NCBI GenBank assembly: GCA_013178005.1
Contig: JABLXL010000027.1
Location: 1 to 46,153 of the forward strand
Reading direction: 5' to 3'
From: Actinomycetota bacterium
GTDB taxonomy: Bacteria; Actinomycetota; Geothermincolia; Geothermincolales; RBG-13-55-18
Length of the DNA: 46,153 nt
Numbering within the stretch: position 1 is the first letter of the stretch; the number at the start of each line of letters is the position of its first letter. Shown one piece after another: positions 1 through 46,153 of this stretch. The translations under genes and the position numbers were made by a program. The notes beneath the pieces are model-generated. The model was given only the letters and a program-made list of their open reading frames with translations, had not been told where the DNA came from and made no database searches.

Positions 1-125
1 GGTTTTGCTCCTGCGCTTCCTTCAGACTCAACCTCGCGATTGAGCCCTTGCGCTTCGCTAGTCCTTCACCTCCGTCAGGTTGGACAGGGGACTTTCACCC
101 CCGAGCTGCCGGCCATGCCCGGCAC
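1..125. other. Unassigned window-edge sequence
   Basis: No gene can be supported here. The stretch has several short inverted pairings, such as GCCGG against CCGGC near 108-122, and lower coding character than its neighbours. It could be the end of a mobile element or a structured RNA that begins outside the window. I cannot decide from the sequence available. Confidence 0.2.
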
Positions 126-130
126 ACAAG

Positions 131-159
131 AAAAATCCCGGGGCGGACAGCGCCCCGGG
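131..159 (-). terminator. Rho-independent terminator after tRNA-Ile
   Basis: Read on the minus strand, a perfect 9-bp GC stem (CCCGGGGCG, loop CTGTC, CGCCCCGGG) is followed by ATTTTT. It lies ten bases beyond the CCA end of the tRNA gene, so it is placed to end that transcript. Confidence 0.85.
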
Positions 160-168
160 CCTTTCCGG

Positions 169-245
<77 letters not shown>

Positions 246-303
246 TCGCAGAGAGAAATTATAGCCCCAACCGTGCTCGCACACAAGAAAGTGTGCTGGT
301 CCA

Positions 304-597
304 CTACGTTTTGGACACAAACCCCGCAAGATCGCCCTCCTCCATCCACCGGCTCAAGAACTCCATGGGGTGTGACAGCCCGGGCCCCGGTGGGGCCTCA
401 CGTTGGGGCCTCACGTAATTGTATGCGTAGCTCCATTCCTCGAGGATACGATCGAGCGCCTCCACCTCATATCCCTCCTCGAAGGCCCACGGCCCGTGCT
501 CGTCGGTCTGGACCTTCCCTTTCGCTTGTCTTGTCAGGATGATGAGGTGGCTTCCCGGCTTTTTACCCCGAAAGCGCCTGCCGAAACAGTGCAACAC
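304..597 (-). pseudogene. Truncated DDE integrase/transposase C-terminus, possibly chimeric
   Basis: The last ~60 residues look like the C-terminal end of an rve-type (IS481/IS3-like) integrase core: GKVQTDEH, then LDRILEEWSYAYNYVRPQ, then SHPMEFL. This matches the usual pattern GKVER...W...YN..RPH...P.EFL. The DDE catalytic core is absent, and an in-frame stop lies just upstream, so this is a remnant. The first ~30 residues (VLHCFGRRF...KPGSHLIIL) do not fit a transposase and resemble the GSH segment of HicA-type mRNA interferases. That part is only a suggestion. It marks an old insertion beside tRNA-Ile. Confidence 0.55.
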
Positions 598-1004
598 CTT
601 CAGCTTGACGCGTTTCGGCCTCTAAGGACGAGTTTGATTTTACCGGTACCGCCGGCTAGCGGCCCCCGCCATTACCGGCGCGAGCTCTGTTCCACGTTAT
701 TCACATTATCAACAACATGTTGTTGATAACATGGGTGGTCAAGCACAATATATAGTATTGATTGTTGTACAACTCTGAGCGGCCACAATATGCCCGTTTA
801 AACTCTGGTCATCGACCGATAGGCGACAGCCCGCGGGCATGCTCGCTTCGTCGAATTTCGCCTGACGCAGTGACCCGCCGGTTTTAAAACGTGCCTTGTT
901 GCTCGAAGCAATCCCCGTTGAAGCACAACCGATATATACGAGCTGCGGTGAGGGGAGTGCGTGCTATTATTCACGTTCCATGCGGGCACCGGTCTCGCGG
1001 TCGT
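598..1004. other. Gene-free stretch between transposase remnant and lipoprotein gene
   Basis: No convincing coding frame is present on either strand. The notable content is the DnaA-box cluster at 697-729, followed by an AT-rich patch at 745-775. The surrounding sequence contains GC-rich inverted repeats around 640-690. The rest shows nothing I can assign. Confidence 0.5.
697..729. promoter_or_regulatory. Three DnaA boxes, two in a perfect 24-bp palindrome
   Basis: TTATTCACA at 697-705 matches the TTATNCACA DnaA-box consensus. It directly abuts TTATCAACA at 706-714, and the inverse TGTTGATAA lies at 721-729. The second and third boxes with their 6-base spacer ACATGT form a perfect palindrome at 706-729. 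The same TTATCAACA variant occurs in the likely oriC (13187-13195) and between dnaN and dnaA (10741-10749). The site lies ~12 kb from oriC, so it may act as a DnaA-titrating or regulatory site. An alternative is the operator of a lost mobile-element gene. Confidence 0.55.
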
Positions 1005-1592
1005 TCATCCCTGGGGGCGGGGGTTGAGTCCCTCGGGCAGTTGGAAGTTGGCGGGGGAAACCTCGCCCACGCGTCGGTATTCCCACCTTATCTCCTTCAG
1101 CGCCTTGCCGTTCTGCTCAGCCCTCCAGTAGTCGGGCAGCCCCCCGGGGCCGCCGGTCCCCGCCCGTATGGATCTTCCGTCGGAGGTGTCCATGCGAAAC
1201 TCCGTGCCCTCCCAGAATTGCTCGAGTTCATAATAGGCCTTCATGGCCAGGTCCGGCATGAACCCCGCCCTTGAAAGTGCCGTTTCGAGGCTTATGGGCT
1301 CATAGGTCCTCTGCGCGAGCCTCACCAGCCACCCTTCCCCCGTTCCCCGATTGTAGATGATCACCTGGTTTGTCTCCTCCGCAACGATACGGAAGGAGCC
1401 GTTGTCGTAGATGCCCACTCCCTGCACCCTCCCGTCCTCCACGGCCTTGACCTGGTAGCTCCCCTCGTAGGTGCTGCGCATGGAGTTCTCTCGTGGAGAC
1501 AACTCGCTTCCGCCGCCCCCGCACCCCGCGCCCAGCCAAAGCGCCGCCAGCGCCGCCGCCAGGGCCGGGATAAGCCTCGCCCTCCTTCTCAA
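1005..1592 (-). CDS. Predicted lipoprotein, possibly LolA-like fold
   Basis: The N-terminus is a textbook lipoprotein signal: a basic RRRAR stretch, a hydrophobic core rich in Ala and Leu, and LGAGC as the lipobox. The mature protein (~170 residues) alternates short beta-like segments (YEGSYQVKAVEDG, GIYDNGSFRIVAEE, QVIIYNRGTGEGWLV) and ends with LPEGL. This suggests the half-barrel seen in LolA/outer-membrane-lipoprotein-sorting families, but I see no decisive motif. I place the start at TTG 1592, overlapping the rtcB stop (TTGA), because it puts the basic residues at the N-terminus. An ATG at 1655 is open but would overlap rtcB by 67 bases. It is the last gene of the gyrase-to-rtcB run. Confidence 0.75.
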   Translation of the reverse strand: MRRRARLIPALAAALAALWLGAGCGGGGSELSPRENSMRSTYEGSYQVKAVEDGRVQGVGIYDNGSFRIVAEETNQVIIYNRGTGEGWLVRLAQRTYEPISLETALSRAGFMPDLAMKAYYELEQFWEGTEFRMDTSDGRSIRAGTGGPGGLPDYWRAEQNGKALKEIRWEYRRVGEVSPANFQLPEGLNPRPQG

Positions 1593-3034
1593 CCTTTCAT
1601 CACCGCCACCGGCCTCATGCGGGCAACCCTGCGGGAAAGCCCGGCCCCTTCGCATATCTCCACCACCTCGCGCACGTCCTTGTACGCCTCCGGCGCCTCC
1701 TCGGCAAGCCCCGCAGGGTGGCCGGCCCGGACCATGATGCCCATGCCCTCGAGCCGGCGCCGCAGCTCATCTCCCCTCACCTTGCGCTTGGCAGCCTTGC
1801 GGCTCAGCTGCCTCCCGGCGCCGTGGCAGGTGGAGCCGAAGCTCTTCTTCAGCGCCTCCTCCGTTCCCACCAGCACGTAAGAGTGGCTGCCCATGTCTCC
1901 CGGTATGATCACCGGCTGTCCCGTCGGGGAATATCGCTCCGCGACCTCGGGGCGGCCCGCGGGAAAGGCGCGCGTCGCCCCCTTGCGGTGCACCAGGAGG
2001 GCTCTTTTCTCCCCTCCCACTTCGTGCTCCTCGAGCTTCGCCAGGTTGTGCGACACGTCGTACAGTACCTCCATGCCCAGCGACCTCGCCCCCGCCCTGA
2101 ACGCCCTCTCGAAGCCCTCGCGGATCCAGTGGGTTATGGCTTCGCGGTTACACATGGCGAAATTGGCCGCGCACGCCATGGCGGCCAGGTAGTCCTCTCC
2201 CTCGCGCGAATTCACCGGGGCGCAGACCAGCTGGCGGTCGGGAAGATCGTAGCCGTACCTTGCCAGCGAGGATGCCATGACCTGGATGTAGTCGGTGCAT
2301 ATCTGGTGCCCCATGCCGCGCGATCCCGAGTGGACCATGATCACCACCTGGTCGGGGAACAGCCCGAGGCGATCCGCGAGTTCGTAGACCTCGTCAACCA
2401 CCTGTATTTCCAGAAAATGGTTTCCAGCCCCAAGGGTGCCCACCTGGTCTCGGCCGCGCGCGTAGGCCTTCTCGCTCACGCGCGAGGGGTCGGCCCCCGG
2501 GTAGCACCCTCCCTCCTCCATGGCCTCGAGGTCCTCATCCCATCCGATGCCCCGCGCGATCAGCTCCCTCGCGCCCCGCGCCATCAGGCGTTCCATCTCC
2601 TTGCGTTCCATGCGCAGCCTGCCCTTCGTCCCCAGGCCCTTGGGCACGCCCGCCTCGAGCAGGTCGAGCGCCTCCTCCAGCCGACCCTTCGCTTCGCGGT
2701 AAGACAGCGAGGTCTTTATCAGCCGCACCCCGCAGGAGATGTCGTATCCGACCCCTCCCGGAGAGACCACGCCCTCTTCTGCGTCCATGGCCGCCACCCC
2801 CCCGATGGGGAAGCCATAGCCCCAGTGGATGTCCGGCATGGCCAGGGACGCCTTTACGATGCCCGGCAGGCAGGCCACGTTCGCCACCTGCTGCAGCGCG
2901 TTGTCGGCGTCTGCTTTTTCCAGCAGCGCCCGGTCCGCGTAGACGATGCCCGGCACGCGCATGCCCGGCTGGGCTTCGCGCGGTATTTCCCAGGTGAATT
3001 CATCCAGCTTCCTCAAGACATCCAGGAAAGACAT
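1589..3034 (-). CDS. rtcB: RNA-splicing ligase RtcB
   Basis: RtcB joins 2',3'-cyclic-phosphate or 3'-phosphate RNA ends to 5'-OH ends, using GTP and Mn2+. At 481 residues it is full length for the family. Metal- and GTP-binding motifs are all visible: GGVGYDISCG (Asp98, Cys101), GAGNHFLE (Asn205, His206), VHSGSRG (His235), YDVSHNLAK (His329), IPGDMGSHSY, and STCHGAGRQLSR with His404 as the expected guanylylated residue. ATG 3034 is preceded by GGAGGGG. The gene follows archease by 36 bases, the usual partner arrangement. A function in RNA repair or tRNA ligation is known for the family; the substrate here is not deducible. Confidence 0.97.
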   Translation of the reverse strand: MSFLDVLRKLDEFTWEIPREAQPGMRVPGIVYADRALLEKADADNALQQVANVACLPGIVKASLAMPDIHWGYGFPIGGVAAMDAEEGVVSPGGVGYDISCGVRLIKTSLSYREAKGRLEEALDLLEAGVPKGLGTKGRLRMERKEMERLMARGARELIARGIGWDEDLEAMEEGGCYPGADPSRVSEKAYARGRDQVGTLGAGNHFLEIQVVDEVYELADRLGLFPDQVVIMVHSGSRGMGHQICTDYIQVMASSLARYGYDLPDRQLVCAPVNSREGEDYLAAMACAANFAMCNREAITHWIREGFERAFRAGARSLGMEVLYDVSHNLAKLEEHEVGGEKRALLVHRKGATRAFPAGRPEVAERYSPTGQPVIIPGDMGSHSYVLVGTEEALKKSFGSTCHGAGRQLSRKAAKRKVRGDELRRRLEGMGIMVRAGHPAGLAEEAPEAYKDVREVVEICEGAGLSRRVARMRPVAVMKG

Positions 3035-3070
3035 GTTTTTCGCCCCTCCTCCGCGCCGCCTGGAGGCGGC

Positions 3071-3469
3071 TCACACGTCGAAGATGACTTGCGCGGTCCA
3101 GCCGCCTTCCCGTTCTTCAAGCCGGAGCCCGTGGTAGGTGGGCGCCTTTACCTCCAGCTTGAGGCCATGCCTCTCGGGATCCAGCTCTTCGCCCCACCCC
3201 CACGCGGCCGCCTTGCCCCCCTCGATCTCCACGTCCTCAAACCAAGCGAACGCGAATCCCTCCGCCTCCACGTAGAAGAGTATCTCCGAAAGCCAGCTCA
3301 CCAGGAGCGCCTCCAGGTCCTCGGCCTCCGCTTCGACCCAGACCCTTTTCTCCCGCCCCACTTTGTCCAGGTCCAACATCAGGGACATCATGCCCAGGGC
3401 GCAGTTCCTGAACGCCTCGCCCAGGCTTTCCCCCCATGCGCGTATGCCCACGTCCGCGGTGTGTTCCAC
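3071..3469 (-). CDS. Archease, RtcB activator
   Basis: The protein carries the archease signature: an N-terminal EHTADVGIRAWG, then MMSLMLDLDKV, LVSWLSEILFYVEAEG with an acidic metal-binding face, and a C-terminal HGLRLEEREGGWTAQVIFDV. Archease speeds guanylylation of RtcB and allows multiple turnovers. The neighbouring rtcB supports the call. The start is uncertain: GTG 3469 begins right at the conserved EHTADVG and has a poor ribosome-binding site. Open frame continues upstream as LKPFEQ from a CTG at 3487, which overlaps the gyrA stop and is preceded by a strong GGAGGGGGAG. Homologues often carry about six residues before this motif. Confidence 0.93.
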   Translation of the reverse strand: MEHTADVGIRAWGESLGEAFRNCALGMMSLMLDLDKVGREKRVWVEAEAEDLEALLVSWLSEILFYVEAEGFAFAWFEDVEIEGGKAAAWGWGEELDPERHGLKLEVKAPTYHGLRLEEREGGWTAQVIFDV

Positions 3470-3483
3470 CTGCTCGAAGGGCT

Positions 3484-6003
3484 TCAGCCTTGCTCCCCCT
3501 CCGGCCGCTCCGCTTCCATCGCGTCCGCCGGTGACGGCGGCTCCCCGTCGCTATCCTGCTCCTCCTCGGGCAGGCCCTCCCTGGAGGCCAGCTGGGCTAT
3601 GGAGGCTACCCGGTCGCTCTCGGAAAGCCTCATTATCCTCACCCCCTGGGTGGATCGTCCCTGCCGCGAAATGTCCTCCACCGCCATCCTTATCACCACC
3701 CCGTCCACGGAAATGGCCATGAGCTCCTGGTTTTCCTTCACCACGCGGGCGCCCACCAGGAGCCCTTTCCCCCCCGAGAAGGAGATGGTGCGCACTCCCC
3801 TGCCTCCCCTGCGATGCCTGGGGTATTTGGAGACCGCGGTTCTCTTGCCGTAACCCTGCTCGGTGATCACAAAGAGGTCTGCGTCCTCCGCCGCGATCCC
3901 CATGGCGATGACCTCGTCGTCGCCCACCAGGGTCATGCCCTTCACGCCACGCGTGTCCCTTCCCATGGGGCGGCAGTCCTCCTCCTTGAACCTTATCGCC
4001 TGTCCGTTGCGGGTAACCAGCACCAGGTCATTGCTGCCGTCTGTGAGCCTGGTGTCGATAACCTCATCGTCGTCTACCAGGCTCACCGCTATGATGCCGT
4101 CTTTGCGCGGAGTGTCATAGAGCTCGAAGGGAGTCTTCTTCACCATCCCCTTCTTGGTCGCCATGACCAGGTAGGAGCCCTTGGGATAGTCCTTGGTGGC
4201 GATGACCGAGCATATCTTCTCACCCGACGAGAGGGGGAGCAGGTTCACCAGGGCTTGACCGCGAGCCGCGCGCGATCCCTCGGGCAATTCGTATACCTTG
4301 AGACGGTATGCTTTCCCCCGGTTGGAGAAGAAGTGGATGTAGTGGTGCGTGGAGGCGACGAAGAGATGTTCCACGAAATCGCCCTCCTTGAGGTTCATGC
4401 CCACCACGCCCCGTCCGCCCCTTCTCTGGATGCGGTAGGTGTTTATGGGGAGCCTCTTGACGTACCCGGAATGGGTGATGGTGACCACCACCTCCTCCTC
4501 GGCTATGAGGTCCTCTATCTCCAGGTCCTCGTAGTCGGGCACGATGTCCGTCCTTCTCGGATCGGCGAAGCGTTTCTTGATCGCCTCCAGTTCCTCCACG
4601 ATGATGGCCCGCAGCTTTTTCTCGTCCGCGAGGATCTCCTTGAGGCGGGCGATTTCCTTCTTGAGCTCCTTGTGCTCTTCCTTGACCTTCTCGCGCTCAA
4701 GCCCCGTGAGGCGCTGCAGCCTCATGTCCAGGATCGCCTGCGCCTGTTCCTCGCTCAGCTTGAACTTCTTCATCAGGCCGCCCTTGGCGTCCTGCACCGT
4801 CCGCGAGGCTCGGATAAGGGCGATTACCTCGTCCAGGTGGGAAAGGGCGGTGAGCAAGCCCTCCAGGATATGTGCCCTTTTCTCCGCCTTGTCCAGGTCG
4901 AAGCGCGTGCGCCTGGTTACCACCTCGATCTGGTGCGAAGCGTAATGCGAGAGCATCTCCTTCAGCCCCATGAGGCGGGGAACTCCTCCCACGAGGGCGA
5001 TCATGATGATGCCGAAGGAGTCTTGAAGTTGCGTGTGTTTGTAGAGCTGGTTCAGCACCACCTGGGGCACGCTTTCCTTGCGCAGCTCCACCACCAGCCG
5101 CATGCCCGCCCTGTCGCTCTCGTCCCGCAGGTCTGACACCCCGACCAACTTCTTTTCCCGCACCAGCTCCGCGATGCGCTCCGTCAGCTTGGCCTTGTTC
5201 ACCTGGTAAGGGATCTCGGTGATGACGATGCTCGTCTTTCCCGACTTTCCCTGCTCTATGTGAGCTTTTCCCCTTACCCTGATAACCCCGCGCCCGGTTT
5301 CGTAGGCGCTCTTCAGGCCCTCCAGGCCCATCACCATGCCCCCGGTCGGGAAGTCGGGGCCCTTGACCAGTTTCATGAGCTCGGCGGCCTCCACCTCGGG
5401 GTCGTTGATCACCGCGATCGCCGCGTCTATGACCTCTCCCAGGTTGTGGGGAGGGATGTTGGTGGACATACCCACCGCGATGCCCGAGGAGCCGTTGGCG
5501 AGCAGGTTGGGGAAGCGCGCCGGCAACACCGAGGGTTCCTGCAGGGACTCGTCGTAATTGGGAACGAAGTCCACCGTTTCTTTCTCTATATCCCTCAGCA
5601 TCTCCAGGCTTATGGTGGACAGCCTTGCCTCGGTGTAGCGCATGGCCGCGGGGCTGTCGCCGTCCACGCTTCCGAAGTTCCCGTGGCCGTCGACCAGTTC
5701 GTACCGGGAGGAGAAGTCCTGCGCCATCCTCACCAGGGTCTCGTAGATGGCGGCGTCGCCATGGGGGTGATATTTTCCCATCACGTCCCCCACCACCCTC
5801 GCCGACTTGCGGTGGGGCCGGTTGGGAAGCAGCCCTTGCTCATACATGCCGTAGAGGATCCTGCGGTGCACGGGCTTCAGGCCGTCTCTTACATCCGGAA
5901 GCGCCCTGCCGACGATCACGCTCATGGCGTAATCGATGTAGGAGCGCCTCATCTCCTCATCTATCTCTACCGGCTTTACCTTTCCGGCAAGGGCTTGCAC
6001 CAT
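3484..6003 (-). CDS. gyrA: DNA gyrase subunit A
   Basis: This is the DNA-breaking and rejoining subunit of the A2B2 gyrase, which introduces negative supercoils. At 839 residues it is full length. The winged-helix breakage domain contains the catalytic tyrosine Y123 in [10 protein letters not shown]. The C-terminal beta-pinwheel has the gyrase-specific GyrA box QRRGGRG, which separates it from ParC. In the quinolone-resistance region ([12 protein letters not shown]), the residue equivalent to E. coli Ser83 is Ala84, as in mycobacteria. ATG 6003 follows GGAGGG. It lies 42 bases after gyrB and probably shares its transcript. Confidence 0.98.
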
Positions 6004-6045
6004 TTTCCCTCCTGTATCTCGAACTTCGCGCGCGGCCGCTTGCCG

Positions 6046-7965
<1,920 letters not shown>

Positions 7966-8041
7966 CTATCCTCCATTTTCCTTCTTGCTCTCCAGCTAAT
8001 CGCCGCGCGCCCGCGGATTGCGCTGTTTTTCTCCTAATCAA

Positions 8042-8070
8042 ATTATATAGCACCTTATAGTCGCGCGCGA
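8042..8070 (-). promoter_or_regulatory. Candidate gyrB promoter
   Basis: On the minus strand a perfect -10 hexamer TATAAT lies at 8047-8042, about 77 bases before the gyrB start, within TGCTATATAAT. No good -35 box is visible at 16-18 bases upstream. Recognition may rely on the TG just upstream or on another sigma factor. Confidence 0.4.
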
Positions 8071-8163
8071 ATGCCCCTGGTCGCTGTATGTTTTGGTTTA
8101 TTTACTCTAGAAGCGCCTCCTGCCCATCATGGGGCAAGGGGCTTTGGAGAGACCTTGTTTTGC

Positions 8164-8478
8164 TTAATATCTAAATCTCTTCTTTAGGTTTACTTTTCTT
8201 GCCGTTATTCTCTTTACTTCCCCCACCCCTACCCTCAACAGTCCCTCTTTTATTTTTTTCTCCCGGTAATGCAGGTCTTGAGCGATCGCGTGTGAATCCA
8301 CTGCCACGTGAAGGACGTCCCCCTCCAGTCGGTAGGGGGCGGTTTTTTTACAGATATCTTCTCCCACTATCAAAGGCCATTCCTTGTGGATCCGTAGTAG
8401 GAGGTTTAATTCCGTAAGCCCCTCCTCGCTCAACATGTCCTCCATCGCCTTCCCGATATCACGCATTCTTTCCCTCAC
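8164..8478 (-). CDS. DUF721 protein, DciA-type helicase operator candidate
   Basis: The 104-residue protein has the DUF721 layout: a helical N-terminus, then LLLRIHKEWPLIVGEDICKKTAPYRL, the signature hydrophobic segment DVLHVAVDSHAIAQDLHYRE, and a basic tail. Members of this family include DciA, which assists loading of the replicative helicase DnaB where DnaC/DnaI are absent. Its position between recF and gyrB is typical of actinobacteria. GTG 8478 overlaps the recF stop as GTGA, so the two are translationally coupled. The function is inferred from family and location. Confidence 0.82.
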   Translation of the reverse strand: MRERMRDIGKAMEDMLSEEGLTELNLLLRIHKEWPLIVGEDICKKTAPYRLEGDVLHVAVDSHAIAQDLHYREKKIKEGLLRVGVGEVKRITARKVNLKKRFRY

Positions 8479-9512
8479 CCTCTATTCTCTCGTCCGAGAA
8501 ATATCTTGTTAAACCCCTTTAATTCCTCCAGGTCCTCGGCGTGGGTAACAAAAACCTGTTCCCATTTCTCCAGCTCCCTTAAAACCAATAACCTGTTTCT
8601 CCTATCCAGCTCCGAAAGGCAGTCGTCCATAAGCAGGATCACCTTTTCTCTGGTATTTCTTGCGATGGTCTCCGCTAGCGCCATCTTCCACACCATGGCG
8701 ATGAGTTTCTGTTCTCCCTGCGAACAGTCCCTTCTCGCGCTTCTTCCCCCGAGGTTGAATATCACCTCATCCCTGTGCGGACCTATGAGGGTCATTCCCC
8801 TTCCAATCTCAGCGCTCTCCATCCTCTCGATCTTCCTTATTAATTTATCCTCCTCGCCAAAAAAATCCCCCATTGAGGAATATAGCCTCGCTTCTAACTT
8901 TCCAACCCCCCACCTTCCTGTGGTGGCGTCCATTTCTTTTTCCAGTTCTTTTAAACCTTCCGCCCGCTCCTCGACGACCATCCTTCCCCATCTTGCAAGC
9001 AAGGGGTTCCAGCTCCTTACCAACCCGATGTCTCCACTTCCTCTCTTTACCGCCCTTATCGCCTCGTTTCTCTGCCTCAGCACACGATGGTACTCCCTCA
9101 AGGTGACACGAAATCCCCTTTTTATCTCCACCACCGCTTCGTCCAGGTATTTTCTCCGGGATTCCGGGCCGCCTTTTATCATCCATATATCGTCGGGTTT
9201 AAAAAATACCGCTCTTATTCCTCCCAGCTTGCCTTTTTCTTTTCTTCCCTCCTCACAAATCTCAATCCTTTTCTCCACCGCCGCCCCACCGCTAACCTTT
9301 ATACCTAGCTGCGCTTTTTCCGTCCCCCACCTTACCAACTCCTTCGGCTCCGACCCGCGCATGGTTTTTCCCTGCAACAAGAAGAAAAGGGCTTCGAGAA
9401 GATTTGTCTTCCCTAGCCCGTTATCTCCTATTATGGCGTTCAGTCCTTTAGAAAACCTGAACCCCGCTTCCTCGTAGTTTCTAAAGTCCTTTAAATATAC
9501 TTCCTCTATCAC
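8475..9512 (-). CDS. recF: DNA replication and repair protein RecF
   Basis: RecF is an SMC-like ATPase that helps load RecA at gapped DNA with RecO and RecR (recR lies at 39506). At 345 residues it is slightly short for the family. Walker A is GDNGLGKTNLLEA near residues 29-40, the signature motif is CSQGEQKLIAM, and Walker B is ILLMDDCLSELD. The start is GTG 9512, two bases after the dnaN stop. The gene is clearly AT-richer than gyrA and gyrB. Confidence 0.96.
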   Translation of the reverse strand: MIEEVYLKDFRNYEEAGFRFSKGLNAIIGDNGLGKTNLLEALFFLLQGKTMRGSEPKELVRWGTEKAQLGIKVSGGAAVEKRIEICEEGRKEKGKLGGIRAVFFKPDDIWMIKGGPESRRKYLDEAVVEIKRGFRVTLREYHRVLRQRNEAIRAVKRGSGDIGLVRSWNPLLARWGRMVVEERAEGLKELEKEMDATTGRWGVGKLEARLYSSMGDFFGEEDKLIRKIERMESAEIGRGMTLIGPHRDEVIFNLGGRSARRDCSQGEQKLIAMVWKMALAETIARNTREKVILLMDDCLSELDRRNRLLVLRELEKWEQVFVTHAEDLEELKGFNKIFLGRENRG

Positions 9513-9514
9513 GT

Positions 9515-10603
9515 TTACAGCCTTATCGGCATGATTATGTATTTAAAACCAGTCCCGTCCCTCTCCGTGACCACTCCGGGCTTCAAGGGCTCATTCACTC
9601 CTATCAACGCCTTTTCTCCTTCAAGAGATTGCAGGCCATCCTCTAGAAAAGACGCATTAAACGCGATGTTTATATCCTCTCCTTGTTGTGAAACCTCTAG
9701 TTCTTCCTTTCCTTCCCCTACCTCCCTGGACTCTCCCTCCAGTATCAACATCCCTTGCTTAGCCGATATTTTGACTGTGTTGCTTATAAGAGATATCCTC
9801 TTTATTGCGTCTATCATCTCTTTTTTATCTACCTCTATGTTTGTTCTCGTCTCCTCTGGTATGAACTGTTCATATTTAGGAAATTTCCCTTCTATCAACC
9901 TTATGTAATGGTCCAACCCATCCGCCTCAAACTTCAACTGTCCTTTATTTTCATCCCTCATTATGTTTATTTTCCCACCCTTTCCCGCCGCTCTCGCAAG
10001 GTTTACCAAGGAGGAGGCGGGGATTATAAACTCCCCTTCTTCTTCCACTTTATAATCTCCCGTCACTTCTTTTATTGCCAACCTGTAACTATCCGTACTC
10101 ACCAGTTTTATTACCCCTTCTCTTACCTCAAAATATACCCCCATCAATGTCGGCCTCTTCTCATCTCTTGAAGCAGCCCTGCTAACTTTATTGACGGCAT
10201 CAAAAAACTTACCTTCCTCTAACCCCTCTAAAACCATTTTTTCTATCCTTGGATGAGCGGGAAAGTCCTCCGTTGGCATGGTGTAAATCCTTATCCTGCT
10301 CTTTGTTCCCTCCACCCTGAGCTCGTTTTCCTCACATCCTATTTCCAGCTTTTCATCTCCGGAGTCGCGCAGATATTCCAGCAACGTCTTTAGATTTACC
10401 ACACACGATCCCTTTTCCTTCACTGCCGCTTCAAATACGGAAACCGTGTACGACTCAAGGTCGGTCGCGCTCAGCACCACCTCCCCCTCCCCGCTTTCTA
10501 TCTTCACCCCGGAGAGAATGGGCATAATACCTTTTCCGCTTGCTGAGTACTGCACCTTCTGAAGAGCCTCCAAAATATCGCCTTTTAACACATTGATTTT
10601 CAC
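9515..10603 (-). CDS. dnaN: DNA polymerase III beta subunit (sliding clamp)
   Basis: The protein forms the ring that tethers polymerase III to DNA. At 362 residues it fits the three-domain clamp. It starts MKINVLKGDILEAL, has the central YRLAIKEV segment, and ends with the clamp C-terminus KYIIMPIRL. GTG 10603 is preceded by AGGAGG at the right distance. It forms a unit with recF and the DUF721 gene. Base composition here is among the most AT-rich of the window. Confidence 0.97.
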   Translation of the reverse strand: MKINVLKGDILEALQKVQYSASGKGIMPILSGVKIESGEGEVVLSATDLESYTVSVFEAAVKEKGSCVVNLKTLLEYLRDSGDEKLEIGCEENELRVEGTKSRIRIYTMPTEDFPAHPRIEKMVLEGLEEGKFFDAVNKVSRAASRDEKRPTLMGVYFEVREGVIKLVSTDSYRLAIKEVTGDYKVEEEGEFIIPASSLVNLARAAGKGGKINIMRDENKGQLKFEADGLDHYIRLIEGKFPKYEQFIPEETRTNIEVDKKEMIDAIKRISLISNTVKISAKQGMLILEGESREVGEGKEELEVSQQGEDINIAFNASFLEDGLQSLEGEKALIGVNEPLKPGVVTERDGTGFKYIIMPIRL

Positions 10604-10847
10604 TTTTCCGCACCTCCTCTTAATACTTCTTTAAATATTTTAGTTAATAGCTTTAATAGTATGGGCTGTTAATAAAAAGGATATCCATATAAACCGCTGC
10701 TCTTTGTGGTTGAAAAGGTGAACCAAACGTGTTGAGTGTGTGTTGATAAGTCCGCGGTAACGGCGGAAACTTAAACAGGCGCGCAAGAAAAGAATAAAGA
10801 AGCGCGCTTTTTTGCACATACGCTTTAATAAAAAGCAACAATTTAGA
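10604..10847. promoter_or_regulatory. AT-rich dnaN-dnaA spacer with a DnaA box
   Basis: The first 60 bases after the dnaN start (10621-10680) are strongly AT-rich. One DnaA-box variant, TGTTGATAA, lies at 10741-10749. Many actinobacteria keep oriC between dnaA and dnaN, but only one good box is visible here, against three on the other side of dnaA. It could be a secondary unwinding or control region and should hold the dnaN promoter. Confidence 0.45.
10779..10813 (+). terminator. Terminator-like hairpin antisense to dnaA
   Basis: GCGCGC at 10779-10784 pairs with GCGCGC at 10802-10807 and is followed by six Ts on the plus strand. The loop is long (17 bases). The orientation would stop transcription entering dnaA from the dnaN side. 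On the minus strand the hairpin follows dnaA by about 40 bases but lacks a clean T-run. Confidence 0.35.
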
Positions 10848-12191
10848 CTACCCCTGCTTAACAAGATTGGTGAGTTTCTGGACAGCGTCGTATATATCCC
10901 TTTTTTCCTCCATCAATTTTTTTATTTTCTCAACGGAATGTATAGTGGTCGAATGATGCCTGCCCCCGAACGCGTCGCTTATAACGGGAAGAGAAGCATC
11001 GGTGAGTTCGCGGCATAAATACATACATATCTGCCTGGCGATGACCAACTGGCGCGAACGGTTCGGACTGGTCAGTTGGGAAACGGAGAGGTTGAAGTAA
11101 TCAGCAGTGGTTTTCATAATGTGGTCGATGGTTATAGTTCGTTGCTCTTCAGCCGGGAGAATGTCCCGCAGGACCTCTTTTGCGAGTTCAAGGGAAAGGG
11201 GCTCCTTGGTGAGGTTGGAATAAGCGACCACCCTTATTAACGCCCCCTCGAGCTCCCTAATATTGGACACAAACTTGGAGGCGATAAAATCTATAACCTC
11301 ATCCGGAACCTCCTTTTTATCTAGAGAAGATTTTTTTCGAAGAATCGCTATTCTCGTCTCGAGTTCTGGTGGCTGGATATCAGTTGTCAAACCCCACTTA
11401 AAGCGCGAAATGAGGCGATCCTGAAGACCGGCTATATCCTCTGGGGGGCGGTCGCTACTCAAAACAATCTGCTTGTTGTTGTTGTATAACTCATTGAAGG
11501 TGTGAAAGAATTCCTCAAGAGTTTTTTCTTTATTGGCGAGGAACTGAACATCGTCAATTAAAAGCATGTCAATAGAACGGTATTTCCTCTGGAAAGACGA
11601 GGTTCTTCCAGAGGAAAGGGCATTTATAAAATCGTTTAAAAACTGCTCGGAGCTTCTATATATAACCTTAAAGCCGGGATATAGCTTTTTGGTGTAATGA
11701 CCTATGGAATGGAGAAGGTGAGTTTTACCCAGGCCCACCCCTCCGTATATATAAAGGGGGTTGTAACAAGTAGGATTTTCGGAAACCGAGAGGGCGGCTG
11801 CATGGGCAAAACGGTTGCTCGATCCTATAACAAACGTTTCAAACGTGAACCTCGGGTTAAGGTCACCACCCTCTTCCGAACCCTCTTCTTCCGCGAGGAT
11901 ATTGACGTCGAGATAAACGGGATCCCGGCCAGGTTTTTTTCTACGATCCTTGAGGATTATCTTTACCTCTTCGACGCCGGGAAACACCTCCGATGCCACA
12001 CGCCGCAAGAGCCCAATATATCTCTTGTCAACCCATTCCTTGGTGAAGGTGTTGTTTGTGTATATGACAAGGGTGGAACCATCAACCTTATCGAAATAGA
12101 TATTCTTGAACCACATGGACGAGGAATCTGGCACCTGGTCCTGCAGTTTTACCATGTATTTTTCCCACAAGAGATCGGTTTTCTGTACCAT
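10848..12191 (-). CDS. dnaA: Chromosomal replication initiator DnaA
   Basis: DnaA binds DnaA boxes, melts the origin and recruits the helicase. At 447 residues it has all four domains. The AAA+ domain has Walker A YGGVGLGKTHLLHSIG and Walker B MLLIDDVQFLA. Domain IV carries the DnaA signature, SRQLVIARQICMYLCRELTD followed by FGGRHHSTTIHS. ATG 12191 is preceded by GGGGAT. The gene lies 48 bases downstream of the GHKL/winged-helix gene and reads away from the likely oriC. Confidence 0.98.
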   Translation of the reverse strand: MVQKTDLLWEKYMVKLQDQVPDSSSMWFKNIYFDKVDGSTLVIYTNNTFTKEWVDKRYIGLLRRVASEVFPGVEEVKIILKDRRKKPGRDPVYLDVNILAEEEGSEEGGDLNPRFTFETFVIGSSNRFAHAAALSVSENPTCYNPLYIYGGVGLGKTHLLHSIGHYTKKLYPGFKVIYRSSEQFLNDFINALSSGRTSSFQRKYRSIDMLLIDDVQFLANKEKTLEEFFHTFNELYNNNKQIVLSSDRPPEDIAGLQDRLISRFKWGLTTDIQPPELETRIAILRKKSSLDKKEVPDEVIDFIASKFVSNIRELEGALIRVVAYSNLTKEPLSLELAKEVLRDILPAEEQRTITIDHIMKTTADYFNLSVSQLTSPNRSRQLVIARQICMYLCRELTDASLPVISDAFGGRHHSTTIHSVEKIKKLMEEKRDIYDAVQKLTNLVKQG

Positions 12192-12239
12192 TGGAACATC
12201 CCCCGGGCGGGTCTTTGGCTGCGACTCACGGCAATTCTA

Positions 12240-12974
12240 TTACAGCGACAGAAGCCTCTGCAAGTACGACTTTCCGGCAACGGAAAGGAATCTTTTTCCA
12301 GTTGACGTGATGTCCACCAGCCCCAGTTCCTGCAAGCGAACGAGTTCGCGGTGAGCCGTACCCACGCTTACGTTGAGCTCGGAAGATATCTGAGAGGGCC
12401 CCATCAGCACGCCCTCGGAGAGCAGAAATAGAATGTTGTTCTGGCGCTGGGACAGGTTGTAAACATCGACGCCCCCAACATGGTGCGATGAGGATGGAGA
12501 GAGGATGAGACGAGCAAAAGTGGCTTTTCCGGGCATGGAGTCAAGCACCAGGTCTCCCCCAAGGGATCGAAGCTCCTCAAGAGCGAGGTTAAGTCCAATG
12601 CCGACGCCACGGATGATCCTGCGTTGAAGGTCGTTGGCGGTAGTAAAACCCATCTCAAAGGCGATATCCGTTCGGTCTATGCCGGTGCCGGTGTCGCACA
12701 CGGAGATGGCGCCATAAGAGGGGTCGACAACAACAGAGGCGTTGCAGGGGATCGCATGCACGAGGTTTTCGAGCACCTCTCGTATGGCGAGCGAGGGAAA
12801 GGGTATGCCCGACGAGGATACGTTCTCCTCGACGAGGCCGGAAACATGGCTAACGAAAGACAAAAAATCGTTCTCCGCGATGGAATGAATGACAAAACCC
12901 CCTTCCCCATCAGGCAACGCGACCCGAGTCGGGGGCGGCGTTAACGACCCCTGCACGTCTCCGCGGGAGGACAT
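12240..12974 (-). CDS. GHKL ATPase fused to winged-helix DNA-binding domain
   Basis: I do not recognise a named family. Residues ~55-160 form a GHKL ATPase: N box REVLENLVHA (E67, N70), G1 box CDTGTGID (D94), GFTTAND, and G2 box RGVGIGLNLALEELRSLGG. There is no phospho-acceptor histidine domain, so it is not a standard kinase. Residues ~172-240 are a winged helix-turn-helix of MarR/ArsR type (LSQRQNNILFLLSEG, GPSQISSELNVSVGTAHREL). ATG 12974 with GAAAGG eight bases upstream is preferred over GTG 12983. Encoded between oriC and dnaA in the dnaA direction, it may bind DNA in an ATP-dependent way and affect dnaA expression or origin firing. That is inference. Confidence 0.85.
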   Translation of the reverse strand: MSSRGDVQGSLTPPPTRVALPDGEGGFVIHSIAENDFLSFVSHVSGLVEENVSSSGIPFPSLAIREVLENLVHAIPCNASVVVDPSYGAISVCDTGTGIDRTDIAFEMGFTTANDLQRRIIRGVGIGLNLALEELRSLGGDLVLDSMPGKATFARLILSPSSSHHVGGVDVYNLSQRQNNILFLLSEGVLMGPSQISSELNVSVGTAHRELVRLQELGLVDITSTGKRFLSVAGKSYLQRLLSL

Positions 12975-13627
12975 TTTCCACACCTTTCAAAGTATTCCGG
13001 GAAAGCGCAGGAAACGCGGCTGGAAAGGATGAAAGGGGCGAAAAGCTGCGAAAGATTATACACAGCGCGCCGGCGCGAACGGCGGTGGATTGCTGGGAGA
13101 ATGGCATACGCGGCAAGTAAGAGAATTCTAAAAAACAGCCATTTTACCAGGCAATACATTAGTTTATCCACAATAATTTCCACAGATGTTGATAAACATG
13201 CAGGCAACGAAACACATAACCGACTCGGCCATTATAACAGCGATTATAACAGCGCTCCACACCAATGGCCACGCCCAAAAAGAAACCCGCCCGACGCACC
13301 ATAGAGGGAGGGCATGAAAAGGGGTGGAAAGCGGCAAAGAAAACACACCTAAGAAAAGGGAAAAAGATAATGAATAAATCGCAACGCGCAAAGGACGACT
13401 AGAGCGATAAGGAGAGATAGGGGCAAAATCGATCCATGGCGGCGCTACGGAAACCATAAGAACGGAAACGCACAGAGTGAAGAATGGCACAAAAGCCGTT
13501 TCCACCGAAGAGAGGCCGGAAGATCCCGACCACGGATGCAATCAAGACTCGACACACTGTATGGTGCTGACATGGACCTCCGGGCAGGAAGGGACCTCCT
13601 TCACCAGGGAATCGACCCCGCGTTTTC
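12975..13627. other. oriC: Probable chromosomal origin of replication (oriC)
   Basis: This 650-base gap separates the leftward dnaA block from the rightward rpmH block. It holds DnaA boxes TTATACACA at 13056-13064, TTATCCACA at 13164-13172 and inverse TGTTGATAA at 13187-13195, plus a weaker TTTTCCACA at 12974-12982. An AT-rich stretch at 13123-13200 surrounds the second and third boxes. A tandem 12-mer follows at 13231-13254. Strand switching of nearly all genes at this point supports a bidirectional origin. No gene can be supported inside it. Confidence 0.75.
13231..13254. repeat. Tandem 12-mer inside oriC
   Basis: ATTATAACAGCG occurs twice without interruption (13231-13242 and 13243-13254), 36 bases beyond the last DnaA box. 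Short AT-containing tandem repeats next to DnaA boxes are typical of duplex-unwinding elements. Its role here is inferred. Confidence 0.6.
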
Positions 13628-13656
13628 TTGACACCCCAAAAGGCCGTGGATATAAT
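13628..13656 (+). promoter_or_regulatory. Perfect sigma-70 promoter of rpmH
   Basis: TTGACA at 13628-13633 and TATAAT at 13651-13656 are both exact consensus hexamers with an optimal 17-base spacer. The rpmH ATG lies 26 bases past the -10 box, leaving a very short leader with GGAGGTAG as ribosome-binding site at 13672-13679. Confidence 0.92.
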
Positions 13657-13681
13657 CTTTATGCTTTACCTGGAGGTAGAA

Positions 13682-13816
13682 ATGAAAAGGACGTATCAAC
13701 CGAATACCAGAAAAAGGAAGAAGAACCACGGCTTCAGAAAGCGCATGAGTACCCGGGCCGGAAGGGCGATAATCAAGAGGCGCAGGCTTAAGGGAAGGAA
13801 AAGGGTGAGCGCCTGA
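13682..13816 (+). CDS. rpmH: Ribosomal protein bL34
   Basis: The 44-residue, strongly basic protein has the bL34 signature: [20 protein letters not shown] followed by [20 protein letters not shown]. The start ATG 13682 is fixed by this N-terminus and by GGAGG just upstream. It is the first gene of the rpmH-rnpA-yidD-yidC-jag run. Confidence 0.99.
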
Positions 13817-13822
13817 GGACCC

Positions 13823-14149
13823 ATGGAGACCCTCAGGAACAGCCGTGAGTTCAAAGAGGTAATAGACGGCGGCGAGAAGTCGGTTCTGGAAACAATTACC
13901 ATTTTTATCCTTCCGAACCATGTGGGGCAAACACGCATTGGAATATCGGTATCCCGGAAGCTCGGGGGGAGCGTAAAGAGGAACAAGATCAAGAGAAGGA
14001 TAAGAGAGGCGGCGAGGAGGACGGCCAGCGAGATACCTAAAAGTATCGACCTCGTCGTCATCGCTAGGAAGGCAGCGGAGAAAGCCTCCTATCAAGACAT
14101 AGAAAAAGACCTCGCGCAGGCCTTGAGTAAATACGCGACAACAACATGA
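13823..14149 (+). CDS. rnpA: Ribonuclease P protein component
   Basis: This is the protein cofactor of RNase P, which trims tRNA 5' ends. At 108 residues it is of normal length. The conserved RNA-binding segment RIGISVSRKLGGSVKRNKIK followed by RRIREAAR is intact, and LVVIARKAA matches the second conserved strand. It starts six bases after the rpmH stop and overlaps yidD by four bases (ATGA). Confidence 0.97.
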   Translation: METLRNSREFKEVIDGGEKSVLETITIFILPNHVGQTRIGISVSRKLGGSVKRNKIKRRIREAARRTASEIPKSIDLVVIARKAAEKASYQDIEKDLAQALSKYATTT

Positions 14150-14394
14150 TGGACATGAGAGAGAAAGAGAATGGGGCGTTGAAAAGAATGCTGGTATGCG
14201 CGATAAGGGCGTATCAAATATTGATATCAAGCTGGATGCCGCCGAGGTGCAGGTTCTACCCGAGCTGCTCACAATATACCCTGCAAGCGGTGGAGACCTA
14301 CGGGCCCGCGAAGGGAATGTGGCTGGGGTTGAGGAGGCTAACGAGGTGCCACCCATGGAACGAGGGCGGGTATGACCCACTTCCGGAGAAGTAG
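14146..14394 (+). CDS. yidD: Membrane protein insertion efficiency factor YidD
   Basis: The 82-residue protein shows the YidD hallmarks: AIRAYQILISSWMPPRCRFY, then PSCSQYTLQAVETYG, GLRRLTRCHPW, and a C-terminal GGYDPLP. The N-terminal amphipathic helix is thought to sit on the inner membrane face near the YidC/Sec insertase. Its start overlaps the rnpA stop, and yidC follows six bases after its stop. Confidence 0.97.
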   Translation: MMDMREKENGALKRMLVCAIRAYQILISSWMPPRCRFYPSCSQYTLQAVETYGPAKGMWLGLRRLTRCHPWNEGGYDPLPEK

Positions 14395-14400
14395 GCAAAG

Positions 14401-15456
14401 ATGAACGTCTGGTCCTCGCTATGGAACGGCATCGTCGACGGCCTCAATTTTATCCTGCAGGCACTATATAACCTGACGGGCAATTACGGGGTGGCGACCA
14501 TCCTTCTCACGGTGCTGGTAAAGCTCGTGCTCCTGCCCCTGACCATCAAACAGACGCGGTCCATGATCGCGATGCAGAAAATCCAGCCCGAGATAAAAAA
14601 GCTGCAGGAAAAATACAAGGATGACCGCGAGCGGCTATCCCAGGAGATGATGAAGTTCTACAAGGAGAACAAGGTAAATCCCCTGGGCGGCTGCCTCCCC
14701 CTGCTGCTCCAGATGCCGATATTTTTTGCGCTCTTCACGGTGCTGAGGAAATATCTCCTGACGGTGCCAACGCTGATAGTGGGCAACACGTATGCCGTTT
14801 TTAAGGGATTGCCGCAATATGCCGCCGGCCTCCCCGGTGCTTATGGACTACTGCCCATCGTGAAGCCAGCGGGATTCTTGTGGATAAAAAATCTCGCGGA
14901 CTCCACCAGGCTGGCGGACCCCACCTTTATCCTAATAATCCTGCTCGCCGCAACCACCTACTATTCGCAGAAGCAGGTGATGACCGATCCGCGCCAGAAG
15001 AACATGATGATCATAATGCCGCTCATCACCGCCTTTATCGGGTGGAGTCTCCCAGCCGGCGTGGTCTTATACTGGCTCACCACCAATACCCTACAGATAT
15101 TGCAGCAGTTCGCGATGGAGCGATACGATAAAAGGCACCCAAAAGAAGAAGCGAAGGGTGGGGAAAAAGGCAAGAAGGAGCCGGAAAAGACAGGCGCACG
15201 ACCCCAGGAAGGCGAAAAGAAGGCACCGCCCGAAAAGGCTAAGCCCGCAAAGGGAGCGCCCAGCAAGGCAACAGCGCAGCAACAGAAAACAAAGGGAGCA
15301 GGGGCTCAGCAAAGGGGAAAACAAGGAAAATCCGCGGAAAGGAAGGGAGCGCAACCTGTCAAGGGCGGCAATCAGAAGAAAAAACCGAAAACTCCACCGC
15401 CACAACAGAAAAAGAACCCGGGAGCCCCTAAAAAGGGCAACCAGCGTAAAAGATAA
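14401..15456 (+). CDS. yidC: Membrane protein insertase YidC
   Basis: This YidC/Oxa1 insertase is 351 residues, the short Gram-positive form without the large periplasmic domain. The conserved core is seen from YGVATILLTVLVKLVLLPLT through the charged cytoplasmic loop (QPEIKKLQEKYKDD) to GGCLPLLLQMPIFFALF, with further membrane helices near residues 175-225. Roughly the last 105 residues are an extended Lys/Pro/Gln/Ala-rich tail, expected to contact ribosomes during co-translational insertion. The tail is low complexity and unusually long. Confidence 0.96.
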   Translation: MNVWSSLWNGIVDGLNFILQALYNLTGNYGVATILLTVLVKLVLLPLTIKQTRSMIAMQKIQPEIKKLQEKYKDDRERLSQEMMKFYKENKVNPLGGCLPLLLQMPIFFALFTVLRKYLLTVPTLIVGNTYAVFKGLPQYAAGLPGAYGLLPIVKPAGFLWIKNLADSTRLADPTFILIILLAATTYYSQKQVMTDPRQKNMMIIMPLITAFIGWSLPAGVVLYWLTTNTLQILQQFAMERYDKRHPKEEAKGGEKGKKEPEKTGARPQEGEKKAPPEKAKPAKGAPSKATAQQQKTKGAGAQQRGKQGKSAERKGAQPVKGGNQKKKPKTPPPQQKKNPGAPKKGNQRKR

Positions 15457-15470
15457 CGGGAGGAAAACAC

Positions 15471-15926
15471 ATGGAAGCGGCAGAAAGGCCCAACACCCCG
15501 AAAAGCATCGTCGTGGACATCGTTAACCTGATGAACTTAAGGACAAGAGTAACCAGCTGGGAAGACGATGAGGAGATCCACGTGGACGTATGGGGCGACA
15601 ACCTGGGTATACTCATCGGAAGGGGAGGCGCTACCCTTCAGGCCCTGCAGGAAATCGTGACCACGATCATAAGGAGAAGCAGGCAGGAGACACGCAGGAT
15701 TACGATAGATGTGGAAAGGTACAGGGAGAGAAGACGACAGAAACTGCGGGAATATGCGGAAAATATGGCGGAAAAAGCACTTAGCACGAAGAGACCTGTG
15801 AGGCTGGATCCCATGCCTGCGCGCGAGAGGAAGATCATACACGATGCGCTCAAGGACATCGAGGGAGTAGAGAGCAAGAGCGAAGGCGAAGAGCCAGAGA
15901 GAAGGATAGTAATTTCCCCTGCCTGA
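15471..15926 (+). CDS. jag: Jag/KhpB RNA-binding protein (KH and R3H)
   Basis: The 151-residue protein has a KH domain (LGILIGRGGATLQALQEIV, with the GRGG loop) and a C-terminal R3H domain (MPARERKIIHDALKDIEGV... RRIVISPA). The separate Jag_N domain found in longer homologues is missing, which is common in actinobacteria. Family members bind RNA and influence cell elongation and division in Gram-positive bacteria. It starts 14 bases after yidC. Confidence 0.93.
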   Translation: MEAAERPNTPKSIVVDIVNLMNLRTRVTSWEDDEEIHVDVWGDNLGILIGRGGATLQALQEIVTTIIRRSRQETRRITIDVERYRERRRQKLREYAENMAEKALSTKRPVRLDPMPARERKIIHDALKDIEGVESKSEGEEPERRIVISPA

Positions 15927-16109
15927 ACCGAAAGGCCTCGATTAAGGCCAGAGGGAAGATGGCCTTGCGACACCTGGGGGAGAAAAGCCGGGCACCCATA
16001 GCACCCAGGGGAAAGAGTGCCTCCAATCAAAGCCTATACCAGAGCTTAAGAGATAGGAATCGCCATAACCAACTCCTCGGGATATATCGGCAATAATGAC
16101 GAGCAACCG

Positions 16110-16170
16110 TGTGAGCCAAGGCCTTGGAGGAAAAGAGAAAGAGCGGAACCGCAAACCTGGATGGCTCACA
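16110..16170. repeat. Nested inverted repeat
   Basis: TGTGAGCCA at 16110-16118 is perfectly complementary to TGGCTCACA at 16162-16170. Inside lie the perfect palindrome CCAAGGCCTTGG (16116-16127) and a short hairpin GCGGAACCGC (16143-16152). No T-run follows, so it is not an obvious terminator. It could be a structured RNA or a protein-binding site. Confidence 0.45.
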
Positions 16171-16357
16171 GGAAACGTGAGGGCGAAGGGTTAAATAGGA
16201 TCCCGCAGCAAGAATTTTCAATTGAAGAGTCTCGACAACGCCCCTACTAAACAAGACGCATATGCCACCGGATCCCATCTGGCTCGTGGTGCGGAGACCC
16301 CCTCCAGTTATTTCATGGGAGACAAGGCTTTTTGAATAGAGAGCCTCAGAATACGTG

Positions 16358-16416
16358 AAACACTCACGGACGAGGAAAACGATGGTGGAAAGCGAACCTG
16401 TTTCACGTGAAACACA
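16358..16416. repeat. 59-bp direct repeat, copy 1, containing parS
   Basis: This segment is identical base for base to 16449-16507, with a 91-base offset. Each copy ends in a parS site. A half-site ACGTGAAACA lies at 16353-16362 at the left edge, hinting at a further degenerate copy. Confidence 0.9.
16399..16414. promoter_or_regulatory. parS: parS site 1
   Basis: TGTTTCACGTGAAACA is a perfect 16-bp palindrome and exact match to the bacterial parS consensus bound by chromosomal ParB. It lies 2.2 kb upstream of parB in the same neighbourhood. Confidence 0.97.
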
Positions 16417-16448
16417 CCGTCGACTCCCGAGCGGGAAAAGATAACGAC

Positions 16449-16507
16449 AAACACTCACGGACGAGGAAAACGATGGTGGAAAGCGAACCTGTTTCACGTG
16501 AAACACA
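16449..16507. repeat. 59-bp direct repeat, copy 2, containing parS
   Basis: This is the second copy of the repeat at 16358-16416 without a single difference. The identity over non-parS flanking sequence implies a recent duplication or a conserved larger unit. Confidence 0.9.
16490..16505. promoter_or_regulatory. parS: parS site 2
   Basis: This is a second exact TGTTTCACGTGAAACA, 91 bases from the first, in the same relative position within the duplicated 59-bp unit. Confidence 0.97.
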
Positions 16508-16743
16508 TCAATAAGAAAACGGGCAACACCCCCGTCGCGAATCTTTCGTAAAAAGAACAAGTCGAAAAATCGGAAATCAAACCCCATGTTTTACGCCCCA
16601 TTCAAAGCGATTAGCCCAGATGGTATCGTTCCCGCATACCCCCGTTCAGGCCAGCAACAATACATTCACAGGCGTCGTTCCATGCTGATACTATATATGG
16701 CAACAAAACGACGAACGCTCATCACGAAAGGAGTCCATTTGTT

Positions 16744-16995
16744 GTGGAAAGAATAAATTATTCAGGACCAATGACTTTACCTATCAGGAAACCGGCGTAC
16801 GGAGACGAGGGTCGTGATATGAAGGCTGTGTCTTCGCTTGTCAATTCCAACGTATCGATGACTAGGAGCGTAGCGGATAATTTTAGTAAGGGAAAAGCCG
16901 ACGCATGGCTCCAACCCCTTGCACAGCCAATATGGTCAAGAAATACATTGGCCTCAGGCGCGCGAAGGGATAATCGTAGACAAACCTACACTTAA
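16744..16995 (+). CDS. Small hypothetical protein
   Basis: An 83-residue frame starts at GTG 16744, ten bases after a strong AAAGGAG, with a weak promoter candidate ahead of it. The protein has no recognisable motif, signal peptide or membrane helix. It contains a Ser/Asn-rich middle (SSLVNSNVSMTRSVADNFSK). It ends 56 bases before rsmG and could be a real small gene, a leader peptide or a decayed gene. Only the ribosome-binding site argues for translation. Confidence 0.3.
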   Translation: MERINYSGPMTLPIRKPAYGDEGRDMKAVSSLVNSNVSMTRSVADNFSKGKADAWLQPLAQPIWSRNTLASGARRDNRRQTYT

Positions 16996-17051
16996 TCAAT
17001 CGTGTCGAGAAGATGTAGCCTTTGACGTGGACAAACCAGAGGGGACTTATT

Positions 17052-17738
17052 GTGGAAGAAAAGGATATCTCCACGCGGCTGCTCGAAGCGGTGGAAAAGA
17101 CGGCAGCCAGGATGGGCTTAAACGTGGAAGACTGCAAGGCAAACATGTTGCTAGCCTATGTGGAGGAATTAACCAGGTGGAATAAGGCATATAACCTGGT
17201 GGGAAGAAAATTAGGGGCACAGGGGATAGTCGATCTCTGCGTGGATGCGATAACCCCGCTATGTTTCAAAGAGCTGATTGCGCCCCAAAAAGAGGTTGTC
17301 GATATCGGGAGCGGGGCGGGCATGCCCGGAATACCTTTATACATCCTCGCGGGTCCCTTCCCCCTCACGCTGGTGGAATCGCAGAGAAAGAAAATAACCT
17401 TTTTGCAACATGTACGAAGGAAACTCGGCCTCGAGGGCATAAGGATATATCCGGGAAGGGCTGAGACTATGTGCCGGGAGGAAGACCACCTGAATGCATA
17501 CGAAACCGCGTTCGCAAGGGCGGTGGCAGACCCGCCCCGGATCTTGAAGCTGGCGAGTCCTATTCTCTGTGACGGGGGGCGGCTGGTGATCTTTGTGGGT
17601 GAAAAAGACGCTGAGGGATTAAGGAGATCGAGCACCTTGCTGGAGGCGAGGGGATTCAAGCTTCAAACCACGAGATCCACGAAACGTTTTACGAGTCGGG
17701 ATAACCACCTCGCTTTACTGATAAAAATGGCTAAATGA
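17052..17738 (+). CDS. rsmG: 16S rRNA (guanine-N7) methyltransferase RsmG
   Basis: RsmG (GidB) methylates G527 in the 530 loop of 16S rRNA using S-adenosylmethionine. The SAM-binding motif VVDIGSGAGMPGIPL and LTLVESQRKKITFL are clear, followed by YETAFARAVADPP. GTG 17052 is chosen because AGAGGGG precedes it at the right distance, giving 228 residues. A TTG at 17022 would add ten residues but has no such site. Its location before parA matches many actinobacterial and firmicute origins. Confidence 0.95.
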   Translation: MEEKDISTRLLEAVEKTAARMGLNVEDCKANMLLAYVEELTRWNKAYNLVGRKLGAQGIVDLCVDAITPLCFKELIAPQKEVVDIGSGAGMPGIPLYILAGPFPLTLVESQRKKITFLQHVRRKLGLEGIRIYPGRAETMCREEDHLNAYETAFARAVADPPRILKLASPILCDGGRLVIFVGEKDAEGLRRSSTLLEARGFKLQTTRSTKRFTSRDNHLALLIKMAK

Positions 17739-17796
17739 GACATTTCAGTGGATGCCTTGCTGGAAAATAGCGGAAAAGATCGCGAGGTGATGGAGG

Positions 17797-18603
17797 ATGG
17801 AAGTCGAGGAAATCAAGCATGTGCAAGGGGAGAGGCTGCCCGCGGCAAAGGTGCTGGCGATAGCAAACCAGAAAGGGGGAGTGGGGAAAAGCACCACGGC
17901 GATCAACCTTGGGGCCTACCTGGCCATGGAGGGCAAAAGGGTACTCGTCGTAGACCTGGATCCGCAGAGCAACGCCACCAGCGGACTCGGCATAAGCGCG
18001 GGAACGACGAGCCAGCAGATATATGATGCCCTGGTCAACGAGGTGCCGCTCGAGGAGGTGATAGTTAAAACATCGACCAGTGGTTTAGACTTGGCTCCCT
18101 CGTCCTTGAAGCTCGCCGGGGCGGAGGTCGAGCTGGTCTCCCTGCTTTCCAGGGAGACCAGGTTGAAAAAGTGTCTCGAGCCCGTCAAGGAGCGTTATGA
18201 CCTTATTCTGATCGATTGCCCTCCTTCCCTGGGGCTCCTAACCGTAAACGCCCTGGCGGCGGCGGATGAGGTGTTGATCCCCATCCAATGCGAGTATTAC
18301 GCTCTCGAAGGATTGGTGTTGCTCCTCCGCACCATAGAAAAAATACGAGTTTACCTGAATCCCGAGTTGCGTATAGGGGGAATCCTGCTGACCATGCACG
18401 ACGCGCGCACCAGCATTTCCAGGCAGGTCATGGAGGAGGTGAGGAGGCAGTATCCAGCGGAAACCTTCGTTACCGTGATACCTCGTAACGTAAGGCTCAG
18501 CGAGGCGCCCAGCTACGGATGCCCCATATCCCAATACGATCCTTTGTGTAGGGGGGCCCTCGCTTACAGGGAGTTAGCAAAGGAAGTGATATCCAATGGC
18601 TAA
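17797..18603 (+). CDS. parA: Chromosome-partitioning ATPase ParA (Soj)
   Basis: This deviant-Walker ATPase drives origin segregation with ParB. The deviant Walker A is [16 protein letters not shown] near residues 24-39, and [14 protein letters not shown] and [15 protein letters not shown] are the following motifs. At 268 residues it is standard for chromosomal Soj-type proteins, with no N-terminal HTH as in plasmid ParA. It overlaps parB by eight bases. Confidence 0.98.
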
Positions 18604-19471
18604 GAAAGGTCTCGGCAAGGGCTTGGGCGCGCTCATCTCCAATGGCGCAGCGGCGGAGCAGCCTCGTCACGAGATGCTTCCCATCGACAGCATTAAGCCG
18701 AACTCCGCTCAGCCCCGACGCCGATTCAAGGAGGAGAGCCTGGAGGAATTGGCCGAATCGGTAAGAGAGCACGGCGTGGTTCAGCCTATAATCGTCCGGC
18801 CCTCCGGCACCGGATACGAGATCCTGGTGGGCGAACGCAGGTGGAGAGCGGCACAGATGGCGGGGCTGAAATCGATTCCCGCCGTCATACGTGAAGCCGA
18901 GGCCGCAGAATGCCTGGAGATCGCCCTGGTCGAGAACCTGCACCGGGACGACCTCAACGGCATCGAAGAAGCGACCGCATATCGTCAGCTCATGGAGGAC
19001 TTCGGCCTATCACAGGAAGATATCTCCAGGAAGGTGGGGAAAAGCAGGTCCGCGGTGGCAAACTCGCTGAGGCTCCTTCAACTTCCAGTTGAGGTTCAGG
19101 CAACTGTTGTAGCGGAGGAGATCACCCCGGGACATGCGCGTGCGCTGCTCGCCCTGCAGGGGGATCCATACCAAGCGCTTCTCCTGCAGCGCATCATAGA
19201 CGAGGATCTCTCCGTAAGGCAGACGGAAGAGCTCGTCAGGAGGCGCCTCGGCGGCACTGCGGAGACGGCGTCGAGGGAAAAGCCCGAGTCCCTGGGGGAG
19301 TACGCCGAATTGCTCTCCGCGTCGCTCCGTGCAAAGGTTAAAGTCGTGCGCGGAAAACGCAAGGGCAAGATCATCATCGAGTTCAAGGGAGAAAACGATC
19401 TCCTGCGGCTATTGGAAGAGATGGGGATAAAGGCCGAGCCGGAGGCGGTGGACGCGGACGGCGAAGCTTAA
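18596..19471 (+). CDS. parB: Chromosome-partitioning protein ParB (Spo0J)
   Basis: ParB binds parS and spreads as a CTP-dependent clamp. It has 291 residues. The N-terminal [10 protein letters not shown] segment contacts ParA. The CTPase fold shows [13 protein letters not shown] and [17 protein letters not shown]. The helix-turn-helix [20 protein letters not shown] reads parS, and a C-terminal dimerisation region follows. Two cognate parS sites lie at 16399 and 16490. Confidence 0.98.
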
Positions 19472-19485
19472 CAGCGGCGCTGATA

Positions 19486-20424
19486 TTAGGAATATTTTTC
19501 CATAGCAAGAGCCACCAGGCGTTTCACCAGCTCCTTGAAGCCGAGGCCCGCCACCTCTGCCGCCATGGGCAGCAGGCTGGTTTCGGTCATGCCCGGGCTT
19601 ATGTTGAGCTCCAAGACCTGCGGGGTGCCTTCTTCGTCGATGATCATGTCCACGCGGGATACGTTCACGCACCCCAAGGCGCGGTGGGTGCTCAACGCCA
19701 CGTCGATGGCGCGCCGCGTCAGGGTGTCGTCGAGCCTCGCGGGACAGTAATAATCGGTGAGACCGGGAGTATAACGCGACTCGAAATCGAAGAAACCGCC
19801 GCGGGGAACCGCCTCCACCAGGGGAAGAGCCTCGAGCTCGTCGTTGCCGATGATGCTGGCCGCGACCTCGATTCCTTTTACAAACTTTTCCATAATTACC
19901 CGGTCATCGTAATGCAGCGCGGTGCGCACGGCCTCCACAAGCTCATCGTGAGACGGCACCACCCGTATGCCCAGGGCGGACCCCTGGGCCACCGGCTTGA
20001 CCACCAGCGGAAACCCTAACTTCTCGCCCACAGGACGCAACGCGTGCAGCGCGCCCATCTCCTGGAAGGTGGCCTCGCTGAGCACGAAATACGGAGGGGT
20101 CGGTATTCCCTCTCGGCGAAAAACCTCCTTCGACAAGGCCTTGTTGAAGCCAAGCGCGCTGGCAAAAACCCCAGGCCCCGTATAGGGGAAGTCGAGGATC
20201 TCCAGCAGCTCCTGCACCGTGCCGTCTTCCCCGAACTTCCCATGCAGGGCGATGTACACGAGATCGGGTCGCTCCCTGATCAGGGTGGGGACGAGGCTAT
20301 CGTCCACATCGAGGTCCAGCACTTCGTGGCCGAGTTCGGCAAGAGCGCGGGAAACTCGTCTGCCGGAGCGCAGTGAAACGTCCCGCTCCAGGGACCTCCC
20401 GCCCATCAGCACGGCTATGCGCAT
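19486..20424 (-). CDS. ddl: D-alanine--D-alanine ligase
   Basis: This ATP-grasp enzyme makes the D-Ala-D-Ala dipeptide for peptidoglycan precursors. Motifs include MRIAVLMGGRSLERDVSLRS at the N-terminus, ALHGKFGEDGTVQELLE, PLVVKPVAQGSALGI, and near the C-terminus VSRVDMIIDEEGTPQVLELN followed by ISPGMTETSLLP. ATG 20424 with GGGAGG nine bases upstream fits the family N-terminus; the open frame continues to 20460 without purpose. It follows the aminotransferase stop by five bases, so the two are likely co-transcribed. Confidence 0.95.
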   Translation of the reverse strand: MRIAVLMGGRSLERDVSLRSGRRVSRALAELGHEVLDLDVDDSLVPTLIRERPDLVYIALHGKFGEDGTVQELLEILDFPYTGPGVFASALGFNKALSKEVFRREGIPTPPYFVLSEATFQEMGALHALRPVGEKLGFPLVVKPVAQGSALGIRVVPSHDELVEAVRTALHYDDRVIMEKFVKGIEVAASIIGNDELEALPLVEAVPRGGFFDFESRYTPGLTDYYCPARLDDTLTRRAIDVALSTHRALGCVNVSRVDMIIDEEGTPQVLELNISPGMTETSLLPMAAEVAGLGFKELVKRLVALAMEKYS

Positions 20425-20429
20425 GTTTT

Positions 20430-21722
20430 TCAACCTCCCGTCACTTCGCCGGTGCCGCACTCCCCGGGCAACGGACCGATGTCGTAGCCAAGGGCACGGG
20501 CCAGGGACAGCTCGTGCTTTATAACCTTGGAGAGTCGCTTTATGCCCTCGCGGATGGTCTCCTCGTCAGCGTAGCTGAAGTTCAAGCGCATGCAGCACTC
20601 GCCGCCGGCGTACGGGAAGAAGCCGGTTCCGGGCACGTAGGCGACCTTGGCGCTTATGGCGGCGGCGAGCATCTCCGAAGCCTTTATGAAATCCGGCAGG
20701 GTCACCCACACGAAAAGCCCTCCCTGTGGGCGGGTCCACCGGGCGATGCCCCCGAGGTGCTCCTCCAGGGCTTCGAGCATGGCGTCTCGCCTGCCGCGAT
20801 ATATCTCCTTGAGGTGTTCGATCTGGCCGCGCCAGTCCTCGCTGCCGAAGTAGCGGTGCGCCACCATCTGGGTGAAGGTGGAGGAGCAGAGGTCAGCCGA
20901 CTGCTTTGCCAACAGCAGCTTGTCCAGTATGGGATGAGGAGCGGCCACCCATCCGATACGCATGCCGGCCGCGAAGATCTTGGACAGGGTGCCCAGGTAG
21001 ATAACGCGGCCTTCGTCGAGACTGCGCAACGATGGCTCCGGCTCGCCATCGAAACGAAGGAGCCCGTAGGGGTTGTCCTCCACCACCAGGCAATCGTATT
21101 CATGCGCCAGCTCCAGGAGCCGGAAGCGCCGCTCCCTGCTCATGGTGATACCTGCCGGATTATGGAAATTTGGTACCACGTAGATAAACTTCGCGGGCGC
21201 GTCCTTTCCAACAAGCTCGGCGAGCGTTTGTTCGAGGAGGTCCGTCCGCATGCCGTGCTCGTCCATGGCGATGGGGTGGATGTGAGGCTGGTAGCTGAGA
21301 AAGCTGTTCAGAGCCCCCACGTAGCTCGGGGCTTCTGTGATGATGCTGTCCCCGGGATTGATGAATATTTTGGCGATTAGCTCCAGCCCCTGCTGTGCCC
21401 CGTTGGTGATCATGATGTCCTCGGGAAAACAGGGCGTTCCCTCGGCGGCCATTATCTCGACGAGGTTGTGCTTGAGCGGGGCATAGCCGTCGGTGGGGCC
21501 GTATTGCAGCGCCGCGGCGTGGTCGTGCTCCAGCACGCTTCGCACCGTGTTCAGGATTATCTCGGGATCGAAGGCCTGGGTGAAGGGCAGGCCGCCGGCC
21601 AGGCTTATGATGTCGGGACGCGCGGTGACGGAGAGCAGGTCCCGGATCTCGGAGGAGAGCATGCTCGAGGTCCGGTGTGCGTATTGCTCCTCGAAGGGGT
21701 CGAGAGAAAATTTCGGAGACAA
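20430..21722 (-). CDS. PLP-dependent aminotransferase (LysN/MocR-core type)
   Basis: This is a fold-type I class I/II aminotransferase of 430 residues. The PLP-binding lysine is in YLGTLSKIFAAGMRIGW. Other landmarks are ISLAGGLPF, LQYGPTDGYAPL, ITNGAQQGLELI, PNFHNPAGITMS and VEDNPYGLLRF. The closest recognisable group contains 2-aminoadipate and branched-chain/aromatic aminotransferases (LysN-like). No GntR DNA-binding domain is present. Substrate cannot be fixed from sequence. Pairing with ddl suggests nothing specific beyond co-transcription. Confidence 0.88.
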   Translation of the reverse strand: MSPKFSLDPFEEQYAHRTSSMLSSEIRDLLSVTARPDIISLAGGLPFTQAFDPEIILNTVRSVLEHDHAAALQYGPTDGYAPLKHNLVEIMAAEGTPCFPEDIMITNGAQQGLELIAKIFINPGDSIITEAPSYVGALNSFLSYQPHIHPIAMDEHGMRTDLLEQTLAELVGKDAPAKFIYVVPNFHNPAGITMSRERRFRLLELAHEYDCLVVEDNPYGLLRFDGEPEPSLRSLDEGRVIYLGTLSKIFAAGMRIGWVAAPHPILDKLLLAKQSADLCSSTFTQMVAHRYFGSEDWRGQIEHLKEIYRGRRDAMLEALEEHLGGIARWTRPQGGLFVWVTLPDFIKASEMLAAAISAKVAYVPGTGFFPYAGGECCMRLNFSYADEETIREGIKRLSKVIKHELSLARALGYDIGPLPGECGTGEVTGG

Positions 21723-22024
21723 TCTATCACCTCACCAGCGCCGTTGCTTCAGGATAACTCCTTCCATGAATGAAGTATAAAGTATAGCGCGGCTCGTATC
21801 ATGGGGGCAAGGAACGCGTCACGCTGGTCTGGCGGCAATCCATCGGCCCCCGCCGAATAGGCGACGGCGCGGTTAAGAAAGGGCGGGGCGGAGTCGATAA
21901 CTGCTATGCGGGAGCGGGATATATATAATTTGACCGCAACAACCTTGCGTGAGCGCCCGGATCGGGCAGTGAAGACGGGAAGACGAACGATGCGGGAGAT
22001 GAAGGCGGACGCGAAGGCCAGGCG
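21723..22024. other. Divergent spacer between aminotransferase and che cluster
   Basis: About 300 bases without a gene. It should hold promoters for both directions. The one supported element is a sigma-28-like candidate at 21874-21900. An AT patch (GATATATATAATTTG) lies near 21918-21932. Confidence 0.4.
21874..21900 (+). promoter_or_regulatory. Candidate sigma-28 (FliA/SigD) promoter for che genes
   Basis: TAAG at 21874-21877, exactly 15 bases of spacer, then GTCGATAA at 21893-21900. The motility sigma-factor consensus is TAAA, 15 bases, GCCGATAA, so there are two mismatches with perfect spacing. Location 125 bases before cheR fits. Chance occurrence cannot be excluded. Confidence 0.4.
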
Positions 22025-22888
22025 ATGCCGGAGATGATGGACTGTCGAGAAACACGGGATCCGGCAAGCGCCGGCTCAAGCGATCTGGGACTGGATTTGC
22101 TGCTGCGCCAGCTCCACAAGGAGCTGGGCCTAAATCTCAAACAGTACAAGCCCAATTACCTCAAGCGGCGCATAGGGGTTCGCATGCGCGCCACGGGTTG
22201 CGCCGATTACCTGCAGTACCGACAGTACCTCAAACAGCACCCCGATGAAGGCGGGAGGCTGATCAACGACCTCACCATAAACGTGACGGAGTTCTTCCGC
22301 GACCGCGAGGTCTACGAGGCCATAAGGCAGGCAGTGCTGCCCGAGGTGATCTCCTACAAGCGCGGCAGCGGCATGTGGAGCTTGCGTGCCTGGAGCGCCG
22401 GCTGCGCCACAGGGGAGGAGCCGTACTCCCTGGCCATCCTCATCATGGACGCGCTGGTGCGAGAAGGAGACCGTCCGAGATGGGCGGTACGCATCACCGC
22501 CACCGACCTCGACGACAAGGCCCTGGAAAAGGCAAGGGGAGCGCGGTACGAAAGTGTGAGCATTCTCCCGGGGCTGGAAACAGAGGACTATCTTGCCCCC
22601 GTGGAGGGGGGCTATGCCGTGCGCGAGGAGGTCCGCCGCATGGTGAGGTTCCTGCTCCTGGACATCGCCAAGCCGCCTCCCCTGAGGCATCTGGACATCA
22701 TCCTATGCCGCAACGTGCTCATCTATTTCGAGCGCGAAAAGCAATCCCATATAATGGAGATTTTCCACCGTTGCCTGCGCCCCGGTGGCTTCCTGGTGTT
22801 GGGAAAGAGCGAGGCTATCGTGGGAGCTGCCCAGAGGGGATTCGTCCCCTTCCGGCGCAGGGAAAGGATCTATCGCAAGAAGGAATAG
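22025..22888 (+). CDS. cheR: Chemotaxis receptor methyltransferase CheR
   Basis: CheR methylates glutamates of chemoreceptors with S-adenosylmethionine for adaptation. The 287-residue protein has the helical N-terminal domain (LNLKQYKPNYLKRRIGVRM), then INVTEFFRD, the SAM motif WSAGCATGEEPYSLA, ATDLDDKALEKA, and IILCRNVLIYF with GGFLVLGKSE. The ATG at 22025 has a weak ribosome-binding site; ATGs at 22034 and 22037 are alternatives. First gene of the cluster. Confidence 0.96.
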   Translation: MPEMMDCRETRDPASAGSSDLGLDLLLRQLHKELGLNLKQYKPNYLKRRIGVRMRATGCADYLQYRQYLKQHPDEGGRLINDLTINVTEFFRDREVYEAIRQAVLPEVISYKRGSGMWSLRAWSAGCATGEEPYSLAILIMDALVREGDRPRWAVRITATDLDDKALEKARGARYESVSILPGLETEDYLAPVEGGYAVREEVRRMVRFLLLDIAKPPPLRHLDIILCRNVLIYFEREKQSHIMEIFHRCLRPGGFLVLGKSEAIVGAAQRGFVPFRRRERIYRKKE

Positions 22889-23058
22889 CGGCAGGCACCG
22901 GCACGGGGAAGGGAGAAACGCGGGGCGGGGATAAAACTTATATGAACTGGTGCCGAAATACCTTTTAGCGGCGATATCCCCCGGGGGATGGCCGCCCCTT
23001 GGCGGAGGCGGATTTAAGCCGCGGCCCAGGCCTGCTGGAGATGCTGGAGGTACGATTT

Positions 23059-24441
23059 ATGAGCATGTTCTCGGGAGCGGAAAAGAGAGAGGCTGGGGGC
23101 TGGAGGAGTTTGCGTGTGCTGGCCCTCGGGGCTGCGGCACTGTTCCTCGCGCTGGCGCTTGTCTCCGGGATCCTGGGAGTGGTGATGCTTTCCGTGGGCT
23201 CCACGCGCGCCGGCGAGGCGGCCGGGGAGCTGGAGACGGGAGAGGCGAAAGACAAGGTGGATTCCGCCAGGGACTTGCTGGACGGAGCAAGGGTGGCGCT
23301 AATCGTCCTCCTGGCCATCGAGCTTGCGGCCGCGGCGGCGGTAGCGCTCCTCTTCTCTCGCTGGCTGTCCGGCAGCATCAAGAACATGACATGGCAAGTG
23401 CAACAGGTGGCGGCGGGAGACGGCGACCTTACCCGCCAGATAGAGGTGGAGGACAGGCTTACCCTCGGCCCCCTCGCGGATTCCATCAACATGATGATCG
23501 GCGCCCTACGGGGCTCGGTGGCGGAGATCGGCAGGATAGCCGGCGAGCTGAGCAACAGCGCCGAGCAGATGTCGGCGGTTATCCAGCAGATGAACGCATC
23601 CAGCCAGGACATCTCCAGCACCATCGCGCATATCGCCAAGGGTGGCGAGGAGCAGGCGCGGCGCGTTCTGGAGACCTCGCACGCCATGGAGATGATGACC
23701 GCCTCCATGCAGGAGATGGCGGAGAAGGCGGACATGTCGAACCAGGCGGCCATGGAGGCGATCGAGATCGCCCAGAGGGGAGCCGAGGCGGCGGTGGAGA
23801 CGGCCAGCGCCATGGATATCATCCGAGGCGCAGCGGAGACGGTGATGGACGCCAGCACGGGGCTGGAAGAGCGTTTCATGCAGATCGGGATCATCGTCGA
23901 CGTCATCACCAGCGTGGCGGACCAGACCAACCTCCTGGCGCTCAATGCCGCCATTGAGGCGGCGCGCGCGGGGGAACAGGGGCGCGGCTTCGCGGTGGTG
24001 GCCGAGGAGGTGCGCAGCTTGGCGGAGAACTCGCGCAAGTCGGCGGAGCAGATCTCCAACCTCATCCGCGAGATACAGAGCGGTGTCAACCGCATGAGGG
24101 GCAGCATAGACTCCGCCATAGAGCAGGTGAGGGGAGGCACGGAGGTGGTGGAAAAGGCCGGCAGGGCCCTGCAGGAGATAGCGGTCTCCATCCAGACCAC
24201 GTCCCGTTATGCCAGCGAAATAGCGGAAACCACGCGCCGGCAGGTGCTGAGCAACGAGGAGGCCTTGAAGGCCATAACCGAGATCGCCAGCATCGCGGAC
24301 GAGACGGCAGCCTCCTCGGAGGAAGCGTCGGCAACCGTGGAGGAACAGACCGCCTCCATGCAGGAGATGGCCGCGGCCGCGGCGGAGCTGGCAGCGATGG
24401 CGGAAAAGCTCAACCAGCTGGTGAGCGGGTTCAGGGTATAG
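23059..24441 (+). CDS. Methyl-accepting chemotaxis protein without sensor domain
   Basis: Two membrane helices (about residues 18-47 and 77-100) are separated by only ~30 residues, too short for a ligand-binding domain. A HAMP-like region (~100-155) leads to a cytoplasmic signalling rod with the conserved hairpin [20 protein letters not shown] and [21 protein letters not shown] 23059 has GGAGG eight bases upstream and gives 460 residues; a TTG at 22999 is less likely. It may sense membrane state, energy or a partner protein. The paralogue follows 13 bases downstream. Confidence 0.92.
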
Positions 24442-24454
24442 CCGGAGGAACGCA

Positions 24455-25747
24455 ATGAGAGAAACGAGCGGTGGGGCGGGAAACCTGGGGGAGCACGGGC
24501 TTTCGGGCTTGATGTGGAAGACGCTCGCTTCCTTCACGCTTCTGGGCATCGGGGGCAGCATCGGGGTGGCCTATGCGGGGGAGAGGCTTTCTTGGAGCCC
24601 CGCGCTCTCGGGGTTGCTCTTCGGGATCTTGCTGGTGGCGGCGATGGCGGCGGGAGCGGCCGCCTTCCTTTTACGGCAGATGCGGGCGGTGGGCATGCTC
24701 TCTGATCATCTGGAAAAAATCGCCAACAGGGATTTCACCTCGCACGTGGACGAATCGAGGGCGGGTGTCATGCAGGGGTTCGCGCGGGCGTTAAACGACT
24801 TCACGGATTCCATGCGAGGGATCTTGAGGGAGCAGCTTGATGCGGCGGACCAGCTCACCTCGGCCAGCGAAACGATGTCGGGGGTGTCGCGCGAGACCAC
24901 GGAGACGGCCCAGGAGACGGCGAACACCGTGTCACAGCTGGCGCGCGGGTCGGAGGAACAGGTGCACGCCATCGTGCAGGCACAGGCCACGGTGTCAGAG
25001 ATAGTCGAGGAGATAAACCTGGCCGCGGAAAGAAGCCAGGAGGCGAGACAGTACAGCGCCCAGGCACAGGAAACGGTGGAGAAGGGCGTGACCGCGGTGC
25101 GGCGCGCCACCCAGAAGATGGAGCAGATAAAGAAGACCGTGGACGCGTCGGCGATGGCGGTACGGGAACTCGGGGAGCACTCCGCCCAGATCGGGCTGAT
25201 CGTGGACGTCATCACCTCCATCGCGGACCAGACCAATCTTCTGGCGCTCAACGCCGCCATCGAGGCGGCGCGCGCGGGGGAACAGGGGCGCGGCTTCGCG
25301 GTGGTGGCCGGGGAGGTGAGGAACCTCGCCGAGGGTTCGGCCAAGGCCGCCTCGCAGATAGCCAACCTGGTGAGGGAGATCCAGCGCGGCATAGAGCACA
25401 CCATCGAGGGCATGGAAGGGGGAACCCGTGAGGCCGAGGAAGGCAACCTGGTGGTGGCGGAGGCGCAGTACATGCTCCAGGAGATCGACCAGGCCTCGCA
25501 TTCCATCGCGGACAGGGTGTCGTCGATTTACGAGGCCACGCAGCAGATCGCGGAGAAAAGCGGCAAGGTGGTCGAGGTCATGACCTCCATCGCCGGGATA
25601 TCCGAGGAGGCGGCGGCGGCCACCCAGGAGGTATCGGCCTCCATAGAGGAGCAGACCGCGGCCATGCAGGAGGTGACCGCGGCGGCGCAAGAGCTGGAGG
25701 AGATAGCGAACCGGCTGCGCGAGATCCAGCGCGAGTTCAGGATTTAA
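24455..25747 (+). CDS. Second methyl-accepting chemotaxis protein without sensor domain
   Basis: The 430-residue receptor has two membrane helices (about 21-41 and 51-74) joined by under ten residues, so nothing protrudes outside. The signalling tip [20 protein letters not shown] is nearly identical to that of the preceding receptor, while the membrane part differs. Signalling rod and methylation regions are intact. ATG 24455 is preceded by GGAGGA. It probably arose by tandem duplication and forms arrays with CheA and CheW. Confidence 0.92.
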
Positions 25748-25840
25748 GCGCCCGCCGCGTTCGTTGTGGGCGGGTCGCGGTTGGGATATAGTGAGTTCGA
25801 GGCCGTGGCTCGTAGGGTCGCGGCGCAGGAGGAGACGGGC

Positions 25841-26308
25841 ATGGCGAACGAAACCAGACCGGCGGAGGAGATACAACTGGTGGTCTTCAGCCTGGGGCGG
25901 GAGGAATTCGCCGTCGAGGTCACCCAGGTGCGCGAGATCATGCGCATGGAGGAGATCACCCGCATGCCGAAGAGCCCGCATTTCGTGGAGGGCATCATCA
26001 ACCTGCGCGGGCAGATAATCGCGGTGATAGACCTCGCAAAGAGGCTGAATCTGGAAGCCGCGGAAAGGGGCAGCGAGAGCCGCATCATCGTGGTGGAGGC
26101 GGATGACGTCAAGGTGGGCATGATCGTGGACTCGGTTTCGGAGGTGTTGCGCGTGAGCCGGGAGGCGGTGGAGCCGAGTCCCACCCTCGCATCCGACGTA
26201 TCCGCGGCATACCTGCAGGGAGTGGTTAAACAGGACAACAGGTTGATCATCCTGCTGGACCTGACCAAGGTGCTTTCGCTTGACGAAATGGCGAGCCTGG
26301 GGTTCTAG
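25841..26308 (+). CDS. cheW: Chemotaxis coupling protein CheW
   Basis: CheW links receptors to CheA. From ATG 25841 the protein has 155 residues, the family's usual length, and GGAGGAG precedes this start. The CheW fold shows QLVVFSLGREEFAVEVTQVR, MPKSPHFVEGIINLRGQIIA, and VGMIVDSVSEVLRV. An upstream open stretch to 25766 lacks support. Confidence 0.95.
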   Translation: MANETRPAEEIQLVVFSLGREEFAVEVTQVREIMRMEEITRMPKSPHFVEGIINLRGQIIAVIDLAKRLNLEAAERGSESRIIVVEADDVKVGMIVDSVSEVLRVSREAVEPSPTLASDVSAAYLQGVVKQDNRLIILLDLTKVLSLDEMASLGF

Positions 26309-26363
26309 CGCGGCGTATGGGCCTTTTGGCCATGTTGATAGTCTGCAAGGAAAGGAGGAAAGG

Positions 26364-26729
26364 ATGGCGCCGACCGTGCTGATCGTCGACGACGCCCTCT
26401 TCATGCGCATGATGATCAGGGACATCCTGTCCAAAGACGGCTTCGAGGTGGTGGGAGAGGCCGAGAACGGCGTGGAAGCGGTGGAGCGCTTCAAGGAGAC
26501 CAGGCCGGACCTCGTGACCATGGACATCGTCATGCCGGAGATGGACGGCATCGAGGCGGTCAAGCAGATCATGAAGATCGACCCCAATGCGAAGATCCTC
26601 ATGTGCAGCGCTATGGGCCAGCAGCCACTGGTGGTTGAGGCGTTGGAGGCGGGGGCGAAGGATTTCATCATCAAACCCTTCCAGCCCTCGAAGGTTATCG
26701 AGGCGGTGGAAAAGGCCCTCAAGGAATAG
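26364..26729 (+). CDS. cheY: Chemotaxis response regulator CheY
   Basis: A single receiver domain of 121 residues. Phospho-acceptor Asp54 lies in LVTMDIVMPEMDG, the acidic pair is Asp9/Asp10, and the conserved lysine is in FIIKPF. ATG 26364 is preceded by AAAGGAGGAAAGG. Phospho-CheY would act on the flagellar switch; no flagellar genes lie in this window. CheC and CheD further along are its probable phosphatase system. Confidence 0.95.
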   Translation: MAPTVLIVDDALFMRMMIRDILSKDGFEVVGEAENGVEAVERFKETRPDLVTMDIVMPEMDGIEAVKQIMKIDPNAKILMCSAMGQQPLVVEALEAGAKDFIIKPFQPSKVIEAVEKALKE

Positions 26730-26762
26730 GCCGATTCCCCCGCGGGGCTGGAGGTGAATCGC

Positions 26763-27803
26763 TTGTCCCGCAAGATCAGGGTCTTGATCGTCGACGACTC
26801 CGCCCTGGTGAGAAAGCTGATCCGCGACGTGATAGCCGACAGCGACGACATGTTGGTGGTGGGCACCGCTTCCAACGGCGTAGAGGCGATCCGGGCTGTG
26901 ACCGAGCTCGATCCGGACGTGGTGACCATGGACATCCATATGCCCGAGATGGACGGGCTCACCGCGCTGGAATACATAATGCGCAAGCACCCCAGACCGG
27001 TGATCATGCTCAGCGCCCTGGCGCAGAAGGGCGCCACCGCGACCCTTAAGGCACTGGAGCTGGGGGCGGTGGACTTCATAGCCAAGCCCTCGCATTACCC
27101 CTCGGCGGTCAAGGAGGTGCGCGACGAGGTGGTGCTGAAGATAAGGGCGGCCGCGCAGGCGAGCAGAGAGGTCCTCAGGGGCCGCGCCCGCCCCGGCAAG
27201 CGGGCGGCCGCGAAGAAATCCGCCGCGCAATCCGGAGGGAAGGTGGTTATAATCGGGGCCTCGGCGGGAGGGCCGAAGGCGCTGGCGGATATCATGCCGC
27301 GCTTCCCCGCCGACACCCCCGCCGCCTTCGTCATCGTTCAGCACATGCCGGGCGTGTTCACCCGCTCGTTCGCCGGGCGCCTCAACAGCATCAGTGAGAT
27401 ACAGGTCAAGGAGGCGGAGGAGAACGAGCCCCTGCGTCAAGGAGTGGCGCTGGTTGCGCCGGGGGGCAAGGACCTCATCGTGGCCCCCGACCTTCAGGGC
27501 GGGGGAAGGGTGGAGCTTATGGATTCCCAGAACCGCGCCGGGGCATCGCCGCGTATCGACACCACCATGATCACGGCGGCGGAAGTCTACGGCCCGTCGT
27601 CCATCGGCGTGATCATGACCGGCATGGGGTCCGATGGAGCGAGGGGCATGGAGAAGATAAAGAAGAACAGGGGCGAGACTATCGCCCAGGACGAGGAGAG
27701 CAGCCTTGTCTTCGGTATGCCCAAGGTGGCCATAGAGAGGGGATGCGTTGACTGGGTGGTGCCCCTGGAGATGATCCCCGATAAGGTCATGGAGTTGCTC
27801 TAG
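26763..27803 (+). CDS. cheB: Chemotaxis methylesterase CheB
   Basis: CheB removes methyl groups from receptors and deamidates glutamines. An N-terminal receiver domain (Asp57 in VVTMDIHMPEMDG) is joined by an Ala/Lys/Arg-rich linker to the esterase domain. The catalytic triad is visible as GASAGGPKAL (Ser), IVQHMP (His) and MTGMGSDGARG (Asp). I choose TTG 26763 because GGAGG at 26750-26754 sits eight bases upstream; GTG 26754 would lie inside that site. Confidence 0.95.
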   Translation: MSRKIRVLIVDDSALVRKLIRDVIADSDDMLVVGTASNGVEAIRAVTELDPDVVTMDIHMPEMDGLTALEYIMRKHPRPVIMLSALAQKGATATLKALELGAVDFIAKPSHYPSAVKEVRDEVVLKIRAAAQASREVLRGRARPGKRAAAKKSAAQSGGKVVIIGASAGGPKALADIMPRFPADTPAAFVIVQHMPGVFTRSFAGRLNSISEIQVKEAEENEPLRQGVALVAPGGKDLIVAPDLQGGGRVELMDSQNRAGASPRIDTTMITAAEVYGPSSIGVIMTGMGSDGARGMEKIKKNRGETIAQDEESSLVFGMPKVAIERGCVDWVVPLEMIPDKVMELL

Positions 27804-27826
27804 GGCACCCGGAAGGCCGGCGCGGT

Positions 27827-29983
27827 GTGGATATGGATATATCTCAGTACAAGGAACTGTTTATCAACGAGGCACAGGAACACCTGGAGGCCCTGAACCA
27901 GGCCATGGTGGACCTGGAGAGGGATCCGGAAAACCCCGACGTCCTCACGGAAATCTTCCGATCCGCCCATACCCTGAAGGGCATGTCGGCCACCATGGGC
28001 TTCGACCAGCTCACGGAGCTTTCCCATGAAATGGAAAATGTTCTGGACGGGCTGCGCAGCGGCGATATCGAGGTAAACACGGATATCGTGGACCTCCTCT
28101 TCGGCTGTTTCGACATGCTGGCTTCCATCGTGGCGTCCATCGCCGAGGAGAGCGGGGAGGTGCTGGACACAGGGCCCCTGATAGAGGCATTGCGCGGCGT
28201 GTACATGGGCGGACGCGGAGGCGTGGCGGAGAAAGCCGGCAAGGCGAAAAAGAGGGGCGCGAAGAAGAGGGCGCAGGAGAAGCCTGCGCCGGAGAAGCCA
28301 TCGGGTGGGGGCGTGGAGGAAGAACCCGCGCCGGACGGGGTGGCCGTGGAGGAGGTCCCGGCGGAAAAGGCGACGTCCGAGGGGGAGGGCCCTGTGCCTG
28401 AGGAGCCCCCGGGAGCCCAGGGCGAGGAGGAGGCGCCCGAGGAGATGGCTCCCATGGCCAACGAGGAAGCCGGGGAGTTGCGCAACCTCCGCCTGAGGGT
28501 GACCCTGGACAAGGACTGCGTGCTGAAATCGGTGCGGGTGTTCATGATCTTCAAGAAGCTCTCACAGCTCGGCAGGGTGGTGGATTCGAGCCCCTCGGTG
28601 GAGGACCTGGAGGACGAGAAGTTCGACCGGTCCTTTGAGGTGTTGCTCTCCAGCGCCGAGGAGGCGGGGGAAGTCCGCAGGGCGCTGATGACCATAGCCG
28701 AGGTGCAGGAAGTGCAGGCGCTCCCGCTCGAGGGCGGGCTTGAGGTCGAGGCGGAGTCCATGGCGGAGGAAGCTCCAGAGGAAGCCGTTTCCGAGCGCTC
28801 CCGCCCGGAGGTGGAGAGAGCCCCCGTGGCTCCGGTGCGAACCCAGAGCGTGAGAGTCAACATCTCGCGTCTGGACAACCTCATGAACCTCATCGGCGAA
28901 CTGGTGATCAACCGCACCAGGCTGCAGGAGATCTCCTCCTCTTACAATATCCCGGAACTGAAGGAAGCCCTGGCGCACACCGCCCGTTTGACCGCCGACC
29001 TTCAGGACGAAGTGATGAAAACGCGCATGGTGCCGGTGGAGCATATCTTCAACCGCTTCCCGCGCATGGTGAGGGACCTTGCCAAGAGCCGGGGGAAAGA
29101 GGTCGATTTCGTGATCGAGGGCAGGGATATCGAGCTGGACCGTACCATCCTGGACGAGATCAGCGATCCCCTGATGCACATGCTGCGCAACGCCGTGGAC
29201 CACGGCATCGACAGTCCCGAGGAAAGGGAGGCGCGGGGCAAGCCGAGGCGCGGGAGCATAAAACTGGCGGCGCGGCGGGACCGCAACTACGTGTCCATAG
29301 AGGTGCAGGACGATGGGCAGGGAGTGGATGCCGAGAAGGTCTTCGCCCTGGCCGTGGAGAGGGGCTTTATCTCCCCCGATGAAGCGCGGTCGCTGAGCGA
29401 GGAAGACGCCCTGCGCTTTCTGGCCATGCCGGGCTTTTCCACCGCGGAGGAGGTAAGCGGGGTTTCCGGTAGGGGGGTGGGCTTGGACGTGGTCAAGAAC
29501 AAGGTGGAATCCCTGGGGGGGATGCTGATCATGCAGAGCGTGAAGGGGGAGGGTACAACGTTCGCGCTCAAGCTCCCCCTCACCCTGGCGATAATACAAG
29601 CCCTGCTGGTAAAGGTGAGCAACGAGATATACGCCATACCCCTGGGGGTGGTTATGGAGACGGCGGTCATCTCCTCGTACGAGATAAAGTACGTGTCTGG
29701 CCAGGAGGTCATCTTCCTGAGGGACGAGACCCTGCCCCTGGTGCGGCTCGAGCGTTGCCTGGGCTTGGGAGGGGGCGATGGTCAGGGAACCTTCCCGGTG
29801 GTGGTGGTGGAGACGGCGCCCAGGAGCGTGGCCATCGCCGTGGACGAGCTCATGGGGCAACAGAAGATAGTCATCACCAGCCTGGACCGCTTTCTCAAGG
29901 GCATACGCGGCTTCGGGGGCGCGACCATCCTGGGCACGGGAGAGGTTGCGCTTATCCTGGACATACCGACTCTGTTATCCTGA
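27827..29983 (+). CDS. cheA: Chemotaxis histidine kinase CheA
   Basis: The 718-residue kinase has the full CheA order. The Hpt domain carries His48 in FRSAHTLKGMSATMGF. An acidic/Pro-rich linker (~140-225) is followed by a response-regulator-binding domain (~225-305). The dimerisation helices contain RLDNLMNLIGELVINRTRL. The GHKL ATPase has MLRNAVDHGID, DDGQGVD and GRGVGLDVVKNKVESLGG. A C-terminal CheW-like domain ends at LDIPTLLS. GTG 27827 starts MDMDISQYKE; an ATG two codons on is an alternative. Confidence 0.97.
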   Translation: MDMDISQYKELFINEAQEHLEALNQAMVDLERDPENPDVLTEIFRSAHTLKGMSATMGFDQLTELSHEMENVLDGLRSGDIEVNTDIVDLLFGCFDMLASIVASIAEESGEVLDTGPLIEALRGVYMGGRGGVAEKAGKAKKRGAKKRAQEKPAPEKPSGGGVEEEPAPDGVAVEEVPAEKATSEGEGPVPEEPPGAQGEEEAPEEMAPMANEEAGELRNLRLRVTLDKDCVLKSVRVFMIFKKLSQLGRVVDSSPSVEDLEDEKFDRSFEVLLSSAEEAGEVRRALMTIAEVQEVQALPLEGGLEVEAESMAEEAPEEAVSERSRPEVERAPVAPVRTQSVRVNISRLDNLMNLIGELVINRTRLQEISSSYNIPELKEALAHTARLTADLQDEVMKTRMVPVEHIFNRFPRMVRDLAKSRGKEVDFVIEGRDIELDRTILDEISDPLMHMLRNAVDHGIDSPEEREARGKPRRGSIKLAARRDRNYVSIEVQDDGQGVDAEKVFALAVERGFISPDEARSLSEEDALRFLAMPGFSTAEEVSGVSGRGVGLDVVKNKVESLGGMLIMQSVKGEGTTFALKLPLTLAIIQALLVKVSNEIYAIPLGVVMETAVISSYEIKYVSGQEVIFLRDETLPLVRLERCLGLGGGDGQGTFPVVVVETAPRSVAIAVDELMGQQKIVITSLDRFLKGIRGFGGATILGTGEVALILDIPTLLS

Positions 29984-30021
29984 AGGAAGTGGACTTGAGG
30001 TTTTCCTCGAAAGGAGGAGAT

Positions 30022-30633
30022 ATGGCGGAAGGGAGAGGGTTGACGCCCCTTCAGCTCGACGCGCTGAGAGAGGTGGGCAACATAGGTTCGGGAAACGCGG
30101 CGGTCGCCCTTTCCACCATGGTGGACAAGAAGGTCCTGCTGAGCGTCCCCAGGGCCACCCTGGTGCCCCTGGTCAAGGTGTCGGACCTGGTCGGGGGGGC
30201 GGAGACCCCAGTGGTGGGCATTTATCTGCACATAAGCGGCGAAGCGTCCGGCAGCATGCTCCTGTTGCTGGAGGAGCACAGCGCCAACCAGCTGGCCCAT
30301 CTCATGGTCAGCGGGAGCGAGCAGGGCGAACTGTCGATGGTGGAGCAGTCCGCGCTGCAGGAGACGGGAAGCATCCTGGCGGGCTCCTACCTCAATGCCC
30401 TTTCGCAGATGACCGGCCTCCTCCTGCGGCCGTCGGTTCCCGGATTCGCCATGGACATGGCCGGGGCGATAATAGATTTCATCCTGGTGGAGATAAGCCA
30501 GTCCGAGGACTACGTGCTGGTGATAGAGACGGAGTTCGACATACTGGAGCACGTGATCAAGGGACACCTTATCCTGTTCCCGGATCTCGGCTCTCTGGAC
30601 CTCATCCTCGGGAGGTTGGGGGTGAGCGGTTGA
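30022..30633 (+). CDS. cheC: CheY-phosphatase CheC
   Basis: CheC dephosphorylates CheY-P in bacteria without CheZ. At 203 residues it shows the two family motifs: DALREVGNIGSGNAAVAL near the start and a second, diverged QETGSILAGSYLNAL around residue 115. The second has Gly-Ser where Gly-Asn is usual, so one of the two active sites may be weakened. ATG 30022 follows AAAGGAGG. cheD follows, as in Bacillus and Thermotoga, where CheD modulates CheC. Confidence 0.93.
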   Translation: MAEGRGLTPLQLDALREVGNIGSGNAAVALSTMVDKKVLLSVPRATLVPLVKVSDLVGGAETPVVGIYLHISGEASGSMLLLLEEHSANQLAHLMVSGSEQGELSMVEQSALQETGSILAGSYLNALSQMTGLLLRPSVPGFAMDMAGAIIDFILVEISQSEDYVLVIETEFDILEHVIKGHLILFPDLGSLDLILGRLGVSG

Positions 30634-30649
30634 GCGGAGGCGGAGGGGC

Positions 30650-31249
30650 GTGACGCGGATACGGGACCAACGGGAAAGCAGGAACGCATCCGGCGTGGAA
30701 GGGGAGAACGCCACGATCGGGAGCGAGAAACAAGCGCCGGAGGAAACGGTAAACATAGGCGTCGCGGAGTATTGCGTGACCGACAATTCGCACGTGCTGG
30801 CGAGCTACGGGCTGGGGAGCTGCGTGGGAGTGGTTCTCTATGACGAGAAGCGCCGCATAGGGGGCATGGCACACGTTATGCTGCCGGACTCCACCGCCAT
30901 CACCAAGAAGGGCAACCCGGGCAAGTTCGCGGATACGGCCATCAAGGCGATGGTGGAGGAGATGGAAAAGCTGGGCTCGCGACGCGCCGATATCAAGGCG
31001 AAGATCGCCGGGGGGGCGTGCATGTTCACCATCCCCGGAGCCGTCAACCCCCGCAACGTGCCCGGTCCCTGCCTGGGAATGCAGATCGGGGAGCGCAACG
31101 TTGAGGCCGCCAAGGCGGCGCTGCGCGAGCACCGCATCAGGTTGGTGGCGGAGGATACCGGGGGCAATTACGGAAGGACAATGCGCTTCGAAATATCCAG
31201 CGGCAAGGTCACCATAAGCTCCATCAAGCACGGCAGGAAGGAGCTATGA
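30650..31249 (+). CDS. cheD: Chemoreceptor glutamine deamidase CheD
   Basis: CheD deamidates receptor glutamines and binds CheC. The catalytic Cys lies in SYGLGSCVGVVLYD and the His in GGMAHVMLPDS. Conserved CheD segments KIAGGACMF and GRTMRFEISSGKV follow. The first ~30 residues are a charged, unconserved extension, so the true start may be downstream of GTG 30650. Its ATGA stop/start overlap with the next gene indicates coupling. Confidence 0.95.
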   Translation: MTRIRDQRESRNASGVEGENATIGSEKQAPEETVNIGVAEYCVTDNSHVLASYGLGSCVGVVLYDEKRRIGGMAHVMLPDSTAITKKGNPGKFADTAIKAMVEEMEKLGSRRADIKAKIAGGACMFTIPGAVNPRNVPGPCLGMQIGERNVEAAKAALREHRIRLVAEDTGGNYGRTMRFEISSGKVTISSIKHGRKEL

Positions 31250-31593
31250 AAGAAGAGCCCAAGGGCGAGCGGGTGGAGGTGTCGCGAGAAGCCATCGCGG
31301 CCCTGGCGGCGCAGGCAGCCGGAGAGGTGGAGGGCGCCGAGGTCTGCCAGCCAAAGGCGGTGGAGAGCATCACCTCGCGGGTAAAGCGAGAGTTCGTCCA
31401 CAAGGGGATCAAGGTCAGCCGGGACGATTCCTCCTACCGGCTGAGCGTCTATCTCAAGGTGCGCTACGGCGCCCACATACCCTCCGTGGCGCGCGAGGTC
31501 GCGGGCAAGGTCAAGGAATACGTGGAAGGGCTCACCGATCTCCCGGTCGAGGAGGTCGAGGTAGTCATTGAGGACGTCGAGCCGCCGGCCTGA
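31246..31593 (+). CDS. Asp23/Gls24 family protein
   Basis: The 115-residue protein fits the Asp23 family: VEVSREAIAALAAQAAGEVE at the start, KGIKVSRDDSSYRLSVYLKV in the middle, and a helical IPSVAREVAGKVKEYVEG with a final EVVIEDVE strand. Family members are linked to the cell envelope and stress in Gram-positive bacteria. It overlaps cheD by four bases, an unusual setting. Its stop TGA abuts the stop of the convergent pseudo-amidase gene with no base between. Confidence 0.87.
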   Translation: MKEEPKGERVEVSREAIAALAAQAAGEVEGAEVCQPKAVESITSRVKREFVHKGIKVSRDDSSYRLSVYLKVRYGAHIPSVAREVAGKVKEYVEGLTDLPVEEVEVVIEDVEPPA

Positions 31594-32583
31594 TCACGTC
31601 TCGCCGGGGCGAAAATAGGCTATCGCCGCCTCCACCAGGGCGGGGTAAAGCACGGTGACGGGATCCACGCCGCTACCGTATTCCACGATCACACAGGGCA
31701 TGCGTGTCTCCCTGAGCATGGGGTAGCTCCTGGCCTCTGGGGCCGCGATCTGCGCCGCAGCGTTTTCGCCCAACCCCTCCCACACAAGGGACGCCAGGCG
31801 CTTCCCTCGTGGCGAAGAGTAATCGCCGCTGCCGAAATAGTACACCCGCGCTCCGGGTTCCCCCGATGCGCGGAGGCAGAGAACGATATCCGCGTCGCAG
31901 TCATTCGCCTGGCGCGCCCTTTGCCCTTCGGGGATTCCAGAAGATGGGCCGCCTGTTATCACCACCACCATGCCATGCGACCTCAAGTCTCCCGCCGCCA
32001 GGCGCACGGCGTCCTCGGCGCTGCCGCTCTCCTCCCCGGCGTCCAGCACCACCGTGCGCCCGGCAATGCCGCGCGAGGAAAGGTCCTCTATGGCCTCGTG
32101 GACCTCGGCCACGCTGGTGTCCTTCAGGGCATGGCGCAGCCGCTGGAGGTAGGACAGAGTGGAGGAGCCGGCGATGCCGTCCACCGGAAGGCCCACATTG
32201 TGCTGGAAGGCGCGCAAAGCCCGGTCGGTATCCCGGCCAAAGATGCCGTCCTCGCGCCCGGCGTTGAAGCCCAGACGGTTGAGGTAGCGCTGCAGCTCGC
32301 GCACGTCGTCCCCGCGGAAAGGGGGAACGCGGAGGTAGAGGAAACGGTCGCCGAGGCGATAGGAGGCCTCGACCAGCTCGTGCCAGGTGTTCTCGTCCAC
32401 CCTCCCGTCCGCGGGCAGGCCTCGCCTTGACTGGAACTCCCGCACCGCTCCGGCAGTGCTCTCTCCGTAATGCGCTTCACGCATCTCCGCCTCGAGCCCT
32501 GGCGGCGTGTAGCCGAGCTCGAAGAGCCGCTTTTGCACATCGCTCACGGCGGGACCGCGGTCCCCTGGCGAAACGACGCGCAC
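31594..32583 (-). CDS. CwlM-like degenerate amidase with two peptidoglycan-binding domains
   Basis: Residues ~5-72 and ~85-150 are two peptidoglycan-binding type 1 domains (GPAVSDVQKRLFELGY; DDVRELQRYLNRLGF). Residues ~176-325 have the amidase_3 fold, but zinc ligands are missing. Where active enzymes have D-P-G-H, this has DAGE (E184). Where they have S-I-H-A-N, it has CLRAS (R238). Only the late glutamate (VIVEYG, E301) remains. No signal peptide is present, so it should be cytoplasmic. Mycobacterial CwlM has the same architecture and cytoplasmic location and regulates MurA, which is my proposed analogy. GTG 32583 has AAGGAGGA inside the end of the kinase gene. Confidence 0.85.
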   Translation of the reverse strand: MRVVSPGDRGPAVSDVQKRLFELGYTPPGLEAEMREAHYGESTAGAVREFQSRRGLPADGRVDENTWHELVEASYRLGDRFLYLRVPPFRGDDVRELQRYLNRLGFNAGREDGIFGRDTDRALRAFQHNVGLPVDGIAGSSTLSYLQRLRHALKDTSVAEVHEAIEDLSSRGIAGRTVVLDAGEESGSAEDAVRLAAGDLRSHGMVVVITGGPSSGIPEGQRARQANDCDADIVLCLRASGEPGARVYYFGSGDYSSPRGKRLASLVWEGLGENAAAQIAAPEARSYPMLRETRMPCVIVEYGSGVDPVTVLYPALVEAAIAYFRPGET

Positions 32584-32586
32584 TTC

Positions 32587-34683
32587 TCAATCCTCCTTGT
32601 GCGCGGGAAGGGTGAACTTGAAGGATGACCCCATGCCCGCCTCGCTCTCCACCCATATGCGCCCCCCATGCCCCTCGACGATCCCCTTGGAGATGACCAG
32701 CCCCAGGCCCAACCCTCCCGCCGAGCGGGTGGAGTCCGTTTCTACCTGGTAGAACATGGTAAACAACTTTCGCTGCTGCTCGAGGGGTATGCCGGGGCCG
32801 TTGTCCCTTACCGCTATCTCCACCCAATCGGGATCCTCCGCGACGCGGGCCGAAACCTCTATCTCTCCCCCTGGAGGGGTGAACTTGATGGCGTTGCCGA
32901 TGAGGTTTTCCAGCACCTGGTGGATGCGCCACACGTCGACGCTCACGGGAGGCAGGCCTTCGGGCACGGCGTGCCGGAGCGCGAGACCCGCCTGCTCCGC
33001 CCGGCCCTCGTATTCGGAGACGACGTTTACGATCAGCCCTTCCACGGGAGCGGGCCACCTCTCTCCTACCAGGCGCCCTTCCTCCAGCCGGGTGACGTCG
33101 AGAAGGTCGTTGATGATCTTGGTCATCTGGTCCGCGCGCGCGTTCATGATCCTGATCTTGTCCATCTGGAAGGGGGCGAGGTCGCCCAGCTCGCCGAACT
33201 GGAAAGCGTCCACGTAGCCTTTGATGATGGAAAGGGGGGTGCGCAGCTCGTGGGAGGCTATGGCGATGAAATCCGACTTCATCTTGTCCAGCACCGATAG
33301 CTCCTCGTAAGCCTTTTCCAGGTATCTGTGGCTTTCCTCTACCATGGCTTGCAGGCGACGCCGTTCGCTCAGGTCATGGGCGATGCCCACGATGCCGGCG
33401 AACTCGCCGGAGCGGAAAAGCGGCGCCGAGCTGATCTGCACCGGCAAAACGCCGCCGTCGTCTCGCCGTAGCAGGGTCTCGAAAAAGACCTTCTCCCCCC
33501 GGCGACGCCGTTCCAGCATGCGCTCGATCTTGGGCGCTTCCTCGGGCATTACGATGTCGAATGGACCTTTTTGGAAAAGGTCCCCGCTGCTCCGCAGCCC
33601 CAGCATGTCCAGGAAGGCCTGGTTGCAGAAGGAGAACTTGCCCTCCGAGTTCATGGCATAGAAGCCGTCGTTGAGGCTTTCGATGAGCAGGTTGAGGTAA
33701 TCGGTGGTTTCCGCCAGGCGCCGCTCCAGGCGCACGTACTCCGTCACGTCCTCGAACAACAACAGGGCCTCGCGCACCGTTCCGGCCTCGTCCACCAGGG
33801 GATGCAGGCGCACGCGGTGGAAAAAGTCCATCCCGCCCACCACCTGGTGCACGCGCGGCTGCTCGAAGGAGCGCCCCTCGATGAGCACCCGCCTCAGTAT
33901 GTGCTTCCAGTCGGGGCGGAACTCGCTGGGCATGACGTCCAGGGCGGGAAGGCCCGGAACGCTGCCCTCGTCCAGGCCGCAGGAGTCAAGGATCCAGCGC
34001 ATCATGGACTGGTTGCATCGCACCAGACGGAAGTTGCGGTCGAGGACCGCTATCTTCACCGGCACGCTCTCGAACACGCCCGCCTCGCGCTCCGACGCCT
34101 CCAGCAACACCGCGCGCTCCCACGCCTCCTGGGTGATGTCCTGGATGACCACGAGCACGCTGCGCGATCCCCCGTCGCCGGGCAGCGCGGAAAGCCATAC
34201 CCGGCATACTCCGGAATGTTTTTCCAGGTAATATTGCTCGTGTTGTATCTCCAGCGGGGCCTCGGATTCCAGGGCTTGTTTCAACACGGGCGTCCAGGCC
34301 CCGAAATAAGGGGGGAGAAACACCTCGTCGAGCTTCCTGCCCGGGAGCCCCTCGGCCGCCTCGCCGTTCAGGGGTATGAATTCCGCCGCCCGCAGGTTGG
34401 CCTCCAGGATGTAGCCTTCCGGGCTCACCAGCAAGGCGGGGGTGGGTATCGCCTCGAGGAAGGAGGAGCGATCGCCCCGCCGGGGTCCGGTGGTGGCGGG
34501 GCGCGCCGGGCCACGCCCGCGCGACGCAGGGAAGGAGGCGAGGGCGCACAGGGCGGCAAGGACCAGAAAGACGATAGTGGCGATCCGCCAGCCCGCCAAG
34601 GCGCAGAGCAGCGCCAGGCCCATGAGCGACAGGGCGGCCGAAACCGCCAGGCGGGCAGTCCGGTTTCCGGCCTCACCCCTCAA
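32587..34683 (-). CDS. Membrane PAS-domain sensor histidine kinase
   Basis: Two membrane helices (about residues 10-32 and 35-53) are followed by three PAS domains (~75-185, 195-320, 330-445). The HisKA domain has His478 in FIAIASHELRTPLS. The GHKL ATPase has VLENLIGNAIKFTPPGG, RDNGPGIP and GGLGLGLVISKGIVEGHGG. TTG 34683 is chosen because GGAGGG lies eight bases upstream; it overlaps the preceding membrane-protein gene by 11 bases. An ATG at 34764 would overlap by 92. The partner regulator is likely the receiver at 35371. It is followed after three bases by the pseudo-amidase. Confidence 0.93.
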   Translation of the reverse strand: MRGEAGNRTARLAVSAALSLMGLALLCALAGWRIATIVFLVLAALCALASFPASRGRGPARPATTGPRRGDRSSFLEAIPTPALLVSPEGYILEANLRAAEFIPLNGEAAEGLPGRKLDEVFLPPYFGAWTPVLKQALESEAPLEIQHEQYYLEKHSGVCRVWLSALPGDGGSRSVLVVIQDITQEAWERAVLLEASEREAGVFESVPVKIAVLDRNFRLVRCNQSMMRWILDSCGLDEGSVPGLPALDVMPSEFRPDWKHILRRVLIEGRSFEQPRVHQVVGGMDFFHRVRLHPLVDEAGTVREALLLFEDVTEYVRLERRLAETTDYLNLLIESLNDGFYAMNSEGKFSFCNQAFLDMLGLRSSGDLFQKGPFDIVMPEEAPKIERMLERRRRGEKVFFETLLRRDDGGVLPVQISSAPLFRSGEFAGIVGIAHDLSERRRLQAMVEESHRYLEKAYEELSVLDKMKSDFIAIASHELRTPLSIIKGYVDAFQFGELGDLAPFQMDKIRIMNARADQMTKIINDLLDVTRLEEGRLVGERWPAPVEGLIVNVVSEYEGRAEQAGLALRHAVPEGLPPVSVDVWRIHQVLENLIGNAIKFTPPGGEIEVSARVAEDPDWVEIAVRDNGPGIPLEQQRKLFTMFYQVETDSTRSAGGLGLGLVISKGIVEGHGGRIWVESEAGMGSSFKFTLPAHKED

Positions 34684-35044
34684 CCCCGGGACCCTCCTTC
34701 CGGCGGGAGCGGTAGAGCTCGCCCCATATCCAGCCCCAGTACCTCGCGGTGGCGATGAGGGCAAAGGTTATGGCTATCCCCATGGGGATGGAGGCCACGG
34801 CGATCTTTATGATCAGGCCCGTGCTCGGGTCAGGATCCGGGAGGCCCCACGCGCCGGTGAGCAGAAGGATCCAGGCGGCGGGCAGGGGAGCGATGAAGAA
34901 GAAAAGGGAGACATAATAAAGGCGGTAGTACGGGGGGAGCTCCAAGGCCTGGCCCAGGCGCTTGCCCATGGCGCCGAGCAGGAGAAGCAGGACCGCCACG
35001 GAGAGGGGGCCGACTATGTAGAGAGCCGAGGATAGGTAATTCAT
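34673..35044 (-). CDS. Small three-helix membrane protein B
   Basis: I do not recognise a family. The 123-residue protein has three predicted membrane helices (about 5-26, 41-66, 76-100) and a basic C-terminal tail (YRSRRKEGPG). ATG 35044 overlaps the stop of the preceding gene as ATGA. Position between another three-helix protein and the histidine kinase suggests they form one membrane sensor complex. That is inference. Confidence 0.8.
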   Translation of the reverse strand: MNYLSSALYIVGPLSVAVLLLLLGAMGKRLGQALELPPYYRLYYVSLFFFIAPLPAAWILLLTGAWGLPDPDPSTGLIIKIAVASIPMGIAITFALIATARYWGWIWGELYRSRRKEGPGVEG

Positions 35045-35343
35045 CTTCCCATCATCAGGCGGTAAGCGCGGTAAACCACGACGAGCAGGATCAGCCCGGA
35101 TATCATCGGCCAGACAGCATACCAGAGCTTGATGGCCACGATGGAGTCGGACATGGAATAGATGAGGGTGCTTGCCCCCATGAGCACGAAGAACACCGGG
35201 AGCAGGAAGTAAAGCGTTCTGCCCCCGAACTTGTGCTCCGCCATGCGGCAGATTCCAGCGAAATACACCAGCAGGACGGCGGTGGCGGAGGTATTGTAGA
35301 ACCAGAGGAAAAGAGACAGCGTCTTCCACCATTCGTTCGACAT
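35041..35343 (-). CDS. Small three-helix membrane protein A
   Basis: The family is not recognised. About 100 residues with three predicted helices: WFYNTSATAVLLVYFAGI, LYFLLPVFFVLMGASTLIY and AVWPMISGLILLVVVY. Aromatic-rich loops separate them. ATG 35343 with AAAGGGGG upstream is preferred over a TTG one codon earlier. It is translationally coupled to protein B by a four-base overlap, so the pair is probably made in equal amounts. Confidence 0.8.
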   Translation of the reverse strand: MSNEWWKTLSLFLWFYNTSATAVLLVYFAGICRMAEHKFGGRTLYFLLPVFFVLMGASTLIYSMSDSIVAIKLWYAVWPMISGLILLVVVYRAYRLMMGR

Positions 35344-35370
35344 CAACGCCCCCTTTCCGCGCCCCTAGCC

Positions 35371-35772
35371 TTAAGGCGACCGCTCTCCCTCTCCCCTCCG
35401 CTCGTCCAGTATGCGCCCGACCTCGCTGAGCAGCTCCTGCTTGCTGAAGGGCTTGGTTATATAGCCCGCGGCCTTCATCACCGAGAGGCCGATCATCTTG
35501 TCGATGTTCTGCGTGCGGGCGGTGATAAAAGCCACCGGTATTTTGCGGGCTTCAGGGTCGTTCTTGATGCGCCGCAGCACCTCCCAGCCGTCGATGCGCG
35601 GCATCATGATATCCAGCAAGATGAGGTCGGGCTTTTCATGAAAGGTCTTCTCCAGGGCTTCCTCGCCGGAGAAGGCCGAGATGGTGGCGTAGCCGGCGTT
35701 GCGCAGGAAGAGCTCGATGAGCTCCACCATCTCCCGGTCGTCGTCCACGATCAGGATCTTGTGTGCCATCAT
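35371..35772 (-). CDS. Stand-alone receiver-domain response regulator
   Basis: The 133-residue protein is a receiver only: acidic cluster ILIVDDD, phospho-acceptor Asp54 in LILLDIMMPRIDG, Thr in FITART, and Lys in YITKPFSKQE. No output domain is present, so it must act by protein contact, for example on the KaiC-type ATPase just upstream or within a phosphorelay with the PAS kinase downstream. ATG 35772 or 35769 may serve as start. Confidence 0.93.
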   Translation of the reverse strand: MMAHKILIVDDDREMVELIELFLRNAGYATISAFSGEEALEKTFHEKPDLILLDIMMPRIDGWEVLRRIKNDPEARKIPVAFITARTQNIDKMIGLSVMKAAGYITKPFSKQELLSEVGRILDERRGEGERSP

Positions 35773-35782
35773 TCCACCCCCT

Positions 35783-36580
35783 CTATGACGAGGACTTGCC
35801 CTTCTTGCCGAACACTTCCACGAAGGCGTCCACCTCTCGCTTGCGCGGAAGCCCGGAGAGCACTCCCTCCCGGTCCGCGAACGGCTCGCCGATATCTATG
35901 CCCCCGGCGCCGATGCGGAACTCCCGGATCCTTTTATCATGGGAGCTGGCGCGCTGCTTGAGCACCATGATGGCACGGCCGATGGAGGAATCCAGTTCAA
36001 CGTAGCGCAGGATGATCACCGCGTCGACCAGGTAGGATATACCGTATTGGGCCGCGGCCATATCTCCCGTGATGTCGGGGTCCTCCTGGGTGACCACCGC
36101 GGTCAGGCCGTGACGGAGGAGGGCGTTCACGAAGGTGAAGGCGATCTCCCTCAGCTTTACCGGGTCACGCGTCAGCCTTTCCAGGTGCGAGATGGAGTCT
36201 ATGAACACCCTCTTCGCCCCCAGCTCCTCCACCATGGTGTCGAGCAGTCCTCCAGGCGCCTGTGCCTGTTCGAAAAAGATCTCCGGCGAGGTGAAAAGGA
36301 TGCGCAGCATCCCGCTCTTTTCCATCTCCGGAAGGTCGAAGCCCAGGGAGGACGCGTCGCGCAGGAGTTTTTTAGGGAAATGCTCGAAGGTCACGATCAG
36401 GCCGGGCTCGTTCATCTCCGTGATGCCGCGGGAGATGAACTCCAGGCCCAGGCAGGTTTTGCCTGTCCCGGGGGCGCCGGTGACCAAGGTCACCGACCCC
36501 CGCAACAGGCCGCCGTCCATCATGGAGTCCAGCTCCGCGTTGCCGGTGGAGACCCTTTCCCCGAACTCGCTCACGCCCAT
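35783..36580 (-). CDS. KaiC/RAD55-type RecA-fold ATPase
   Basis: A single KaiC-like domain of 265 residues. Walker A is GAPGTGKT at 35-42, preceded by the typical GNAELDSMMDGGLLRGSVTL, and Walker B is RVFIDSISHLERL near 142-154. Later segments include VVTQEDPD and IIVLRYVELD-like strand sequence (VIILRYVELD), then KQRASSHDKRIREFRIGAGG. Cyanobacterial KaiC has two such domains; single-domain versions commonly occur beside two-component proteins, with roles mostly unknown. First gene of the six-gene minus-strand cluster, 10 bases before the receiver gene. Confidence 0.92.
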   Translation of the reverse strand: MGVSEFGERVSTGNAELDSMMDGGLLRGSVTLVTGAPGTGKTCLGLEFISRGITEMNEPGLIVTFEHFPKKLLRDASSLGFDLPEMEKSGMLRILFTSPEIFFEQAQAPGGLLDTMVEELGAKRVFIDSISHLERLTRDPVKLREIAFTFVNALLRHGLTAVVTQEDPDITGDMAAAQYGISYLVDAVIILRYVELDSSIGRAIMVLKQRASSHDKRIREFRIGAGGIDIGEPFADREGVLSGLPRKREVDAFVEVFGKKGKSSS

Positions 36581-36670
36581 CTCTCCTCCCGTTCTGCCTC
36601 CCGCCGTCTTAATTATTATACACGCTGCCCCTGTTACCCTCGCTGCCCGTCCTCCGTCGCCGGTCCGTGT

Positions 36671-36676
36671 TATACT
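36671..36676 (+). promoter_or_regulatory. -10 box of the SRP RNA promoter
   Basis: TATACT lies seven bases before the inferred RNA 5' end at 36683. No clear -35 match is visible at the expected distance. Confidence 0.5.
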
Positions 36677-36682
36677 AAAAAC

Positions 36683-36956
36683 GTGATCGTGCTAAGCGGG
36701 GAGCTAGCGGTGCCCTGAACCCGCAATCCGCTACAGCGGGGCCGAATCCCCAACTGAGGCTCTCCGGTCTTGAGTATTGCGCACAGGCAAGTGGCGTTGA
36801 AGGTCGGGTCCTGCGCAACGGGAACTTGTGAACCCCGTCAGGTCCGGAAGGAAGCAGCGGTAAGCAAATCTTCTCGTGTGCCGCAGAACAACCTGTCCGG
36901 AGCCAACTACCCGTGTAGCGCTCGGGGTCGGGAGTCGAGGAAGGGTGCACGATCAC
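36683..36956 (+). ncRNA. ffs: Signal recognition particle RNA, large (Gram-positive) type
   Basis: The conserved apical domain GTCAGGTCCGGAAGGAAGCA with AGCGGTAA lies at 36837-36864. The 5' domain has the Alu-type sequence GGTGCCCTGAACCCGCAA. The ends pair perfectly: GTGATCGTGC (36683-36692) with GCACGATCAC (36947-36956). The length of about 274 nt is that of the Bacillus/actinobacterial large SRP RNA rather than the ~114 nt 4.5S form. It precedes dnaX, a common arrangement. Confidence 0.95.
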
Positions 36957-36980
36957 ACCCATTATAGGATGGAACCGGAA

Positions 36981-37009
36981 CCCGGGCGCGGCGGTTTTCC
37001 GTGCCCGGG
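36981..37009 (+). terminator. GC hairpin after SRP RNA
   Basis: CCCGGGC at 36981-36987 pairs with GCCCGGG at 37003-37009, with an inner CGG/CCG pairing around a TTTT loop. There is no T-run behind it, so it may end SRP RNA inefficiently or regulate read-through into dnaX, which starts 18 bases later. Confidence 0.4.
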
Positions 37010-37026
37010 CCATCGAGGGGTGGATC

Positions 37027-38997
37027 TTGGCTTACGTGTCGCTTTACAGGAAATGGCGCCCCCAGAGCTTCGATGAGGTCCTGGGGCAGGAGTACGTCAC
37101 CCGCACCCTGGCGAACTCGCTTCGCAACGGCAACTTTTCCCACGCCTACTTGTTCACCGGACCGCGAGGCACCGGCAAGACGAGCACCGCTCGCATCCTG
37201 GCCAAGGCCCTGAACTGCGAGGAAGGGCCCACCCCGAATCCCTGCAACCGCTGCACCCCATGCCGGGAGATCACCGAGGGCACCTCCGTCGACGTCGTGG
37301 AGATAGACGCTGCTTCCAATCGCGGAATCGACGATATCCGTGACCTGAGGGAGCGCGTGATCTTCTCTCCCGCCTCGGCTCGTATCAAGGTATACATCCT
37401 CGATGAGGCGCATATGCTAACCAAGGAGGCGTTCAACGCCTTCCTTAAAACGCTGGAGGAGCCGCCGCAGCACGTGGTGTTCGTCCTCGCCACCACCGAG
37501 CCGCACAAGTTGCCCCAGACCATACTCTCGCGCTGCCAGCGATACGATTTCCGAGGCGTATCGGCCGGGCGTCTGGCCGAGCACCTGGCCGCGGTGAGCG
37601 AACGCGAGGGGATAAGGATCGCGGACAAAGCGCTGCACCTCATCGCCCGCAGGGCCAAGGGCTCGGCTCGCGACGCGCTGGTATTGCTGGAACAGGTGAT
37701 GAGCTATGGAGAGGGCGAGGTGGGAGAGGCGGACGTTGCCGGTTTCCTGGGCATGGTCGAGGACGAGCTCCTGGTTGAGCTGGGCGATCGCCTGGCCGCC
37801 GGCGATGCGGGTGGGGCGGTGGCGGTGGTGGAAAGGGCTTACGAGGAGGGAAAGGACCTGGCCCAGTTCGCGCGCGGCGCGAGGGAGCACTTCCGCAGGG
37901 TCCTCATCCTGCAACACGCAGGGTTCACCTCCGAGGAGCTGGAGGTGGACGAGGGCGCATACGCGGACATACGCAGGCAGGCGGAGTCCTTGCCCTCCGC
38001 GCGCGTGCTCCACTTCATCGCCGCCCTTGCGGAGGCGGAAAGGGAGATACGCTCGGATTCCTCCCCGCGGCTCCTCCTGGAGAGCGCCATCGTGGGCATG
38101 GCCGTGGAGGGACTGGACCCCACCCCGACCGCGCTCTCCGCGCGCGTGGAAAGGCTGGAGGGGCAATTGGAGAGGATCGCGCGCCGTGGCGCGGCGCCAG
38201 GGGCGGAGCCGGCAAGGCTGGTTGAGGAGAGGCCCCGCGAGGCCCCGCGGGCGGAGAAGGGCTCAGCAGGAGATGTCGCCCGCAAGGACGAGGTCGCGGC
38301 GGCCGTGAGGCCGCCCGGGGAAAACATCGAGGAGGCCACGAAAGCCCCGGCCCTGGGGCGAACCGCGCGGGCCTCGCTGGACATAGCAGAGGTGAAGAGG
38401 GCCTGGCCCCAGATCAGGGAGCGGGTCAAGGAGAAGAAGATAACCGTACACGCCCTGCTCCTGGAGGGTCGGCCGCTGGAGGTCAAAGGCGAGGAGCTGT
38501 TGTTGTCCTTTCCCCCGGAGCGGACCTTTCACAGGGGCGAGATGGAAAAAGATGTAAATAAGGCGGTGCTGGAGGATGCCATCGAGGAGGTGCTGGGAGT
38601 AAGGCTGAAGGTGGACACCAGCCTGGAGGCGGGAACGGGGCGTTATCCGGGGTCCGCGGAGGCGAAACGGGAGCGGGCCGACCCGGAGCGGGCGCGCGAA
38701 TCGACCGCGGAAGGACGGGAAGCGCCGGCGCGGGAGCCCGAGGCGGGGGAACGGGATCGCCGGCAGGATAAGCCGGCCGCCGAGGGGCGCGGACCGGGAC
38801 CGGAAGCGGCGGCGATGGCGGAAAGGGGGCCGTCGGGGGTGGGCCCGGACAGGGAACCGGGCAAGCCCGCGAAGGGCGGCGGGAAGCGCGGCGCCGAGGC
38901 GGGGGTCGTGTCCGAGGGGCACGAGGCGAGCGGGGCCAAGCTGGTGAAGGACATCTTCGGGGCCGAGGTGATCGAGGAGATTACGCTGGGTGAATGA
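37027..38997 (+). CDS. dnaX: DNA polymerase III gamma/tau subunit
   Basis: This is the clamp-loader ATPase. The start TTG 37027 gives AYVSLYRKWRPQSFDEVLGQ, the family N-terminus, with GAGGGG upstream. Walker A is GPRGTGKT (45-52), the zinc site uses Cys64, 73, 76 and 79 (CNRCTPC), DEAH is in ILDEAHML, and the sensor/arginine finger is LSRCQRYDF. After residue ~365 comes a low-complexity linker, then a tau-type folded segment (RAWPQIRERVKEKKI...) and a long Glu/Gly/Arg/Pro-rich region. No convincing frameshift slip site was seen. Confidence 0.96.
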   Translation: MAYVSLYRKWRPQSFDEVLGQEYVTRTLANSLRNGNFSHAYLFTGPRGTGKTSTARILAKALNCEEGPTPNPCNRCTPCREITEGTSVDVVEIDAASNRGIDDIRDLRERVIFSPASARIKVYILDEAHMLTKEAFNAFLKTLEEPPQHVVFVLATTEPHKLPQTILSRCQRYDFRGVSAGRLAEHLAAVSEREGIRIADKALHLIARRAKGSARDALVLLEQVMSYGEGEVGEADVAGFLGMVEDELLVELGDRLAAGDAGGAVAVVERAYEEGKDLAQFARGAREHFRRVLILQHAGFTSEELEVDEGAYADIRRQAESLPSARVLHFIAALAEAEREIRSDSSPRLLLESAIVGMAVEGLDPTPTALSARVERLEGQLERIARRGAAPGAEPARLVEERPREAPRAEKGSAGDVARKDEVAAAVRPPGENIEEATKAPALGRTARASLDIAEVKRAWPQIRERVKEKKITVHALLLEGRPLEVKGEELLLSFPPERTFHRGEMEKDVNKAVLEDAIEEVLGVRLKVDTSLEAGTGRYPGSAEAKRERADPERARESTAEGREAPAREPEAGERDRRQDKPAAEGRGPGPEAAAMAERGPSGVGPDREPGKPAKGGGKRGAEAGVVSEGHEASGAKLVKDIFGAEVIEEITLGE

Positions 38998-39177
38998 TCC
39001 GGGGACGATGGCGGGCTCGCAGGCGGCGTGGAGATCCGGGATGGGGGAAGGCGTGGTTGCGCGGTTGGGAGCAAGGGGAGCCGGTGCGGGCTCGCATAGC
39101 CGCAAGCCGCCCCCGGCCCTGTTTGCGACGGCGTCGTGCCGAGGGGAGGCGGACGGCCTGGCGATACGGAGGTGACC

Positions 39178-39492
39178 ATGAACGGAAATATCCAGAAGAT
39201 GATGAAGCAGGCCCAGAAGCTGCAGCGACAGATGATGGAGGCGCAGGAAGCCCTGGCGGAGGAGCGGGTGGAGGCCACCTCTGGCGGCGGCATGGTCAAG
39301 GTGGTCGCCGACGGCCAGCAGAACGTGCTGGAGATAAAGATCGATCCCGAAGCGGTGGACCCGGAGGACGTGGAGATGCTCGAGGACCTTGTGCTGGCCG
39401 CGGTCTCCGAGGCCTTGCGCAAGTCCCGGGAGCTGGCGGAGGAGCGCATGGGCGCGTTCACCAAGGGGATCAAGATCCCCGGACTCACCTGA
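39178..39492 (+). CDS. ybaB: Nucleoid-associated protein YbaB/EbfC family
   Basis: The 104-residue protein fits Yba[21 protein letters not shown], then [20 protein letters not shown] and [17 protein letters not shown]. Members bind DNA as dimers. ATG 39178 is supported by GGAGGTGA seven bases upstream. It sits between dnaX and recR, the standard order dnaX-ybaB-recR. The 180-base gap after dnaX holds nothing recognisable. Confidence 0.96.
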
Positions 39493-39505
39493 TGGGGGAT
39501 ATGCG

Positions 39506-40102
39506 TTGCTGTACGCCCCGCCCATCGCCCGCTTGGTGGAGGAGCTCTCGAAGCTTCCCGGCATCGGCCAGAAGACGGCCCAGCGCCTGACCTTTCACCT
39601 CCTGAAGGTGCCGCAGGAGGAGGCGCGAGCCCTGGCGGAGGCCATCGTCGAGGCCAGGGAGAAGGTGGCCTTCTGCGCGCGCTGCTTCAACTTCGCCCAA
39701 GGTGAGCTTTGCGAGTTCTGCGCCAACCCGCGCAGGGACCCCTCGCTGGTCTGCGTGGTGGAAAGGCCCCAGGACATCGTGGCGGTGGAACGCACCGGGG
39801 AGTTCCGCGGACTCTACCACGTTCTGGGAGGAGCGATCTCCCCCATCGATGGCATCGGCCCGGAGGACCTCAAGGTCAGGGAACTGCTGGAGAGGGTGCG
39901 AAAGGACGGGGTGAGCGAGGTGATCATGGCCACCAACCCGAGGGTGGAGGGCGAGGCCACCGCGGCGTACCTCGCCGGCCTCCTCAAGCCCCTGGGGGTA
40001 AAGGTGACGCGCATTGCCAGCGGCATCCCGGTTGGGGGCGACCTGGAATACGCGGACGAGATTACCCTGGGGCGCGCCCTCAAGGGACGCCTCGAACTAT
40101 GA
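39506..40102 (+). CDS. recR: Recombination protein RecR
   Basis: RecR works with RecF and RecO to load RecA at gaps. From TTG 39506 the protein has 198 residues, exactly usual, beginning LYAPPIARLVEELSKLPGIG. It has the helix-hairpin-helix LPGIGQKTAQRL, the zinc finger CARCFNFAQGELCEFC, and the TOPRIM domain starting VCVVERPQDI. GGGGGA precedes the start. The 3' end is partly duplicated downstream (40149-40179). Confidence 0.95.
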   Translation: MLYAPPIARLVEELSKLPGIGQKTAQRLTFHLLKVPQEEARALAEAIVEAREKVAFCARCFNFAQGELCEFCANPRRDPSLVCVVERPQDIVAVERTGEFRGLYHVLGGAISPIDGIGPEDLKVRELLERVRKDGVSEVIMATNPRVEGEATAAYLAGLLKPLGVKVTRIASGIPVGGDLEYADEITLGRALKGRLEL

Positions 40103-40107
40103 TCACC
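40077..40107 (+). repeat. recR 3'-end repeat, original copy
   Basis: The last bases of recR and its stop recur 72 bases downstream at 40149-40179, with three differences in 31 positions (CCCTCAAGGGACGC versus CCCCCAAGGGACGT at the start). Confidence 0.8.
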
Positions 40108-40148
40108 GGAGGGCTGGAGGGGAGGAGGGAGGTCGGAGAGACATGCGC

Positions 40149-40179
40149 CCCCCAAGGGACGTCTCGAACCATGATCACC
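40149..40179 (+). repeat. recR 3'-end repeat, downstream copy
   Basis: This is a diverged copy of the recR end in the 245-base recR-lysC spacer. The remainder of that spacer has a short hairpin at 40295-40311 (CCGCGC/GCGCGG) and no lysine riboswitch that I can see. Confidence 0.8.
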
Positions 40180-40347
40180 CCTGTCTTAAGAGCTCGCAAA
40201 ATGCAGCGACCAACATGCTCTAACACGTTGCCTTGACGCAGGTCGCCCTCTTCGCCCACACTCTATGAGAAGAGCCCAAGGGCAGGACGGCGAGCCGCGC
40301 GCAAAGCGCGGAGGCGCCGAAGATGATGCGTGGAGGGCGGCGAGGAG

Positions 40348-41580
40348 TTGAACATAACGGTACAGAAATTTGGAGGCACCTCGGTAGCCGACACCGAGCG
40401 GATCCGCAACGTGGCGCGACGAGTATGCGAGTCGAGGAGCCGCGGGGAGAACGTGGTGGTGGTCATCTCCGCGCTCGGAGACACCACCGACCGCCTGGTG
40501 AAGCTGGCGTACGAGATAACCCCGTCCCCGCGGGAGCGCGAGATGGACATGCTGCTGGCCACCGGCGAGCAGGTTTCCGTAGCCTTGCTGTCCATGGCCA
40601 TCCACGAGCTGGGATATGAGGCGATATCCTTCACCGGCGCCCAGGTGGGCATCGTGACCGATGGCGCTCATACCAAGGCCAAGATCCTGGACGTCAAGGT
40701 GGGGCGCATCCTGGATGAGCTGGAGAAGGGGAACATCGTGATCGTCGCCGGATTCCAAGGGGTGACCCTGGACGACCAGATAACCACCCTGGGGCGCGGA
40801 GGCTCGGACACCACGGCGGTTGCCCTGGCGGCGGCCCTCGGGGCGGAGGTGTGCGAGATATATACCGACGTGGATGGGGTCTATACCGCTGACCCCAGGT
40901 TGGTGCCGGAGGCGCGCAAGCTCTCCCATCTCTCCTACGAGGAGATGTTGGAGATGGCCGCGACCGGGGCGAAGGTGCTGCAGCTGCGCAGCGTCGAGTT
41001 CGCGAGGAATTACGGGGTGGTGATTCATGTGAGGTCCAGCTTTTCGCGCGAGGAGGGGACGTGGATCTCCGAGGGGGACGAGCGCATGGAAAAAGCGATC
41101 ATCAGTGGGGTGACCCACGAAACGGAAGAGGCGAAGGTGACGGTCTTCAACGTCCCGGACCGCCCTGGCGTGGCTGCCAGGTTGTTCCAGGCGCTGGCGG
41201 CCGAGAATATAAACGTGGACATGATTATCCAGAACGTGAGCGCCGACCAGAGGACGGACATCTCCTTCACGGTGGGCCTGCAGGACCTGAGCAAGGCGGC
41301 GGAGATCAGCGAGAGGGTGGCCGAGGAGCTGGGGGCGGCGGGGACTGTGGTCGACGAGGGCATCGCCAAGGTCAGCCTGGTGGGCGCGGGTATGCGCACC
41401 CACCCCGGGGTGGCGGCGGACATGTTCAGCGCCCTGGCAGAAAGCGGTATCAACATCGAGATGATCAGCACCTCCACCATAAAGATAAGCTGCGTCATCC
41501 GCGCCGAGGACGCCCTCAAGGCGGTGAGGGCCATCCATGCCAAGTTCGGGCTGGACAAGGGCGTGGTGATGCGGGCTTAG
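40348..41580 (+). CDS. lysC: Aspartate kinase
   Basis: The enzyme phosphorylates aspartate, the first step to lysine, threonine and methionine. The catalytic domain starts [14 protein letters not shown] and contains [31 protein letters not shown] and [13 protein letters not shown]. Two ACT domains follow ([36 protein letters not shown]), implying feedback control by amino acids. TTG 40348 fits the family N-terminus, with GGAGGG ten bases upstream. Asd follows at 41984, completing the first two steps of the pathway. Confidence 0.96.
41487..41579 (+). repeat. lysC 3'-end repeat, original copy
   Basis: The final 93 bases of lysC are repeated at 41604-41696, offset 117, with a single difference (GTGGTGATG versus GTGGCGATG). 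An extra AAAGATAAG occurs both before this copy (41481) and in the spacer (41589). Confidence 0.95.
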
Positions 41581-41983
41581 CGCCCGGGAAAGATAAGAGA
41601 GGCAAGCTGCGTCATCCGCGCCGAGGACGCCCTCAAGGCGGTGAGGGCCATCCATGCCAAGTTCGGGCTGGACAAGGGCGTGGCGATGCGGGCTTAATGT
41701 CAGGGGCAGACCGGTCCGGCCATGGAGAGGCCGGGATGAGCTGAGCGACGGGAACGGCTCCTAGGGCCTGCACGGTCGGCGCGGAGAGAATCAATAAACC
41801 AGGTGAGCCCACGGCCTTCCCCGGCTGCCCCCGGCTTTCGGCGTGAGCGGGAAGGTGAAGACACGAGGTTGGAACGCCGATGAAATTACGGGGCGGAGCC
41901 TCGGAGATGGCGAGAAGCGAGAACGGCGCTGTACTAGAAGGCAGTGGCAGGAATATAATGGCAGGAAGGAAGTGAAGGGCGGA
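41581..41983. other. lysC-asd spacer with duplicated lysC end
   Basis: Bases 41604-41696 are a near-perfect copy of the lysC 3' end, including the reading frame to a TAA. The remaining ~290 bases show no coding frame or riboswitch that I recognise. Confidence 0.6.
41604..41696 (+). pseudogene. Duplicated lysC C-terminal fragment
   Basis: This fragment would encode the last ~31 residues of the second ACT domain ([20 protein letters not shown] and onward) but has no start or ribosome-binding site. One nucleotide difference indicates a very recent event. Confidence 0.85.
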
Positions 41984-42991
41984 ATGGCGAGAGAGCGAAG
42001 GGTGGCTGTGGTTGGGGCCACCGGGATGGTTGGCCAGGCGATGAGGGAGATCCTCGAGGAGAGAGATTTCCCCGTGGCCGAACTGCGCCTTCTCGCGTCC
42101 GAGCGCTCGCGCGGACGGCGCTTTCCCTTCCGGGGCGAGGAGGTCGAGGTCCAGGTGCTGGACGAGGGTTCCTTTTGGGGCATCGACCTGGCCCTCTTCT
42201 CGGCGGGGGCGGATATCTCCAGACGATACGCTCCCCTGGCAGTGGAGGCGGGCGCGCTGGTGGTGGACAACAGCAGCGCCTTTCGCATGCAGGAGGACGT
42301 GCCCCTGGTGGTGCCGGAGGTCAACCCAGATGATGCCCTTCGCCATAGCGGCATCATCGCCAACCCAAACTGCTCCACCATCCAGATGGTGGTGGTACTC
42401 AAGCCCCTGCACGACCGTTCGCCCCTGCGCAGGGTGGTGGTATCCACCTACCAGTCCGTATCCGGGACCGGAAAGGATGCAGTTGAGGAGCTGAGGTCGC
42501 AGGCCAGGGAGATGCTGGAAGAGCGCGAGCCTGTTGCCCGGGTTTATCCCCACCCCATAGCTTTCAACTGCCTGCCGCACATCGACGTGTTCCTGGAGGG
42601 CGGACACACCAAGGAAGAGATGAAGATGGTCAACGAGACCAGGAAGATAATGGGACTGCCGGACCTGCCGGTATCAGCGACCACGGTGCGGGTGCCCGTC
42701 TTCGTCGGCCACTCAGAGTCCGTCAACGCGGAATTCGAGGAGGAGATCTCACCCGAGGATGCGAGGCGCATTCTCGCCGCGGCGCCGGGGGTCGAGGTTG
42801 TGGACGACCCCGCGAACAACCTCTACCCGCTGGCGCTGGAGGCCGCCGGGAAGGACCCCTGCTACGTGGGCAGGATCCGCGCGGACACCTCATGTCCCCG
42901 CGCGCTGAACATGTGGATCGTGGCCGATAACCTGCGCAAGGGAGCGGCGCTGAACGCCGTGCAGATAGCGGAGCTGGTCCAGGGGTCCTAG
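41984..42991 (+). CDS. asd: Aspartate-semialdehyde dehydrogenase
   Basis: Asd reduces aspartyl phosphate with NADPH. At 335 residues it is standard. The Rossmann motif VAVVGATGMVGQAM is at the N-terminus, the catalytic Cys is in IIANPNCSTIQM, and STYQSVSGTGKDAVEEL and RVPVFVGHSESVNAEF follow. ATG 41984 is preceded by GAAGGGCGG. The following protease gene starts immediately after its stop (TAG then ATG), so the two are likely co-transcribed. Confidence 0.97.
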   Translation: MARERRVAVVGATGMVGQAMREILEERDFPVAELRLLASERSRGRRFPFRGEEVEVQVLDEGSFWGIDLALFSAGADISRRYAPLAVEAGALVVDNSSAFRMQEDVPLVVPEVNPDDALRHSGIIANPNCSTIQMVVVLKPLHDRSPLRRVVVSTYQSVSGTGKDAVEELRSQAREMLEEREPVARVYPHPIAFNCLPHIDVFLEGGHTKEEMKMVNETRKIMGLPDLPVSATTVRVPVFVGHSESVNAEFEEEISPEDARRILAAAPGVEVVDDPANNLYPLALEAAGKDPCYVGRIRADTSCPRALNMWIVADNLRKGAALNAVQIAELVQGS

Positions 42992-44005
42992 ATGGAAGAG
43001 AGCGCGCGCGGAGGCGGGGGGGAGGGCGTTCTTCCCGGGCTGCCACGATGCGCCTGGCACCCCAACGAGGCGGCAACCGCCGTATGCGTGGCCTGCGGGC
43101 GCCCGGTTTGCGCTAACTGCGCCCGGATGATTTACGGCCGGCATTTCTGTCCCGACTGCGCCGCTGCGATTCACCTCCCGCCCCCAGTTCCAAAGCCCGC
43201 GTACCGAGAGCCATGGAGCCAAGGACAGGGAGCCAGCTGGACTACGGCCCCCGCGACCGTGCCCCCTGCCACCGCCCCACTTGCTCCGCCGTCTCCGCCA
43301 AGCAGCGAGGGCGAGAGGAGGTGGTGGAGGGCTGACTGGGGGTTAGCGGAAGTGCTGGCTGCATGGCTGGTGATCTTCGGTATCTACAGCGTGCTGGGGG
43401 TGGTGCTTATGGTCTCCACCGATAACCCCCTGTTCTACAATTACCTCGCTTACGCGGTTTTTCTCTGTCCGCTCATCGCCCTGAGCGTCGTGCTCATCAC
43501 GCGACGACATGGCCGGGGGCGCGAGGAGCTGGGTTTGCGTTGGGGGAATCCCGCCCGCACCGCGTCCTTCGGGTGGCTGGGGGCGCTGGCGGCGGTGGGC
43601 ATGAGTTACGCGGCATATTTCCTCGTTTACCTCGCTTTCTACCTCCTGGCTGGACGAGGCCCGGTGAGCGGGGAGAGCGAGCACATGCGGGATCTGGGGG
43701 GCGGATACCTGGCGATGACGGTGCTGGTGGTCGTGGTGCTCGCGCCCGTGTTCGAGGAGCTGTTCTTCAGGGGGCTGTTCTACCCCGCGTTGCGCAGACG
43801 GGTAGGGGTTTGGGGGGCTATAGTAATCAACGGCGTGATATTCGGGGCCTTGCACATGCAGCCCCTCTTCATGCTCTCCCTGGTGCTGGTGGGCATGGTC
43901 CTCGCTTACCTCTACGAGAAGACGGAGTCACTTGCCGCGCCGATACTGGCGCATTCGTTGTATAACCTTGCGGTGGTGCTGATAACCATCCTCAGCGGAG
44001 GGTGA
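42992..44005 (+). CDS. Zinc-ribbon/CPBP intramembrane protease, copy 1
   Basis: Residues ~14-55 hold a B-box-like zinc ribbon (CAWHPNEAATAVCVACGRPVC with CPDC). A Pro-rich linker leads to a membrane domain of about seven to eight helices. All CPBP (Rce1/Abi-type) motifs are present: EELFFRGLFYPALRRR, FGALHMQP and AHSLYN. Such proteins are glutamate-type intramembrane proteases; substrates are unknown here. The zinc ribbon is predicted to be cytoplasmic and may recruit substrates. Confidence 0.92.
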   Translation: MEESARGGGGEGVLPGLPRCAWHPNEAATAVCVACGRPVCANCARMIYGRHFCPDCAAAIHLPPPVPKPAYREPWSQGQGASWTTAPATVPPATAPLAPPSPPSSEGERRWWRADWGLAEVLAAWLVIFGIYSVLGVVLMVSTDNPLFYNYLAYAVFLCPLIALSVVLITRRHGRGREELGLRWGNPARTASFGWLGALAAVGMSYAAYFLVYLAFYLLAGRGPVSGESEHMRDLGGGYLAMTVLVVVVLAPVFEELFFRGLFYPALRRRVGVWGAIVINGVIFGALHMQPLFMLSLVLVGMVLAYLYEKTESLAAPILAHSLYNLAVVLITILSGG

Positions 44006-44042
44006 CCTGGGCGACCGGGCGGCAGAAAGGGCAGGCGAGAAA

Positions 44043-45365
44043 ATGCAGCGCCCGTATTGCGAGGAGCACGCGGAAAGGCCGGCGGTGGCCCGCTGTGCGG
44101 GCTGCGGCAAGTACCTGTGCCGGGAGTGCCTCTTGGAGGTGGGGGCCCGCCCCTGGTGCCGCGAGTGCGCCGCGCAAGCGTCCACCCCCGCCGCCGGGCC
44201 CGAAAACGCGCCGGAGGTCGTGGGCACTTCGAGGGAACCGGGGTTTCCCCCCAGCCCTGAAGAGGAGTCGCAGCCATTTGGAACGCGATCCCAGCTATCT
44301 GGGGAGGCGCCTCCCGCTGGCGCTTGGGCCGTGGGCTTTTCGCCAGACGAAGTTTTTCGCCCTCCGTCCATGAGAGAAACGGGCCATCCGGATGCGTCCG
44401 GAGAGCCGCAGAACGCCTCGTCTCCAACGGCCATTAACCCTCCGGCGACTCCGTCAGGCGGCGGTCCGGTAGCGGCAAGGGTGGTGGCTACATGCGCCTA
44501 CCATCCCGGCGTGAGGGCGGTGACGAGGTGCGTGAGGTGTGGAGCCCTCATCTGCGCGGGGTGCAGGAGGGTCGTGTCGGGGAAGACCGTGTGCGAGACG
44601 TGCCATCGTGCCAGCCATGCCGGAGTCACGGCCCAGGCGGGGCTTCCGGCGAGCGGAACCGGGCCTTCTTCCGCCGTTGTGCCCTGGAAGCTGTGGCCGG
44701 GGCTTGCCTTCCTTCCGGTGCCATTCCTCCTCAACGGCCTCATGACCTACATGATGCGCCAGGGCGACGAGATATCCGTGGGGGCGGCCCAGCTCTTCAT
44801 CTCCCTGCTGTTGTACTCGTCGACCCTAGCCTTCGCGTTCCTGGTCGCCTACCGCTACGGCAGCCCCCTGCAGGAGGTGGGGATGAACGGGCACAACCTC
44901 CCCTCCAGCCTGGGATTGGGGCTGGTGGGCGGGTCCCTGGCTTTCTGGCTGGCCGTGGCCGCAGGCTTCATGTCCGCGGGGATGTTCCGCGGCCTGGAGA
45001 GCGTTGAGAGGTGGCTGCAGGGCTTCTTCGACGTGAACGTGAAGAGCCTCACCGGGGCCGACGTCTTCATCGCCGGGCTGATCATCATCGTCGCCGCGCC
45101 CATATGCGAGGAGATCTTTTTCCGCGGATACCTGTACCCGGCCATGCGCAACCGCATGGGGATGTGGGGCGCCGTGTTTCTCAACGGCTTCCTCTTCTCC
45201 GCCGTTCACTTCAGCGTGTTCGGGCTCATCGGAAGAACGCTGGCCGGGGCTATCTTCTGCCTCCTCTACGAATACAACGATAACCTCTGGTCCCCTATCA
45301 CCGCCCATGCGCTGAACAATTTCGTCGCCTTCTTCCTGCCCATCGTGGTCCTCTGGGGCTCATGA
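44043..45365 (+). CDS. Zinc-ribbon/CPBP intramembrane protease, copy 2
   Basis: This 440-residue protein is a longer paralogue of its upstream neighbour. It has two B-box-like zinc ribbons, at ~6-42 (CEEHAERPAVARCAGCGKYL...CREC) and ~150-192 (CAYHPGVRAVTRCVRCGALI...CETC), separated by a low-complexity linker. The membrane domain carries the CPBP motifs CEEIFFRGYLYPAMRNR, FSAVHFSVFG and AHALNN. Tandem duplication followed by ribbon duplication is the likely origin. Confidence 0.92.
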   Translation: MQRPYCEEHAERPAVARCAGCGKYLCRECLLEVGARPWCRECAAQASTPAAGPENAPEVVGTSREPGFPPSPEEESQPFGTRSQLSGEAPPAGAWAVGFSPDEVFRPPSMRETGHPDASGEPQNASSPTAINPPATPSGGGPVAARVVATCAYHPGVRAVTRCVRCGALICAGCRRVVSGKTVCETCHRASHAGVTAQAGLPASGTGPSSAVVPWKLWPGLAFLPVPFLLNGLMTYMMRQGDEISVGAAQLFISLLLYSSTLAFAFLVAYRYGSPLQEVGMNGHNLPSSLGLGLVGGSLAFWLAVAAGFMSAGMFRGLESVERWLQGFFDVNVKSLTGADVFIAGLIIIVAAPICEEIFFRGYLYPAMRNRMGMWGAVFLNGFLFSAVHFSVFGLIGRTLAGAIFCLLYEYNDNLWSPITAHALNNFVAFFLPIVVLWGS

Positions 45366-45827
45366 CGGTTCCCCCTCCCCTCACGACAGATGCGCACCTT
45401 CTCCTCGGAAAGAAGAAGCGAATACGCGAACTGGCTCCTTATAAAGCAATTTATCGACTTTAGCTGTGTTAAGAGGCGAATCGTATTCGGGTATTACCAA
45501 CATGAAAGCAGCTGAGACCTCGCCATTCTCGCAAGGCCGGAGGCCGTCAAACCCGCGACCCCTTCCGGGGATTTTGTATGCGAATGAAACCGCTTGCCCG
45601 AAAACGTCGGCACCCCCGCTCGACTTGCGATGGACACGGCGACTCCTTTTCCCTTGGGCTCGGCTGGCCTCGAACAAGGATATCGGCGTCCTCGGGGATA
45701 ACCATATATAAGGTTGATAAACGGCGGCCGCGCCGGAAGTATAGGCGCCGCCAGGTATCAAGCGGTTTCCTTGATGGGATAGTATGGAGACAAGGAGGCC
45801 GCATGGAGAGGAAAGGTTGGCTTGAAA
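45366..45827. other. Gene-free stretch before zinc-ribbon gene
   Basis: The stretch 45405-45520 is more AT-rich than its neighbours and contains several short inverted repeats (for example GGCCGGAGGCC near 45535). A 152-residue frame on the minus strand (45381-45839) is open but lacks coding features and overlaps the next gene start. It may hold an RNA or a decayed element; nothing firm can be said. Confidence 0.35.
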
Positions 45828-46153
45828 ATGAAATGCCAAGAGTGCGGTCAGGAGAACAGGCCCGATGCCGCCTTCTGCATGTCCTGCGGGGCGCCGTTAC
45901 CGGACGTGCCCTTCGCCCGGTTGGAAAAATCTCCTAGTATAACTCATGGTACGGGCGGGGTAGGAACGGGAGCGCCTGCCGGGCCGGGCGAGCGCACCGT
46001 ACCCATGCCCGAGGTCCCCCGCGCCGCCGCCGGGGAGACCCTGGCGGCGAGGCCCCCCGTGACGGAGCCCACCATGCCGTCGGCCCCCGCCGGTTCCCCC
46101 CCACGCCCCGCGGCCGCGGCCAGCCCGGGAGTCCAGGGGGCGACGGTGGGCGG
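45828..46153 (+). CDS. Zinc-ribbon protein with Pro/Ala-rich linker (partial)
   Basis: The N-terminus MKCQECGQENRPDAAFCMSC is a double-Cys zinc ribbon (CxxC...CxxC), followed by a Pro/Ala/Gly-rich stretch open to the window end. The gene continues beyond 46153. A TTG at 45822 is an alternative start with AGGAAAGG upstream. Proteins of this type often have a C-terminal membrane or FHA domain, which cannot be seen here. Confidence 0.8.
   Translation, partial: MKCQECGQENRPDAAFCMSCGAPLPDVPFARLEKSPSITHGTGGVGTGAPAGPGERTVPMPEVPRAAAGETLAARPPVTEPTMPSAPAGSPPRPAAAASPGVQGATVG

Follow-up and report, generated by a model that had tools for sequence, protein, structure and literature searches.

A family of genes that each encode a GHKL ATPase domain followed by a predicted winged helix appears to form a conserved leader of the dnaA operon in Actinomycetota, and this position is, as far as we can tell, its new feature. 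Of 396 genomes sampled from this phylum, 157 had a match to a profile built from 16 members. In the window (the whole stretch of 46,153 nucleotides that was analyzed), the gene lies at positions 12240 to 12974 on the minus strand, stop codon included, and encodes 244 amino acids from an ATG; dnaA (10848 to 12191, minus strand) is the next gene downstream, 48 nt away. From the anatomy of the protein and its genomic context we infer a regulatory function, and we lean toward an ATP-dependent DNA-binding regulator, encoded at the head of the dnaA operon, that acts on that operon and/or on oriC.

Gene and genomic neighborhood

An alternative in-frame GTG start is present at 12983, nine bases upstream of the ATG; the sister loci begin at the ATG position in the start-site comparison. 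On the far side of the gene, from 13682 on, rpmH, rnpA, yidD, and yidC run in the opposite direction, and oriC was placed between the gene and rpmH. The cumulative GC skew of the window is lowest near 10.6 kb, in agreement with the presence of an origin. The preliminary description had put the gene between oriC and dnaA, and the coordinates of dnaA together with the DnaA-box matches in the intergenic region bear this out. Among the window's open reading frames, neither a receiver-like gene nor a sigma or anti-anti-sigma gene adjoined it. Farther along, downstream of recF, is a 104-amino-acid open reading frame (8164 to 8478, minus strand) that presumably resembles the DUF721/DciA helicase-loader family.

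Distribution and position beside dnaA

The gene was nearly always present once per genome in the profile search of the 396 genomes, for which a cutoff of 1e-14 was used; the best match in each positive genome reached 2e-38 or better, and no dispersed ortholog was found at this cutoff. In the 16 homologous loci, dnaA was directly downstream on the same strand in every case, and rpmH was on the far side in 14, the fetched stretch ending first in the other two. Loci from diverged families showed the same flanking by rpmH (20 of 20).

The 157 positive genomes comprise the window's own genome, 13 close relatives studied as loci, and 143 searched for dnaA. Coordinates were listed for 136 of these 143 (G122, G191, G260, G270, G318, G323, and G379 were left out), in sets of 80 and 56 genomes, with G032, G034, and G035 counted both in the 80-genome set and among the 16 loci. 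The two genes were scored as adjacent if they shared a contig and strand and their matched parts were −60 to 2,500 bases apart, which was the case in 73/80 and 49/56 genomes, or 122/136. The large gaps in families f19, f26, and f41 arise because the matched parts mostly omit the linker, the winged helix, and the start of DnaA. In seven further genomes, dnaA starts a contig and the GHKL-winged-helix gene is the last on the same contig, which stops 18 to 732 bases after the match to this gene, so that the two genes meet once the chromosome is closed. The gene is thus directly upstream of dnaA in 129 of the 136 genomes. The remaining seven are uninformative, with dnaA on another contig (G202, G235, G264, G284, and G292) or without a dnaA match (G301 and G327), and no genome among the 136 separates the two genes on one contig in any other way. 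The dnaA match of G034 (C39:17447-18799) contains one in-frame TAA, in a genome that is 98% complete.

These genes, which directly precede dnaA on its own strand and have the oriC region on the opposite side, constitute a candidate family of dnaA-linked regulators. The preliminary description had asked whether the gene is conserved beside dnaA in relatives and took random positions there as grounds for abandoning its proposal; the 16 loci and the 129 adjacent genomes, with seven uninformative, show that the gene is not scattered. This placement supports a tie to dnaA or oriC. The same adjacency could also be left over from an old operon and have no functional meaning.

Inheritance and loss

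On a DnaA tree of 77 loci, the presence and absence of the gene required 5 changes, against approximately 23 in shuffles. The tree was a quick one that carried long-branch warnings, and L064, which has no DnaA, was left out. Distances between GHKL-winged-helix proteins correlated with those between the corresponding DnaA proteins (r = 0.72; permutation maximum, 0.18). These patterns are consistent with vertical inheritance and a few losses, although the root and the long branches of the tree leave gain versus loss open. In genome G006, a 99%-complete member of the window's family, rpmH, oriC, and dnaA follow one another cleanly and the gene is missing; G016 and G017 have the same plain arrangement, and the sampled sister families f3 to f7 also lack the gene. 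Its absence in G006, G016, and G017 indicates that the gene is dispensable over evolution. In 28 dnaA loci of profile-negative genomes, no open reading frame of at least 40 codons matched the profile, with the exception of one at an E value of 0.023.

Domain architecture and predicted fold

The GHKL (HATPase_c) domain spans residues 16 to 158 (12501 to 12929, minus strand) and contains N, G1, PGxSTA-like, and G2 boxes; the predicted winged-helix DNA-binding domain, drawn from Pfam and the structural model, spans residues 174 to 244 (12243 to 12455, minus strand). Pfam matched HATPase_c at residues 62 to 158 of the 244-residue protein (4e-9) and both HTH_11 and HTH_5 at residues 177 to 228, and an NCBIfam scan gave sub-threshold partial matches only. 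All 16 aligned members, whose alignment supplies the residue numbering used here, had a Pfam match to the HATPase_c superfamily, and 14, 12, and 8 of them matched IclR, ArsR, and MarR, respectively. Residues E66, N70, and H73 of the N box, D94, G96, and G98 of the G1 box, and G123 and G127 of the G2 box were invariant in this alignment, and the E, N, H, D, and G columns of the GHKL site were kept in 50 of 50 members of a wider one. In the recognition helix, R209 was found in 47 of the 50 and T in 43. One homolog, L014 (G011 C179, 1501 to 2192), is interrupted by a frame break close to residue 190 and was excluded from the 16-member alignment; the break reflects either an error in the draft genome sequence or decay of the copy.

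No HisKA-type domain was found by Pfam in the window protein at E values up to 10, and none of the 16 members had a DHp/HisKA-type match at E values up to 0.01. Three structural claims of the preliminary description, namely, intact ATP-binding boxes, an attached winged helix, and the lack of a histidine phospho-acceptor domain, stand.

An AlphaFold2 model made with the 16-sequence alignment (mean pLDDT, 86) places a winged helix after a GHKL fold; confidence is low for residues 1 to 8 and for the interdomain linker (residues 160 to 170). The top rank of a Foldseek search with this model was taken by histidine kinases. Among the structures listed by VIA-align, the best partners of residues 12 to 162 were 3lmm (Z score, 14.5) and SpoIIAB (Z score, 13.9), and those of residues 169 to 244 were MarR-type winged helices (Z scores, 12 to 13). 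The boxes and the Bergerat-type fold of the model place the N-terminal part in the GHKL superfamily, and the modeled helix-turn-helix plus wing, with its conserved recognition helix, places the C-terminal part among the MarR/IclR/ArsR-like winged helices as a predicted DNA binder. The defining feature of sensor histidine kinases, a DHp domain with a phospho-acceptor histidine, was not detected in the sequence. Members from f19, f26, and f41 (L095 to L102), which may be Coriobacteriia, have a Pro/Gln/Ala-rich interdomain linker of tens to more than 150 residues and an altered recognition helix, and they are found beside a strongly diverged DnaA.

DnaA boxes, promoter, and translation start

The window contains seven matches to the DnaA-box consensus TTWTNCACA in 46 kb, three of them within 12974 to 13172. 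One of these, TTATACACA (13056 to 13064), is 90 nt upstream of the gene, and a match at −89 to −93 was found in 7 of 16 upstream regions. A cluster of DnaA-box-like 9-mers at 13164 to 13196, consisting of TTATCCACA (13164 to 13172) and an inverted pair, is presumed to be the oriC core. With one mismatch allowed, the core words TTWTCAACA/CTGTGGA were present in 13 of 13 upstream regions.

Two TATAAT −10 elements on the minus strand, at 13231 to 13236 and 13243 to 13248, lie upstream of the DnaA boxes and are likely to mark the operon promoter. Of 13 upstream regions from the window's own family and order, all but that of L015 had an exact TATAAT on the strand of the gene, located between −262 and −291. 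The three nearest gene-less loci had none in this region, and in these loci −10-like words adjoin dnaA. A two-hexamer scan put a promoter at 13271 to 13243 with 10 of 12 matches, and the region held 4 such sites versus 1.2 expected. With a promoter upstream of the DnaA boxes, a single transcript would probably cross oriC into the GHKL-winged-helix gene and dnaA.

A 9-mer search of 13 upstream regions revealed no operator private to gene-bearing loci among the words shown; those conserved were promoter, DnaA-box core, and ribosome-site words and one pyrimidine-rich word. The inverted TCAACA/TGTGGA core was not assigned to the GHKL-winged-helix protein because it is also present in the gene-less loci L067 to L069. 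Six loci (L006, L007, L008, L011, L012, and L013) share the word CCCCTTAAYC, in L013 as the variant CTCTTTAATC, approximately 20 to 30 nt upstream of TATAAT in the −35 region. It is possible that this word, which was not seen in the window's own genus, is a −35 variant or an operator. An Rfam search over 12900 to 13800 gave no match at gathering scores.

The DnaA-box-like string TTTTCCACA that had been reported to overlap the start codon is present at 12974 to 12982. It is part of a region at 12974 to 12988 (minus strand), GAAAGGTG followed by TGGAAA-ATG, and seems better read as a translation-initiation sequence consisting of a ribosome site and spacer. Of 16 upstream regions, that of the window alone has a consensus DnaA-box match at the start codon, and relatives have there a Shine-Dalgarno-like AAGGAGTGG or AAGGNGGTGAAA, or AAAGGAGTGGAAAATG. 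Since the match is confined to one region, the string was not taken as evidence for the control by DnaA at which the preliminary description had hinted and was rejected as the main control site. For such control, the DnaA boxes that lie 90 and about 200 nt upstream make better candidate sites.

Possible function

If the protein is an ATP-dependent regulator of the dnaA operon, transcription would begin ahead of the DnaA boxes of oriC, at the TATAAT elements, and run through oriC into the GHKL-winged-helix gene and dnaA. The protein would then bind DNA in the promoter and oriC region, its dimer state or its affinity for DNA would switch when the GHKL domain binds or turns over ATP, and dnaA expression and/or access to oriC would be adjusted by ATP or cell state. 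The intact GHKL site, the conserved recognition helix, the lack of a phospho-acceptor domain, and the near-invariant place of the gene, features read from sequence or the model, point in this direction, and a role in regulating replication initiation is plausible. Against it stand the observations that no operator specific to gene-bearing loci was found, that the box core occurs in gene-less loci as well, that the gene is absent from G006 and f3 to f7, and that the recognition helix is altered in f19, f26, and f41.

It is rather unlikely, though worth weighing, that the GHKL domain instead binds or serine-phosphorylates DnaA or another partner, as SpoIIAB and BCK/PDK act on theirs, with the winged helix only docking at the origin or dimerizing. 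The closest GHKL folds in VIA-align were 3lmm (DIP2311; Z score, 14.5), SpoIIAB (Z scores, 12.5 to 13.9), and PDK/BCK (Z score, approximately 12), and in all 50 members of this family, which is coinherited with DnaA, the N-box Asn is preceded at a distance of four residues by a Glu that is the catalytic residue of PDK and SpoIIAB. However, histidine-kinase CA domains score better by sequence and lead the Foldseek ranking, and the conservation of the recognition helix speaks for a DNA-binding protein. We assign a similarly small probability to a one-component regulator of genes elsewhere that rides in the rpmH-oriC-dnaA cluster by operon inertia. The widely kept gene order of the dnaA region, the losses in G006, G016, and G017 without visible change to dnaA, and the lack of a private operator upstream of the gene are in keeping with this explanation, but a regulator under no constraint should have changed place at least sometimes, and all 129 located copies precede dnaA, in many families with a diverged DnaA and with no dispersed ortholog at 1e-14. 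It is the missing private operator, together with the gene losses, that keeps both of these explanations alive. Very improbable is an orphan or degenerate histidine-kinase remnant whose ATP domain works with a response regulator or phosphotransfer partner from another locus: the sequence matches are mainly to histidine-kinase CA domains, but none of the 16 members has a DHp/HisKA match, the protein is not decaying, as all 50 members retain the ATP boxes, and no receiver-like gene adjoins it.

Should the protein indeed be a regulator of dnaA or oriC, a wider and more tentative idea is that it represents an ancient class of initiation regulators in deep Actinomycetota, an ATP-gated GHKL-winged-helix switch that is cotranscribed with DnaA, binds oriC, and couples ATP or growth state to firing. 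The deep-branch carriers presumably include host-associated lineages, if our guess at their identity is right, and we know of no DnaA regulator of this kind in those branches.

Relationship to known proteins

Hda, YabA, SirA, and Soj are among the regulators of dnaA or DnaA. DnaA autoregulation, SeqA, Fis, and IciA are named in PMC8203912. The GHKL-winged-helix protein would share with these its expected target, dnaA expression or oriC, and Pfam and NCBIfam scans revealed no relation to any of them. According to PMC5720831, many bacteria have no identified homologs of known DnaA regulators, and little is settled about how replication initiation is controlled in bacteria other than E. coli, Bacillus, and Caulobacter. 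A single-copy gene for a putative ATP- and DNA-binding protein beside dnaA in 157 of 396 genomes offers a concrete gene and DNA fragment to study. Action on dnaA or oriC would make the protein an initiation regulator of the GHKL type; if it has no such action, the fixed place of its gene still calls for an explanation. To our knowledge, no known regulator of dnaA or DnaA is a GHKL protein or the leader of a dnaA operon. Full-text searches of one library of open-licence papers listed no description of the gene, which may have been mentioned in other publications.

Neither GHKL domains nor winged helices are new in themselves, and the example of 3lmm suggests that the two are paired in other proteins as well. 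This structure, which is DIP2311 of Corynebacterium diphtheriae, of the AlbA_2/HATPase_c_4/wHTH proteins, was the best structural match to the GHKL part (147 residues, root mean square deviation of 3.1, and 12% identity in VIA-align), and the Foldseek alignment between 3lmm_D and the 244-residue model spans 261 columns. The window protein differs in having no Pfam match to AlbA_2 or HATPase_c_4, and its GHKL part begins at about residue 16, which leaves no room for an N-terminal AlbA_2 domain; it is thus not an AlbA_2/HATPase_c_4 regulator, and we know of no protein of that type that sits at dnaA. SpoIIAB/RsbW resembles the protein in having a GHKL fold without DHp (root mean square deviation of 2.7 over 128 residues, 20% identity; profile match, 2.8e-5), but SpoIIAB binds sigma-F as a stand-alone domain, whereas the protein described here carries a winged helix. 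Likeness to histidine-kinase CA domains and the P4 domain of CheA is seen in the N, G1, and G2 boxes, in profile matches to CheA, and in the lid motif GFTTA/PGYSTA, to which that of CheA is similar; unlike sensor histidine kinases, the protein has no DHp, sensor, or receiver domain. The C-terminal domain aligns with MarR in the same range of Z scores given above but, in contrast to winged helices of the MarR/IclR type, is fused behind a GHKL ATPase.

A Bacteroidota match, L037 (E value, 4e-9; 30% identity), covers residues 35 to 179 only and was set aside as generic GHKL similarity; none of the window's neighbor proteins was found beside it. A tblastn search of plasmids returned only three Agrobacterium GHKL matches, with 52% coverage.

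Follow-up and report, generated by a model that had tools for sequence, protein, structure and literature searches.

The five genes that precede cwlM in the 46,153-nucleotide stretch of DNA analysed here (the window) probably constitute an independent membrane KaiC/His-Asp module, which was inserted beside an older cwlM gene and now co-expresses it, without CwlM being its dedicated output. The features of the locus, in the order in which the six leftward genes are read, are as follows.

35783..36580, minus strand: KaiC-type ATPase, single domain (PF06745, 1.8e-48)
35371..35772, minus strand: stand-alone receiver (PF00072, Response_reg, 1.4e-27)
35041..35346 (or from an ATG at 35343), minus strand: TM1, 100-101 aa, three-helix membrane protein, no family above cut-off
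34673..35041, minus strand: TM2, 122 aa, three hydrophobic segments and a C-terminal YWxWxWxEL motif
32587..34677, minus strand: histidine kinase with two N-terminal membrane helices, PAS repeats, HisKA and HATPase_c
32592..32598, minus strand: cwlM ribosome-binding site AAGGAGG, within the last kinase codons (K-E-D)
31594..32583, minus strand: CwlM-type cytoplasmic pseudo-amidase, two PG_binding_1 stretches and Amidase_3 without the zinc site
36687..36952, plus strand: bacterial large SRP RNA (RF01854, 220.9 bits), divergent from KaiC, forming the right border of the insertion

An earlier note on this DNA had described six closely packed leftward open reading frames, for a KaiC-type ATPase, a receiver, two membrane proteins (here TM1 and TM2), a PAS kinase and a CwlM-like protein, and all six were recovered at positions 31594-36580. 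The junctions are indeed tight. KaiC and the receiver are separated by 10 bp and the receiver and TM1 by 24 bp (27 bp from the ATG), TM1 and TM2 overlap by 4 bp (ATGA), TM2 overlaps the kinase gene, and the kinase gene ends 3 bp before cwlM. The cwlM ribosome site was likewise found inside the kinase end, where AAGGAGG at 32598-32592 coincides with the final K-E-D codons. A gene-order search recovered KaiC-RR-TM1-TM2-HK-CwlM in 13 relatives of family f1, so the arrangement is not specific to the window. Counting the window, the order is maintained in 14 of the 14 f1 genomes with a readable locus, up to contig ends; in G010 a contig end cuts off KaiC, which sits on another contig. With start codons picked automatically across these 14 genomes, 12 have a kinase–cwlM gap of 2 or 3 bp (the exceptions being L043, with 85 bp, and L048, with -4), the 4 bp overlap of TM1 with TM2 is present in 12, and TM2 and the kinase gene overlap in 13. 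A G-rich ribosome site lies within the final kinase codons in most f1 relatives. In Geothermincolaceae the cluster can be regarded as a conserved row of genes coupled in translation.

All six genes are under purifying selection, with dN/dS values of 0.04-0.26 (window against three relatives), and this, together with the recurrence of the order in 13 relatives, indicates that the cluster is more than a chance arrangement. However, f1 conserves the flanking 15-20 kb, from the che genes through dnaX and asd, to the same degree, and order conservation is therefore weak evidence for joint function. A promoter and terminator scan of the region gave nothing above shuffled background, which is itself weak evidence. 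The kinase–cwlM junction is no looser than the others in the operon and persists throughout the family, an observation that sits uneasily with the explanation preferred here. The window CwlM is 79% identical to that of the same-genus locus L031, from Ca. Solincola daggyaiensis, and the host genome, a 3.6 Mb assembly, belongs to Ca. Solincola or lies close to it, in the Geothermincolaceae, within a deep-branching part of the Actinomycetota.

The KaiC-type protein has 265 aa, one domain and an intact Walker A motif (GAPGTGKT), and is most like the CII half of cyanobacterial KaiC, its best PDB matches being KaiC CII domains. Its identity across the 13 relatives is 59-92%. In our alignment, the positions that we take to be S431 and T432 (S. 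elongatus numbering) are occupied by Ser and Tyr. The receiver belongs to the slowest-evolving of the six genes, and its residues D10-D12 (acidic), D54, T84 and K107 are invariant in 15 aligned sequences. The kinase matches PAS_4 (three stretches), HisKA (3.7e-16) and HATPase_c (4.7e-32), and carries the phosphoacceptor motif SHELRTPL. The two-component hallmarks (HisKA phosphoacceptor His, ATPase domain and receiver Asp, D54) are all present, and kinase, receiver and KaiC each have intact catalytic motifs. A Pfam search found no output domain elsewhere in the operon.

TM1, whose predicted structure has three helices (pLDDT 86.6), and TM2 gave no confident Pfam or NCBIfam family, and a fused TM1-TM2 form was sought and none found. 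Among 396 Actinomycetota genomes, the two proteins occur only in Geothermincolales and in G206, a genome of another class. The earlier note had seen in them a split membrane sensor. In G206, however, they accompany KaiC while the kinase has a heme-type sensor of its own (it carries Tll0287-like and HAMP domains). That TM1 and TM2 track KaiC, and not one given kinase sensor, argues against the split sensor; they look like KaiC partners and not like halves of a kinase sensor.

The CwlM-like protein begins at once with its peptidoglycan-binding domain (PG_binding_1, two stretches, 2.2e-38), the N-terminus having no hydrophobic segment or signal peptide, and continues with Amidase_3 (2.1e-7). The predicted fold matches Amidase_3 structures with Z of 18-20; on this model, the Amidase_3 fold is retained despite loss of the zinc site. 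The zinc columns read E, gap, R, E in the window, as opposed to H-E-H-E in most sister families, so that the amidase is predicted from its residues to be dead, as had been proposed. Members of f1 keep at most one of the four zinc residues of an active Amidase_3 (H-E-H-E), and two or three of the four positions are lost throughout the order Geothermincolales: the columns are E/A/P-gap-R/Q-E in f1, P-gap-C-E in f2 and N-gap-H/I-E in f3. They are H-E-H-E in f4, f6 and many other families, H-E-H-C or H-E-H-L in f5, and R/L-E-R-D in f30, whose sequences also have a PTGT tail. Since the sister families f4 and f6 retain all four ligands, the loss is separate from the mycobacterial one. Within CwlM, dN/dS is 0.09-0.11 for the peptidoglycan-binding part and 0.24-0.31 for the pseudo-amidase part; the dead domain is therefore still constrained. 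Within the class, zinc-site loss is mainly confined to the module-bearing order, which could mean a joint functional change and in that respect speaks against our preferred explanation.

Mycobacterial CwlM is controlled via a C-terminal phosphothreonine tail with a PTG/TGT motif (PMC4946905). This motif is absent in f1-f6 and present in the f30 controls, and the window CwlM does not have the tail. Class members without the module lack the tail as well, and the signalling genes can therefore not be held responsible for its loss. Of 98 genomes sampled from the whole phylum, 92 had a CwlM match, in most cases one at full length, and the gene is single copy in the host genome. The host genome also encodes two neighbouring PASTA kinases (L160), of which one is of PknB type, and has a MurA gene; PASTA is present in all 31 class genomes. 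With a PknB-type kinase and MurA at hand, and a tail loss that does not track the module, the suggestion that a His-Asp relay controls CwlM instead of Ser/Thr phosphorylation was not upheld. A dead CwlM is already known (Boutte et al.); one that also lacks the tail is a variant of that.

The history of the locus can be read from the sister families f4-f6 of the class, where cwlM, mostly with an intact zinc site, has cheD on one side and dnaX on the other, and no signalling genes beside it. This arrangement makes cwlM the older resident. In L062 the SRP RNA is placed between cwlM and dnaX, and in the window it lies between KaiC and dnaX. The sister-family arrangement and the position of the SRP RNA in the window therefore indicate that the five genes entered the locus between cwlM and the SRP RNA. 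Gene order places this insertion in the ancestor of Geothermincolales. The reverse history, with loss of the module in the sister order, is possible and needs an older origin.

Nor do the six genes behave as the single unit that had been proposed, since the five signalling genes occur without an adjacent cwlM in three genomes and cwlM occurs without them in the sister families. In G016 and G017, which represent two genera (family f3), KaiC-RR-TM1-TM2-HK adjoins SRP RNA-dnaX (L128, L129), and cwlM is found on a separate contig close to asp23-cheC (L049, L051), with the che genes away from the module. In G206 the order is KaiC(end)-TM1-TM2-HK-RR, followed by rpsF-ssb, with cwlM on a different contig. 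In G015 (f2), TM1 has an early stop, TM2 is truncated and the kinase has lost its PAS part and contains in-frame stops, while KaiC (58%), the receiver (73%) and CwlM (48%) are still open. Sequencing errors were considered as the source of these lesions and are unlikely, given several independent stops and a truncation. The genomic comparison shows the module and cwlM to be separable, joined over the long term in one family and apart in relatives.

If the module is independent, the PAS kinase would autophosphorylate and hand the phosphate to the stand-alone receiver. The phosphorylated receiver would then bind the KaiC ring and change its ATPase state or its partner, with TM1 and TM2 presumably holding KaiC at the membrane. 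In Geothermincolaceae cwlM would be the last gene of the module message, its level following that of the module through co-transcription, and CwlM would regulate the supply of peptidoglycan precursors without catalysis, as in other members of the phylum.

Comparable KaiC clusters were found elsewhere. Families f24 and f73, of other Actinomycetota, have two small membrane proteins (TMa and TMb) after KaiC and usually then a winged-helix protein. These clusters resemble the window in having KaiC and then two small membrane proteins, but the winged-helix protein replaces the kinase and receiver, and the membrane pairs are not detectably homologous (profile comparison of TM1/TM2 with TMa/TMb, on shallow alignments). 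In one unrelated genome of f73, G335, a DUF5658 protein and then cwlM come after a KaiC-membrane-membrane-wHTH cluster. That a second KaiC cluster runs into cwlM is another observation at odds with the explanation we favour. A second KaiC in the host genome was considered as a further case with the same partners and rejected; a small winged-helix-like open reading frame lies beside it, and no kinase was found adjacent.

The cyanobacterial KaiABC clock with SasA/RpaA also has a KaiC-type ATPase beside a kinase and a receiver. Its double-domain KaiC contrasts with the single domain of the window protein, in which the T432 position is presumably Tyr, and the window receiver lacks a DNA-binding domain; neither KaiA nor KaiB was found among the operon genes. 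Archaeal KaiC-like ATPases have been presented as signalling hubs (Makarova, Galperin and Koonin 2017, as related in PMC5847659), and in that account they are encoded with, or fused to, His-Asp components. By comparison with what is related there, the window module is bacterial, has a single CII-like domain and a fixed pair of small membrane proteins, and shows no fusion. Systems that combine KaiC with His-Asp parts are thus already known, and the composition with paired membrane proteins, which was not found in the literature searched, is apparently undescribed. Literature searches found no report of CwlM together with KaiC and no paper naming Geothermincolia. A bacterial KaiC module with clear boundaries and relatives makes a signalling role for single-domain KaiC testable.

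Mycobacterial CwlM (PMC4946905, PMC6180346, PMC12723410) shares with the window protein two peptidoglycan-binding domains, a zinc-less Amidase_3 with Arg at the third zinc position, the lack of a signal peptide, a single copy, and a genome with a PASTA kinase and MurA. The window protein differs in having no C-terminal PTG/TGT tail, in its separate zinc loss and in its KaiC/two-component neighbourhood. This second, separate loss of the CwlM catalytic site, outside the mycobacteria-like clade and without the tail, separates the 'dead amidase' from the 'PknB-controlled tail'.

A different reading makes CwlM the real output in Geothermincolaceae, with the phosphorylated receiver or KaiC binding the pseudo-amidase and setting MurA or MurJ activity in place of the lost tail. 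The 2-3 bp kinase–cwlM gap in 12 of 14 genomes, the absent PTG/TGT tail, the loss of the zinc site across the whole module-bearing order and the lack of any other output domain in the operon would all fit, as would G335, a differently built KaiC cluster upstream of cwlM. Yet both parts persist in G016 and G017 though split, G015 keeps CwlM and loses the kinase, the tail is equally missing in class members without the module, and a PknB-type kinase is in the genome. Moreover, within the class of G335, KaiC and cwlM are together only in G335 among the genomes, and families, with both genes. A rough estimate, assuming random gene placement and about eight independent arrangements, puts the chance of coincidence in G335 at ∼1%, which mildly raises the odds of a KaiC–CwlM link and is why we still give this control some weight, while considering CwlM an unlikely output. 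It is similarly doubtful that Geothermincolaceae CwlM has moved from Ser/Thr-kinase control to control by membrane-bound KaiC and a His-Asp relay; if it had, a KaiC switch would set peptidoglycan precursor supply in this family.

It is also rather improbable that the module merely sits beside cwlM in a very stable region, with no shared regulation or function. The entire che-cwlM-module-SRP-dnaX-asd stretch is conserved in the family, and the adjacency of module and dnaX is at least as persistent as that of module and cwlM, G016 and G017 keeping dnaX and losing cwlM. The overlapping or nearly overlapping junctions and the ribosome site in the kinase gene nevertheless point to one message, and the lack of a promoter-like site in the scanned region weakly agrees. 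Finally, the convergent che operon (CheB, CheA, CheC, CheD) is the next neighbour in the family, and the receiver might feed it, the module then serving chemotaxis. We regard this as very improbable: no che gene was found beside the G206 module, the module lies away from che in G016 and G017, and the sister families have che genes without the module.

Natural loss of the kinase has occurred in G015, a member of another family of Geothermincolales, where the KaiC, receiver and CwlM genes remain open on either side of decayed genes for the kinase and for the two small three-helix membrane proteins, TM1 and TM2. This locus and those of two further genomes are as follows.

L050:7950-9400 (G015), decayed TM1, TM2 and kinase genes
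L130:806-2401 (G206, of another class), kinase of the related KaiC-TM1-TM2-kinase-receiver module, with a Tll0287-like sensor and a HAMP domain replacing the PAS repeats
L154:6316-9721 (G335, an unrelated genome), genes upstream of cwlM and in its orientation, encoding KaiC, a pair of small membrane proteins, one winged-helix protein and one DUF5658 protein

The Tll0287-like sensor of the G206 kinase bears CxxCH.

The source genome also carries a second KaiC paralogue (57%) at G000:C4:6185-7372 (L079:6185-7372), followed by a small winged-helix-like ORF with no Pfam match of its own. The recurrence of this pair in relatives (L131-L133), together with its reversed order in G255, G061, G327 and G206, suggests a KaiC-winged-helix transcription switch.

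Other features were seen within the window.

36687-36952, + strand, bacterial large SRP RNA, between KaiC and dnaX
42992-45365, two adjacent ORFs combining a B-box-type zinc finger and a CAAX protease (Rce1-like) domain
31246-31593, Asp23-family gene, at the end of the che operon

The Asp23-family gene and the end of cheD share 4 bp, an unusual pairing that is retained across the family.
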